Below are positions 1-64,000 of a stretch of 64,000 nt of DNA, one piece after another. The DNA comes from Isoetes taiwanensis. Lineage: Eukaryota; Streptophyta; Lycopodiopsida; Isoetales; Isoetaceae. The number at the start of each line of letters is the position of its first letter. The first letter of the stretch is position 1. The notes beneath the pieces are model-generated. The model worked only from the letters and a program-made list of their open reading frames with translations, made no database searches and was not told the DNA's origin. The position numbers and the translations under genes are program-made. The stretch is taken from assembly GCA_021234155.1 (NCBI GenBank), contig JAJEKV010000130.1, forward strand, positions 708,787 to 772,786. The letters are read 5' to 3'.

Positions 1-1562
1 TTGTTGTACTTCGTTCAGTTACACGTATTATTGCTTATGACTATTTCAAATCCGGCAGAAGCGTTTGTATTGTTTGTGTTATAAGTATCTTCGCGTGGGA
101 TACATGTTTGATGTTCGACTTCCATTGCGTTTCTAAGAAGGTTGTGGTGTTAGGCCTAATGAGTCCTTTGCAAGACTTTTCGAAAATAAAGTGGCTAGAG
201 CAGTTTCATCGGACACCGGTGGGAATCAAACTGAAGTGGATCTATCGCGGTAGCACTTATGAAGGAGATCTTTAGGCGGGGCATTGGGTTATTTCGAGGT
301 TAGTATTTGGTCATCCATGGAACTAAGGAACATCAAAGGATACTTTGGAGGCGGGGGAAATCGTAGAAATTGGTTGACCCTTTGGGATCCCGGAACAAAT
401 AATGTGAAGTTCACTAATCCCAAAAGGATCAGCGAGCAAGCCTATCTTCATCAAACACTTGAGTAACATGATGGGCCGAACTTGGTATCGAGAATAAGGA
501 TGATATAATCATGAGTGGATGATGATGCTCTCAATGCTTCTACAATCAAACCACGATTACGAATCCACCATCTTCTGATCCAAAAACTTTGGGACGGGTC
601 AGTTTCAGTGAAGTTTGTGTCTATTATGCATAATTTGGCTATGGGGATGGCCGATTGGGTGAAGTGTTAGATTCATTTTGAGCTGGATAGAGCGGTGACA
701 TGGAACCACACCTTGATAATCGTGGAAAAACATGGATTGATCCCTTAATGTTTTATTGGAATATATGATATTTTTATTATGATATTTGTGCCATGTAGGT
801 AATTTAAGTGCGGAATTGCCTACTTAAATAGTGATTTGTTATTATCAAACCTAATATTATCATCTATTGAGCAAGCAATGTTGTCTCATCTATGTTAGCA
901 ACACTCTTCATTTACTTGCATATTTCAATTAGCATATGAAAAGTCCTGCATTAGTCGCATGACATATGTTATTTTGAAGTCAAAAAAGATTAAAAAACAA
1001 AACCCTAGAGACAATAATAGCGAGGGTTAGGCGTAATTTTGGAGTTGACATAATCCCAATTTAATTGGATGATGGTTTCATCAATGGTGCCACAGTGACA
1101 ACAGCGACCAAAAGCCTCTCCTCAGTGCTTCAGGAGTCGAATGCCATGTCTCGATCTTGAGTGGTACGCGTCGCGAATGGAAGCTATAAGTTCGCAGCTT
1201 CTTCATGGGCAAATGGGTGTACAAATCTTGCAGTGTGGAGCTCGTGAGCCTAGGCGACTTTCTTTCGATAATGTACCCGACTTAACATCGCGTCGAGGGG
1301 CATCGCATTCAGGCTTGCAAAGGAAAGTGGCATCTAGGTACAACTTTAGTTACATTGTGATCCTTCTTTGTCCATACATATCTTATCTGTTTGCCTCTAC
1401 ACTAGCGTGAGCGAAAACAAGCGAGTATTGAAACCTCAACAGCGTCACGTTTGCCAAAAAAAAAAACCCGGTCACGAACTAGTCAACCTAGACCGGACAT
1501 GCATAGTCAATCCCTTGGCGATTATTATCACCTGATACTAGGTAGGCTTCCCAGATCGGTGT
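1..1562. other. unassigned leading region
   Basis: I recognise no gene here. The longest open stretches (around 284-466 and 1141-1410) start at non-ATG or weak contexts and show no domain. A short A run lies near 1456-1467, shortly before homology to the duplicated block begins at 1563. The sequence is probably decayed transposon DNA, but I cannot name a family. Confidence 0.4.
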
Positions 1563-4094
1563 CCTTTTACCTATTAAATTTAGCACATTCTTGATCTACT
1601 ACCATATGTATTAGCGTAACAACATATTAGAACTATTTAAACTCTTATCGCTATCATATTATACTATATGACATTGGCCCATAGTCTACATGAATACCTA
1701 AAAGAATATTTATGTCATTAATCATAAGAATAAGACTTGATCCACGTAAAGCGCTCCATGGAGTAGTAAATTATACTTAGTTTGAAGTATAGTAATGTAG
1801 TATCTAGCCCGGATAAAGGTTTATGCTAACCTTACTATGGTATTTTTTATAACTCTCCAACCTTTTTAATGTTACTCCCGATTCTTTGAATGTCATAACA
1901 CAACTTTCTCCTTTTGCCCTATACTTGAGTCTGCACTTTATGTAGTATGACCAATCATGTTTATCAATATATTGATCACTATTTTTCATACCCATTTTCC
2001 AAAGAAACTGCGGTGCCTAAATGTAGACCTAATAAGCGAAATTGTATTATATCCACTATGGACGGTCGGATGCCTTATGGGTCATCTTGTAGAGGCTGAT
2101 TTTACAGTTCAAAACCTGCTTGAGATGTAACATATCCTAAAGCGATAGGACATTTCGTTTACCATGACCATTGACATCATAAGGAATATATCATTGAAAG
2201 AAGCGATTATTGAGGAGATAATCTTCTTAACATAGCAGTCATACATAGATAATATTTAAGCCATAGCAAGTGCAGTAGCCCATATATGTCAACTTTATTT
2301 ATTTTAACATACTTGTATGAAGGCGAGGGTAGTCGAAAATACATGCTTCCTAAACATCTAGAAACTTGTTGAGAAGTATGCCATTATACTACTATATTAA
2401 TGGTCGATGCAGCATCTAATATGTAACCCGACATTCATAAAGCATAAACAAAATATGTTCATAATATTCATTTGAAAATGAGAGGTATGGAGTTCTGACC
2501 CTTTGTCCAAACAAAGCGAATCTTCGTCATCTAGAATCATTAAGTTGTACTTCCAAGTTCCCCATCCTTCATCACGACAAAAACCGACCAAACAAAGCAA
2601 AGAGAGAACAATGGAAAATCCCGTACCTGCTGACCAATCAATACCACATTGGCATGTAAAATGGTAGCAAAGGCGAGGCCAAAAGGTACATTGGAAAGGA
2701 TTTCGGCTCTTCGTGATCACCCATTGTGCCCTTTGCCCCTGTGGATAGTCTAAGCTATATGGTACATCGAGGAGGAAGTACTAAAATCATCCAATAGCGT
2801 ATGCTATTAGATTCATACCATCAATATTAATATCATAACACTATAGGCTGAATTCGTACATATAAACAAGTATAGCTCTTTACATCTATACAGGTTTTGT
2901 TAATACTAGGCATATCCATCACACATAGACTAGTCCATAGTTATAGATTTAAAGGATAATAATCCTAGAGAGTATGGCGGATTAGTGAATATATGGAACG
3001 TGAGCGTAATGAGGAGTTTAGGATATTTATTGAAAAATAAAATTTCTTGCTTCATACCCGCAATCTATCCAAAATAAACATCCTTGTTCAATCTTCCAAG
3101 TCGGACTCATTTTGTATATTTATTATAGCTTGCATCAACGGGTTTCTTGAATCATCATTAACTTTTGTATTAACTTTTATTATCACCATATCTATTACAT
3201 GGCGGCATGTATATTTAAAGAGTCTTCGGAACTACCATCGATTTCTATTATCTTCTACATATAATGTTGGCTCAATCTTTACGACAATAAGGTCGGGAAG
3301 TTTTAGGATAATATTATGTAAAACTAGTTCGAGAACTTTGAATCATACCATTTTAGACTAAAATGCTAAGTAGTATCAGGACTTCTGCTTTTTACAATGA
3401 AAGAAACGTGGAATCGGACCCTCATCCAACTCTTGTGTGTCATTGACATTACGTAGGAGATCCATATTCGTTCTTGGCTATTGCCATCTTGTTTATTTCC
3501 CCTTTGATTAATAAATACTCATCTCGATTGGCATGAACTCCTTTTTACGCCCAAGGCTTCCTCTATTACTCTGGTTCTCCATATAGTAATGAATAGTTAT
3601 CAAGCTCGACTCTTCAAACTTCGTTACTGGCACTTCTCTATTAAGCCTTTCTTCTTACGATCGGATGTCTCACATCCATCGAATCGTAGCCATTTGTTAT
3701 TTTTCGGTCTGGAATTTCCAAAAATCCTTATATCTCATTCATTAAGAATTAAATTAGAATTTGCCCGGACCACCCTAGAAGCATTGCCAATTTTAACCTA
3801 AATTCTCTTGCACTACTCTTGGACCATTAGGTAAAAAATAACTACCATTAAAGATCGGAGGTTAACTTTTTGACTAATGGATTTAAAATACTCTGGAAAT
3901 CATAGCAAGATTAGTTTCAATGTATCCACTACCCCATGTATCAGCCTAGTGCCTTTACATGGTCATCAATAAAACCCACCAGCGGCTAACAATATTGATA
4001 GTTATGCACTATCATATCTCAATGTCATCGGCATATGTTTACTTGCTCGATGTGTTGTACTTACACAACATTTACAAAAAAAAAAAAAAAAATT

Positions 4095-6190
4095 GAATTT
4101 TGGCGTCTGTAATTCTTACATGTCAGCGTCTTGAAAATGCGCTTCAGCGTCGCGATCTGTTGATTGTCTGTGATTTTTTTTGCCCCTAACGTCCCGTCTG
4201 CCGGTTTTCAACTTGTTGTCTTGAAAAATTTAGCGATATCTTGAGAATGTAGGAGCAGGCTGACTGTCGCGGAATCTCAAGTACATTAAAGTGGTAGGAG
4301 ATGAGATTGTTAATTCATGTCCGCGGATCTTATTAATAAAGGCGATTATGTCATGGTCTACCAAGAGAATGGAAGGAAAACAAGATTGTACCCGGTTCAT
4401 AAATTCATGACAAGAAGGTGAGCACTAACTTCTGAGAACAATTATGGTAGGAAACACCTTTGCAAAGCTTGTAGGTGAATTTGTTGAACGAAAAAATCGA
4501 CATATGGAAGTAGGATGAAAGAGGTGTGAGTAAAATGCCAAAGCCGAGTTCGGAGAGGCCATTGCACCTCGGATCATGCTTTATCTTGAGAGTGATGATA
4601 GAGACCTAAAGGTCAGAAAGATGGTATCTTGGCATTTGTAGCAGATTTTTCTAAGGCTTCGATACAATTCCGTGATGAAGTGGGTACAAGGATGGAACAG
4701 TTGGGGTTCCTATCGTTAAGAGTGTGGTAGCAAGACTATATGAAAGTGATAGCTAAGATTTCAGTGGAGATGAAATCGGAGATTAGAACACCATCGGGAT
4801 CAAGCAAGGCTGCCAGCACCACCTACATTATTTGGCCTTTACATAGATGAATTGGAGACATGGCTCGAGGATAGAAGCATAAAAGGCACCGGGTTGGAGA
4901 ATTTGTGATGCAATTTGCTTCTTTATCACGAATGATGTAGTACTATGTCGAGATAATCCAGTAGTCTACAATCTCACTGGATGCATTAGCATCTTTACGT
5001 GAAGAAGAAACAAATGAAAGTCAACTTGGAAGACAAAAGTCACGATATTTAGCCGCGATTAGCGTCAGTTCATTTATAAAGGGAGCGGTCACGAGTTGTG
5101 GAGTTTATAAATACTTGAAACGGAATTCGAATTCAAATTACGGATGGAAGTGCATTAAGAAGAGAGGATGGCGGTGGAAGCGGCGTTGTAAGGAATGTTG
5201 AGAAGATGCCAAAGTCTCGCACTTAACAATTGGGGGCCCGAGAAGATGTTGTTTAAAACATTTGTTCAAATGGATTTGTGTTATGGCTCACCTATTTGGG
5301 GGAGCTCTAATTTGAAAATAGTGGCGACAAGTTGAGGTATCCTAAAAACATTCATACAAAGAGGAATTTGGGATAAGAAACAAACCCCTTATGCGATCTA
5401 TTTTGAAGTGGGCTTCATCCCTCTTGAAATGACTCTATTAATGATAAAATTATGTAAAATAGAGTGCAACGGTTGGATGATATGATTACCAAAGATGGCT
5501 TTACTTCCAATCAAAAGGTTGGTACAAAGAGGTGAAAGATTAGGTCTCAAATGGGGATTGATGATGTTGTTGGCCAACAGTGGAATTAGAGAACTTGTTC
5601 AAGAAAAGTGCTAAACAAGATGTAGCATAATCGAGGATGAGATGAAGATACAAAGAAGAAATAAATCGATGGTGACATACACAAGCTCGAGAATACTTAG
5701 ATGCACACATATCAAGATATGAAGCGCACGATAGCAAAATCACAGGACAAGCTCACATAATTAAAGAGTGCAGAAAGCGAGGAAGGTGGGAAAAGCTCCC
5801 GAGAGCCCAGAGTTTGCCGGTTTGTGTAGATAAAAGGTTGAGAAGGCGAGTCACATGTTTTACGCGCCCACTTTATTCGGACTATAAGGAGGCGATTTGG
5901 CATTGATTCTCCAAACTTTTTACACTCTACTCAGGATAGAACCCTAATAGACTAAAGGCTGCTTCTTCCGAAGTTGAAAACTTTAAACATAGATTGTATG
6001 TTTTTAAGCTCTATAGCCTTTTTAGGGTCCTAAAAGGCGATGATCAATATATTTTCAATTTTCAAAATCTGATTCTTGGTAGTGAAAAAGGGGCTCTCCG
6101 CGGCCCCTCACGATCACCAGATGTGAATATGCACCCAAAACCAAAAAGAAAGAGTTTTAAGGGGAATTAAATTTAAATGTGTTGGATATA
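4095..6190 (+). mobile_element. non-LTR retrotransposon (LINE) fragment, copy 1
   Basis: This is the counterpart of the LINE at 15524-17700 and aligns along its length, from the reverse transcriptase region to the C-terminal zinc-knuckle region and the 3' untranslated tail with TGTGAATATGCACCCAAA. No long open frame remains. Most of the interruptions coincide with CAG or CTG positions in the other copy, for example CTCAGATC at 16011 reads CTCGGATC near 4569. The decay may therefore be partly a sequencing artefact. Confidence 0.75.
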
Positions 6191-7799
6191 ATGGTTTGTG
6201 TTAATTAATTATGCTTGTGGTAATGGTTTTATATTGTAGAAAATGTTTTCCTCCCTTGAGGGCCTTAAGAAGGGTGTTATACCATAACGATATCTAACAA
6301 AGAATATATAACATATACCATGGATTTAAATACCACGATATTTATATTTTTATGTAATTAAATGTATTTTGAGCTAGAATGGTTTGTTGCATATATGACC
6401 ATTCCGTCCGTCGACCATGCATAAGAAACACGAGGAACAATACTAGTCGGGCTGCACTAAATACAATTGACATGTAACAATCGTCATGATGATCATGTAA
6501 GCATTTGTAATAAACTGACTTTCCTCATTACAAAAGCACTTATATTTGTTACACTTATGAACACATGCTCACATCCACGAAGTCATTTTCAAGTTATAAA
6601 AACATCAAGTGTATAATTCATTTTATTTGAGCAAAGCCCATTTGTCACGATTAAGAAGAGGAGGTCTACTATTGATGTTTCATAGGCATAATCTTACATC
6701 TACCAAATAAAATGTACAAAAATGTTGTTTAGGTAATTGTATTAGCCCTTATGAGCTCATGCAATATGGCTTTTATTTACAGTGTTATGTAATGGCGATA
6801 AAGGTTCGATCTTTTTCCATTGTTTATGTTCTATGCCAGAAACCTTACTTGTCCAAAATTTGCTTAAGCATTCATATTCAATATCCAAATGTTTGTTGAA
6901 AACCTTGACGCATTCTTCATGTAGCTCCAATGGCTATCTTCATTATACAAGTTCAACCCGGTGGTGTTTCCCATCTCCTACACTCGCGTTCTCCAATCAC
7001 AAACTACTAGGGAGTCTTGGATACCGACACAATAGCCATTGACCACTAGAGTTTTTAGCATGTTGAAACAAAGTTTCCAATTTCTTGTTGGGTACATTTG
7101 GATTGCTATAGCAGGCAGCATAGGAAGATCTTTGTATTATCCTAGTCTAAACTTCTACAAAACACACAATCCTCAGGCTTGTATCTTCCATTTTGTGCAA
7201 CTCTCTAAATTAACAAAGCAACAATGAGTATTTTTGTATCTTCGGATATAGCAGCTTCTATAGCAGTTAGATTTTTATATTTGAGTTTGCACATTCTTGT
7301 TGGTACGACCCAGTTGCTATATGAGCATAGGAAGATCTTTGTATCCTAATCGAGCTTCTAAACTTTTGTCTACACAGCTATCTTCCTTTTGTGTAGAAGC
7401 TCTCTAAACTAAGAAAAACAACAATGAATTATTTTTGTCTCTCGGATATAGAAATCTTCAACACGTAGCGGTCGAGAATGCTCTAAAATATTGTTGTAGG
7501 CTGGATTTTTAATGTAGAAAAGAAGCATATAGAAGATTGGACATGCTTGCGTAGAGATGATTGAATATATGGCTTTGGATAGGCTGAAATTTGAATAATT
7601 TCTTTGGGTGTAATTGTTTAATGTGATGGTATATTCTTCACACCACAACTTGAGAGCTTTCCTTGTTAAATTTTTCCTTTTTTTTTTTTCTCTATAGGTA
7701 GAGATGATAGAATACAAAAGGTTGGGATTTTTATCACAGAAAGGATTTTTAGAAACATGATTATGTGTTGATCCAATATAGAAGAAGTTTCACTTGTTA

Positions 7800-7985
7800 A
7801 CTTTTTCGTGTTGGATATACTATTTATGATGACTTTATTTTGCACTTGTTATGGTATACTATTTATGAAGACTTGTTTGCACATGTTAAGTTTTCACTTG
7901 TTCAGATGTACTATTTATGATGAGTTATTTGCACTTGTTAATTTTTCACTCGTGATGATGTACTATTGATGATGACTTTACTCTT
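7800..7985. repeat. degenerate ~55 bp tandem repeats (copy 1)
   Basis: About four imperfect units share GTACTATTTATGATGA and TTTGCACTTGTTAA-like cores. The same array is present at 19320-19505 in the other block copy. No coding function is apparent. Confidence 0.6.
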
Positions 7986-8176
7986 TACTCACATAATATC
8001 CATCTATTTTGATGGCCTTTTATCTTGGATATGATGTACATTGTCTATTCACTAAGAATCTTTGCCATGTGAGCTTTGGTGGATAAATTTGCCCATGTGA
8101 AGTGGGCTTACTGTTCACAATGCATGTGCTTTAGACTTTGCCTTTTGAAGGCAAGATTTTTTAAGATTTTATTAAT

Positions 8177-9490
8177 GTACTAAAAATCATCCGATAGCTG
8201 TATGTATTAGATTCATACCATCAATATTAATATCCTTAACTATAGGTGAATTCTCAGCACATAAACAAATATGGCTCTTTACATCTATGCAGGTTTTGTT
8301 AATACTAGGCATATCCATCACACATGGTGATCCATAGTTATAGATTTAAGGATAATAATCCTAGAGAGTATGGCCGGGTTAGTGAATATAGGTACATGAG
8401 CATATAGCGAGTTTAGGATATTTATTGAGAAAAATAAAATTTCTTGCTTCATACCCACAATCTATCAAAATAAACATCCTTGTTCCAATCCAAGATCCCG
8501 GACTCATTTGTATATTTATTACTTAACTTGCATCAGCGAGGTTTCTTGAATCATCATTAGCTTTTGTATTAACACAGCTATCACCATATCACAATACGTA
8601 GCAGCATGTATATTTAAAGAAAAGAGTGTGGGAACTACCATCATTCTATTATCTTCTACATATAATATTTGGCTCCAATCTCTTTCGACAATAAGGTCGG
8701 AAGTTTTCTGCCAGGACAATATTATGTAAAAACTAGTTCGAGAACTTTGAATCATACCATTGACTAAAATGCTACAAAGTAAGTACATCGGACGTCTACT
8801 TTTACAATGAAGAAGCGATAGGTGGGATCCTCATCCAACTCTTGTGTGTCGGTGACGTTACGTGGAGATCCATAATCGTCTTGAAACCTATTGCCATCTT
8901 GTTTATTTCCTTTTAGATTAGCGAATACTCATCTCGATTGTGAACTCCTTTTGCAAGGCCTCCTCTATTCTTAGCGGTTCTCCATATAATTACTTTCGAG
9001 AATAGTTATCAAGCTCAAACTCTTCAAACTTCAGCTAAGCATTTCTCTATTAAGCGCTTTCTTCTTACGTCAGGATGTATCACATCCATGAATCGTAGCC
9101 ATTTTTGAGTCACGAATTTCCAAAAATCATATATCTCCATTCATTAAATTAAATTAGAGTACTTGGGACTACCACAGTATTGCCAATTTTAGCTTCCTGA
9201 ATTCTCTTGCCTTTACTGCTAGACCATTAGGTAAAAATAGCTACCATTAAAAGATCGGTTAAGCACTGCGGTATGACCATATCATTAAAATAATGGTTAA
9301 AGATATGCCCAAATCATAGCAAGATTAATTCTTTATATGCATGTTGGTTTCAATGTTATCCACTTTACCCCATGTCAGCCCTAGTGCCTTTTACATGGTC
9401 GTGATAAGCCCACCAGCGGCTAACAATGTGATGGTTATGCGCTATCGCTATCTCAATGTAATCGATGTGTTGTACTTACCACAGCAGTGT
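8177..9490. repeat. partial copy of the duplicated block
   Basis: This stretch matches 2780-4080 and 14183-15500, so it is a third, truncated copy of the first part of the block, joined head-to-tail after copy 1. At the point where copies 1 and 3 run into an A run and the LINE, this copy instead continues into unrelated sequence (about 9490 onward). It may therefore preserve the state before the LINE and its A run arrived. Confidence 0.8.
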
Positions 9491-9559
9491 AAAACCCTAC
9501 CACCTCTACAGTGGTACCTTGGCTAAACTTTCACGAAATTATACAAAGCTGTGACCATG

Positions 9560-12500
9560 AAACAACCCTTACGGTTAGCCATGTCGATAATAAAAGAGCG
9601 ATATGATTTTACAAAGAGAAGTTACCTTGTTCAAGTACATGCGTGAAGTGCGACAAGACTTTCTTTACGTAGGTAATCTTGAATCTGGAAACTCATTATT
9701 ATGGATGTATTTGTGTACACTGGTACGCAGCCTCTATAATCGAATCATTGCTTCTAAAGCTCCCAATAATCCCCATGATATCCATGGCTGGCTGACTCTG
9801 GGGCATGAATTGATGTACATATGGAAGTACATTGAAATGGTAGGCATTTAGAAGCCCGATATGAAGTAGAGGGTCTGGTAGTAGCATGTACATGTAATAG
9901 CTTTGAATGGTAGAACATCCCTTTTGTCATACACGATTGTTCTAAAAATCCATTAGCTACACGCTCTCATAGTAATGGTCATATTGAGAAAATTCCTTGG
10001 CGACCATATGCGTACTAGGGTCATCTTTTAAATCTTGTGAAAGAGTGGTTTCCTCCTTAATGCCTAAATGAATTCGCCTCGTAAATCATAATATCCTCTT
10101 GGCTTGTTGGGTTTCATATCCAAGAATTTCTTTATGATGGGGCGGTTCGGGGCCATAAGATCATCCATGTATCTAAAGGTTGATTTAAACATAATAATCT
10201 CATTATATACGCCTTGAGTATGAATTTCCTTATAAAATCTGCGCCCGTACCAAGCAAGATAAATGTTACACCCGGCATGGGTACGCATGGGAATCCCATT
10301 GGTATTCCAGTTTGTACCCATGTAGCTATCTCCTCTTATTATATTGCAATTAGTAAGCGGCCGAATATTAGCTCGTTGAAAATATCTTTGGTGATTAAGG
10401 ACCGGCCTTACCTTTAGGGTCCGCTTTGAACCATTTCACGTATATTGATCATCCGCGATCATATTTAACTTAAAGCTTATTGTTGTGATGTTGTCTTGGC
10501 TTATACTCCCATCTTGCATTAATCCTTGAGTCAAGATTTTTGCAAATGCGAGAATCCCACAACAATGGGATACTTTTCGTAGCATTTGAGATTTATATAC
10601 GCCACAAATGCTCCGATCACCTTCTCGGTAGATTAGGATTACATCATGAATGGAATCAAAACCATCGATTAGGATTAATCTTTCGGGGAAATAAATTAAT
10701 TTGTTCACAATGTTTTTTTAGCAGCTTGTCGGCCATATCTCTATGAACATATTTATTTAATCAATGATGTAACATTGGCAAATTGGTATATCTTTGTTAA
10801 GGTGTGCATTAGTAATCAGCGATATTCCTTCTTATGGGCTTTATATATACCCATTAAGTAGGGGTGGTCTTTCACTTTGGGTACAGTAGTATGAGTCACG
10901 ATTATGGCGCATTTAAATCTTCACCTTCAAATTATTGCAACTTGATCAGTCCACAATCTCTCTAAAATTACATTCTTGTTTAACCTTTCCAAGGCCATAT
11001 CACCTCATATGTTTAGGACAAATGAATCTTTGGCTTATTTGTAGCTTTATCTACTCAGGCCACATATAAATACTTGTTAATCCATTCTATACTCTTGACA
11101 ACAACATTGCCATCATTCAGAGATTTTTGATATGTTATCTTTTTGAAAGCCTTCTTAACCATTCTAGTCACCTCCATAAAGACATTCTCTTTAATGTTGG
11201 ATATAGTATCTTCATCATATTCGATAAGTGAATCTATGAACCTCAAAGATCTTATCTGCGGTGTAGCGTTCTTTTCAGTTCATCGGTCCAAGCTTTTATC
11301 AGGGATATGGTTTAAGCCATATTTTAATATTTCGGTTGTATATTTAGAACGGCAGAAGTGCATGATGTGGATATGACCTATTGTAGGGTCTACAAATCTC
11401 TTAAGTTCAGTTAAGGAACATGGACATATATCTGCTTGATCTGGTGATATGTAGAATGGTTTTGTAACCAAATATCCCTCATGTTCTGCAGTATAAAGCC
11501 CATTACCAAGCATAAAGAAGTATCTGTATATCTTCTCAATACTTTGATGTATTAACCATAGCCTTATGAAAGACTTTAGGAGAGACCTTGTCTAAAATTT
11601 TTAGGCAGAAATGTACGATATCTGATCTTCTTTTTAGGTTTTGGTATATTGTCCCTCAAATGTTTCTTGCCAAGGACGTCCTTTTCTATGCTTTTAAAGT
11701 TCTGCAAACATAATTAATTACAGTATTACGTTAGTATATGTTTGGGAAGCTAGAATGTCTTGGGCCTGCTATATGGAGGATGGTATTGCCCAAATCCGAA
11801 CTGGATATTCCAGACCTCTGGAATTAATGTGAGAGCCACCTGGCCCATAGAATACTCATAACTAATGAGTTCTATGTAGTAAACAGTAAATACTTTCTTT
11901 ATTGGTACATTTATTCTTATAACAGACATGTGAAATACACCATTCATAATGAAATCAGAATCTACAATTTACATATGTAAAGAAAAGATCATACCTCAAG
12001 TATCATACTGCAATGTTTGTGCAGTTACATCTGCCCTTTTAGGTTCGATACTATCATTTCTCTTTGTTACCGAGTGTCCAATATTGTTGGGAGTGATAAT
12101 TCCTTCAATCATTTGCCTTAATCGGTCAGGATCTGTGCTCGGCCAAAGTAGTGATGGGTAGAACCGTAATCCTAGGCGGTCCATTTATCTTGAAGCCAGA
12201 GCTATTGGATTTTGCAGATTTCCCTTTCTTGGAATATCTATTCTTTGCTTGTGCTAGGCGTACCATATGAATCTTTTGAAATTTTATAGCCTTCCTTGTT
12301 TTTTCGCATATATCAGTCATAATCCCTTTAGGGAAGGATACCTTTAGATCCGCATCATGGTCATCTGCCATCTTTAATGTCATTCCTATTAACATTTTTC
12401 TCACTTCCAGGTACCCCAGGAAAGCCAACACTCCAGTTTTAAGTGTGGTCTTAAGAGTGTTTCTAAACGCCACCATGCTCCCAGCAACAGATAAGTCAGG

Positions 12501-12960
12501 ATAAAGTATATCCAAGTTGTTCAGCATATACCATATAGCATGATCAAACCAGATCATGCTTTCCTCGCACTCCTTGGGTTGTTTGCCTTTACTTCTGTTA
12601 TCACAAATGCATTTAAAATATGGACACATCGTCCGCCAAATACGCTTAAGATAGAAATCATCTCGTGTGATGTTGGTGTAGGCCATATGCCCCTTTTGGC
12701 AGATAATCATCAATTCACTTTTGTTGCACTTTTTGTCAAAGAATTTAGTACCAACCACCAGTTTTACCTTAGTCCTTTTCATCCTTGTCATCTTAAAGCA
12801 TTTGCCTTGGCTTCACCTTTTCCATTTCTTACGTAACACCACCAAGTACTTTCCATACATCCTCACCGATAGGGAACAAGTGCCCCATAGTTTTGTTCTC
12901 CGGATCCTTGGTTGCCAAGTAGTCCATGGTTTTCCACCCGACCTATGAATGATTGGGAAC
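9560..12960 (-). mobile_element. fossil reverse-transcriptase element (Penelope-like or related, unclassified)
   Basis: Minus-strand coding remnants lie between two block copies. A reverse transcriptase core is visible at about 10064-10321 with GIPMRTHAGCN, then FRYMDDLMAPN, the YxDD catalytic motif (codons near 10160-10171). Further upstream on the minus strand a LMGIYKAHKKEYRW-like stretch near 10790-10850 fits an earlier fingers motif. Upstream again, 12126-12791 holds a 221-codon frame of unknown function with a basic C-terminus. The element is broken, with several interruptions. The family is inferred from RT motif style only; it could belong to another RT lineage. Confidence 0.45.
12126..12791 (-). 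CDS. unrecognised 221-codon frame within the fossil RT element
   Basis: This is the longest open stretch between 1 and 15700. The product would be basic, with a cysteine pair in PYFKCICDNR, a hydrophobic-helical middle (GVLAFLGYLEVRKMLIGM) and a lysine- and serine-rich tail. I do not recognise it. It lies upstream of, and on the same strand as, the YMDD reverse transcriptase remnants, so it may be an accessory or N-terminal part of the same element. Treated as a fossil. Confidence 0.35.
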   Translation of the reverse strand: MTRMKRTKVKLVVGTKFFDKKCNKSELMIICQKGHMAYTNITRDDFYLKRIWRTMCPYFKCICDNRSKGKQPKECEESMIWFDHAIWYMLNNLDILYPDLSVAGSMVAFRNTLKTTLKTGVLAFLGYLEVRKMLIGMTLKMADDHDADLKVSFPKGIMTDICEKTRKAIKFQKIHMVRLAQAKNRYSKKGKSAKSNSSGFKINGPPRITVLPITTLAEHRS

Positions 12961-13898
12961 CTTAAGCAATTAGACAATGTAAATTTTCCTTTTACCTATT
13001 AAATTTAGCACATTCTTGATCTACTACCATATGTATTAACGTAACAACATATTAGAACTATTTAAACTCTTATCCTTTATCATATTATACTATATGACAT
13101 TGGCCCATAGTCTACATGAATACCTAAAAGAATATTTATGTCATTAATCATAAGAATAAGACTTGATCCACATGAAACTGCTCAACCGATATTAAGTATA
13201 ACAGTTTGAAGTATAATTAATGTAGTATCTAGCAGATAAAGGTTTTATGCTAACCTTACTATGGTATTTTATAACTCTCCAACCTTTTAATATTTATACA
13301 GTTCTTTGAATGTCATAACACAACTTTCTCCTTTTGCCCTATACTTGAGTCTACTTTATGTGTAGTATGACCAATCATGTTTATCAATATATTGATCACT
13401 ATTTTCATACCTATTTCCAAACTACAGTGCCTAAATGTAGACCCTAATAAACGAAATTGTATTATATCCACTATGGACACGGTCAGATGCCTTATGGGTC
13501 ATCTTGTAGAGGCTGATTTTACAGTTCAAAACTACTCACTTGAGATGTAACATATCCTAAACAGTAGGACATTTCATTTTACCATGACCATTGACATCAT
13601 AAGGAATATATCATTGAAAGAAGCCAGTATTCAGAGATAATCTTCTTAACATAACAGTCATACATAGATATTTAAGCCATAGGGTCTGGTAGCCCATATA
13701 TGTCAACCTGTTTAACATACTTGTATGAAGCAGGGTAGTCGAAAATACATGCTTCTAAACATCTAGAAACAGCCGAAGTATGCTGCCATTATACTACTAT
13801 ATTAATGTCTGATGCAACACCTAATATGTAACCAGCATTCATAAAGCATAAACCAAAATATGTTCATAATATTCATTTGAAAATGAGAGGTATCAGTT

Positions 13899-14132
13899 TT
13901 ACAGCCCTTTGTCCAAACAAGCCGTCTTCTCGTCATCTAGAATCATTAAGTTGTACTTTTCTTCAAGTTCCCCATCCTTCATACAGCAAAAACCAGCAAA
14001 CAAAGCAAAAGAGAACAATGGGAAGAAAATCCCGTACCTGCAGCCAATCAATACCCTGTTAGCATGTAAAATGGTAGCAAGGCAAGGGCCAAAAGGTACA
14101 TTGGGATTTTCAGCTCTTCGCTGATCACCCAT
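13899..14132 (-). CDS. small unrecognised frame with one hydrophobic segment
   Basis: A 77-codon frame contains a hydrophobic stretch (GIFFPLFSFALFAGFCC) followed by a charged part (LEEKYNLMILDDEKTACLDKG). The counterpart at 2397-2720 reads similarly over the last part. It lies on the same strand as the acidic frame at 14783-15121 and could be another exon of one gene or element. No function can be assigned. Confidence 0.2.
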   Translation of the reverse strand: MGDQRRAENPNVPFGPCLATILHANRVLIGCRYGIFFPLFSFALFAGFCCMKDGELEEKYNLMILDDEKTACLDKGL

Positions 14133-14782
14133 TGTGCCCTTTGCCCTATTAGTTAGTCTAAGCTATATGGTATCAGGAGAAGTACTAAAATCATCCAATA
14201 ACTGTATGTATTAGATTCATACCATCAATATTAATATCATAACACTATAGACTGAATTCTCAGCACATAAACAAGTATGGCTCTTTACATCTATACCAGT
14301 TTTTGTTAATACTAGGCATATCCATCACACATAGACTAGTCCATAGTTATAGATTTAAAGGATAATAATCCTAGAGAGTATGGCCAGGTTAGTGAATATA
14401 TGGGCTGTGAGCCGCCAAGCAGGTTTAGGATATTTATTGAGAAAAATAAAATTTCTTGCTTCATACCCACAGAAATCTATCCAAAATAAACATCCTTGTT
14501 CAATCTTCCAAGATCAGACTCATTTGTATATTTATTACTTAACTTGCATCAACAGGTTTCTTCGAATCATCATTAACCTGTATTAACCTGTATCACCATA
14601 TCTATTACATAGCAGCATGTATATTTAAAGAAAAGAGTGTCGGAACTACCATCATTCTATTATCTTCTACATATAATATTTGGCTCAATCTCTTTCGACA
14701 ATAAGGTCAGGAAGTTTTCTGCAGACAATATTATGTAAAAACTAGTTCGAGAACTTTGAATCATACCATTCAGACTAAAATA

Positions 14783-15121
14783 CTAAAGTAGTATCAGACG
14801 TCTACTTTTACAATGAAAGAAAACCTGATAAGAATCCGGGTCCTCATCCAACTCTTGTGTGTCATTGACATTCTGTGGAGATCCATAATCGTCTTGGCGC
14901 CTATTGCCATACTGTTTATTTCCCCTTTGATTAGCCAAATACTCATCTCGATTGTATGAACTCCTTTTCTGCCCAAGGCTTCCTCTATTACTACGGTTCT
15001 CCATATAGTAATCAGAATAGTTATCAAGCTCAAACTCTTCAAACTCGTGCCTAAGCACTTCTCTATTAAGCCTTTCTTCTTCTGATCCGGATGTCTCACA
15101 TCCATCAGAATCGTAGCCCAT
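14783..15121 (-). CDS. unrecognised acidic, hydrophilic frame
   Basis: A 112-codon frame begins with ATG near 15121. The product starts MGYDSDGCETSGSEEER and is rich in Asp, Glu, Asn, Tyr and Arg, with no hydrophobic segment until the last residues. It would be mostly disordered. Counterparts in the other block copies (about 3380-3720 and 8780-9130) are not open. The tail reads into a possible splice donor after DPDSYQ, so this could be a first exon or the start of an element's ORF. I do not recognise the family, and coding status is unproven. Confidence 0.3.
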   Translation of the reverse strand: MGYDSDGCETSGSEEERLNREVLRHEFEEFELDNYSDYYMENRSNRGSLGQKRSSYNRDEYLANQRGNKQYGNRRQDDYGSPQNVNDTQELDEDPDSYQVFFHCKSRRLILL

Positions 15122-15505
15122 TTTTCAGGGTACGAATTTCCAAAAATCCTTATATCTCCATTCATTAAGTCGTGGGAGCTGCCAGACTACCCTGAAGCGC
15201 TGCCAATTTTAACCTAAATTCTCTTGCACTACTACTAGACCATTAGGTAAAAAATAACTACCATTAAAGATCGGAGGTTAGCTTTTTGACTAATGGTTAA
15301 AATATGCCAAATCATAGCAAGATTAATTCTTTATATACATGTTGGTTTCAATGTTATCCACTACCCCATGTCAACCCCTAGTGCCTTTTACATGGTCATC
15401 AATAAACCCACCACTGGCTAACAATATTGATAGTTATGCACTATCATATCTCAATGTAAATCAGCATATGTTTTACTTGCTCAATGTGTTGTACTTACCA
15501 CACAA

Positions 15506-15523
15506 CAAAAAAAAAAAAAAAAT
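15506..15523 (+). repeat. A-rich run before the LINE
   Basis: A run of A separates the AT-rich part of the block from the LINE. The partial copy at 8177-9490 lacks both the A run and the LINE. An A run at the 5' side of a plus-strand LINE is unexpected and may be the tail of another small retroposed element. Confidence 0.5.
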
Positions 15524-15732
15524 TGAATTTAGCTGAGCGAATTCTTACAGATATCAGCGTCTGGCGAAAATACTTTCAGCGTCTGTGATCTGGCCGGGTT
15601 TTCAGCGTCTGAGTTTTTTTTTTCGCGTTCGCGTCACAGGCGGTTTTCCTTGTTTAAGCGTCTGCGAAAAATTTCGGCGATGCAGAATGGCAAAGGCAAG
15701 CCCAACACAGTCACGGAATCTCAACCGAAATT

Positions 15733-16659
15733 TTGTTAAAGTGGGGCGGAGATGAATTGTTAATTCATGTCACAGATCTTATTAATAAGGCAGTATGTCA
15801 TGGTCTACCAAGAGAATGGAAGGAAAACAAGATTGTACCAGTTCATAAGTCTGGCAGCAAGAAGGTGAGCACTAACTACAGAACAATTATGGTAGGAAAC
15901 ATCTTTGCAAAGCTTGTAGGTGGACTGTTGGAACGAAAAATCAGCATATGGGCAGATGAAAAGGGTGTGAGAGTAAAATGCCAAGCAGGATTCCAGAGAG
16001 GCCATTGCACCTCAGATCATGCTTTAATACTGAGAGTGATGATAGAGAGACCTAAAGGTCCGAGAAAGATGGTATGCTTGGCATTTGTAGATTTTTCTAA
16101 GGCTTTCGATACAATTCCCCGTGACAAATTAGGTACAGGGATGGAACAAGTTGGGGTTCCTATCACGTTAAGAGGTGTGGTAGCAAGACTATATGAAGAG
16201 GTGATAGCTAAGATTTCAGTGGAGATGAAATCAGAGATTAGGAGCACCATCGGGATCAAGCAAGGCTGCCCGCTTTCACCTACATTATTTGGCCTTTACA
16301 TAGATGAATTGGAGACATGGCTCCGAGATAGAAGCATAGAAGGCACCAGGTTGGGAGAATTTGTGGTACAGCTGCTTCTTTATGCAGATGATGTGGTACT
16401 TATGTCAGATAATCCGACTGGTCTACAATCTCACCTGGATGCATTAGCATCTTTCTGTGAAGAGAAACAAATGAAAGTCAACTTGGAGAAGACAAAAGTC
16501 ATGATATTTGGCACAGTGCAACGTCCAGATTTCTGGTATAAAGGGGAGACGGTGCAGGTTGTGGAAGTTTATAAATACTTGGGGCTGGAATTCAATTCAA
16601 ATTACAGATGGGCGGAGTGCATTAAGAAGAGGATGGCAGGTGGAAAAGCAGCGTTGTAA
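15733..16659 (+). pseudogene. LINE reverse transcriptase domain
   Basis: This is a 308-codon open stretch of the LINE's ORF2 covering the RT palm and thumb. The catalytic aspartates are visible in FVDFSKAFDT and YADD, and the RT motif order is normal. The apparent start is a TTG, so the stretch is only the open part of a longer ORF2 whose 5' part is missing. The frame stops at TAA 16657-16659, and coding resumes in the same frame. Confidence 0.8.
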
Positions 16660-16881
16660 GGAAAGTTGAGAAGATGCCAAAAAGTCTCACTTAACAATTG
16701 GGGACTAAGGAAGATGTTGTTTAAAACATTTGTTCAAATGGTTGTGTTATATGGCTCACCTATTTGGGGAGCTCTAATTTCTGAAAAATAGTGGCAGCAA
16801 CTTGAGAGTATCCTAAAAACATTCATACAAGAGGAATTTGGGATAAAGAAACAAACCCCTTATGCGATCCTGCTGGCTGAA

Positions 16882-17514
16882 GTGGGCTTCATCCCTCTTG
16901 AGGCAGAAGCTCTCTGTATGACAATAAATTATGTAAATAGAGTGCAACAGTTGGATGATAACAGATTACCAAAGATGGCTTTACTTCAATCCGCACAAAA
17001 AGGTTGGTACAAAGAGGTGAAAGATTGGGTCTCCAAATGGGGGATTGATGATGCTGACTGGCCAACAACAGAAATTGGAATTAGAGAACTTGTTCAAGAA
17101 AAAGTGCTAAACAAGATGTGGCATAATCCAGGATCAAGGATGAAGATATACAAAGAAGAAATAAATCCGATGGTGACATACACAAGCTCAGAATACTTAG
17201 ATGCACACATATCAAGATACAACAAGCACCTGATAGCAAAGTACAGGACAAGCTCACATCAATTAAGGGTAGAAACAGGAAGGTGGGAAAAGCTCCCCAG
17301 AGAAGACCGAGTTTGCACGGTTTGTGTAGATAAGGTTGAAGACGAGTCACATGTTTTTCTGCACTGCCCACTTTATTCAGACATAAGGAGACGATTTGGC
17401 ATTGATTCTCCAAACTTTTACACTCTACTCCAGATAGAACCTAATAGACTAAGCTGCTTCTTTCGAGAAGTTGAAAACTTTAAACATAGATTGTATGTTT
17501 TTTTCGCTCTATGA
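16882..17514 (+). pseudogene. LINE ORF2 C-terminal region with zinc knuckle
   Basis: This 210-codon stretch is in the same frame as the RT part. It begins within the thumb or connector region (EVGFIPLEAEALCM) and ends with CTVCVDKVEDESHVFLHCPLY, a Cys-Cys-His-Cys knuckle of the kind found at the end of many LINE ORF2 proteins. The matching segment in LINE C is ETGFLPLQRAALECY near 23490-23530, showing that the two belong to one family. Confidence 0.75.
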
Positions 17515-18552
17515 CCTTTTAGGGTCCTAAAGAGCGTGATCAATATATTTTCAATTTTCAAAATACGATTCTTGGTAGTGAAAAAGGGGCTCTCACGGCC
17601 CTACGTCACCCCGTGTGAATATGCACCCAAACCAAAAGGGGTTTAAGGGGGAATTAAATTTAAATGTGTTGGATATAATGGTTTGTGTTAATTAATTATG
17701 CTTGTGGTAATGGTTTATATTGTAGAAAATGTTTTTCCTCCCTTCGGGGCCTTAAGAAGGGTGTTATATATGATATCTAACAAAATATATAACATATACC
17801 ATGGATTTAAATACACGATATTTATATTTTTATGTAATTAAATGTATTTTGAGCTAGAATGGTTTGTTGCATATATGACCATTCACGTCCCGATCTGACC
17901 ATGCATAAGAAACACGAGGAACAATACTAGTCAGGACTGCACTAAATACAATTGACATGTAACAATCGTCATGATGATCATGTAAGCATTTGTAATAAGC
18001 AGCTTTCCTCATTACAAAAGCACTTATATTTGTTACAACATGAACACATGCTCACATCCCTGAAAGTCATTTCAAGTTATAAAAAATATCAAGTGTATAA
18101 TTCATTTATTTGAGCAAAGCCCACTGCATTTGTCACCTGATTAAGAAGAGGAGGTCTACTATTGATGTTCATAGGCATAATCTTACATCTACCAAATAAA
18201 ATGTACAAAAATAATTTGTGTTTAGGCATTATTAGCCATATGGGCTCATGCAATATGGCTTTTATTTACCTGGTGTTATGTAGCCAAAGCAGCCAAAGGT
18301 TCCAGTCTTTTTTCCCATTGTTTATCTGTTCTATACTTGAAAACACTTACTTGTCCAAAATTTGTAAGCATTCATATTCAATATCCAAATGTTTGTTGGC
18401 TTAACAACACATTCTTCATGTAGCTCCAATGGCTATCTTCAGCCCATACAAGTTCAACCCCAGTGAATAGTTCCATCTCTACACTCGCGTTCTCCAATCA
18501 CAAACTACTAGGGAGTCTTCAGATATAAACAATAGCCATTGACCCACTAGAG

Positions 18553-19000
18553 TTTTTTATGTTGAAGCAAAGTTTCCAATTTCTTGTTGGCTGTTGGATT
18601 GCTATAACAGAGCCGCATAGGAAGATCTTTGTATTATCCTAGTCTAAACTTCTACAAAACACACAATCCTCCGACTTGTATCTTCCATTTTGTGCAACTC
18701 TCTAAATTAACAAAAGCAACAATGAGTATTTTTTATCATCTCAGATATAGCACGCTTCTATAACAGATTAGATTTTTTATGTTGAAGCAGAGTTTGCACA
18801 TTCTTGTTGGCTGTTGATTGCTATAACAGAGCCGCATAGGAAGATCTTTGTATTATCCTAATCCAAACTTCTACAAAGCACACAATCTTCTTACCTGTAT
18901 CTTCCCTTTTGTGCAGCTCTCTAAACTAAGAAAAGCAATAATGGTGTATTTTTTGTCACCTCAGATATAGAAAATCTTCACGCTTCTGTAACAGTCCAGA
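18553..19000. repeat. two ~226 bp tandem units
   Basis: Two adjacent imperfect units share TTTTATGTTGAAGCA, TTCTTGTTGGCTGTT, ATAGGAAGATCTTTGTATTA and CTCAGATATAG. The equivalent pair in copy 1 is around 7060-7450. There is no coding signal. Confidence 0.65.
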
Positions 19001-19319
19001 ATGCTCCCTAAATATTGTTGTAGGCTGAATTTTTTAATGTAAAAAGAAGCGCATACAGAAGATTGGACATGCTTGCGCAGAGAGATGATTGAATATGGCC
19101 TGGATAGGCTGAAATTTGAATAATTTCTTTGGGTGTAATTGTTTAATGTGATGGTATATTCTTCACCACAACTTGAGAGCTTTCCTTGTTAAATTTTTCC
19201 TTTTTTTCTCTATAGGTAGAATGATAAGTACAAGGATTTGGGATTTTTTTTTATCACGAAAGGATTTTGAAACTTATGATTATGTTGATCAATATAGAAG
19301 AAGTTTCACTTATTAACTT

Positions 19320-19505
19320 TTTTCACGTGTGGATATACTATTTATGATGACTTTAATTTTTTGCACTTGTTATGGTATACTATTTATGAAGACTTGTTTG
19401 CACATGTTAAGTTTTCACTTGTTCAGATGTACTATTTATGATGAGTTATTTGCACTTGTTAATTTTTCACTCGTGATGATGTACTATTGATGATGACTTT
19501 ACTCT
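19320..19505. repeat. degenerate ~55 bp tandem repeats (copy 3)
   Basis: This is the same array as at 7800-7985, with repeated cores TACTATTTATGATGA and TTGCACTTGTTA. Confidence 0.6.
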
Positions 19506-19711
19506 TTACTCACATAATATCCATCTATTTTGATGGCCTTTTATCTTGGATATGATGTACATTGTCTATTCACTAAAGAATCTTTGCCATGTGGTAGGCT
19601 TTAGTGTGGATAAATTTGCCATGTGGTAGACTTTACTGTTCACAATGCATGTGCTTTAGACTTTACTTTTTTTTTTTTTTTGAAGGCAAGATTTTTAAGA
19701 TTTTATTAATA

Positions 19712-20246
19712 ATGAAATGGTGCAAGAACCTTATTCCGGACCCAGTTAGGCCTGATAGGAAGTATTTTCACATGACATGATCTTTCCATAGATCAGATTG
19801 GAAGAACTCATTCATTATCAAGCTAAAAAACAAGCAATAACATAACTTCCATTTGTGCAATCATATATAGTGAGATCGATATCCTTAAGACCTGTGACCA
19901 CTAGACGCACTCCATCGAAAGATACTAGCATCAAGGAGCAAATTAGAAGAGCATCTTCACGTGCGTTAACTTGGCCCTAGAAGTAGATAGTCAAAAGGAT
20001 CTTATCTAAAAAGAGATGATTCACTCCACCATCTTTACTCCACTCCACTCCACTCCACTTTATATGGTCCACTCCACTTGAATGTGGTCCACTCCACTTG
20101 TTATGCATGTGGTAGACTTTACTGTTCACTATGCATGTGGTAGACTTTACTATTCACTGCAGCTAGATTCTCCTTCTCAATCATATGCCAAGGACTTATG
20201 TTGTAGACTTTACTATTCACACTCTTCTTCTCACAATAAATAAGCA
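19712..20246 (+). promoter_or_regulatory. repeat-rich leader upstream of the lectin gene
   Basis: The motif GTGGTAGACTTTACTGTTCA occurs at 19623-19642 and 20109-20128 and with one change at 20137-20156; a shorter form follows near 20206. A run of CACTCC-like units lies at 20035-20100. CAATAAATAAGC at about 20231-20243 could serve as a TATA-like element just before the lectin gene. Promoter function is inferred from position alone. Confidence 0.35.
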
Positions 20247-20308
20247 ATGTACAAGTTCATTCATCTCACCTTCTTCATTGCTTGCTTCTTGTTTTGCTTT
20301 CCTGCATC

Positions 20309-20871
20309 ATGGCTGCAAAGGTGCTCACCCCAGGATGCATTGCCATCAAGGGCGACAATAAAATGTATCTCACACTTGACATGCATGGCCCTACGCCATA
20401 TCTCACTTTCAGTGCAGAAAAGAAGACGTGTCTTACAGTCCACCATCTCCTTTACAATTCCACGGATGGCACAGTTGTGATTCAGGCAGCAAATGGCCGC
20501 TTCTGGCGGCGTAATTCAGAAGCCTTCATCGTTGCCGATATGGAGCAATATCCTGGCTTGGCAAATCTAGATGCGCACTTTAAGGTAGTGGACCTCAACT
20601 TAGGAACTCATGGCTTTCAGTCTGCACTAGACAATCTGTTCCTTAATAGATACAACCAAAGTGGGTATTTGTATACAAAGCCTTGGAGAAGAAGGCCAAC
20701 AAGTCGACAGTGGTGGAGGTGAGCGATGCTAAGGATTACGCTCTATTCCTCCCCCCTTATCTGTCATTCATGGGGAGCAACAATCAGTTGATGCAGCTCT
20801 ACAACGAACGAGATCATGCATGGCAGAAATTCAATGGTGGAAGCAGCCCATTGCACTATATCTATAACTGG
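20309..20871 (+). pseudogene. amaranthin-like lectin (agglutinin domain), broken or with an intron
   Basis: Amaranthin-type lectins are carbohydrate-binding proteins built of repeated agglutinin domains. From ATG 20309 the frame reads MAAKVLTPGCIAIKGDNK, then TDGTVVIQAANGRFWRRNS and ANLDAHFKVVDL, matching the order of an agglutinin beta-trefoil (KGxNxxYL; NGxFWR; FxVxxL). A second domain appears to start in a different frame (LPPYLSFMGSNNQLMQLYNE, about 20750-20810). The coding sense therefore spans two overlapping frames near 20680-20720, which may be decay or a base-calling error. GGTAAGT at 20871 is a good splice-donor match. An upstream ATG at 20247 gives a signal-peptide-like start in yet another frame. 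No downstream exons are recognised before the hairpin at 21046. Confidence 0.6.
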
Positions 20872-21045
20872 GTAAGTCGGTCATATTTTGCACTTGGTTT
20901 TGGAGTTAATGATAGTATTACGAGTCAGGAGGCAGGAATAGCCTACAAGAAACTCTGCGCTTGGAGAGTGGCAAGGAATGGCAATGGTAGGATGCTTATG
21001 TTGAATGCACCAGAGCCACGTGTGTTGGAGGGGGGTCCCGAGTAT

Positions 21046-21151
21046 GGGGAATGTCACTTTAGGTGACATTCCCACGTGGAAACGTTGCCGACGCGCGTTA
21101 GCGTGGAGGCAACCTTGACACGTGGGAATTTCACCTAAAGTGACATTACCC
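21046..21151. repeat. near-perfect inverted repeat, MITE-like hairpin
   Basis: A 29-base left arm at 21050-21078 (AATGTCACTTTAGGTGACAT, then TCCCACGTG) pairs with the right arm 21119-21147, with one mismatch. Pairing extends a few bases further out, with one more mismatch. The ~40-base loop has a second small pairing (CGTTGCC with GGCAACC). The left arm itself contains a small palindrome, GTCACTTTAGGTGAC. The element ends the open frame downstream of the lectin fragment. Confidence 0.8.
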
Positions 21152-21559
21152 TAACGTGAAGTTTTGCCTAGCCTTCATTCTGTCGCATTTTTTTCCCTTT
21201 CTTCTTCCTGCGCCATCGATGTGTTGCTTTAACCGATCGTCCTCTTTGCGGTGGCGCCATCGCTGTGTTTTCTTCCGATGGTGCCATCTAGGTCTGAGGG
21301 TTAGTTAGACGAAGTTTCTGAAGATTTTTGACGAAGTTTCTGAAACTGCATTTCTGCTTTCTGCCGGTCCCTAGAAATTATATTCAATTGTTCGGCTTCT
21401 TAGAGACAGTGGCAGCAAGAAACTCTATCTCAAAGTAAGTAACAAATTTATTAACTACATCCTCAAACGTGGTCTCAATTATTAATGAATCAAAATTATA
21501 TGGTTTTTAAGTCCACACACTTCAGCCTCAAACTATTCAACTGACTCATCTGCTTCTGA

Positions 21560-23567
21560 CAGCTGCTAAAAGATGCTTTGGGAGAGGCCACTCATGGAAA
21601 ACCTCGGGCGCTACCACCTTCCCCTGCAACAGATGGTTCGATGATGAGTGTCGGGAGATCAAACGCCAAATCCGACAAGTCACTAATCCCACCTCTCCCC
21701 CACAGGCCATCAGTCAATACCGCTCCTTCCTCAAGAACAAGAAAGCCAGAACCTCGCAGAGCACCAGCAACAGATGTTCGGTCTCTTGGATCGGCATCCC
21801 AAAACATTCTTGAGAAAGGTATTGAGCAAGGCTTTATAGCCCACAGGGAACATCACCTCGCAGAGATAGGTTCTGTACGTACGAAATTATTTTTCCAGAT
21901 GTATAAAGTTAAAAAATACGTATTTTTAGGTTAAATACGTATTTTTAACCTACCGGCCGGAAAAAAAAAATTCGCGTAAGCGAAACCTTACGCAAAAATA
22001 AAAAAAATAAATAAAAAAAAATAAATAATAATAATATTTTCGCGTAAGCGAAACCTTGATTTAAACTACGCCGCGTTCGCATAATGGCCGAAGGTTGCTT
22101 CTGTGAAAATTAAAAAAAAAAAATAAAAAAATCGATTTTTTTTTTCTTCTTAAAGCCGAAACCTGGTTTAAACTTACGCTACCCTAAACCGGTTTCGGCT
22201 TATGCAAAAAGCAGGTTCCGGCGTAAGCATGATACCCACCCTCGGCATGGCACAATTCAATGTGGCACACCAGGCGAAGGTCAGTGCAATTAAAAAAAAA
22301 GCGTTTTAAAAAGCGTAAGCTGAGGAGGTTTAAACTTACGCGAAAATATTAAAAAAAAATAAAAAATTACGTTTCGGCGTGCGAAAACCTTCACAGCTTC
22401 TGTGCGAAACATTTCCGGCAATAGGAAATGTTTTGCCGTATTTTGGCGTATTATACTTCAAATTAGTGCGGTATTATTGAATAATGCGTATCGAGTATAA
22501 AGCATTATCTGATTATTGAACCTATCCACCTCGGGCAATGGGTCAAGTACTTTGCTTGACTTTTACGATCCGCTCGGGGGCCGGGCACCAGTACCTCGAC
22601 AGATAGGCCTAGCTCTGGTCATCACGGAGGGGGATGTCATCATGGGCCTACAATGCCTAGCTAATGGGAAAGTAGCAGATTTAGATGTCATGCAGACGGA
22701 ATTCCTGAAACGGACTGGGCCTCCATTGGTGCTTGCCTCATGGCACTATTCAAGCATTGCAAGAAGGCTTCCCTCCGTAGTGGATCACTACTAGAGTTAT
22801 GCCCATATACAAGGCAGGGGGACCCCCAATGCCCAGCCAACTATTGCACTATTATGGTCAGCTCTCTCTTTGCAAAATTGTTGACTGGCATCCTTGAGTA
22901 GCGGCTGACAATATGATGACCAGCTAGAAGATCAGCTTTCTGAGCATGGAGGTGCGGGCGCCCATCTCATGCATCACACAATCCGGCAACTCATATATGC
23001 TGACGATGTCAACCTTCTAGCCTATTCTCCAGAGGGCATGCAACGTCACCTGGATGCTCTTGATACTTTTTGCCGATTCACTGGCATGTGCGTTAACTTG
23101 GCCAAAACTAGGGTGCTGTTAGTTTCGTCATCCAGTCAGCCAAGACTTCCCTCATTCACTTACAAGGGACAAGATGTAGAGGTGGCTCCGACCAACAAGT
23201 ACTTGGGGATCGAGTCCTCCACTACAACCCACTGGGATGCTGTCATCAGATTGTGGGTCACGACGGGTTGGAAAGCACTATATGCCATGCAAAACAACAG
23301 CCACAAGGCAGAGTTGTATGCCTTGGGCCACCAGTCACACTTGTTTAGGGCCTTGGTCGAACCCGTCCTCTCTCTTGGGGTCCGATGATATCCCTCACCA
23401 ACTGGAATGATCTCGAGAAGGTGCAGAAAGCCTTCTTGGCACGAGCCCTTGGGGTAAAGTCCACAGTTCCATACCAGATCCTACTCCAGGAAACAGGTTT
23501 TCTACCCCTTCAAAGGGCTGCATTGGAATGCTATATTATTTACTTTCAGAAGGTGGTCGCTCTCTGA
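21560..23567 (+). mobile_element. LINE C fragment (linker and RT), plus strand
   Basis: At 21570-21830 one frame reads CNRWFDDECREIKRQIRQ, the typical linker between LINE endonuclease and RT. At about 22610-22800 the frame contains GLQCLANGKVADLDVMQTEF, matching the start of RT. 22969-23388 has QLIYADDVNLLAYSPEGMQ (motif C) and KYLGIESSTTTHWDA. 23385-23567 continues with the thumb (KVQKAFLARALGVKSTVPYQ, ETGFLPLQRAALECY). The frames are broken. The interval 21850-22510 is a foreign insert. The sequence stops abruptly near 23567 against LINE A in the opposite orientation. Confidence 0.75.
21850..22510. repeat. insert with GCGTAAG/CTTACGC motif cluster and A-rich runs
   Basis: This stretch separates two parts of LINE C. 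It starts with a palindromic AATACGTATTTTTAGGTTAA-like segment. It then carries at least eight GCGTAAGC or CTTACGC motifs in both orientations, at about 21974, 21988, 22041, 22173, 22219, 22311 and 22332 and nearby. They are spaced by A- or AAT-rich runs and paired with AAACCGG or GGTTTAAAC pieces. The mirrored motifs could fold into several hairpins. No coding potential. Confidence 0.6.
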
Positions 23568-24090
23568 AAGTTTGCTCTTTACTTCCTCAATTGTGAACAG
23601 TCCTTCTGTTACTGCCCTTGATGGCATCCCTTTTGCAGTTTCTTTGTAGTACAAGGAATGTACTAGTTGGATCAAATCCTCCACTTGGAGTTCTGGCTGA
23701 GAGAATTTTCTTTTCAGGATGGAATAGAAGGATCTCGGATTCTCTATGAACATCTATCCTAACATTGCATTCTTGGATCTCATGTAGAGTCTTTTCTTGC
23801 TTCGGACCAGTTTCTTATACCATTTTGGTTTCAGGACACATCCTTTAGGGAGTTGTGCGCGTGCTGCAGCACACTCGTCGTCCCATCAACTATTTGAAGG
23901 GCGTCCTTTGCGTCTTTTTCTAGTGCTATCAAACGCTGCCATAGCTGCATCTTTTATTATTTCAATTAGTTTGCTTGATATCTGTTGTATCTCACATGTC
24001 CAAGACATTTGTTGCATCCTTGTTTCCAACGCTGCCTTGTAATTGTCCCTTTTCTTATGATCAAGTTTAAGCTTTGGTGACCATGTTTTT

Positions 24091-24896
24091 TCAGCAACTC
24101 TTCCTGTATATTCCTTCTATTTCAAAGACCAAGGGAACGTGATCTGATTCTATCACCTTGTTTCCAAGTTGGCAATTATATACTCCATCTATCTCTGATG
24201 TTAGCAAGTAATCAAGCGTGCTTTCTCCCATATGGTTTAAGCATGTCGATCTGCTAGTGTTGCAGAATTTGTTGACGCCATTCAGAATTTTGAGTCCACA
24301 TACTGTGCCAAATTCCATTAAATAGTCCCCCATGACATTCTTAACACTATCAACTGACTCTCTTTCGTATTCCATTGCAATTTCCTCTTCTAAAAGTACA
24401 TCTCCATCGTTCACATATGAGACTGTTTGTTTTCCTTTTGTTCTGGCATTAAAATCCCCAACCACAGTTACATCGCCTTGTTCTTTAAATTGTAGAACAT
24501 CCTTTGTGAGCTCGTGTAGAGATTTTTCGGAATCAAACTCTCTATTATGATACACAGACATAGAAAGCGGAGCAAAATAGCATGTCATGCTAAGTACCAC
24601 ATTCTGTATTTCGTTTTAATCTGGAGCCATATGTATTGGTTGGCAGCATGTTTCTTTTTCACTGATATGTCTCGCTGGAGATGGTGCTTTACATAAACTG
24701 CTAGACCTCCAAATCCCCTGCCTACTCCTGGCTCTTTCCAATTCCAGCAAGAATCTAGAAGTTGAAATCCATGTATTTGCAGATGTTTACTCTGGTGTTC
24801 CCAAGTTTCAGAGAGGAGCAGCAGATCAACAGTATTCCATGTGTCCTGCAGTGCATCTACTTTTGCTTGATTGAGATCATGGATGTTCCATGCCAT
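24091..24896 (-). pseudogene. LINE A endonuclease (EEP/AP-type) domain
   Basis: ORF2 starts at the ATG ending at 24896 (MAWNIHDLNQAKVDALQ). Endonuclease motifs appear in the right order: VDLLLLSETWEHQSK (metal-binding Glu), VTVVGDFNARTKGKQ (catalytic Asp and Asn), STLDYLLTSEIDGVY, and SDHVPLVFEI (catalytic Asp-His). One frame change lies between about 24585 and 24610. The enzyme nicks target DNA to prime reverse transcription. Confidence 0.75.
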
Positions 24897-24915
24897 GATC
24901 TTTAGGGTCCGTTCC

Positions 24916-25562
24916 CTATTTCCTTCTCTTGTTTGTGACTACAGTTTTCCTGCTTCTATCTAGAAATGCCATGAAACCTTCATCTCTAACAGTTCTAACC
25001 TTTGCCCATTCAACCTTTCTGATCTCATGTTGTGCCGGTGTTAGATCCTGGTCTAACCAAATCTTATGCCCTTTTAGAGCGGCTCTATTGTGCATGACCC
25101 GATCTCTAGCCTCGGTGCTTCGAAATGTAACCAAGATGGGTCTGTATCCCCCTGGTTTACCAATGCGTCTGCTCTGAACTACTTGGGGTTCATGCAGTTT
25201 CAAAGTGTCCTTGAAAAAGTCTTTCACAATTTAGTTGATATCTTCACTTTCATGTTCAGCAATTCCAAATATTTTCAGATTCCTTGCTCTTGCCTGAATC
25301 TGTTGGTTTTCTGCCATAATTCGTTCTTGATTTTTTGCCATCAGAGCTGGAAGTCTTGATTCCAAACTAGTCATGGTTTCTGCTATCAAAACTGGGATTG
25401 TTGATTCTAGAGTCGAATCCTGCAACATTGGCTTTGGTTTTGTGATCAGAGCTTGGAGTTCCAAGTTTTGGGCTGCTAAGTCACGATTATGTTCACTCAA
25501 GGCTTTATTTTGTGCAATCACAACTTCTACTAATTTCTTCAGTTCTCTAATTTCTTGCATAC
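24916..25562 (-). pseudogene. LINE A ORF1: coiled coil plus RRM-type RNA-binding region
   Basis: The N-terminal part starts MQEIRELKKLVEVVIAQ with heptad-like leucines (LSEHNRDLAAQNLELQAL), a coiled coil for oligomer formation. The next part, GYRPILVTFRSTEARDRVM, then KGHKIWLDQDLTPAQHEIR, matches the RRM and C-terminal domain of L1/L2-type ORF1 proteins, which bind and chaperone the element's RNA. There is a stop near the junction at about 25228-25230. Most plant L1 elements instead carry a DUF4283 plus zinc-knuckle ORF1, as LINE B does, so this ORF1 type is notable here. The ATG lies next to the LTR insertion point. Confidence 0.65.
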
Positions 25563-26699
25563 TGTGACGTTCCACATATTTATACGCATATTTAAGTATA
25601 AATACATGACACTTCATTATGGATAATTAATGGCACATTAATTATTCATAAGCTAGGGTTATCTATGTTAATAATTAAATTATAAAGGTGGAAACCTAAC
25701 CCAAAACCCTAATTCGAATTTAGGGCTTATCCTAATATTAAAAAGGGCTAAAATACCAAATTAGCTCATTATTGACATGCCACCTGGCCCAAATCGATTG
25801 GGCAAGGTAGGGTTTCCATTTTGGACACCCAAATTAGGGCTTTTGTGCCCCAATTCGAATTGGGAGCAATTGGGGATGGAGGAGGAGGAGCAAAGCCGAG
25901 GGCACCCTCAAACAAATCGAGATGGAGCCATCCCAAGCCCGGGTCGACTCCGGTTAGTCTATAGCTTAGTTTGTGTTATCAGTAGGGTAGCCCATGTTGG
26001 GCACTTGTTGTGTGTATTTCTTCTATTTCTCTGTGTTCTCTATGCTTTACCTATAGGAACTAACCCTTGATTGTAAAGGTAAGTTCTCTTTATATTCTGA
26101 TTCTGGGTTTGCTCTTAAAGGATGGATTGATAGTTCTTTGCATAGTATTACTCTGGAAATGGGGGAATTAAGGGGGGTAGAGACCTCTGAGCCATGATAG
26201 TAGGATGCTCCTAGGTAGATCCTCAGACTCAAGGGGGTTCACTCAATGGTCACGCACATTACCAACCGAAAGTGAACTTTAGGGTTTTTATTGCCTTGGT
26301 CGAGGTATACGATTGAGGAGCTCATCTGGTAGGAAGGAGAGATTAAAGTAGATGATCGATTTGGGGAGCTGATCCATTTGACGGAAAAAGGTACAAAGTC
26401 GGAAAGGGATTATATAATTTGGCACAAAAGGTACACAAAAGGTACAAAAGTCAGAAAGGGATTATATAATTTGGCACAAAGGGTCTTCACAAAAGGTACA
26501 AAGTCGGAAAGGGATTATATATTTTGGCACAATCAATCGTAAATCTACGGATAGGGTCTATATTGTATGTTAGTTCGAAAAACCGTATGGTATGGGTTTT
26601 TCTACTCCAAAAAGCCGTATACAGGGGTCTTTCTATGACCCCTCGAACGCAGATGCCATCTGTCCATATATAGAGGTGCACCCCCGGGTCCTGTACTTC

Positions 26700-26704
<5 letters not shown>
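25563..26704 (+). repeat. 5' LTR, first part
   Basis: This stretch is repeated at the start of the 3' LTR. It begins TGTGACGTTCCACATATTTA. At about 26384-26530 are three ~53 bp tandem units around GGATTATATAATTTGGCAC, a plausible LTR promoter region. It ends where LINE B inserted; its last 14 bases (26691-26704) are the target duplication. Confidence 0.85.
26384..26530 (+). repeat. three ~53 bp tandem units in the LTR
   Basis: The units share AAAGGTACAAA, GGAAAGGGATTATATA and TTTGGCAC. The TATATAAT core could act as a TATA element; that role is inferred. Confidence 0.7.
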
Positions 26705-26731
<27 letters not shown>

Positions 26732-27122
26732 GAGAGTAAGGGTAGATTTTTCCATTAATTAGATAAAGCCATACAATCCTTTTGTCCACCTAACAGGTAT
26801 GACAATTGGAGAAAATTGATATTCTTTATGAGCATCAAGTAGAAGTAGTGAAAATAATATGCAAATAGAGGTAGCAGTAGATAAGTAAAGTAATATAATC
26901 CAATAGTGAACTTAGAGAAGTTGAGTGTAGTTCTACTCCTTGGGGTGTCGTTTGCAGAGAAAAGTCTTCAAGTTCCTGCTCTTAATTTCCTGTAAAAGCA
27001 AACAAAAAACCAACCATGATTTCACAAGAGCTGTTTTCTGGAAATCATAGAGATGAACTTGGATGATAGGAATGATAGGATATGTAAAATGAAATGGAAG
27101 GCTGTAGTGAGGAATCAGAGGT

Positions 27123-27749
27123 TCAGATTTGGCTGCCAAGGTTGTTGTTAAACCATTCATTGTAGTGCTGGTAAAAGTCTGCTGTAGAACCCAGGATGTA
27201 ACTGCTTTGTCCTTTATCATTTTGCACCAGTAACTTTGTCAAACTTCCCTTCCCCATCAGAAGAAGAAGTGTACCATACAAGTCTGTCAATAGTTTGTGG
27301 CTGTAGTACATTTCCCTGAATCTGCTCAACTGAGTTTCTGTCATACTGAAATGAGTGTTGAGTAAGAATTCAAACAAGATGTGCATCTGCATAAACTCTC
27401 GGGTATATATTTCTGACCATACTGCTTCTCTTGTTCTAGCACTTTCTATCTCATTCAAAAAATCATCTGTCAGATCACACAGTTGCTTCAATGTTAATTT
27501 CTTCCCAACTTGTTGACTCTGATACATGGCTAACTCATAACTGTCAACATCTGTGTCCAGCTTTGTGGCACCTTCTCCCTTAAGAAATATTAAGTATTCT
27601 GTCACAGTCAGAATATGGAGCATTAGAATCAATAACATTGAGAGAGGATACAAACAAATCAAAGTGGCCCCTGAATAGCCCAATAGAATTCCAGCAAGTA
27701 TTATAACTGTCACCAGATTTTCTTTTGTGGCACGTTGCAATAGCTTCAA
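27123..27749 (-). CDS. extra open frame at the 3' end of LINE B
   Basis: A 208-codon frame overlaps the end of ORF2 in another frame and runs into what should be 3' UTR. The first part, hydrophobic (VTVIILAGILLGYSGATLIC), is likely a shadow of ORF2. The later part (about 27123-27600) looks helical and protein-like: LKQLCDLTDDFLNEIESART, QLSRFREMYYSHKLLTDLYG, and DFYQHYNEWFNNN. I do not recognise it. It could be a third ORF, a captured host exon, or chance openness. Confidence 0.35.
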   Translation of the reverse strand: MKLLQRATKENLVTVIILAGILLGYSGATLICLYPLSMLLILMLHILTVTEYLIFLKGEGATKLDTDVDSYELAMYQSQQVGKKLTLKQLCDLTDDFLNEIESARTREAVWSEIYTREFMQMHILFEFLLNTHFSMTETQLSRFREMYYSHKLLTDLYGTLLLLMGKGSLTKLLVQNDKGQSSYILGSTADFYQHYNEWFNNNLGSQI

Positions 27750-30700
27750 TATCTAATTGGAAGTGCATTTTGATCCAGAAAATGGAGAGAGGTTTAGATG
27801 CGTAGAGAACCCTATTTCTGGATTTCCAGATATTCCACAAGGCAGTGTGCACAAGAGTGTTTGCAAAGATGTCACCTTGCTGAAGGAATTGAATAATATT
27901 ACTGAAATTTCTATTTTTCAAAAATGATCCAAGCTTATTTAGGAACCAAGTCCAGAAAGGTCTCAGTTTAGGACAAAGGAAAATATGCTGTAGATCCTCT
28001 TCCTGAAGACATCCAGAGTTACATAATGGAATTACATTGCATCTTCTAGATAGAGAAACCAAGTTTGTCAGACTTTTATGGGCAATCAACCAAATGAAGA
28101 AGCAAATTTTAGGAGTACAAAATGACTTCCAAACATTTTCAAAAAAGAGACTGAACTTGAGCTTGATCTAATGACCATTTCGCAAAGCCCTTTAGTGGAG
28201 TATCGGTCCACATTAATCAAGGTATAAATTTCTTTGACCACTGTAAGCATGTTTTCCATTTATAGAGCAACCAAGAGATGTCTTGTAGTCACCAAAATTA
28301 TTGAAGGAAGACAAGATATTCTTAAAATGCAAAAAAGCTTCTTATCACTAGAGGTACCCCTTAGAGCAGGTCTTGAGAGAAGTCCAAGTTATGAAGGTAT
28401 TATTACCTCTGTAAAGATCTTTTATAGCGATTGATCCCTTTGTTAGACCATTTTACGTAAAATCTTAGGATGCTTAATGGCCATTGTATTAGAAAACCGA
28501 TCAAAGAAGATTGGTGACCAAAAGATCGGTGTTCATAGTGGCTTGAAGAACATTATCTCTCGAAGCACGGGATGAATTTTATTCGGGCCATTATTAGATT
28601 TCTCATCAAAGGAGAAGTATTAGGGGCGGGGTGAATGTCCACAAAAGCAGATTGAGGAAGGGAATGCTTAATAGAGGAATGTCGGTGGGGTGGGAGCAAT
28701 TAAGCCGATTTTCGATGATGGCGAGATGTGAGAATTATTTCCCATGATAGTTCTCCAAATATATTTCCTGCCGGAGAACAAGCACGAAGATGAAGATTTT
28801 TACAGCCAAGACCCCCAAATTTTTAGGCACGGAGGCGAGAATTCCAATTAACCAAATGTGAACCATTCGGATGAAATTTCTAATAACCTTTTCAGCTCGA
28901 GTAAATTGATTTAGGAGCAATTAGAAGCGAGAAAGAAAAGTATACATGAGATGAAGCTAAAACTGAGTTTGCAATGATTGTCCTCCACAAAAGATAGGCA
29001 ATTCCTATAATTATTGGTTTCCTTTTGATTTTTTCTTGAGAATAGGATCCCAAAGGCCCTTTAAGTTTGGACTTAGAGAGAGGCATACCTAATAATTTGG
29101 AAGCTTGATTAGGATTGAGAACTTGAATATCACAAATATAAGGCGAGTGACATCACCTATGATCTTACTTTTATCAATATTGAGATGACACACGAAGTCT
29201 TGCAGAGAGAACTCCTTGAGAAGATCTAGAAAGGTATTGATATTATTGGGATTGGAATCCAAGAATACAAAAAGTGTCATCGACATCTTGAGAAATTGTA
29301 AGCATATCCAAGTTATTGGGAAGAGATAAACCAGGTTAGGTCGAGAATTTTGCATATGGAGAACACATCTCGTGAGCATTTCAGCAATAATGAGAAAAAG
29401 GTAAAAGGGGCCAATGGGCAACCTTGTCTAACACCTCTTGCCAAGGGAAGAAATTTGAAGGAGATCCATTGATCGAGGGACAGAGAGTTGGACATAGAAT
29501 TTAGATCATGAATAAGAGATATGAGCTTAGTGTGAAAACCCATTTTTTTTGAGAGCAATGTCAATGAAATCCCAACTAACAGTATCAAAAGCTCTCTTGA
29601 AATCTAATTTGGAGAGAATGCAAGATTGATGGGAGATCCTATTCCAATGCAAGTCTTCCATAGCACTAATATAATTATCTAGGATAAATGTTTTGGAAGA
29701 AATGCAGATTGGTTGATACTTATATTTTACGGAGAAAAGCACGGATTCTTCTTGCAATAATTTTGTACGAGTTTGTAAGAAGAATTGGTGAGAGAGATTG
29801 GTCTCCATTCATTGAAGGAAGTAGGATTATCCACCTTTGGCACAAGAGTAATGAAACCAGCAGAAATGGAGGTGCAAATGCTCGAGAATTCCAAAATCCA
29901 TGTACAAAGCCAATAATATCGGGATTTCATAATGTCCCGAATTGAGAATAGAATTGCGGGGAAACCATCGGGACCGGGGAGATTTGTTCTTGGAGAAGCT
30001 CAAAAGGGTTTTAAAATTTCCTCCTCCCCGAGGCTGCAGGTTAGAGATATCCATAGGATCAATAGTATTTGGAAGAATGGAGTCCAACCTAGCCATTGTA
30101 AATTTATCCACAGTTAATAATATCGATTGGCGGTGAGATCATTGCCCCTGAAAAGCATAGAGTAACTGTCATAAAAATACTTCTTGATCTCATGACTCGA
30201 ACTGAGGGAAGTGCCAGAATCATTAATTACATGACTTATGGAGTTCTTGAGAAGTCTGGACTTTGCAACTCGGAAGAAAAATTTAGAGCTCCCATGGTCA
30301 ATCTCACTATTGTATTTGATTTTACATTTTATAGCAGAGAATCTAGCCTCCTTTTCCTCTATAGATTTAAGATGCCTCTCAATTAATTCCTCTGCTATGT
30401 GAAGACTAGAATTATAAGGGTCAATTTGCAGCAAGGATCTCACATCTTTCATCTTATGGAGAAGATTTTCTTTTTCTTGAATTCTGGTCTTATTTTTGTT
30501 TTTTGCCCAAACCTTTATCCACTCTTTAGCCTTTTTTATTTTGGAATAGAAATTTTTCATGGAAGTAGTAGGAAGCATAGAGTCAAGGGACCTGTAGAAA
30601 TTAGAGAACTCTTCATGAAAAGAGTTGTTTTGAAGGAGAGAACAATTAAATTTGAAGGGGATATTTCTCTCCCTTGGGGGATTAAGCAAATGCTTGGTAC

Positions 30701-31397
30701 AGAGAAATTGGGGCTGATGGTGCAGATTGAAGTGCCTTCATCACTTATGACATAGCAATTATCCCAAAAATCAGAGTTTGGATTTGAGACATAAAATCTA
30801 TCCAAGGCACAGAACACTCTGTCAAGATTTTTTTGTTTATTAGACCAAGTATAAACAGAGGTAGAAGAAGGAATGTGAATGAGAGATGAATCAGAGATAA
30901 GATTATTCCATCTCCCCCTTTCCGCCACATGAGACATATTGATTTTATTTCCCAATTTCATATCCCAAGTAGGGGTATTATTAAAGTCTCCTGCTAGAAT
31001 CCAGTCAACAGAGGAATTTTGAGTGATCCAGGAGCTTATATTAGGCCAAAGATTTTCCCTCTCCTTTGGGACGGTGGAGGCATACACATTTATGACACCA
31101 AAGGAAGTGTTGTTTCTGAGAGAAAGTGAATGGTGCCACATTTTAGAGACTATTGCGGTAGGAGACATGATGCGAGGTTTTCAGGATGATGGCCATTCCA
31201 CCTTTAGTACCATTAGCTTCAATCCAGTTGAAGAGGAGCACAGGTAAATCCGGTCTCCCAAATTAGAACTTCAAACTTAGGGAGTTTGAGCTCTGAAGTA
31301 TTATAATGTCGACATCATACTGTCTAATTTGAGCAATGGCCCTCCTTCTTTTCAAAGGTCCTTTAATACCTCTTAGATTCCAACTAAGAATCTTCAT
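27580..31397 (-). pseudogene. LINE B ORF2: endonuclease, reverse transcriptase, zinc-knuckle region
   Basis: The start is MKILSWNLRGIKGPLKRRR at 31397, the canonical plant L1 ORF2 start. The endonuclease includes VDWILAGDFNNTPTWDMK and TSVYTWSNKQKNLDRV. The RT segment includes AGFITLVPKVDNPTSFNEWR and PISLTNSSYKLVQ (about 29800-29900), SKLDFKRAFDTVSWDFI (about 29600) and LARGVRQGCPLAPF (about 29400-29450). The C-terminal zf-RVT region reads CNSGCLQEEDLQHIFLCP (about 27990-28030) and WNIWKSRNRVLY. Frames are interrupted mainly between 28440 and 30100. The length, about 1270 codons, is typical for plant L1 ORF2. Confidence 0.8.
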
Positions 31398-31444
31398 TTG
31401 AAGATGAGATAAAAAATGGATGGAGGGAAGTTATGTGGATCTCC

Positions 31445-34329
31445 CTAAATTTTGCCAGCCTTTTTATTTCTCTGTTTAGATTTTTTACTTCGAGTATTAT
31501 TGGCAGGGGTGTTGGCATCCACCAATTTTAGCAAATTTTTGGAAAGGGGCTTAGCCTTACAGAGAGAATCCCTCAAGAGCTCATCATCTCCCCAAGTATT
31601 ATCTCCTAGATTTTCTTTATTAGAATCTAGATCTTTCTCACTCTCACTATCAGAAGCACCCCCTGGTATAAACTCAAACATCCTATTTACTGAATTATCA
31701 AACAAGCATTTCTTAGCTGAATTATGAAAAGGTACTTGCCTGGGCATTTGAGAATCCATAAGAGAAGTTTGATGGTTGATGCAGATCTCAGGACTAAGAC
31801 TTGGAGGAGTTTCAGAAACAACTTGAACCTGATCTCTTTCTGGAGTATCTAATACCATTACATTCTCTGAGAAGCAGCCTGAGAAGCAGTCAATCTTTCC
31901 AACATCCTGAGCCTCAGTGCCAATATGAGTTGAGTTCATGCAAACTAGCCCTTCCTGCAGTATGGCCATTTGTTGCTCTATATCTGCTGAGATAGATTGT
32001 CTCTTTAGGTTCACAGGGGGAGTGGATATTCCAATATCAATCAGAGGATGGGGCTGGGATGGAGGAAAGGAACATGGAGATTGGAGGGGTATGGGACCAT
32101 CACTGAAAGGAAATGATGGGGTAACATGAAGGGAAGCAGGGGTGTCATGATTTCCAGCAGACAACATTTGATCATCAAGGTTAGTATTTAAATCTGCAAG
32201 TACCTGAAACTGATTGGAGCAGAGAACCATGTTATCTTGATCAGGTTCATTTGAAATCCCTAATGGAGATATTTTTTCCCCTTTGTCCAGAGCGTGTTGG
32301 GGAAGAGTTGATGCAGAATTCTTACATTTATCCACTACTTGTGTTTGCCTTTGTAGAGATTTAGAAATCTCTTGTTTCTCCAATTGTTTATCCTGAGTTT
32401 TTGCAGAACCCAGAAGTTGGGATTTATTTGCATGGCTTTCCCTAATTAATAGATCTCCCTTACTGCTTTTTTGAAAATCCAATTTTGAGGACAGTTTGGA
32501 ATTATTCAAGATTTTTGCATCTTGAATAATTCTATCAGTTGAATCTGAGACCTTACTGTTGATGTTGGCCCGATCCATAGGGGCTTTCCCTTTTCCAATG
32601 TATTCACCATACTTCTGAATCACCTTTATTTCTGCAGGCTTTTTAAACATTCCTGTCAAAGCACTATCACTTGAATATGTTGCAAAATTTTGATGGTCAT
32701 GATTTTGCTTTAACTTCTCCTTTTCCATTCTGTTCTTGTGGATTCTCCTTTGAGAACCATTGACTCTTTTCAGCTGAAATCATTATAATCCTTTGCATTT
32801 GAAGCATTATCTATTAGTGTCATCAATTTGTTTCATTTTACGTCTCGAGGCATAGCATTTCGGATGCTATTGTTTCATGTGAGGACACAACTTTTTTCAG
32901 CTTGACTCATACCATTTAATGGAATTGAATATGTTGGCATGATCACGATTCTTAGAGCACAGAAGCGCAAACATCATACCAAAAATGCCTGTTCGACATG
33001 TTTGACATTGAGGAGGCGGACGACCACCTTAGTGATAGAGTTGACTTACGTCCAAAAGCATCAAGGAAAGGAATTTGAGTTGGGATATCTTTGGAAAGGT
33101 CAAGTTGGATAAAAGGCGGGGAGGTCTTTAGGGGTAATATTGGTAGAAATGTAGGTGCCAATGGAATTAAATAAAGATACGAAACAATCTTCATTCCGGT
33201 AAATAGGATTCAAGCCATGCAAAGTAGTAGAAGCAATGCATAAAGAGTCAAAGGATTTGGTTTCAAGTCACGGGATTCCATTTAAGAAATGAGATTTGAT
33301 AATTTTCAAATACCAGGAGGACCATGGTTGAAAAGAAATTTGCTGATCTTTTATTTTCACACTCAATCATGATGAATGGATAGTTTAGCCCGATAAATAG
33401 CTTTGATAAGAACACCTTTTTGGAGCTTTTGGCAGAAATTCCAAAGCTTTCCTAGGTTAATGCCAGACTTGTTGACCTTAACTAGAATAGCAGTATCTTT
33501 AAGAATTGACATCTTTTCATGAACAGAGGGAAGATTTAAAGAAATACCATGATAGAGTGGTTGCTTGCTTCCATCAGGAGATCGGGTCTCCAATAAGGCT
33601 TGATCCAAAGCTTTGTGCGAGAGGACACTTCTTCTTTGGTTTTGGCACCCCATAAGGCAATGGGATCTGAGTGTTTGGGTGCAGAATTGGAAGACGACCA
33701 TAAAGATCTGGGTCCTTGGAGAGATTATCCCAGATTGGCACCTTGTGAGTTCTAGGGTGCATGATCTGATCAGAAGATAGGAGGTTAGCAAAATCACCAA
33801 AGAGCATACATTTTTTTGGATTTTCTTGGTAAAGACTTAACTGGTGAAGCAAGGGAGGCTTCGAGTCTTCAAGCTGAGCAAAATCGTGGAGAAAAGCTAG
33901 GAATTTAGGGCTAAAATTGGCTAGATTATCCATTAAAAGATCGGGGAAGAAAAGCGAGACACGTGAGAAGGAGGTAAAAGGAGGGCGAAAAATTTGAAAG
34001 GGAAGAGGGAAAAAGGAAAATCAAAGGAGAGGGAGATTGAAAAGGAAATCAACTCAATCACTAAAATTAGGAAAGCACTCTTCATTGCCCTTGATCCGTC
34101 TCGGAATACAATTTGATTTATCAATTTTGAATCTGTCCAATCACAATTTACTCTTAGAATAGCGATTTGCCCCGGTATTTTTGTTTCCAATGAATTCTTC
34201 TAGCCAAGAATGAATGATTTCGATTTCAAATTCTTCTGACTTGGAACAAATGTGTATTCGGATGGAAATTTTTCCTCCGGGAAGAGTTGATTTGTTATCA
34301 AAGATTGCCGGAGGCAAGTTTGAATCCAC
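31445..34329 (-). pseudogene. LINE B ORF1 (DUF4283-like, zinc knuckle, disordered tail)
   Basis: Plant L1 ORF1 proteins bind element RNA. Here the N-terminal region is in several frames: KFLAFLHDFAQLEDSKP and YGRLPILHPNTQIPLPY near 33574-33933, then a DUF4283-like segment with KLWNFCQKLQKGVLIKAIYR near 33363-33470. A PPFIQLDLSKDIPTQIPFLD segment near 33075-33130 is followed by a PPxCxxC-type knuckle start. The C-terminal 427 codons (31445-32728) are fully open, rich in Ser, Asn, Gln and Lys, and end in a basic tail (NNTRSKKSKQRNKKAGK). The frame breaks may be mutations or base-calling errors. Confidence 0.6.
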
Positions 34330-34792
34330 ACGAGATATCCATAAAGTTAATCGCCATTATCTGTAAAATTACAAGATTTTTAATGTCCATTTGTAGATAA
34401 TTTGGAGAGGATTCATATGGCAGGAGGCTCAAAATGCTAGCCCCTACAGGGCTAGCACAAATCTCGATTGAATGAAGAGCTGGAAGGGCAAAATTTTCAA
34501 AATCCGAGCAAGAAGCAAAGCTTAACAGAAAAATGCACTAGAGGACAAAAGTTCCAAGAAAATTGGCGCTCCAACATTTTCCGTTTTTCCTCTTTCGTAT
34601 CCCTCATTCTTCTGTATTGAAAGCCGAAGCCAATGCTCCTGAATGACTTGATCAAATTCGGGTTTTACCTTCAAAAATGCTCCCCATCCAGCAACATCAG
34701 ATCTTTCCAAAAGAACCTGGAGACAATTACTGCATCTGAAACACGAGCATGGAACTTTCACTGATAAAATAGAATAATCTGTACTTCCCATT

Positions 34793-35722
34793 AGATGCGG
34801 CCTGTGCACAAGAGCCCACCGAGTCATGGATGCTATGGAGTGACTTAGCACCAAATAAGGGACACAGTGGTGAAGCGGGGGTGGGGTCTTGCACGAACAT
34901 AAAAGGCTCCTAAGACTCCTACAGTGGACTAGGCCTAATAGCGGCCCGGTGAGCTAGGCGCGATCGGGCCGGTAGGGTATGGGTCGACACTCCCTGATGC
35001 AGAGGTGTGACCCGCATGGGGCATCCTGTACTTTGAGTAGATTTAGGGCGAGTAAGTCGGGTACAGATGCGGGGGTCGCTGATGCGGCACGTATTCTCTA
35101 GTCCACCCATGGAACCACTGTGATCCTGGAAGGGGACACTTCCCCGACCTGCCTCATCGGACGGGGCTTCATGAACCCTGTAGTAGGCTCGTAGGGTGAT
35201 ACCTTGAGTCAAGGCGTGTCAGGGAAGGCTATAGTGACGCCATAGCATGATTCGACTCATCTGCAAAGTGTGCACAGGAGGGGCGGATGGAGTGGACAAC
35301 CCTAGCCAATGTTCTATGCCAGCCAACGCCATGTCAAGATTCGGTCTGCTGATCTCTTGAGACCTAGCCGTCAGTCGATCCTCACTGGAGTCTGAGCCGG
35401 GGTAGAACCATGGGTTTGGGGTGTTTTCCTTAGTATTAAATGCATATCCTTTGTTGTTGTCACTTGGATGGATGTGCCACCCCTCGTGGTGGTAAATTAT
35501 GATATGATTATGCTGTGTGCTAACCTTGTATTCACGCTTCCGCGACGTAGGAGCCCCATTGAAGGCGTGGGCCGAATGACCCCTCTGTGTCCTTCACTTG
35601 AGCATCTTCTCATAGATGGCCCGAGTTAGACGGAGGGCCCTGCTCGTGGCGAGTTGGTCGCCATGGGAGGGGAAAGTCCCCGTATGTATCGTCAGAAGGG
35701 TCTTATATGTTGAGGGGGCGTC
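34793..35722 (+). repeat. 5' LTR, second part
   Basis: This is collinear with about 41420-42340 of the 3' LTR. Together with 25563-26704 it forms the 5' LTR interrupted by LINE B. Small minus-strand open frames inside both LTR copies (for example 34919-35212 and 41664-41927) are the same sequence and not genes. Confidence 0.85.
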
Positions 35723-35725
35723 CGG

Positions 35726-35737
35726 TGGTATCGAGCC
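35726..35737 (+). other. primer-binding site of the LTR element
   Basis: TGGTATCGAGCC directly after the 5' LTR resembles the complement of the initiator methionine tRNA 3' end, the usual primer of plant LTR retrotransposons. It fixes the element's orientation as plus. Confidence 0.7.
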
Positions 35738-36208
35738 ATGATTACGGTTTTAGGAATCATAGCCTTGACAAATCTTTAACCCGTTAGTTCGGTAGTTGAG
35801 TGGGAGTTTAAGCTAGTTGGACTGCTTAACTTTTTGGTGATTTAGTTTTGTGCTAGGTGGATGTAATAAATTGTGAGTTTTAGGAAGTTTAGGGCAATTT
35901 TGGAGGGAAAAAGTTGTGACTGGAGGACCCAAGTTTGGAAGGGCTATAACTTTTTGTAGGTAGTTCGGATGAAGGCGAAAATGGCTCCAATGGATCGGAC
36001 ACCTCCCAAATACCCTAAGGGGCACGTCTCCCGAGGTTGAAAAGACAACAGGCCGCCGAAAAATCAAAAGGGGCGCTGCTGTCTTTGGAGGTGTTTTTCT
36101 CGACGAACTGAAGCCGTATAAGGATCGCAGCGCCCCATACAGTCCGCCGTATAAAAATATGCGTCCGTTTTTTTTTAAAAAAAAAGTTTTTTTTTTCCCT
36201 TTCCACCA

Positions 36209-36268
36209 ACGTTTTGAAACCGTGACCTCCCACTTCCAACCCAACACTCTTTCCATCTTGCCAACTAT
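36209..36268 (-). other. tRNA-like segment (pol III A and B box style)
   Basis: On the minus strand, AGTTGGCAAGATGGAAAGAG resembles a D-arm or A box, and GGTCACGGTTTCAAAACG about 30 bases later resembles a T-arm or B box. It is degraded and probably derived from a tRNA or SINE head. Confidence 0.4.
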
Positions 36269-36363
36269 CTTTATGTAATGTATATATGTTCTACTACTTT
36301 GTTATACATATCTAATATTCTGTTTTGTCCTGTTAGCAGTTCTTTTAAGAAAAAGGTACATCA

Positions 36364-36424
36364 TGGAATTGAACCCCTGACCTTCTGCACCCAAGACAAC
36401 ACCTTTACCAATGAGCCAACTTCT
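36364..36424 (-). other. second tRNA-like segment
   Basis: On the minus strand, AGTTGGCTCATTGGTAAAGG (A-box-like, D-arm) is followed by TCAGGGGTTCAATTCC (B box GGTTCAATTCC, T-arm) at tRNA-like spacing. It has the same orientation as the segment at 36209-36268, about 150 bases away. It is more tRNA-like than the first, but a full cloverleaf was not established by eye. Confidence 0.5.
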
Positions 36425-36529
36425 TTCTTGAATGGATATAATCCTTTTTCTAGGATTTATAGTTTATCTATTCCATATCTAAATTACATGCGTGCCTTTG
36501 GTAAACCCACGTTGTGGAGGCAACAACTC

Positions 36530-36668
36530 CGCCGGAGCAAGCTCTTCCGCCATAGCCGCCGGAGCAAGCTCTTCCGCCATAGCCGCCGGAGCAAGCTCTC
36601 TTGTCGTAGCCGCCGGAACAAGCTCTCTCGCCCGTAGTAGGAGAACAAGCTCTCTCGCCATAGCCAGC
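36530..36668. repeat. 27-bp tandem array
   Basis: About five units of GCCGGAGCAAGCTCTTCCGC plus CATAGCC, the last ones diverged. The open frames across it on both strands (Ala/Ser-rich or Glu/Leu/Ala-rich) follow from the 27-base period and are not evidence of a gene. Confidence 0.8.
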
Positions 36669-39600
36669 CCGGATGCGATCTTGCCATAGCCATGGGAGTC
36701 GACCTCTCTGTCATAGTCAACCGGATAATTGTTAACCATATATAAAGCTATTATCCCCTGGGAATAAACCGACCAAATGACACGACGTAATCTAGCAAGT
36801 CCGGCCAACTTGTTATGACAACATCAACTCACTTGGTGGGACTAATTCCGGAACTTAATTAACAACGACAGGGCAACTTTCTAGAATAGCAGCGTGTATT
36901 ATATCCTTGGATATTCTCTAAGCGACGATAATAATGTCCAGTTATCGGCGTTCCTCGACCTATGACTTTAATTATTTTTTTCTTTGGTAGATGCCTTGAT
37001 AACACAATTTCTTCGGGCTTTGCCATCATTCAATCTATACTACATTCATATGCTTTATCTTAGACCTTATTCAACGTTATACGTAATATGTTATAGACAT
37101 AACTATAATTAACGTTGTCTCTCTCTAGTGTCTAAACCTTGCCTCATCTCAATTCCCAGACAAAGGATTCCTTTTCGCCCAACCAACTAGGGACTGCCAT
37201 GCGGCACCCCTCTAGACCATGGGCGACTTTTAATCCTACCACCCCTCACTACTTCTTCTCAATGGTCGTGTTCTTTTCATGGACCATTTTCCCAGACCAC
37301 GGTACCAACTCTGTAATACATAGTGAGTGCTTGTGTTAGAACCCCCACAATAATGTCAACACTTTGTGCCAAACTTCACCGTCTATATGGATGTGATTAA
37401 TTATCTGTGCCACACGCTTTTGTCAAAGTGAAAGGTCTACCTACCCTCTTTCGGAGTTGTTCTCCCATACATTCCAATGCCACCCAACCATTGTTGATTA
37501 CTCACCCCTTTCTAGGGTACCTAGATAAGGTCCGAGCCAAATGTTTCCAACCATTATTTTAAAACCTAACCGTCTTTAGGTTCTGCAAACGAACTTACAT
37601 ATTCCAAAGGATTATATGAATATCCCAAAGGACAGTACCACCCAAAGACCTCTCAAGGTAGGCCTCCTCTATTCAGAGATCTTGTGTTCAAGTCTCCGGG
37701 GTCAATCATATGTCCTCATGGATCTTTGCCAATATGGCATGGCGTATCTATCTATCTATCTATTTATAAAAAGGTCCTTGGTGAACTCAATTCACCATGT
37801 TGTCCTAAGACATGGGCGTCTTCTTCCCTAAGCCATACGCCAAATCTTTAAAGAGTTTTTCGGCTCTTGCTGCCTTTCAAGCTGCAGGTATATCTTTGCA
37901 TGTTAGCAAAGACTAACCTTCATGTTAGGAAATAACCTTTCTATCTAGATTGCTAAATATCATGCATCGGGGTCCTTTATTCCTTCTCTTCTTCAATATG
38001 TTTTCACGTCTATGGCGATTTTGGTATCCAGACCCTTACGCGCCCACGGCTACATATTTCACTCTTTGGTCGTGACCTTTATTCGATAGAGTCACCAATC
38101 CAATTACTCCTTTATGTATTCATTAACCGTCTTGTGTCGCTTTTGAGCCGCTATTATATGCTCCTATATTGTTAACCCACCTATCATTGGGGTTATGATC
38201 CAACGTTGTCCTACATCCTCGAAATGTTAGTCATTACATTTCTCCGTCATGATGCTATCTTTCATTGCTCGGCATTCCAAATGACTTGGCATTTTCATTT
38301 AAGCCATAGTCATGGCCTAAGAGTGGGTGAGCCTTCGTAAATTACCTGGAGTCATCAAGGTGCTTGCCTTGTATTTTGTGAGCCTTTCTACAATTACCTA
38401 CGTCTAATATAACCCGGGCTTGTATCAATGTTCGAGTCCGGTATATGTTAACTTGCACCCCCATGTAACCCATGGCGTCATCTCTGCCTGATCCAGGTAT
38501 AGATCATGTGGGAAAGCTAGTCTTAGGTGTCTATGCAAGACACATTCGAACATTTAGCAGGTAACTGCTATTCGCTACTTATCCTGAAATTGTACTATTG
38601 TACTACTCAACCCCACTACCTTAATTAAGTTTTATTCTATTGGCCGTTGACATTTATTTCAAGTGCCAACTACTACCTCATACCCTAGCATGCAACGGAT
38701 TGACGGTCCTTTTCACATTTCAAACGTATCTCCAGATCCTTCCTCAGTAACTTTAGGATACCCTCGTCTTTCTCTCCTTGCGTCGCCACCTAAATTACCT
38801 CCCTGAGATGTTTATCATATCTGTACATGGTATGTACATAATAAACGTATCTCCGGACCCACAATGCTAGAGCTCTGCTCTAACTTAGCTAAAGTGTAAG
38901 CTTGGTAGTCCTTGAAACAAAACCTATTACCTATGTACCTTTATAATGTGGCTGACCCACCGACTTCCCAACTGGGCAGTGGCCAACTCTATGTTGGAAA
39001 TCTATATGCTGCCTACATTTTTGATAGGATCCCCAGCTACTTTAACCATCCCTTTACTGCCTTATGGTATTCCAGTCGTGTATATACACTATCATACCAC
39101 CCATGGGATTATGCCAAAATTCTGAAGGTTTACTACCCCAGATGAGGAGCTTTTCTAAAGGCTTCTTTCGCTATCCTTTGTGTTCCATACCACCCATAAT
39201 CTACACACCTCGTCTTGATTTTATCGGGACTTGGATTGCTATGTACCGTTCCGCGAATCATACCTCAAAGTAAGTCGACATTCTATACCTTTACCACCAT
39301 TGTCGAAACCTACACTTCTAAAGTGATCTCCCTTTCATGAGCTGGGTATTTATAATCCAGTTTTTCACCTTACTATAGTACGTCTTTAACGTGGACTACG
39401 GTAGATATGATATATGGTGCTATCCAGTCTCCTTCTACACTAAATAGCAATCTAGATGCCGCATAATAAATCAATCCTCGTAATTATTAGGTCCAGTATT
39501 TCACTTAGATACCAAACATCGTCATACTAATTTTCTCGAGTATCCATCAAAATAGGGATATCTTAACACTCCTTATTCCCAACATTCAGCACTTCTACTT

Positions 39601-40750
39601 TAAGTAAGAGCCCAGAACCTGCTCAATCATCACCATATAACAGGCTCGGTGCCGGACCGGGCATGGTTTGATGCTTACCGCCGTGGACACCATAGTTACA
39701 ACTGGCCTTCCGTGATTCAGGACGATTGCATAGCCATAGCACTGCCGGATAGCGACCGGGGCGGTACCAATTACGTCGAATGTATATGTCAGCTGTACCT
39801 GTGCCCTATAACTATAAGCCTGTCTGTATGTGTTATAAATTTACGAAAATAGCAATAAAATAAATAAGTAATTCAAATGTAAGAACATCGGGACATCTCG
39901 TAAATGTATAAACATAACCAATGAATTAATATGTGTCCTCATGTGACTATAATCTATGCTAAAGATAGAGAGTGTGAGTGTGGAAACATTAACGATAATC
40001 GAAAGGAGCAAACTATTTAAACACATAATCAAATACAATAGAAGGAGATAAGTATGTATGTCTTACACAAACTCCTAAGGGAATAACGAGACTTAGATAA
40101 TGTTATAACAAGGTTATGAATAATAAATGAAGAACGTCTGTCTGTAATTAATATTAAAGTATATAGGTCAAAATGGCAAATACAGTACAATATATAATTC
40201 TATTAAAGGGTAACTATAACTGTCAGGGGCATCTAAACACTCACGATACCAATATATGAATTGTTAAAATTGTAACAAAATAGGAAAACAAAATTTAGAT
40301 GCAAAATTACATTAAGCCTGGCTGTAATAAAATCACTTGCAAAGTGAAGGGAGAATACAATAGATATATACACACAAGTTAATATGATTAGAATGACTTT
40401 CTACTTAACAACAAATGGAAGTTCTCTAGATCTATACCTGTCTTTAATATATAATCAGTTACCTGTATGTATAGAAGAAACGATTGAGACTTCCACAAAC
40501 CTTATTTGTTCACTTTTTACGGTCCTAAGCGATGTTCATAATCCGATATATACCTCTACCTCTTATATTTCAGAGTTATAAATTGCACATTACAAGTCAT
40601 TTCAAACTTAATCACTTTGAACATGACAACGTCTGTGTGACTTATAATCTCACGCTACCTCTTTAAGGAGGGGAGACTTCCTTCCAATATATGATGTGTT
40701 GCCCTGCAACAAGAGCCGTCTTGATCTTTTGGGGGCGACATCATTTTTTA

Positions 40751-40762
40751 AAGTGGGGAGAA
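40751..40762 (+). other. polypurine tract
   Basis: AAGTGGGGAGAA lies directly before the 3' LTR, the expected place for the plus-strand primer of an LTR element. Confidence 0.75.
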
Positions 40763-42342
40763 TGTGGCGTTCCACATATTTATACGCATATTTAAGTATA
40801 AATACATGACACGTCACTATGGATAATTAATGGCACATTAATTATTCATAAGCTAGGGTTAGCTATGTTAATAATTAAATTATAAAGGTGGAAACCTAAC
40901 CCAAAACCCTAATTCGAATTTAGGGCTTATCCTAATATTAAAAAGGGCTAAAATACCAAATTAGCTAATTATTGACATGCCACCTGGCCCAAATCGATTG
41001 GGCAAGGTAGGGTTTCCATTTTGGACACCCAAATTAGGGCTTTTGTGCCCCAATTCGAATTGGGAGCAATTGGGGATGGAGGAGGAGGAGCAGCAGCCAG
41101 GCACCCTTCAGCAAATCGAGATGGAGCCATCCCAAGCCCGATTCGACGGTTAGTCTATAGCTTAGCTGTGTTATCTGTAGGGTAGACTTGTTGTGTGTAT
41201 TTCTTCTATTTCTCTGTGTTCTCTATGCTTTACCTATAGGAACTAACCCTTGATTATAAAGGTAAGTTCTCTTTATATTCTGATTCTGGGTTTGCTCTTA
41301 AAGGATGGATTGATAGTTCTTTGCATAGTATTACTCACGGAAATGGGGGAATTAAGGGGGTAGAGACCTACGAGCCATGATAGTAGGATGCTCCTAGGTA
41401 GATCCCTGTACTTCCCATTAGATGCGGCCTGTGCACAAGAGCCCACCGAGTCGTGGATGCTATGGAGCGACTTAGCACCAAATAAGGGACCACAGTGGTG
41501 GCGGGGGTGGGGTCTTGCACCGAACATAAAGGCTCCTAAGACTCCCTACGGTGGACTAGGCCTAATAGCCAGGCCGGTGAGCTAAGCGATCCAGGCCGGG
41601 TATGGGTCCGACACTCTCGTCTGAGAGGTGTGACCCATGGGGGCATCTGTACTTTGAGTAGATTTAGGGGCGGTAAGTGGGAGTGATGCGGATGCGAGGG
41701 GGGCCGATGCGGCACGTATTCTCTAGTCCACCCATGGAACCACTGTGATCCTGGAAGGGGACACTTCCCCGACCTGCCTCATCGGACGGGGCTTCATGAA
41801 CCCTGTAGTAGGCTCGTAGGGTGATACCTTGAGTCTGCGTGTCCGGAAGGCTATAGTGACGCCATAGCATGATTTGACTCATCTGCAAAGTGTGCACGGG
41901 GCGGATGGAGTGGACAACCCTAGCCAATGTTCTATGCCGACCAACGCCATGTCAAGATTGGTCTCTTGATCTCTTGAGACCTAGCCGTCGGTCGATCCTC
42001 CTTTGAGTCGAAGGGGTAGAACCATGGGTTTGGGGTGTTTTCCTTAGTATTAAATGCATATCCTTTGTTGTTGTCACTTGGATGGATGTGCCACCCCTCG
42101 TGGTGGTAAATTATGATATGATTATGCTGTGTGCTAACCTTGTATTCACGCTTCCGCGACGTAGGAGCCCCATTGAAGGCGTGGGCCGAATGACCCCTCA
42201 GGTGTCCTTCACTTGAGCATCTTCTCATAGATGGCCGAAGGTTAGGCGGAGGGCCCCTGCTCGTGGCGAGTTGGTCGCCATGGTAGGGGAAAGTCCCCGT
42301 ATGTATACGTCCGAGGGTTGTATATGTTCAGGGAGCGTCACA
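40763..42342 (+). repeat. 3' LTR
   Basis: It begins TGTGGCGTTCCACATATTTA and ends GCGTCACA, followed by the target duplication CATAC. It matches both parts of the 5' LTR and shows the uninterrupted site where LINE B inserted in the other copy. Confidence 0.85.
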
Positions 42343-42347
42343 CATAC

Positions 42348-42740
42348 ATGTGGCAAAGGAGGCTGGGTCTCCGTCGGATTCCTCACCTTTGTTCGCGAAC
42401 TGCTGGTGGTTCCGGCTAGGTTCCCGCTAGGCTATGATCCGATCGAGGACCTCCAATGCTCAGAATGGATTGAAATTTGGCTCAGTAGATGCCAATGGCT
42501 CTACTACATGACCCCAAAATCCCCTCCTCTGGTGCCCTCACACTGCCTCAAAGTAGGCCTACTTTTTGCACATGTAGAAAATCAACACAATTAAGTATAT
42601 ATTGGCTCAAACCTTATAGTATTTTGCAGATGTCACTAATCACTATACAAAAACATGTACGAGCATACCCCACAAACGAGGATTGCTACTTATGGTCTAC
42701 ATCGATGAATAAAGAGCAAATATACCCATCCGACAGCTCT
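42348..42740 (-). mobile_element. LINE A, 5' part beyond the LTR element
   Basis: After CATAC the sequence continues LINE A on the minus strand. Just upstream of ORF1 Met, the frame reads EESDGDPASFATC. A stop lies further upstream, so ORF1 probably starts at or near the insertion point and most of this stretch is 5' UTR. The plus-strand open frames here (42271-42767) are not conserved with any LINE and are not counted. Confidence 0.5.
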
Positions 42741-42830
42741 CGATGCCCGGAGTCACCGCCCATGTGAATATGCACCCAAAGCAAAATATAATGGTTTGTA
42801 CTACATCTTCAATATGTAATTAGATGTCAA
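42741..42830 (+). mobile_element. LINE 3' tail related to LINE C
   Basis: This resembles the 3' UTR of the LINE at 15524-17700: both contain TGTGAATATGCACCCAAA followed by ATATAATGGTTTGT. It may be the far end of LINE C, separated from its RT part by the later insertions, though the intervening ORF2 C-terminus is missing. Confidence 0.5.
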
Positions 42831-42895
42831 CAATAAAGATTTTACTGCATAGTTATTACAACCTCTCTTCTTATTGTTCACTGATAACTTTACAA

Positions 42896-42922
42896 CCCAG
42901 CAATGCTGGGCACTATTACTAG
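42896..42922 (+). mobile_element. Helitron-like 3' terminus
   Basis: A hairpin, CCCAGCAATGCTGGG (42896-42910), is followed eight bases later by CTAG (42919-42922) and then T. This is the standard Helitron 3' end: short GC-rich hairpin, CTRR, insertion before T. The same structure with nearly the same sequence is at 60999-61025. The 5' TC end was not identified. Confidence 0.6.
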
Positions 42923-42999
42923 TTTTTTATTAAGTTTTTCTTTTCAAGATCTACTAGAAGAGCCCTTTTTCTGATAGACTAAAAACTATGTTTATCTTG

Positions 43000-44460
43000 T
43001 GGACAAGATATTTCTATTCGTGTCTCAAGATATTTGTTGTTTTCGTGGCCCTCTATATCTTTGGAGCATGGCATCCTTATTTTTTCCCCACATACTTTCT
43101 TGCCACATTCTTTATTTGAGTATTTATTTCCTTGATGGCGTCTACTTGAGCCACTTAAACGCAAGTATATTGCTAAAAGATGGTCGTCAATCCCTGTTAA
43201 GAAGCATCATGCATCAGCTATTCCTTCCATTCCGTCTAATAGGGCTACTTTGAATCCCAACTTAGCTTCGGGTTTTGTTTTTTCTCTAAGTTCACCGTTT
43301 GATTTGCCTAATAGCACTCTATTTTCTTCCCATGCTCCTATATCTCATAATGCTCCTCCTTGGTGGGTCAAAATTCAACGGTTCCAAGTTTTTTCTTCTT
43401 TGGATGTTAATAGCAAATTTCTACAAGCGATAAAGCTCCAGTCAATCGCATGTTAATGAGAAGCTCGAGGCCTTGAGGTTGGAGATTCAGGAGCGTGCTT
43501 CTCATGTTTGTACCTACTTTTAAGAGTGATCCAATTAGATACCAGTAAAAGTTCTTGTTCTCTATGCAAGATCGCTTTAACGATTTAAACTCTAACATGT
43601 CTGCATTGAGCCCTTCAATTCCTAATGACATTCTTATAATTGTGGAAAGGGGTAAGACGTTTGTTGCTCGACATATGAAATTCTTGATTGTTGCAGACAA
43701 GGAGGGCTATGAGATAACTCTTGATTTTGATGACCATATTTTTCCAATTCGCCCGCTAGCGATGGCGTAGTTTGTCTTAATTAGTTGAGTTGCACCCTCT
43801 GTGGGCATGGTACTCATTGTATTGACCCTTGTTCTTTCTACCTCATTAGTGCAGGGGTTCCTTCCACAACTCATTGCTTAATTTGGTTTTTCATCCATAC
43901 ATTTTGTGCCTCTAGGGGCTAAGTATTGATTGTCTGCATTATTCTTTATTTATTATATTTTTTGACAATCGATGTTTCTTGTTGTTTTTGCACTACTTCT
44001 TTAATTTGCTTCTAGTGCTTAAGGTAGCTTCATCAAATTTGTCTTGCATCCTTTGTAAATAGTCATTAATTTTCTTATTCATGGTTAATCTGGCATCTTG
44101 TGCTTTGCATTTTTATATTTCGTTTTGTGTGGTGGCTTTTGTCGTTCGCGAGTTTTTCACTTTTTGTACTTGCCTATCAATCCTGGCCTTGTATCTCGTT
44201 TGTTATCATATTTAAGCATTGCTAATTAGTGTCAAATGTATTCGTTTTTAGGATCTCTGCGCATCGTGGAATTCATTATAGTTTTCTGGTATTCTAAATT
44301 CTAAGAGGCGGAGTGTTCCTTTTTTGTCGGCCATGTTATTTGTTGTGGTATAGAGTCTCCTAAGAAGCTTACTTATTATATTTATCAATACCAGTTTCAT
44401 CACCTAGCAAACTCTACTATTGTTTGAAAAAGACCCAAGTAATAATATCGTTATAATACA
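43000..44460. other. unassigned stretch with weak coding-like frames
   Basis: Plus-strand frames at about 43190-43456 (PSNRATLNPNLASGFVFSLS and PPWWVKIQRFQVF) and 43555-43770 (IPNDILIIVERGKTFVARHM, then ITLDFDDHIFPIRPL) look protein-like but match nothing I recognise. They may be remnants of a transposon ORF1 or a host pseudogene. The rest, 43780-44460, is T-rich with no feature. Confidence 0.3.
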
Positions 44461-44470
44461 AGAAATTTAT

Positions 44471-44492
44471 CGCGGCGGCCAAGGCCGCCGCG
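44471..44492. repeat. perfect 22-bp GC palindrome
   Basis: CGCGGCGGCCAAGGCCGCCG plus CG forms a near-complete hairpin in AT-rich DNA. The sequence before it, TACAAGAAATTTATCG, resembles the CACTACAAGAAA start of plant CACTA transposons, whose subterminal regions often carry such GC hairpins. No partner end was found. Confidence 0.5.
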
Positions 44493-44502
44493 AACATTTC
44501 TC

Positions 44503-44606
44503 TTTACAGACTTGGTGGTCTTTATAGTCTTGGTATAAGGTAGGTAAGGACCCAATTTTACAGACTTGGTGGTCTTTATAGTCTTGGTATAAGGTAAGGA
44601 CCCAAA
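44503..44606. repeat. two 50-54 bp tandem units
   Basis: TTTACAGACTTGGTGGTCTT followed by TATAGTCTTGGTATAAGGTA is repeated at 44503-44556 and 44557-44606; the second unit lacks a 4-base GTAG-type piece. Confidence 0.85.
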
Positions 44607-45138
44607 GTATTATGGAGCGCATTTGGAGATGAAATATTATATGCTCTTAGAAAATGAACATCTGACCAATCGAGTCTCACAAATTAGTGCATAACATTGG
44701 ATTGAAGAATTGCTTATTATTCAAATTTTTGAAGGAAATGAATCAAATTGCTCTTGCCAAAATAAGGATTATTTTTTCTGGTGTTTGATGCATATTCTTT
44801 TTGGTTCAAACTCTTTGCGTTGATTCATATGTTTTCCAGCCTTTTGTTCTTCATGGAGGCATTTTTGTATATGCTTTAGAGGCTGTTGCAGCACGGGCAT
44901 TATTATGGCTCCTAACTGGCAAAGAATAGCTATTATCAAACCTAACATTAGCCTCCATATAATCAAACCTAATAATAGAGGTGTATGTTTAGGATAGCCT
45001 CTGCTTATTGGTAAAAGATTACACCTTCTGTTATCATTCTATTCATCTTTTACAAAGTAATAAATTTGCATTTGCTTATTCTTCAAATGATATTTTACTG
45101 TCTTTGCCCTATAATGTAGATTAATCCTTGTTTTATAC

Positions 45139-45334
45139 CTGTAACTCTTCTGCTAAGATAAGGAACTGCCCACCAATTGTCTTCACACCAGGTTGTGATA
45201 TGCTATTACAACACAGTCCCAAATGCTGCTTCAAAGTAGAATTAATATCCTCTGCATGATACTCTTCCTTTCTTCCCACCCATAATGCCAGACTTGCATG
45301 ATTGCGGAGCAATTTTACTGCATCAAGAGCGCAC
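45139..45334 (-). pseudogene. exon fragment of GH2 endo-beta-mannosidase
   Basis: Plant mannosylglycoprotein endo-beta-mannosidase trims N-glycans. The minus-strand exon reads [20 protein letters not shown], matching the family's CARDTxKLLRNHxSLALWVGGNEQ segment, then [12 protein letters not shown] (family DINxALKxDLxLH). It is bounded by TTTTAAG acceptor and ACAGGTATAA donor sequences. The acid/base NE of the family is KE here, and the sequence after QHLGLC no longer matches. No neighbouring exons of the enzyme are recognised, so this is an isolated fragment. Confidence 0.65.
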
Positions 45335-47420
45335 CTTAAAAGACATCATGTTTCAATGCCTAGCTTGGACTGCATGTCATCTCCTCTAGAAACAATAATG
45401 GCAACGCGCATTTGGACCTTTTAATCACCTTAAAAATGCCTGAGCAAGCTGCAAAACGTAAATAGCATTGCTCAACAAAAGCAATAAAAGATGAGGTATG
45501 ACTACTTAATAAACAAATCCATACAATCTGCAAAACGTCATTCAAAACATGAACAATCGAAATCAACAATCGAAATCAACAAACAGATTCAAATTCTGTG
45601 AAAGTTATTGAGCTTTCATAAAAATAACTTAAATAGGAAAGATAGAGTTGGACAAAGACCTCCTTGATTCTATAGCTGATCGTTGTGGCAACCGCACGCT
45701 GGTACAAATAGACTGTCAAATGCATACATCTTTCTCTTTACTCTTACTTAAGGCTGCCAACTCGGGCATAATCTTACTGCGGAAGCCACACATTTAAGGT
45801 TTAGAATATGTTGCAAAGGCTTGCTGCAACTTCAAAAAGATATCAAAGGAACTATCTCATTTCTCATTATTTCTCAAGATTTTCGCCTGCTTCTTAAAAG
45901 TTAGAACCCTGCAAACGATAGTTACAGTGAAGCAATGCAGACTGCAGAATGACTCAGAATCTGTGTATCTCAAATGCAATAATTATCCTCGTAGTGCAAT
46001 ACAAATGTTATATGAAATTAGTTTAACCTTTGTTTCTTATTTTGTTGCCATTAAACCATCAGCGACACCCATCACAGAAAAAACAACCACAAAATTGTAG
46101 ATTTACCCCGGTGAGTCAAGTTCCTAATTCAATGTTCCAGATACAAACTTAGATGGATTTGAGATTGAGTTCAAAGGGCTCCAGATTCTTACAGGTCTAA
46201 GAGCAGTCACGATTAACAGAGTTTAGCCTAAGGAAGCAAACCTCAATGACGCCATTTTCACATTGACTCCAGAAGATTTTTAACAGTGCAATTCAGGGTG
46301 TCCTCTCATCGGCTGGAAATTAGGAAAACAGATCCCACAAGACATTTCAAACCCTTTCCCAGCATCCAAAGAAGCTCTAATTCTAAAAGAGCAGTTGATG
46401 GCCATACCTTCAGCCGGAAAGGGGGCACAACATACATTTTGGCCCTATCCCACCAAAACAAAGCTCAAGCCTTCATCTTGATAAGAAAGCAGATCACCTG
46501 GTCTTTCCGAAATCCATACAGCTGTGGACTGAGATGAGCCAGAGAGCATTATTGATCCTCATCCAGGTATTTGGGTTTCTCTGAGGCCTGGTTTTTTCCC
46601 TTATGTTACGGTCCAAATGGAATGAACCTGTAATTCGATCCGTGGCTGCAATTTTCGGGCTTGAACTGGTCTAGTGTTGCCGAAAGAGTAAGCAGTACTA
46701 AGCCCTGAAAAAACAAAGCATTATATTCAGAAACATTTATGATCAGAAACAGAGCATTTCTATACAGGAAGACAGCATTTCTATACAGATTATACTTAGT
46801 ATCTGATGAAAAAACAGCGCATCTGTCTTAACATTTTAGTTCATTACACTTGTCTGATGCCTCTATTCTTCAAACCGAATTCATAAAATTGAGTGAAACC
46901 CAAGCTCCAAATTCATAAGCGGCTGAAAGAACAGTGAAAACGCACCTGAAATGCGGCTCCCAGCTACATCTCCAAGTACCTACATCTCAGATTGGCTTGG
47001 CTATGGCGGCCCATAGAAGCTTGGCTTGGCTTGGCTATGCCGAGCTATGGCTATGGCGGCTCTATGCCGAGCTTGGTTTGGGTATGGCGGCCCTTGCTTC
47101 TTCTTTATAAGCAGAAACGAATAGAAGCAGCAGAAGATCATAAAAGAGGCAGAAGGCGACAGCGTAGAAGACGGCGTTGCCATAGCCACAGCAGCCGGAG
47201 CTAGGAGTACCCAAAAACCCATCGTCATTACTCATTGTCTGAAGCTTTGCTTGGAAACAAGCAGATCCGCATCAGATCGGAATCCGATTGCAATGGTAGT
47301 AATGATGACGTCACACAATCACATCTTCTATTTTATTTTTAACTATATTTTTTAAGTAGACGTGGAGCTCTCTGGTTTTTTGTTTGAGACGGAAATATTA
47401 CATCAAAGAACAATTGAATC
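45335..47420. other. unassigned region upstream of the receptor kinase
   Basis: No convincing exon found. A GGCTTGGCTATGGCGG-type imperfect repeat lies near 46995-47095. CAG and CTG are common here, unlike in several other parts of the window. It may hold distal promoter sequence of the kinase gene. Confidence 0.3.
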
Positions 47421-47424
47421 TGCC

Positions 47425-47432
47425 TTATATAT
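47425..47432 (+). promoter_or_regulatory. candidate TATA box of the receptor kinase gene
   Basis: TTATATAT lies about 170-200 bases before the chosen start codon, a plausible place given a leader of 140-170 bases. It is inferred from position and sequence only. Confidence 0.4.
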
Positions 47433-47488
47433 GTTTAGATAGGATAGCCACTAGTAAAATCAACCCCTTCCCATTTAAGACATCCTTG

Positions 47489-47551
47489 ATGGATGTGAGC
47501 TGGGCAATGGTTGACCCGCAAGCATCTCCTAATCCAAAGGCTACGCTTTAG
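47489..47551 (+). promoter_or_regulatory. possible 20-codon upstream ORF
   Basis: ATG at 47489 opens a frame MDVSWAMVDPQASPNPKATL that stops at 47551, 73 bases before the main start. If the transcript begins at the TATA box above, this uORF would lie in the leader and could dampen translation. Confidence 0.35.
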
Positions 47552-47624
47552 TACTTGCGGCTGGCGGCAGAGCAGTAAAGAAGAAGTATTTCAGATGAGA
47601 AAGCTTGGTTTATGCATTGAAGTC

Positions 47625-50219
47625 ATGAAGAGTAAATACTTGATCTGGGTGTTTCTATGCTATTTAACCAAGGCCCATCTTCTAACAATCAATTACACTC
47701 TTAATGAAGATAATCTGGCATGGAGTGGGCATCATCTTTACCCAGTTTTGGATAGCAGTTCTAACGTCATCCAAAATAGGTCTTTCTGCTTGGCTTTCTA
47801 TCCATTCCGAAAGGCATTTGGAGTATTTGCGAGAATCCCAGAGCCCGTTATGTTATGGAGTTCTGGTGATAAGACCGTAAGCTGGGGTTCCACATTTGTT
47901 CTCGATTCAACTGGAAGCCTTGTACTGCGAGATGATTCAAATCAAGAAGTTTGGTCTGCCGGACCGGGTATAGAAAGGTGGGAGATTGAAAGGAATGGTA
48001 ATTTGGTGTTGTATGATGGGAACGAGACTGCAATATGGCAAAGCATAGATACTTCATCAGATGTTGTAGTTTTGGGTCAGAACTTTACCAAGCTTTCCAA
48101 GGGAAGGTCTACTGTTGTGTTCGAGCATGGTAATTTAAAGGTGACGCAAGGCCATAAAACGTTATGCACACAATATACTGGGGGTTTGAAAATTGGGCTT
48201 AGATTGCGCAATTACACTGCTGAAACTGGCCCTGATGGTCCCCTTAGCTACTATTACGATGTGGATTTTACCAGTTTCAACTCCAGCGGTATGCCAACCT
48301 CCGACGTTTTTCTAACGTCTCCCACATACAAATCCAGCACCAATGACTTTACCGTGTTCATACGACTCCAGGATCGCGGATCCCTCAAGCTTTATACTCT
48401 TCTAGATGGCACCTGGATAACGGAATCCCTCTGTTGTACCGGTAACATGTCTTTTAACAATTGCCGGTCCCTCCTGAGCGCAGGAGAAATATCTTTAATT
48501 GGCACCGTGATTGCCTTTCTCTTGATCATGATTTATTCAGAAGTAAGATCCTGCTTTTTCAAAAGTTCTAGCCATCACATTTTGCTTCACATACTTTTGC
48601 TTGCCTCTGTTGCTCTCATATTATTCTCGTCTTTATTAGCAGTTATTGGTCTTTTTCGACTCAAGGATAATGCAGAGTATTTTGCCATCATCTCTATAGA
48701 CATGACCATTCTGCAAGTATCCGTTAGGGGTGTCCTCCAATTTCTTGTTAGAAATTCTCCTCCCAAAAGGATACTCCTGTTTATATTGATTGCTCTACAC
48801 TTCATAGTAATCTTCCTTGGATGCTCTGCATCTGTTTGCTGGCGTTCTGGAAGCTGGTATACAATGCCGATGGCCTACTTCTACATTCTTTATTTTGGAG
48901 TCTTAAATCTTTATCCTCTTACAATCTTTAATACTATAATCTTAGTTGCAGCAAGGCTTCCCCGTTGTAGCAGACGTAATTGTAACAGATGCTGCTTTTC
49001 AATAGGCCTAATCTTTGCTAATATAATCCTTGCTGCTGCTACCACAGTCGGCAGTGTTGGCTTTCCTCTTTCATACGTCTATATCATGCAGTCCTTAAAT
49101 TTGATTCTCATAGCAATCTCAATATGGGCCTGCTTTGCGCATAATGTCATATCATTCCAACCTGTTATATCAAAGATACATATGATGCAGAAAAGAGCAC
49201 ATGTTTGGCTTCTTTCACGTCTCATGGGCAAGCCCGAACCTCCAGGCGAGGACGATATAATAATATCTTTGTCCAGCTACAGCTATCCAGAGATGGAGGT
49301 GGTGACAGATCACTTTGGAAAACAAATTGGCAAAGGTGGTTTCGGCGGAGTGTACGAGGGTGTGCTTTTGGATGGAAGGAAAATTGCAGTCAAGAAACTG
49401 GAAAGCAGCAGCCAGGGTAGACAGGAATTTAAATCAGAAATCGAAACTCTAGGCAAATTGCACCATGTTAACCTAGTCCAGTTATTGGGTTTTTGTGCAG
49501 AAGGCACTAATAAGCTTCTCATATATGAGTTCATGTCTAATGGCTCCTTGGACAAATGGATATTCAATGGTGGTTACCTTCTAGATTGGCCTCAGAGAAT
49601 GAAGATTATTCTGGGAACTGCACAAGGCTTAGCATATCTGCATCAAGAATGCAACCCAAGAATACTTCATTTAGATGTGAAGCCTCAGAACATCCTTCTA
49701 GATGAATCATTTACGCCCAAAGTTGCAGATTTTGGACTGAGCAAGTTGATGCCAGCAGATGAAACTTCCTTGATACTCACTAGAATGATGGGGACCTTTG
49801 GATATTTAGCACCTGAATGGGTGAATGGCAGTGTCTCAGAGAAAAATGATGTTTACAGCTTTGGAATTGTGGTACTCGAGGTTGTTAGTGGTCATAGAAG
49901 TTATTCAAGTATGGTGATGAGTGAAGAAATAAGCTTTTTGAATTGGGCAACTCAAAGATATGAGGACGGAACTCTCCTCGATTCTAAATTGGCTAAAGAA
50001 GATTGTGATGCAATGCAATTAAAAAGGGTACTAGATGTGGCATTTTGTTGTGCTTGCCAAGATGCTAACATGCGTCCTTCCATGGGCATGGTTGTAAAGA
50101 TGCTAGAGGGTAATAATGATTACACACTGCCTCTAGAACAAGAGTCATATCCCATAAATCAGCAATCTTCCCTCTACTCCATTGGGGAAGAATGGTCTCA
50201 AGAAGTTCCTTTGAGATAG
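47625..50219 (+). CDS. bulb-type lectin receptor kinase with seven predicted membrane segments
   Basis: Intronless, 864 codons from ATG 47625; ATG 47595 in the same frame is an alternative. I chose 47625 because it gives a standard signal peptide (MKSKYLIWVFLCYLTKA) and a purine at -3. Residues 27-155 are a bulb-lectin domain (LDSTGSLVLRD; ERNGNLVLYDGNETAIWQS). Residues 156-287 resemble the SD2-5-type ectodomain end (IRLQDRGSLKLYTLLDGTW), without EGF or PAN. Seven N-glycosylation sequons lie at residues 23-276. Hydrophobic segments at about 288-305, 318-344, 351-375, 382-405, 413-442, 456-485 and 489-509 replace the usual single one; inside loops are basic (RSCFFK, RNSPPKR, RLPRCSRRNCNR). The kinase domain is at 560-832: GKGGFGG 569-575, Lys590, Glu605, HLDVKPQN with Asp684 (non-RD), DFG 702-704, GTFGYLAPEW. 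All catalytic residues are present. The odd number of passes puts the kinase in the cytosol. Confidence 0.9.
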   Translation: MKSKYLIWVFLCYLTKAHLLTINYTLNEDNLAWSGHHLYPVLDSSSNVIQNRSFCLAFYPFRKAFGVFARIPEPVMLWSSGDKTVSWGSTFVLDSTGSLVLRDDSNQEVWSAGPGIERWEIERNGNLVLYDGNETAIWQSIDTSSDVVVLGQNFTKLSKGRSTVVFEHGNLKVTQGHKTLCTQYTGGLKIGLRLRNYTAETGPDGPLSYYYDVDFTSFNSSGMPTSDVFLTSPTYKSSTNDFTVFIRLQDRGSLKLYTLLDGTWITESLCCTGNMSFNNCRSLLSAGEISLIGTVIAFLLIMIYSEVRSCFFKSSSHHILLHILLLASVALILFSSLLAVIGLFRLKDNAEYFAIISIDMTILQVSVRGVLQFLVRNSPPKRILLFILIALHFIVIFLGCSASVCWRSGSWYTMPMAYFYILYFGVLNLYPLTIFNTIILVAARLPRCSRRNCNRCCFSIGLIFANIILAAATTVGSVGFPLSYVYIMQSLNLILIAISIWACFAHNVISFQPVISKIHMMQKRAHVWLLSRLMGKPEPPGEDDIIISLSSYSYPEMEVVTDHFGKQIGKGGFGGVYEGVLLDGRKIAVKKLESSSQGRQEFKSEIETLGKLHHVNLVQLLGFCAEGTNKLLIYEFMSNGSLDKWIFNGGYLLDWPQRMKIILGTAQGLAYLHQECNPRILHLDVKPQNILLDESFTPKVADFGLSKLMPADETSLILTRMMGTFGYLAPEWVNGSVSEKNDVYSFGIVVLEVVSGHRSYSSMVMSEEISFLNWATQRYEDGTLLDSKLAKEDCDAMQLKRVLDVAFCCACQDANMRPSMGMVVKMLEGNNDYTLPLEQESYPINQQSSLYSIGEEWSQEVPLR

Positions 50220-50299
50220 TTGGGCTTATGCTTGTAGTAATATGCTCTATTACATAGAATTTTCCTACTTGCTACACCTCTATTATTTGGGTGTACTGA

Positions 50300-50350
50300 T
50301 CCGCTATAATGTAATAATAACCATCGCCAAAGGCTGAAAATAAATTACGG
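50300..50350 (+). terminator. possible polyadenylation region of the receptor kinase gene
   Basis: AATAATAA near 50323 and AAAATAAATT near 50337, 100-130 bases after the stop codon, are suitable AATAAA-like signals. Confidence 0.35.
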
Positions 50351-50559
50351 TGGTAGCGCTCCAACTTTCTTGGGCGCTGGGAAATGGCGTCATGGTGAGG
50401 ATCTTTACAATCCTCATACAAGCTGCTCAATACACTTGTGGATGGCTAGAAGGAGAACCAAATGTATTATAGGATTACCTGATGATGCAACAATTTTTTC
50501 CAGATCAATTTTTCCGGATCATCTATTTACTCCTATCCTTTCCACTATTCCACTATCCC

Positions 50560-52030
50560 CCAAAAAAAGAAATTATTATTCTTGGAAGGAAATATCATTT
50601 TTTTTTTAGGGGAAAGAAAATAGGGGGAAATAAATGGATAAAGACTACCCTAGGACAAAGGGATAAATGGATAAAGAATAAATGGTAAATTGAACATGTT
50701 GTAGAGCAAAGGAGTACTACTCTTTTTGAACAACGGGATGGGCCTCCTTAGTAGGAGGGCAATTAAAGCAAGAAGGAGAAGACACGGGAGTAATTAATGG
50801 TAAATTGAACAAGCCAGCCACATTATGAAGGAGAAGACAAATAAAATATAAGTAACTTGCCTCCAAAAAAAAAATGGTAAATTGAATGGTAAATTGAACA
50901 AAAAGAGCCATTAGAGGCGATGAGGCACTTGACAACAAGGAGGTATGGTAAGGACCACAAAAAACAAGCAATGGATGCCAACCATGAATAAATGAAGAAA
51001 AGTAGCATGAGGCCCAACGAAGCAACGCAAACAGTGCAAATGGAGCAACCAAAACGTACGCAATGAAATGCACCAGTCAGACTACAAAGAAATAAGGAAT
51101 CAACCAAAACAACAGTATGAGCAATGGAGCTAAAGAAGCAGAAGAACCATGCAGAAGGAAAAACCTGGTGCCAAACATAGGCTAAATAATAGAAGGCCAG
51201 AATACTTTGGTAAAGACATTGATTGATATCTCAAGAAGGAGTTACTGAGTGATGCATCAGCAAAGAACAAGGGACACATGGTAACATTCCCATAGCCTGA
51301 ACACAACTGAAAGCGTGATGAGAACCAGAAGAAACAAAAATGGAGCCATAAGGGATAAAAAATGAATAGAACTGATGAGACAAGGGAATACTAGGAATCA
51401 ACAAGACACAAGAACCGTGCGGGGTGCAGGGAACCAACAGTAAAATGGAAAATGATGCTAACAAGCGGAGTGATAAAAGTAGACTCTAATGAATCGGGCA
51501 ACCCAGGTAAAGAAAACTACAAAGATAAGAAAGCATGAACGTCTATCTCGCAAGGCCAATATAACAAGTAAAATTGAAGGTCAAGAAGATGAGCAACGAC
51601 ATTATGAGCAAGGAAAATTAAAATAACAAAGCTAAACAATAATGAGACTAAAAGAATAAACTCAAAATAAATGAACCCAACCAACCAACCATGGAACAAG
51701 CAGAACAAGTGGACACAACTATGATTAAAGGCAATAGAACATGGCCGCTAGACATAGAATGGAGAAAGGGACAATTCGAACAATTGGAATAAATGACAAC
51801 TGAAAGAGTATGACAGAAAAAACTCAGGAAAGAAAAGTGTCAGATGATCGGCTTGGAGGAATAAGGGGGGAGTGTAAGAAAAAATGTAACAAGAACTACA
51901 GAAGCAATGGAGCATATGCAAGAGTGCAGGAGTCCATAGGAAGAAACAGGATCATAGGAACAAGAATGAATAGCAGGGCAGACAATATGAAAAATGAGTA
52001 AAGACAATGGAACATCGAGATCGAAGAAAT
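50560..52030. other. strongly A-rich, T-poor strand-asymmetric tract
   Basis: Over about 1.4 kb the plus strand is rich in A and G and poor in T. In 51121-51180, for example, 27 of 60 bases are A and 6 are T. There is no simple tandem period. The hydrophobic minus-strand frames here (50717-51107, 51517-51708) result from the T-rich complement and are not called as genes. Confidence 0.6.
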
Positions 52031-52063
52031 GAAGGGGCACATTTGGTGATCAGGCCCTAAAGC

Positions 52064-52235
52064 TGTGACGACCATACGGATTTACGTATCATACGAATAT
52101 TATACTCGTATGTACATAAGATGGTCGTCACACGGATGTAAAAGAGTAGATGTACAAGACAAGGTTTGAATTCATAACCTTCCAGTTGTGAGTCACACAC
52201 CCTTGCCAAGTGCGCTACCCAATATTTGTTAAAGA
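52064..52235 (-). repeat. tRNA-derived SINE-like head next to TGTGACGACCAT palindrome
   Basis: On the minus strand, GGGTAGCGCACTTGGCAAGG (A box) is followed by TGTGACTCACAACTGGAAGG, then GGTTATGAATTCAAACC (B box) at 52162-52178. This is the layout of plant tRNA-derived SINE heads. Just left, TGTGACGACCAT (from 52064) and ATGGTCGTCACA (about 52122-52133) form an inverted repeat. Part of this area, including the TATATATGA near 52365, could instead belong to a solo LTR beginning at 52064. Confidence 0.5.
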
Positions 52236-52712
52236 CATTTCTTCATGTCTTTCTCATATGTGGGACTATCTCCAGGAGGTTCTAGAATATTCTAGAACCT
52301 AAACGCATGCGTGACACTTGGCGCGATCTCAACCATTGGAGTGGCGCGATCCTGACCGTTGGCCTAGATATATGAAAAGGCACCTCCTTCTTGTCGAACC
52401 ATTCCGGCTCAACGCCAGTCTTGAGCCTTCTAGGCATCTCTCTCATGTTCCTGCTTGCCTTCGGGTCATTGTATTCTTGACTCCTGTTCATCTTGGTGTA
52501 TTTCTTCCATATTTTTTGCGTATTTTCCAAGTATGTTCCTTGTTTTCACGTAGATTCATAACAATTTGAACCGGAATCCCTTACCGGTTCTTGCCTGCTC
52601 TGATCCTAAGCATTTTTTTTTGCTCATATTTGGTGATTTTATATCTATGGAGAAGGTTTCAACTTTATTATAGCAGGTCTAGCAACTTGTTCAAGTATGC
52701 CAGCAGTTGCAG

Positions 52713-52903
52713 TTGGACATCTTGATGCCACACTACAAAGCCTTTCCTGATGCCTTCCTTGGGCAAATGGGTAAATTTGTTTGTGGCATCTATTACTATA
52801 GAAAGGGACTCTTTGGCAACATGGACCCCATAGAAACTCATATTACTGTTATCAAAGGCCATAGAAGTTATGATCTATTGATGAAACTTCAACTTGGTAT
52901 CAG
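52713..52903 (+). pseudogene. possible phosphatidylinositol phosphate kinase exon
   Basis: An open segment bounded by TTGCAG and CAGGTGAG splice-site sequences. The end reads KGHRSYDLLMKLQLGIR, close to the GHRSYDLMLxLQLGIRxxVGK motif at the start of plant PIP5K catalytic domains. The first part (MPHYKAFPDAFLGQMGKFV) is not recognised. No flanking exons of a kinase were found, so it would be a captured or orphan exon. Confidence 0.35.
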
Positions 52904-53861
52904 GTGAGATTTGATTCTTTCTAGAATAGTCTTTTCAACCTGCTTATGATTTGGTGCTTTAATTTTTTAAATATTTATGGAACATGTATTCTGTTAGAAA
53001 CGTGATGTAAGAGTCGAAGCATGATATAGGACCCCTTCATTTTAGATCGCGTATTGTCTTACAGATAAGATTTCCAGCAGGATTTCAGCTAACTCTGCGG
53101 CACCAGTCTTTTGATTTTAAATGGGAAAACTTTTGTTCTGCTGTCTTTAGGTATGACTATACACCTATGGTATAATGGCCCTGATAAGCATGTTGGCATA
53201 ATTACCATCACAAATGACAGATAACCAAGGCGATTCTAAGTAAACTATAAGCTCATAGTCGAAATGGCACAAAAGAATTTAACAAAAGGAATCCAAACTC
53301 TGCATTGCTGATTTGTGATGGCCCGAAAATAAGATGGCGACCAAGGCTATTGAACAAGAGAAGTTAATACCTATAATACCAAAGCATAAGAAACTCATAA
53401 AATACCCTAGTCAACGAAAAGAACAACTAAGAACCTGTAAAATTGTGGCTGCAACACAGTAGAAGCTATATCCCATCGTCTTGATGCTTGCTCCTTTGAA
53501 CTACTTTCACCATATTTAAGATTTTTGACAACCAAAATTCTGAATTTTCCATTCAAAATATGTAAAGAACAGAAGATGTCAGCTCCAAACAAATCAAGAC
53601 ACTAAGAATTTGTTGCAAGGCAGTCAGACTGGTTACTACACTGCTCTATTGAACTCTTTGGAAACATACACGTGACTCCAAAATGTTGAAAGACCGGCTA
53701 TTCATTTCATTTTTCATTCCCCGGTGGGTGACCCCTTCCATCTCCTGGTCTATTTTGTGAGCTTTTCTGCCCTAGATTTGAGATAATAGAGATCTAATGG
53801 TATAAACGTAAGCCACATTGGATTTAACTGATGTGGAGGTGATTTGTGGATAGGCTAAAGT

Positions 53862-53905
53862 TGCAGAAAGGGGTGCAAGCCCCTTTCTGCACCCCTTTCT
53901 GAAAT
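53862..53905. repeat. short G/C inverted repeat
   Basis: AGAAAGGGG, TGCAAG, CCCCTTTCT forms a hairpin, with a second CACCCCTTTCTG directly after, so two alternative folds compete. Confidence 0.6.
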
Positions 53906-55758
53906 TTATTCTGGACATCTACATAGTCATCTTCTGCGCAAGATCCATGGTACATTTTCTTGAGATCGGTCGGGAGCGGCTCAAAGGGCGGTCCTTATCT
54001 CATCGGATGATGCCAAAATGGCATGCATTGTCCTTCTCAAATCTACATTTGGCTATGGCGTAAGTTTTAGATTTCGACCATGGCCTCGTTTGCACAGGTA
54101 CAACGAGAAGCCATGCGAATTGAAACTAGCGTTGGTTAATCCCCATTGGTTCGTATAAGTTGTTACCCAAAGCTCCATCTTCGGGCATTATTTTAGAAGC
54201 GCATGTATAGTTGCCTTGCATGTAGACAAGAACCCTAAAAATTCACCGGATGGATCATGCAAGAAGATTAGGTATAAAGTAGTTGTGATTTCTTTTTTTG
54301 GGAGTCTCCCAAGAGGTAATGTAAATGCAAGTCTCTTTGATTGCAATCGCCCTGCATACCAACCTTTGCGAATGTGTATGATTCGATAGCATTGTTGGAT
54401 TTCGTAATTCTGTTATTACATCATTATTATAATATTCCGTTATTAAGTCATTTCTAGTAAATATGCAAGTAATTCCGATAAGCTGGGCAACTGATTGCTC
54501 TCACATCTCTTGTATCTGAGGGGCGTGTTTGAGGAAGATAATGGCAGCTATAGAAATAAAACATGTGTGAAGCATAATGCGGAGGCAAGGATCATCTTGG
54601 CCAAAATGGGAGCCATTCCTCTTTCGGTGACCATCGTGCATTGATGAGTCCATTTGCCAAGGCATATCCCTTTGAGCATTGCTTACTCTTCTTTGTTGGT
54701 AACAAGCGTGAATCCGACCTTTGTTTGAATGTCGAAATCGTTCTCTATATAGCTTCTTTTGTAGCAATTGCAAGTTCCAAAACTTTCGTTCTTCTTGCTT
54801 TTCTTTCATGCTGATAGGGTTATGTGATGTTTTGACTGAGATATGTTGCTCATGATCAGCTCCTCTAATTGCACATGTATATCACAATGTATTCATAACT
54901 TCAAGACTATGGCTATGCAGCATCTCGACTTGAAAAGACGGACATGAAACAACATTGAAGTTGATCTGTGCAAGGGTTAGTGCATGCACATTGGACATTA
55001 CAATTAATTAGTTGCTTTCATTTGATTCCATTGCTTAACCTGAGTTATTATCCCAGTTAGTTGCTTGGAAAGTCATATATGGCATGGGGGCACCCTAGTG
55101 ATGCTGTTACAATTTACGATACATTAATAAGCAGCTATCCTAATGAGTTCCGTGGATATCTAGCAAAGGTCCATGGATATATGATTCACATTTGAATTTA
55201 GATTCAGGCAATAAATATATGCCATTCTCATTGCTAGTGGTCCATTTATGACCAAGGATCCCGAGAGATAGGCATTACGTGAGAGATCTAGAGAACAAGA
55301 ACAAAGCTAGAGGAGACCATGAGAAACAATTTACGCATCTTGGATTGGACACCTCCAAACGACTAATTGATAGGAATGCCTACTAACACCTAACTAATTG
55401 GTGAATGGGCGAGTTAAGCTGTCAGTTCAATTGCATACCAAAGATGCGATCATGGCATACATGTGCCTAAGCGCCAACTCATAACAACATCGACGATTCT
55501 TTAAGCTTCTTTAATTGTTGGCAAGGCTTAATGAGCATATATCTTTGGTGACAATTGGTTGGATGGTAGTGAAGATTCAATCAAGAACTCAACCTTTTCA
55601 AGCACATGGTGTTGATCTTTGTGCATGAAACACAAAGTCATGAATTATTTGCCAAAGGCGAGGAAACTACCAACCTTTTATCAAATCTGAATGGCACAAC
55701 CGTGCGAGTAAATTCAAGATCCCAATACGTTTTTCCGGTGTAAGTGAAAGTTAACACC
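53906..55758. other. unassigned region
   Basis: No recognised gene. Short minus-strand frames (54501-54809) have no visible domain. CAG and CTG are scarce from about 54000 to 56500, the same signature seen in the poorly called block copy, so real coding frames could be hidden here. Confidence 0.3.
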
Positions 55759-56035
55759 TTATAGTCCTAAGGCCCATGGTATTGTAGCAATCAAGCATAC
55801 TCTATTTTGATCGAAAGTGACATCTTTGACAATATTCCAAGGTCCTCCAACATCTTTGACACTATGCTTGAGATTTGCATGTCGACTTCTGAAGGCATAT
55901 CGATTGAAAGATTTTGATGCTCTTATATACAGCAGATGGAAGCCATTTGTACTACCCGATGCATCGTAAATGGAGAAGAAATATTCAATCGTCCGCACGG
56001 AAGCACATTTGAACTCGTTCCATGGCGGATAAGTC
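55759..56035 (-). pseudogene. unrecognised exon-like frame
   Basis: A minus-strand frame reads WNEFKCASVRTIEYFFSIYD, then NGFHLLYIRASKSFNRYAF and VGGPWNIVKDVTFDQNRVCL. The composition and regular spacing of hydrophobic residues look like a beta-rich protein rather than chance. A second possible exon of the same gene is at 56424-56540. I do not recognise the family. Confidence 0.35.
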
Positions 56036-56423
56036 GTTAAACGCCCAATAAAAGGCTATGAATCTAATTACATGTATTAAGGATGACTAAATAATACTGA
56101 CTAAATGGGTGCACATCCCAAATGAAATGGACTTCTATGAACCATGCCGAGCAATCTTTTTTCGAAATGGACTTCTATGAACTTTGGTGAGCATTGGCTT
56201 TAGCGACTCTCTACAAGAAATGTCTTTTCAAACCTTCTTTACCTATCAATTTTAGGAAATGCTTTGTCGTTTACGGTTTGAGGGCGGATACACTCTTAAA
56301 AATGGCGTGTGAAGAATAAACTGTTCAATAGATCATATTACAACAAACAAAACATGTCTACGATTGTAGAGTAGGCCCGATGTATCGCGCCAAAGTGATG
56401 CCGCAAAAATGTTCTTTACTTAC

Positions 56424-56540
56424 CGGGTTATTTTGTACTCTGACTCCATCAATCAAGTCGATGTAAAATGTTCCATCAAGAGATACGTGCATTTGGAGAA
56501 AAGTATGTTGGAGCCGCCACTGTAGCACGACATACTTCTC
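56424..56540 (-). pseudogene. unrecognised exon with good splice donor
   Basis: The minus strand reads LQWRLQHTFLQMHVSLDGTF, then YIDLIDGVRVQNNP, directly followed by CCGGTAAGTAAAG, a strong donor. It lies upstream of, and in the same orientation as, the exon-like frame at 55759-56035. Function unknown. Confidence 0.4.
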
Positions 56541-56892
56541 AGAGCCTATGAATGTGAAATAGCCTATGAATGTTCAACCACTTTTCCAGACTCACTTTAC
56601 CAATTATGAAGTTTAGTTTTTGCTTTGTAGACTATACATTTTAACAGTCGAATGGTGGAAGTTAATTAATTCAGAGATATCCAGAGGCAATTGATTATGA
56701 GAATTAACATTTAGTATTCTTCTTCCCATGTGCCATTGCCAGTTTTCAATGTAATAATACCAAGAAAGCAAGGATAATCCTTCAGCCAAGTTCTAAAGAT
56801 CCCTCCACTCTCCAATCACATTTGGTTAAATAAAAACATTATTGTTTTATAAGCGAAACTTACCAAGGAATAATCATCCTCCTATATAATAA

Positions 56893-57082
56893 TGTTATAG
56901 TGTGTTGCATCTTGCCCTAGATCGGGTGGCTGGAATTTTTCTGACCAAATCTGACGGCCCACGCTCGATGTCCTCCATAGCTATGAATGTTATAGTGTGT
57001 TGCATCTTGCCCTAGATCGGGTGGCTGGAATTTTTCTGACCAAATCTGACGGCCCACGCTCGATGTCCTCCATAGCTATGAA
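56893..57082. repeat. perfect 95-bp tandem duplication
   Basis: 56893-56987 and 56988-57082 are identical. Each starts TGTTATAGTGTGTTGCATCT and ends CCATAGCTATGAA. It lies about 100 bases before the malate synthase fragment. Perfect identity means a very recent duplication or an assembly artefact. Confidence 0.95.
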
Positions 57083-57180
57083 GGAACGCATCGCTGTCTC
57101 TTTTTCGAGGTTTTCTATCTCTTTTTTTGAGGTTGCATAATCCAAAACATGTGCATCCCCATTTTTAATGTTGAACGCAT

Positions 57181-58166
57181 CATTCAGAAGCTGTGGCCGG
57201 GGAAGAGCATGATTGGACTTGTGCAGAAATGCCTGCCGCCATAGCTGACCGCAGAGTGGAAATCACTGGTCCGGTGGAACGAAAAATGATCATCAATGCC
57301 TTGAATTCTGGTGCCAAAGTCTTCATGGTAAGAATTTGATTTAATTCCTTCATATGTTTTTATTCAGATTTGTCTTTGTTAATTGTGCGGACAAGTTCTA
57401 GCTCTGTCACACTCCTTACTTCTTTTTTGATTCATAGCTTTAGCTACTGTGCATGATTTTTTTACAGCAAAGTATGGCAAATTACAGATGGGCTGTAGGA
57501 TCTTATAAGTGTTTGGACATTTATTTGCAGGCAGATTTTGAGGATTCTTTGTGCCCCACATGGGATAACATAGTGAAAGGGCAGATCAATCTATGTGATG
57601 CAGTAAACGGCACAATAGAATATGAAGATAAAGCTAGAAACAGGACCTACAGACTAAACGATAAAATGGCAGTGCTTTTTGTGAGGCCAAGGGGGTGGCA
57701 TCTCCAAGAAGCTCATATTGAAGTGGATGGAGAGCCTATGACAGGGGCATTGTTGGATTTTGGTCTATATTTCTTCCACAATCACCAGACATTTAGATCT
57801 AAGCATGGTGGTTCAGGGCCATATTTTTATCTACCTAAAATGCAGCATTCTAGAGAAGCAGCTCTATGGAATGCTGTATTTTGTTGGGCTCAAAACGAAC
57901 TAGGTGTTCCCATAGGTAGCATCAAAGGGACTGTTTTGATAGAAACCTTGCCTGCAGTGTTCCAGATGCATGAGATTTTATTTGAGCTTAAGGATCATTC
58001 TGCTGGACTGAATTGTGGCAGATGGGATTATATTTTCAGCTTTATCAAAACTGTGTGAGCCCATCGTGATCGTCTTCTTCCTGATCGTGTTCAGGTTGGC
58101 ATGACCCAGCATTTCTTGAAGAGCTATACTGAGTTGCTCATTAAAACTTGCCAAGATCGGGCGGTC
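57181..58166 (+). pseudogene. malate synthase gene fragment, two exons
   Basis: Malate synthase condenses glyoxylate and acetyl-CoA in the glyoxysomal glyoxylate cycle. Exon one (about 57181-57327) encodes [20 protein letters not shown] and LNSGAKVFM, then GTAAGAATTT donor. Exon two starts at 57531 after [113 protein letters not shown]. The conserved catalytic-region Arg and Glu segments are kept. An in-frame TGA at 58056-58058 interrupts; the frame then continues HRDRLLPDRVQVGMTQHF up to CQDRA, where similarity ends near 58160. The N-terminal and C-terminal thirds are missing. The 202-base intron is retained, so this is a DNA-level fragment, not a retrocopy. Confidence 0.9.
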
Positions 58167-58860
58167 TAAAATTCGTTTCAGGAGATCGACGGTCAAGACA
58201 AAATCTTATTTTTTTCTAACCCTCTCTCCTTTTTCTCTCGGTGGTCGTAGAGCTCCGTTGGAATTGCTGCATAGCAGAAAAGCAGCCGGGAAAGCCTTTC
58301 ACAAAAATCTGGGCAGAGCATTTTGTTATCCGTCTTTTGCACTCCGGCATTGCAAATTCGTTTGTTTCCAGTTCCGATGCACCTTGCCTTTGATTCGGCC
58401 TATGAGCAGCTGCCAGATTTGGCCTAAGCCCCTTTGGTTACTTCAGTTCTGGTCTTCTGTTGCTTCAAGATTCCAGACTTAACTCTAAGGTGCACAAAAC
58501 TAGCTCTAAGGTGCACAAAATGGTCTAGAATTCGTTTCAGGAGATCGACGGTCAAGACAAAATCTCCTCGGTGGTCGTAGAGCTCCGTTGGAATTGCTGC
58601 ATAGCAGAAAAGCAGCTGGGAAAGCCTTTCACAAAAATCTGGGCAGAGCATTTTGTTATCCCTCTTTTGCACTCCGGCATTCTAAATTCGTTTGTTTCCA
58701 GTTCTGATGCACCTTGCCTTTGATTTGGCCTATGAGGAGCTGCCAGATTTGGCCTAAGCCCCTTTGGTTACTTCAGTAGTGGCCTTCTGTTGCTTCAAGA
58801 TTCCAGACTTAGCTCTAAGGTGCACAAAACTAGCTCTAAGGTGCACAAAATTTTAGCATC
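58150..58860. repeat. ~350-bp imperfect tandem duplication
   Basis: Two copies (about 58155-58510 and 58513-58860) share ATTCGTTTCAGGAGATCGAC, CGGTGGTCGTAGAGCTCCGT, and GCCTAAGCCCCTTTGGTTAC. The first has an extra pyrimidine stretch (about 58205-58240). Each ends with doubled AGCTCTAAGGTGCACAAAA. The array begins exactly where malate synthase similarity stops. Confidence 0.8.
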
Positions 58861-60998
58861 TTATTTATTTTCCGATGCTTTCTCGATATCCAGGATTGAG
58901 ACAAATCGTAAAACTAAAGGTAAAGGTCTGTTCTATTCATGGCATCATCATTTCCATATCTTGATGATCAATGTAGAATAGTGTAGATATGCAGATTCTT
59001 TTAGAAAGATGCAAAAGCTCATTACATGGTGTAAGCGGATTTATTGTGATGCTGCTCCATAGGTTTTGTAACCATGCTTTAGACTTTGTTTCAGTGCTAA
59101 GTTTTTTGGTTAAGGTTTTGTAGGCATTATAGGTACTGATATTCCTGCTGTGCTTTTTAGATTCTTGGCTCCTATGTAGTTGCTGCTCTCTGAACTTATG
59201 ATATGGAGATTAGTCCAGGCTTTAGAATTATGTAGAATATGTTATGAAATAGGTAGCTCTGTCATAAACATATGTTGTAAGTTGGTTTCGGGTCTTGCAG
59301 CTAAAGGTGGATTTGCTTAGATGCATGGCTTGCTTAATAACATTTTAGGTATGGCAGATAATATAGTTGTCTTTGCAGCTATGATAAGCTGTAGGGTATG
59401 TTGCGTCGCGATTTTTGAACCCCGGATCTGACCACTGGAATGATGGCCAAACGGAGTTCTAATGTACGTGAATCAGTGCTTTATGATATTAAAGGTGGGC
59501 TTAAATGTGGGCTTAGGGCTTATCGATTTATGTTTGGCAGTCATTTATGTTTTATAATGGGTTTTGTATTTTGTGTTGTAGCTAGACATTTGGTGGAATA
59601 CTTGATCTGTAGGAAGGAACATGGCCTTCACCCCTGTTTATGATAGTTTTCCCAGTTGGCCTCGAAACCTTCCACATGTTGAAGTTTACGGTAATTGCAG
59701 GATTTATGTGTATATGCAGTCTTCTTTGAATATCAAAATGACGCATTAAATGCAAAGAAGTCTGTCCAACCCCTCAACTTAAAGCCATCACCTTTGAAGA
59801 CGGAGCTAACCTGAACCAGTAGCTATTGCTAATAGAGATATTAATGTTGTGCAAATGGTAAGCTCAAAAGGTATGCATGCTTTGCTTCATATTCTTTTCA
59901 TTTCAAATGATTTTTGTCTTTTACTCCTGGTAGAGCAAATAGGCTGTTGAATCTAGGCGAGGATGCAGCAGGATGAAGCCAACGACATCTGGAGTCTGTA
60001 AAGGCTTTGAATTTGTCCAAGCCTTCTCTTCTTGATATGCTCGGAAATACCTGGTGTTTGTATGTGGTTTCAAAGCTTTGTCCTTTTTATTCTACTTTTG
60101 CTGCAGACAAACATCAGTTGGGAATTATTGCTTGGTGCAGGAAATGTAAACATCCTTTAACATCAAGCCATCTGCAGAGCAGTATTTGATACAAGTATAT
60201 TGATGTAACGTGGTTGTGTCATAAACCAATAGAGCAATTTAGGAATGCACAATGGCTATTAAAGCGAAACGTAGAAGAAGAAAAGCTTTTGGAAGTCACA
60301 TTAGCACTCCCAAATGATAAGGCCGATTTTATAATCGAAATGTTTGAACTAATGTATTTCAGTAATGGGGGTAAATTTAAGTGCTAAACAGGGGAATGAG
60401 CAGCGTAAACAGCTTCCAAAAGATTCACTTACATATTTTGCTTTTCCCATTATTGGGAAGTGCTAGAGTAAAACATTGGATTATCTTGAATGTGGGAATT
60501 AGTTGTGGGAATGGTTTTGTGTGTCTCATTGAGTGCTTGGAAATGTCCCTTGCAACAATTGTCATATATATGCATTCCCCATATTAGGAGCATTCTCATA
60601 TAAAATGTATGAAGCTAATATTGGTGGCTCTTCTGGACGACGTCTAATTTGGATCAAAAGCTTACTTTTCTACTATTTGTGGAATGGTTATTTGCCACAT
60701 TCGTATTTTAAGGACACAATGAACAAGCTGTTTAAGGCCACACTAAATAACACAATGCAATAAATGCAATGCCTTTAAAGGATTATGTTGTTATTCACCA
60801 CACATAATTAGCCACAACACACCTAAGTAGTAAGAGTATGAGATTTAATACACAATATCAACAACTCATAAACATGGCATTTACAATTTACGGGTTCTTA
60901 AATGACCCAGGCACTTGCAATTTACAGCTTCTCAAATGGCCCAGAAGTTACTTTACGCAAAGCACAAGTTCTCAACATTTATAGGCTTTCAAATTATG
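58861..60998. other. unassigned region before the Helitron-like end
   Basis: No recognised coding sequence. Frames at 59440-59643 and 60007-60189 are short and lack domains. It may be the 3' part of a gene-capturing Helitron. Confidence 0.3.
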
Positions 60999-61025
60999 CC
61001 CAGCAACGCTGGGCTCTGTTACTAG
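60999..61025 (+). mobile_element. Helitron-like 3' terminus
   Basis: Hairpin CCCAGCAACGCTGGG (60999-61013), then CTCTGTTA, CTAG (61022-61025), followed by T. It matches 42896-42922 except for three substitutions. The two ends define one Helitron family in the window. Its orientation puts the malate synthase and PIP5K-like fragments upstream, where Helitron cargo would lie. Confidence 0.65.
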
Positions 61026-61855
61026 TTACATATAACATTACTTCGTGATCACACACGTTTTAAAGCATTTAGGTTTATTGTGCAAAAAGGTCAAATATTA
61101 TGCTCCAATTTCATATCACTAAATGTCACACAAGAAGCACTATTAAATATTATGTAGTCGAAACTAGGTATACCTACACCGTTTCCAAATCGTAATAAAT
61201 CGTAATGATTAACTATTCCAAATTATAGGGAAAAAAAATCATATTCAAACCATGTCAATTTGCCACGTTATATGTTGTCCATTAATTGCTACAAAATATC
61301 CAAATAATTTACCATGTCAATATACCAAGGAAGATAGATACGATCAAATACCATTCCATTAAACTTGAAATAGTTCGTATCAGACATTTTAAGTTGCTAG
61401 AAAAATTAGCTAAAATAATTATGTTTTAGTACCATGGAGAAAATAGGGTAAAAAAAGTCATATTAGCATATTTAAACCAAGATTGTTTACCAGGTTGTGT
61501 ACTGGTGATTAATCACTATAAAATGTCATGATAATTATGCGCTTAACATTACCATGTCAATATACTGAAGAAGATAGATGCGATCAAATGCCAGTCTAAT
61601 AAATGTGACCTATTAAACAGTAGTACATATCATATAGTAGACCAATTAAAATTGCCATGTTTCAACATCATGTAAAAAAACAATGTTGTCTTATCACCTT
61701 AGAAAAATATGATGATGAACCATATTAGAATATCATATAGGTTAAGTTGTTATAAAAATCAATTAAGATTGCCATGTTTCAATACCATGTCATAAAACAG
61801 TGTTGTCTTAACACCTTTAAAAAATATGTTGATGAACCATATTAGATAACTAGAC
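61026..61855. other. AT-rich unassigned region
   Basis: AT-rich, with repeated ACCATGTCAATATAC and GATAGATACGATCAAAT-like pieces (about 61313-61350 and 61551-61590) and a doubled AAGATTGCCATGTTTCAA-like segment (about 61650 and 61765). These suggest degenerate internal repeats. No genes. Confidence 0.4.
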
Positions 61856-61929
61856 ATGGTTTGTAAACTTTTGAACCCACAAACTTTCACCAACAAACCA
61901 TTAAAAAAAAATTATAATGGTTCAATTTT

Positions 61930-62632
61930 GGGGGCCTTGTGGGACAATAAAGAGCTTGAGGAACGTGTTGCTTCACATGAATCTGCTTCTAGCTCAGGAT
62001 TGAGGCTATCAGAGCCTAAGATCAGCCTGCCAGAGAAGTTTGACGGCACTCGGTCCAAGCTCCGTGATTTTTTGAATCAGTTCAGGCTGGAACAAGTTGG
62101 GCTGATTCACAGGGCCAGCTTTAAGTTGGTTTGCTCCTTTATTGGAGAAAGGAGCTCCAGGGTTGCAAGATTTTGCTGCTTTCACTGCAGAGCTCAAGGC
62201 ATGCTTTGGAGACACCGCTCGTCAGCGCATAGCAGTCACAAAACTTTGCAATCTAAGGCAAGGCTCTCGTCCAACTTCAGTATATGCTTCAGAATTTCGT
62301 CAAATTGCGGTAGTGCCTGGGATGATGTTGCGCTTCGAGATTGTTTCTGAAGGGGGTTACGAGAGGATGTGAAAGATATGTTGTTGTCTATGGAGGACCC
62401 TCAAACTTTGGAAGAAGCCATCAGATTTGCAGTTCGATGTGATAATCGGCTCTTCGAACGTAGGCAAGAGAGACGTAGTCAGGTGTTCCCAAATACACAA
62501 GCACCTGTAGCTACGCCTTTCCCGATCTCATCTGTAGAATCTAGCAGATCCAGACCTGAGCCTATGCAGATTGATCGGGCAGTTCGAGGACCTTTATCTG
62601 TCGCCAAGAAGCAGATATCTCTAAAAGAATAA
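61930..62632 (+). mobile_element. Ty3/gypsy gag fossil
   Basis: Gag-type motifs include KISLPEKFDGTRSKLRDFLN, ELKACFGDTARQRIAVTKLC, and SMEDPQTLEEAIRFAVRCDN, typical of retrotransposon gag of Ty3/gypsy elements. Only a gag portion is present; no LTR or pol was found nearby. The fragment is broken, with a few interruptions, and looks moderately old. Confidence 0.75.
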
Positions 62633-62650
62633 TAGAGGGTTTCTATGCTT

Positions 62651-63985
62651 CTATAACTGCTCTGCAGCATACTCCTTGGAAATTGCCTGAGCCTCTGCAT
62701 CCAGAGTAATCCCTTTTAATTTAGGGTTCGTACCATCAGGTGCAATATTTGAGGTTCTCTCATCACCTTTAAGCATAGGATAAGCTTCTCCATTAACGAG
62801 TTTAAGATCTTTGAATTGTTCCAAAACAAGCTTGCACATTTCTATATCTCTTTTATCGGATTCAGCAAGTTCCCATAGTTTGGTTTCGAATGACTTCAAT
62901 CGTTGAAGTACATTTCCACCATTTCTGTAAATATGGAACATTTGGACCCAATGTGAAGCATCAAGATTACTCAATATGGAAAAATCATTATCCGTTAGGG
63001 AATGTTCCCTATGCATGATATATTCATAAAGGCCAGGGGCGTCTATCATGAGGACCATAATAGTCTGTATAATAGGGCTAGGTACCCATAGATTTTCATC
63101 GTATCCGATATTCTTAAGATCGGAGTTCCATAACAGAGTACCATCTCCCACCTCTTCCGGATTATACAAAGAACCACACAAGTTAGTAATAGAAATTATT
63201 CCCCTAGTTAAAAACTGCGAATATAAAAAATCATCTATCAAGTATAGATATGCCCATGCGAATGTCATGGGGCATTAAGGTGGTAACACAGAGGGTCATA
63301 TAAATATGTATGTATATATATTTCTTTAATAGCAACCTTCCCCTTTTAATTTGGGGATCTATACATTGACAGAGGCAAAAAACACTTTTTATCTAGGAAA
63401 TTAAAAAACTTTATTTTGAAACCATTCAATATAACCCATGTGTGAAGCATGCTGATTATTCGTTCTAGTCTTAGATTAATGGCTCCCGAATCCAAGTGGG
63501 AAAAGCTGGTACCTGCCACCGTCACAAGACAGAACATGTGTTAGTACAGGTGCCAGTATGTGGAAGACAGGTGTCAATGCTTTTTATAAAACCCCCCTTG
63601 CTATCGGTGTCGAGGAATCAAGGAAAATCTAGACCTAGATCTAATCATACATGCTTCGTTTATCTATTATGAGCCACCCCATCTACTTACTAGCTCATTA
63701 TGAGTTTAATGCAAGTACACAATTCAGACCTAAATAAGCCTAAATTATAAAATTATAAAATTATGGACCAATAGAAACCTCTTACATATTTAATACAGCT
63801 TTACCATAAAGTACGAACGTCAAAACCATAGATCCATTAATTAGTTCTCTAACCTGATTATCGTCAATATGCATCACAGTCTCCTCTTCCATTTCCATAT
63901 AGCTGGATTCACCGGTTTCTTCCACCATTTTTAACAAGTCCGATGCTCTAGTAAAATATGGCAGTCTCAGTTTAATACATAACAA
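62651..63985 (-). mobile_element. possible fossil of a negative-strand RNA virus nucleocapsid
   Basis: The minus strand has a 205-codon open part (62651-63268) with TFAWAYLYLIDDFLYSQFL and TRGIISITNLCGSLYNPEEV, and an upstream part at 63782-63985 with DDNQVRELINGSMVLTFVLY and GKAVLNM. The helical style and the order resemble nucleocapsid proteins of plant rhabdoviruses such as varicosaviruses and cytorhabdoviruses, which are known to be fossilised in plant genomes. It runs off the right edge and is interrupted in between. The family assignment is from memory of motif style and is uncertain. Confidence 0.35.
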
Positions 63986-64000
63986 TCTGTCATTTATAAT

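Follow-up and report, generated by a model that had tools for sequence, protein, structure and literature searches.

The quillwort Isoetes taiwanensis, an early-branching vascular plant, appears to encode a family of receptor kinases in which a bulb-type lectin ectodomain, a bundle of about seven hydrophobic segments and a Ser/Thr kinase domain are joined in a single reading frame. The member described here lies on the plus strand of the window, i.e., the whole 64,000-nucleotide stretch of DNA analysed, where an intronless open frame of 864 codons runs from 47625 to 50219. An in-frame ATG at 47595 is a possible upstream start that would add 10 residues. A sequence-only reading of the window had described this lectin-7TM-kinase as one continuous frame, and the observation is confirmed, decisively because its paralogues in this genome have retained the same architecture. 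We think it probable that a lineage-specific multi-pass lectin receptor kinase family in this lycophyte, with the history and mechanism set out below, is the full explanation.

Features of the encoded protein (P0001) are listed in Table 1. As in G-type LecRLKs of the SD2 class, a bulb-type lectin domain lies outside and an SD2-type kinase in the cytoplasm. Specifically, the Pfam match to B_lectin (E 1e-6) scored 29.7 bits, slightly under the family cut-off of 32.4, the ectodomain retrieved G-type receptor kinases by phmmer (E 1.7e-13 in a set of 120), and W138, S140 and Q152 were invariant in the alignment to SD2-5 receptors. The kinase retains K590, E605, D684 and D702, and its best matches include Selaginella SD2-5 proteins (52-53%). 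It is non-RD, as had been read earlier; however, HCD or HLD also occurs in the SD2-5 relatives shown, so that this motif is the norm of the class and gives no special hint of an immune role, for which it had been taken. No EGF/PAN module was matched by Pfam in P0001 up to E 10. Note that the aligner placed the Cys-rich block of the relatives over TM1-TM5 with three Cys matched, a pairing that we read as forced.

Table 1. Features of the lectin-7TM-kinase gene and its product (window positions).
Feature	Residues	Positions	Strand	Basis or remark
Signal peptide (approximate)	1-18	47625..47678	+	Hydrophobic N-terminus, read by eye
Bulb-type (G-type) lectin domain	90-155	47892..48089	+	Pfam PF01453 and alignment to SD2-5 receptors
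Second ectodomain part	161-279	48105..48461	+	Fast evolving; no PAN-type module found after it
Seven-pass region	289-511	48489..49157	+	Hydropathy, paralogue conservation, inner-loop charge
Helices TM1-TM4	289-307, 323-341, 353-371, 383-401	48489-48545, 48591-48647, 48681-48737, 48771-48827	+	Hydropathy
Helices TM5-TM7	424-442, 457-475, 493-511	48894-48950, 48993-49049, 49101-49157	+	Hydropathy
Outer loop 1	342-352	48648..48680	+	
Outer loop 2	402-423	48828..48893	+	
Outer loop 3	476-492	49050..49100	+	16-41 residues across 21 family loci
Juxtamembrane segment	predicted helix after TM7, 512-533	49158..49313	+	AlphaFold2 models, low confidence here
Ser/Thr kinase domain, SD2-5 class, non-RD (HLD)	564-825	49314..50099	+	Pfam kinase E 3e-46

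Membrane segments were called by hydropathy as the sole topology method (window 19, KD >=1.4), and P0001 gave exactly seven, not the one that ordinary G-type LecRLKs have and that would have spoken against the sequence-only reading. Seven N-glycosylation sequons precede the first segment, and two further ones lie in the kinase. K and R residues number 14 in the inner and 4 in the outer flanks, a division equalled by 2 of the 70 ways of choosing four of the eight flanks. Inner loops and flanks were also more basic than outer ones in 20 of 21 family loci, the two sides being equal in L016. The sequons, these basic inner flanks and the outer loops being the fastest part (below) all agree with the orientation proposed earlier, with the lectin outside and the kinase inside. 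TM3 of P0001 contains a D and an R, and TM5 has a conserved P and N.

We searched the 1.66-Gb assembly of the same species and obtained 56 matches. Nineteen of them span from residue 60 or before to residue 700 or beyond, 17 of these being stop-free, and 13 stop-free matches reach residue 825 or beyond from the same start. At least 150 bundle residues are covered by 25 matches, 20 of which are stop-free, with identity down to 40%. The frames of L002, L003, L004 and L006 encode 841-879 aa, and that of L020, which was recovered in pieces, encodes 883 aa; L007, L008, L018 and L021 (4 of the 19 long matches) end within the kinase domain. Under one threshold, seven segments were called in 14 of 21 aligned loci, eight in L011 and L014, and six in L013, L016, L017, L018 and L020; since the count varies from 6 to 8, "seven" is the majority reading. 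Helix cores in these loci had a mean hydropathy of 1.43-2.19 and 1-4 charged residues, as compared with 0.38, 13.7 and about eight stops after simulated neutral change at 60% difference. Bundle columns conserved in at least 95% are L363, L388, P431, N436, T437, I438, L440, L445, P446, N466 and H506.

All eight further members tested matched B_lectin (three above the Pfam cut-off and five, like P0001, under it) and the kinase, and none matched PAN at E up to 0.01. By contrast, two ordinary receptors from this genome, L027 and L028, matched lectin, S-locus, PAN and kinase families, and the bundle occupies the place of the PAN-type module and single pass of such relatives. A profile of 19 bundles retrieved seven loci not used in building it (L005, L019, L020, L022, L023, L024 and L026, the first three being near copies of rows used), and L027 and L028 were not retrieved. 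The kinases of these two also fell outside the family in the kinase tree, where 23 family rows formed one clade (support 100/100) that was weakly joined to Selaginella. The genes are clustered, with three copies within 13 kb on C943, three on C801 and several pieces on C1079.

We then compared rates of change. Among close paralogues, the outer loops were the fastest part, with a dN/dS of 1.44 (interval 0.98-2.18) that is not significantly above 1 (Fisher p 0.08), whereas the value for the kinase was 0.17. Outer and inner loops differed clearly in nonsynonymous change per site (Fisher p 1e-12). For residues 283-511 of the L001-L002 pair dN/dS was 2.06, in the second ectodomain part it was near 1 between close copies, and in the juxtamembrane residues 512-555 it was 0.35. 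Helices gave 0.73 (interval 0.50-1.13), which by itself is not below 1; in four more distant pairs the values were 0.33 for helices and 0.07 for the kinase. Rapid change on the outer side, a kinase that hardly varies and the clustering of duplicates together suggest a cell-surface immune receptor family. Given the fastest outer loops and the variable length of loop 3, the most fitting reading is a receptor that faces a ligand and probably serves immunity.

No relative of the bundle was detected in Pfam, in PDB, in plant 7TM-RGS1 or, within the limits of the search, among 5.8 billion proteins. Region 280-545 searched against the 5.8 billion proteins (~475-1512 aa) gave 0 matches at E up to 10 from 4620 candidates. 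The whole protein gave 3194 kinase-driven matches, and none of the 120 listed among them had seven hydrophobic segments, the most being five, scattered. Because these protein searches require shared 5-residue words, distant relatives can be missed. A two-row profile of the bundle and RGS1 (~173-549 aa) gave 191 matches; the 120 listed were RGS1-type, which the second row leads one to expect, and a BLASTP alignment to the bundle row existed for only 4 of them. PDB searches by sequence found nothing relevant with P0001 and nothing with the 19-row family profile. Pfam on the 19 bundles gave a best E of 0.075 with no family in more than one member, and no similarity to its GPCR families was found. 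Viral and prokaryote contigs gave 1 and 35 pattern matches, respectively, none confirmed.

Structure prediction for residues 262-560 by AlphaFold2 from the single sequence had a mean pLDDT of 54, and the best Foldseek hit with this model (E 1.2) was meaningless. In a full-length model with 44 SD2-5 relatives, the kinase was predicted well and the lectin core fairly (residues 91-140, block pLDDT 76-84), whereas block values were poor over 281-480 (23-52) and reached 66-86 over 481-510; the VIA-align rows cover residues 546-832 only and hence are uninformative on the bundle. In the own genome, 34 matches to the bundle (50 candidates scored) were family members, fragments or short weak matches, and no free-standing donor gene was found among them. 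Nine stretches around weak matches or broken copies were examined (L029-L037): a single repeat with a TM7 piece recurs in L031, in L032 and twice in L034, pieces of lectin or kinase occur in L030 and L035, the family members at L036 and L037 are broken, and L029 and L033 had no profile match.

A bundle of this kind could belong to a transporter or channel, making the protein a kinase-coupled transporter, or its passes could merely be an oligomerisation anchor. Similarity to receptor families is likewise absent in the Pfam and PDB sequence searches, and the polar and proline residues of TM3 and TM5 could suit either role. However, a fixed kinase combined with strong sequence change in the ectodomain and outer loops is more readily explained by recognition, and we regard the transporter or anchor reading as unlikely.

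We consider it still less likely that the bundle is an exitron or retained intron and the mature protein a usual RLK with one pass. If spliced at the in-frame GT-AG pair found at 48543-49190 (648 nt), the transcript would lose TM2-TM7 and TM1 would come directly before the basic juxtamembrane segment, so that the product would look like a normal RLK; a T-rich intron, if translated, yields hydrophobic residues, and the helix dN/dS between close paralogues is not clearly below 1. However, this pair scores 4.7 with an approximate weight table, which is ordinary: the best in-frame pairs reach 4.0 within the ectodomain, 7.7 within the kinase and 1.8-9.3 in 25 other windows. Furthermore, the donor GT is present in 10 of 21 loci and both ends in 9 of 21. 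At 57-63% nucleotide difference the loci still have open frames and hydrophobic cores, and their inner loops evolve differently from the outer ones. The 648 nt have coding-like base periodicity (chi2 23.9, as compared with 18.9 in the ectodomain and 22.9 in the kinase). Among 1000 simulated open frames, 6 showed periodicity of this strength and 4 had as many hydrophobic segments (six); among 185 other, overlapping 648-nt chunks of the window, 6 showed it. The chance probability of the stop-free run of 266 codons is 6e-8 at this composition, and the other five frames hold 8-22 stops. Hydrophobic cores and basic inner loops over 21 loci make a retained intron or a chance frame unlikely, and the paralogues keep the region open where the sequence-only reading had allowed that it might plainly be an intron in homologues. 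Optional splicing of the bundle stretch may occur within the close clade.

Decay is very improbable. Degenerate receptors with constraint relaxed outside the kinase would account for dN/dS near 1 in the second ectodomain part and helices of close copies and for the several loci that have stops or end within the kinase, but not for the 13 stop-free matches and the L020 frame, the retained hydrophobic cores, or the low helix and kinase values of the distant pairs. Least probable of all is that a sugar-regulated domain of the plant 7TM-RGS1 type was fused into the receptor. In an end-to-end alignment, Arabidopsis RGS1 shares 21% identity with the region and has a similar stretch after TM7, and its semi-global score exceeds most shuffles (reached by 26 of 500 full shuffles and 12 of 200 in a second test). 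However, in local alignment it scores no higher than shuffled sequences do (143 of 500 attain its score), the bundle ranks 237th of 596 bias-corrected (the others being shuffles and a reversal) and 109th of 997 uncorrected against a profile of 120 plant RGS1, the family and RGS1 profiles score 14.8 where 40 shuffled or reversed controls score 10.1-20.8, and no RGS domain was matched by Pfam in P0001. This origin, first raised by eye, was thus rejected by pairwise, profile and profile-profile comparison at this sensitivity.

Returning to the lineage-specific lectin receptor kinase family, its architecture, paralogues and kinase clade are observed, and we infer the direction of change: once in its ancestry, a G-lectin receptor kinase of the SD2-5 type would have exchanged its PAN-type module for the hydrophobic bundle. 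The old single pass would either have been lost or survive as TM7, with which it aligns. A variable recognition surface facing the wall would be made up of the lectin, the three outer loops and the second ectodomain part, and the bundle would anchor the receptor and relay ligand-induced change through helix movement or oligomer rearrangement. Inside, the conserved kinase would then phosphorylate the usual RLK partners. To a broader proposal we give even chances, namely that land plants have true seven-pass receptor kinases, in which a G-lectin kinase of the Isoetes lineage gained an orphan bundle and radiated to at least 12 intact genes whose extracellular loops diversify under selection while the kinase stays fixed, forming an immune family that couples GPCR-like sensing to RLK signalling.

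Plants perceive their surroundings largely through receptor kinases with one membrane pass and are not known to have animal-type GPCRs. Kinases of plant RLKs belong to the TKL group. A set of paralogues with the 7TM-kinase design in a vascular plant would mean that this design arose independently there, joined to a plant kinase whose partners are well studied; it makes testable whether a multi-helix bundle can switch an attached kinase and contributes a new orphan domain of the membrane. Should the pattern in the outer loops hold, the family would also represent immune receptors of a lineage about whose immunity little is known. Among the matches listed from open-licence PMC text, there was no report of a plant lectin-7TM-kinase.

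The nearest known system is the SD2 class of G-type LecRLKs (SD2-5), which is alike in bulb lectin ectodomain, non-RD kinase and juxtamembrane join, but has a PAN-type module and one pass where the Isoetes family has about seven passes and PAN was not found. The break with the usual LecRLK plan, claimed earlier, stands, whereas "always one pass" was too strong, since the portions available of a review and a further paper report Populus LecRLKs with two or three predicted TM segments and eight cucumber proteins with "more than two" (PMC7758398, PMC7564967); those portions describe no conserved bundle, unlike that of the Isoetes family. Plant 7TM-RGS1 is likewise a seven-pass plant protein with a C-terminal regulatory domain, according to the accessible parts of PMC3386157 and PMC5575782, but has an RGS domain where the Isoetes protein has a kinase, and a sequence relationship was not found. 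Fusions of 7TM domains with kinases are placed by the excerpts available of PMC12716839 in oomycetes and amoebozoans, "not found in other eukaryotes", and later in choanoflagellates and early-branching animals. The oomycete GPCR-bigrams (GPCR-TKL) and choanoflagellate GPCR-TKL/K likewise have a seven-pass domain followed by a TKL-type kinase (PMC6033456, PMC12716839, as excerpted); however, they belong to other kingdoms, a lectin ectodomain is not mentioned in these excerpts, and the Isoetes kinase is plainly of the plant RLK type. The likeness is one of architecture only.

The window gene, P0001, was found to be one of many, with 56 matches in its own genome, itself counted. Nineteen of these span from residue 60 or earlier to residue 700 or later, 17 of them without a stop; 13 matches lack a stop when reach to at least residue 825 is required, and four of the 19 (L007, L008, L018 and L021) stop short within the kinase. 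At least 150 residues of the seven-pass region (the bundle; helices TM1-TM7) were covered by 25 of the 56 matches, 20 of them without a stop. Of the long copies, the nearest were 90, 80, 80 and 75% identical to P0001, and the others 47 down to 40%. We retrieved 28 loci and aligned 21 over the frame, including L005 (partial) and L025 (partial, with a stop). Outside this alignment were the broken or partial loci L019, L022, L023, L024 and L026, which have bundle matches, and L027 and L028, which showed lectin, S-locus, PAN and kinase matches in the ordinary order. Each of the eight further members tested gave a B_lectin match (E between 3e-9 and 3e-4), which exceeded the cut-off in three of them, and a kinase match, truncated in L021; none gave a PAN match in Pfam.

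The family kinases, in 23 rows, formed one clade with support of 100/100. These rows comprise every aligned locus (20 of 21) except L018, whose match was too short for it to enter the tree, together with L023, L024 and L026, all partial. The clade adjoins two Selaginella kinases of SD2-5, a class of G-type lectin receptor kinases, with weak support (74/81), and the kinases of L027 and L028 are separate from it. When paralogues were left out (90 rows), the branch leading to P0001 was long and joined the SD2-5 rows at their base.

At one hydropathy threshold, seven segments were counted in 14 of the 21 loci, eight in two and six in five. Helix cores were hydrophobic even at 57-63% nucleotide difference (KD 1.43-2.19; 1-4 charged of about 100), compared with KD 0.38, 13.7 charged residues and about eight stops under simulated neutral change at the same divergence. 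The claim of the sequence-only reading that a lectin, seven hydrophobic segments and a kinase share one frame was thus borne out, since the arrangement is kept in paralogues. The receptor family is real and unusual, and its lectin-7TM-kinase architecture is well supported by these sequence comparisons. TM5 contained the most conserved block of the bundle (P431, N436-I438, L440 and L445-P446), and N466 and H506 were also conserved among the aligned loci. The inner side was richer in K+R in 20 of the 21 loci (L016 is a tie), and the loops that change fastest are those put outside by hydropathy, which independently supports the topology with lectin outside and kinase inside, as proposed earlier.

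Splicing of an in-frame intron (exitron) would instead yield a normal single-pass receptor. We treated this as a serious rival because an in-frame GT-AG pair is present whose excision would leave that product; however, its splice score was ordinary, and the donor GT was absent, by codon count, in 11 of the 21 aligned loci. In sequence of the composition of the window-gene region, 266 stop-free codons have p = 6e-8, and the five other frames over the same stretch hold 8-22 stops. Base periodicity of the putative intron resembled that of the coding parts on either side (chi2 23.9, versus 18.9 and 22.9); it was reached in 6 of 1000 simulations, yet also in 6 of 185 other window chunks. Kinship of the bundle to plant RGS1 was rejected, as profile and profile-profile comparisons show no relation.

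Features of the window and dN/dS by part of the receptor gene
Feature	Position	dN/dS, close pairs	dN/dS, more distant pairs	Observation
Reverse transcriptase ORF	15658-16656 (+)			Pfam RVT_1, E 6e-29
Overlapping frames	20303-21063 (+)			two, resembling a single protein, possibly spliced or frameshifted; no match in Pfam
Frames resembling non-LTR retroelement pieces	about 22900-23400, 24100-25600, 29300-31200			by eye
Upstream ATG	47595			in frame; comparable extension in paralogue L006
P0001	47625-50219 (+)			864 codons
Lectin		0.56
Second ectodomain part	residues 161-279	1.02
Bundle	48489-49157			residues 289-511
Helices		0.73 (0.50-1.13)	0.33
Outer loops		1.44 (0.98-2.18)	0.80
Inner loops		0.78 (0.43-1.60)	0.41
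Putative exitron	48543-49190			GT-AG
Juxtamembrane		0.35
Kinase		0.17	0.07
Malate synthase exon	57444-58055 (+)			Pfam MS_TIM-barrel, E 1e-57

The upstream ATG may be the true start of the gene.

For the continuous seven-pass receptor, dN/dS was obtained by part from four disjoint close pairs and, separately, four more distant pairs. Nonsynonymous change per site was higher in outer than in inner loops (Fisher p 1e-12), and the nonsynonymous to synonymous ratio was higher in outer loops than in helices (p 0.004); an excess of dN over dS within outer loops taken alone was not significant (p 0.08). Because these counts assume independent codons and the outer-loop alignment is unsure, positive selection on the outer loops is a hint rather than a result. 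Loop length varied over 16-41 residues in outer loop 3, 14-29 in inner loop 1 and 12-14 in inner loop 3.

In an alignment with 44 SD2-5 relatives, P0001 could be matched across the lectin and the following part of the ectodomain to about C280, and firmly again from the juxtamembrane segment onward. In between, the single pass of the relatives was placed over TM7, and their Cys-rich block over TM1-TM5 with three Cys matched (C280, C310 and C400). In our reading the Cys pairing is forced, since the stretch is hydrophobic helix in which no PAN or EGF model was matched in Pfam; the bundle therefore occupies the place of the relatives' PAN-type module. The old single pass may have been lost or may survive as TM7. 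Since the ordinary form is widespread, we infer that change ran from it to the seven-pass form.

The bundle had no convincing match in Pfam or PDB. A search of 5.8 billion proteins, limited by sequence length and shared words, gave none either, and one bundle query saw no free-standing donor in the genome of P0001. A precomputed 7tm_3 (PF00003) match is on record for several RGS1 proteins, and a Gossypium protein retrieved by the RGS1 profile (P0228) is named 'PLK4 kinase' at source with RGS as its only recorded domain.

Family copies were clustered beside broken fragments (L004/L007 on contig C943, and contigs C801, C1079 and C650), a birth-and-death pattern frequent among immune receptor genes. 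A TM7 piece was also seen inside a repeated element at L031, L032 and L034 (two places), with downstream sequence common to the copies; it is apparently a gene fragment captured and then copied by the repeat.

The data show the architecture, the family, helix constraint, a conserved kinase and a variable outer face. The lectin and outer loops would bind a ligand, probably a glycan or peptide derived from wall or microbe, and the bundle would relay binding to the kinase, whose output may be RLK-type phosphorylation in immunity; putative G-protein coupling is possible.

Lectin receptor kinases are presented in the review text cited as lectin, transmembrane and kinase, with up to three predicted transmembrane segments in Populus (PMC7758398). 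Among the matches listed from open-licence PMC text, there was no plant 7TM-kinase example. Such fusions are described in oomycetes (PMC6033456) and in amoebozoans, choanoflagellates and early-branching animals (PMC12716839).
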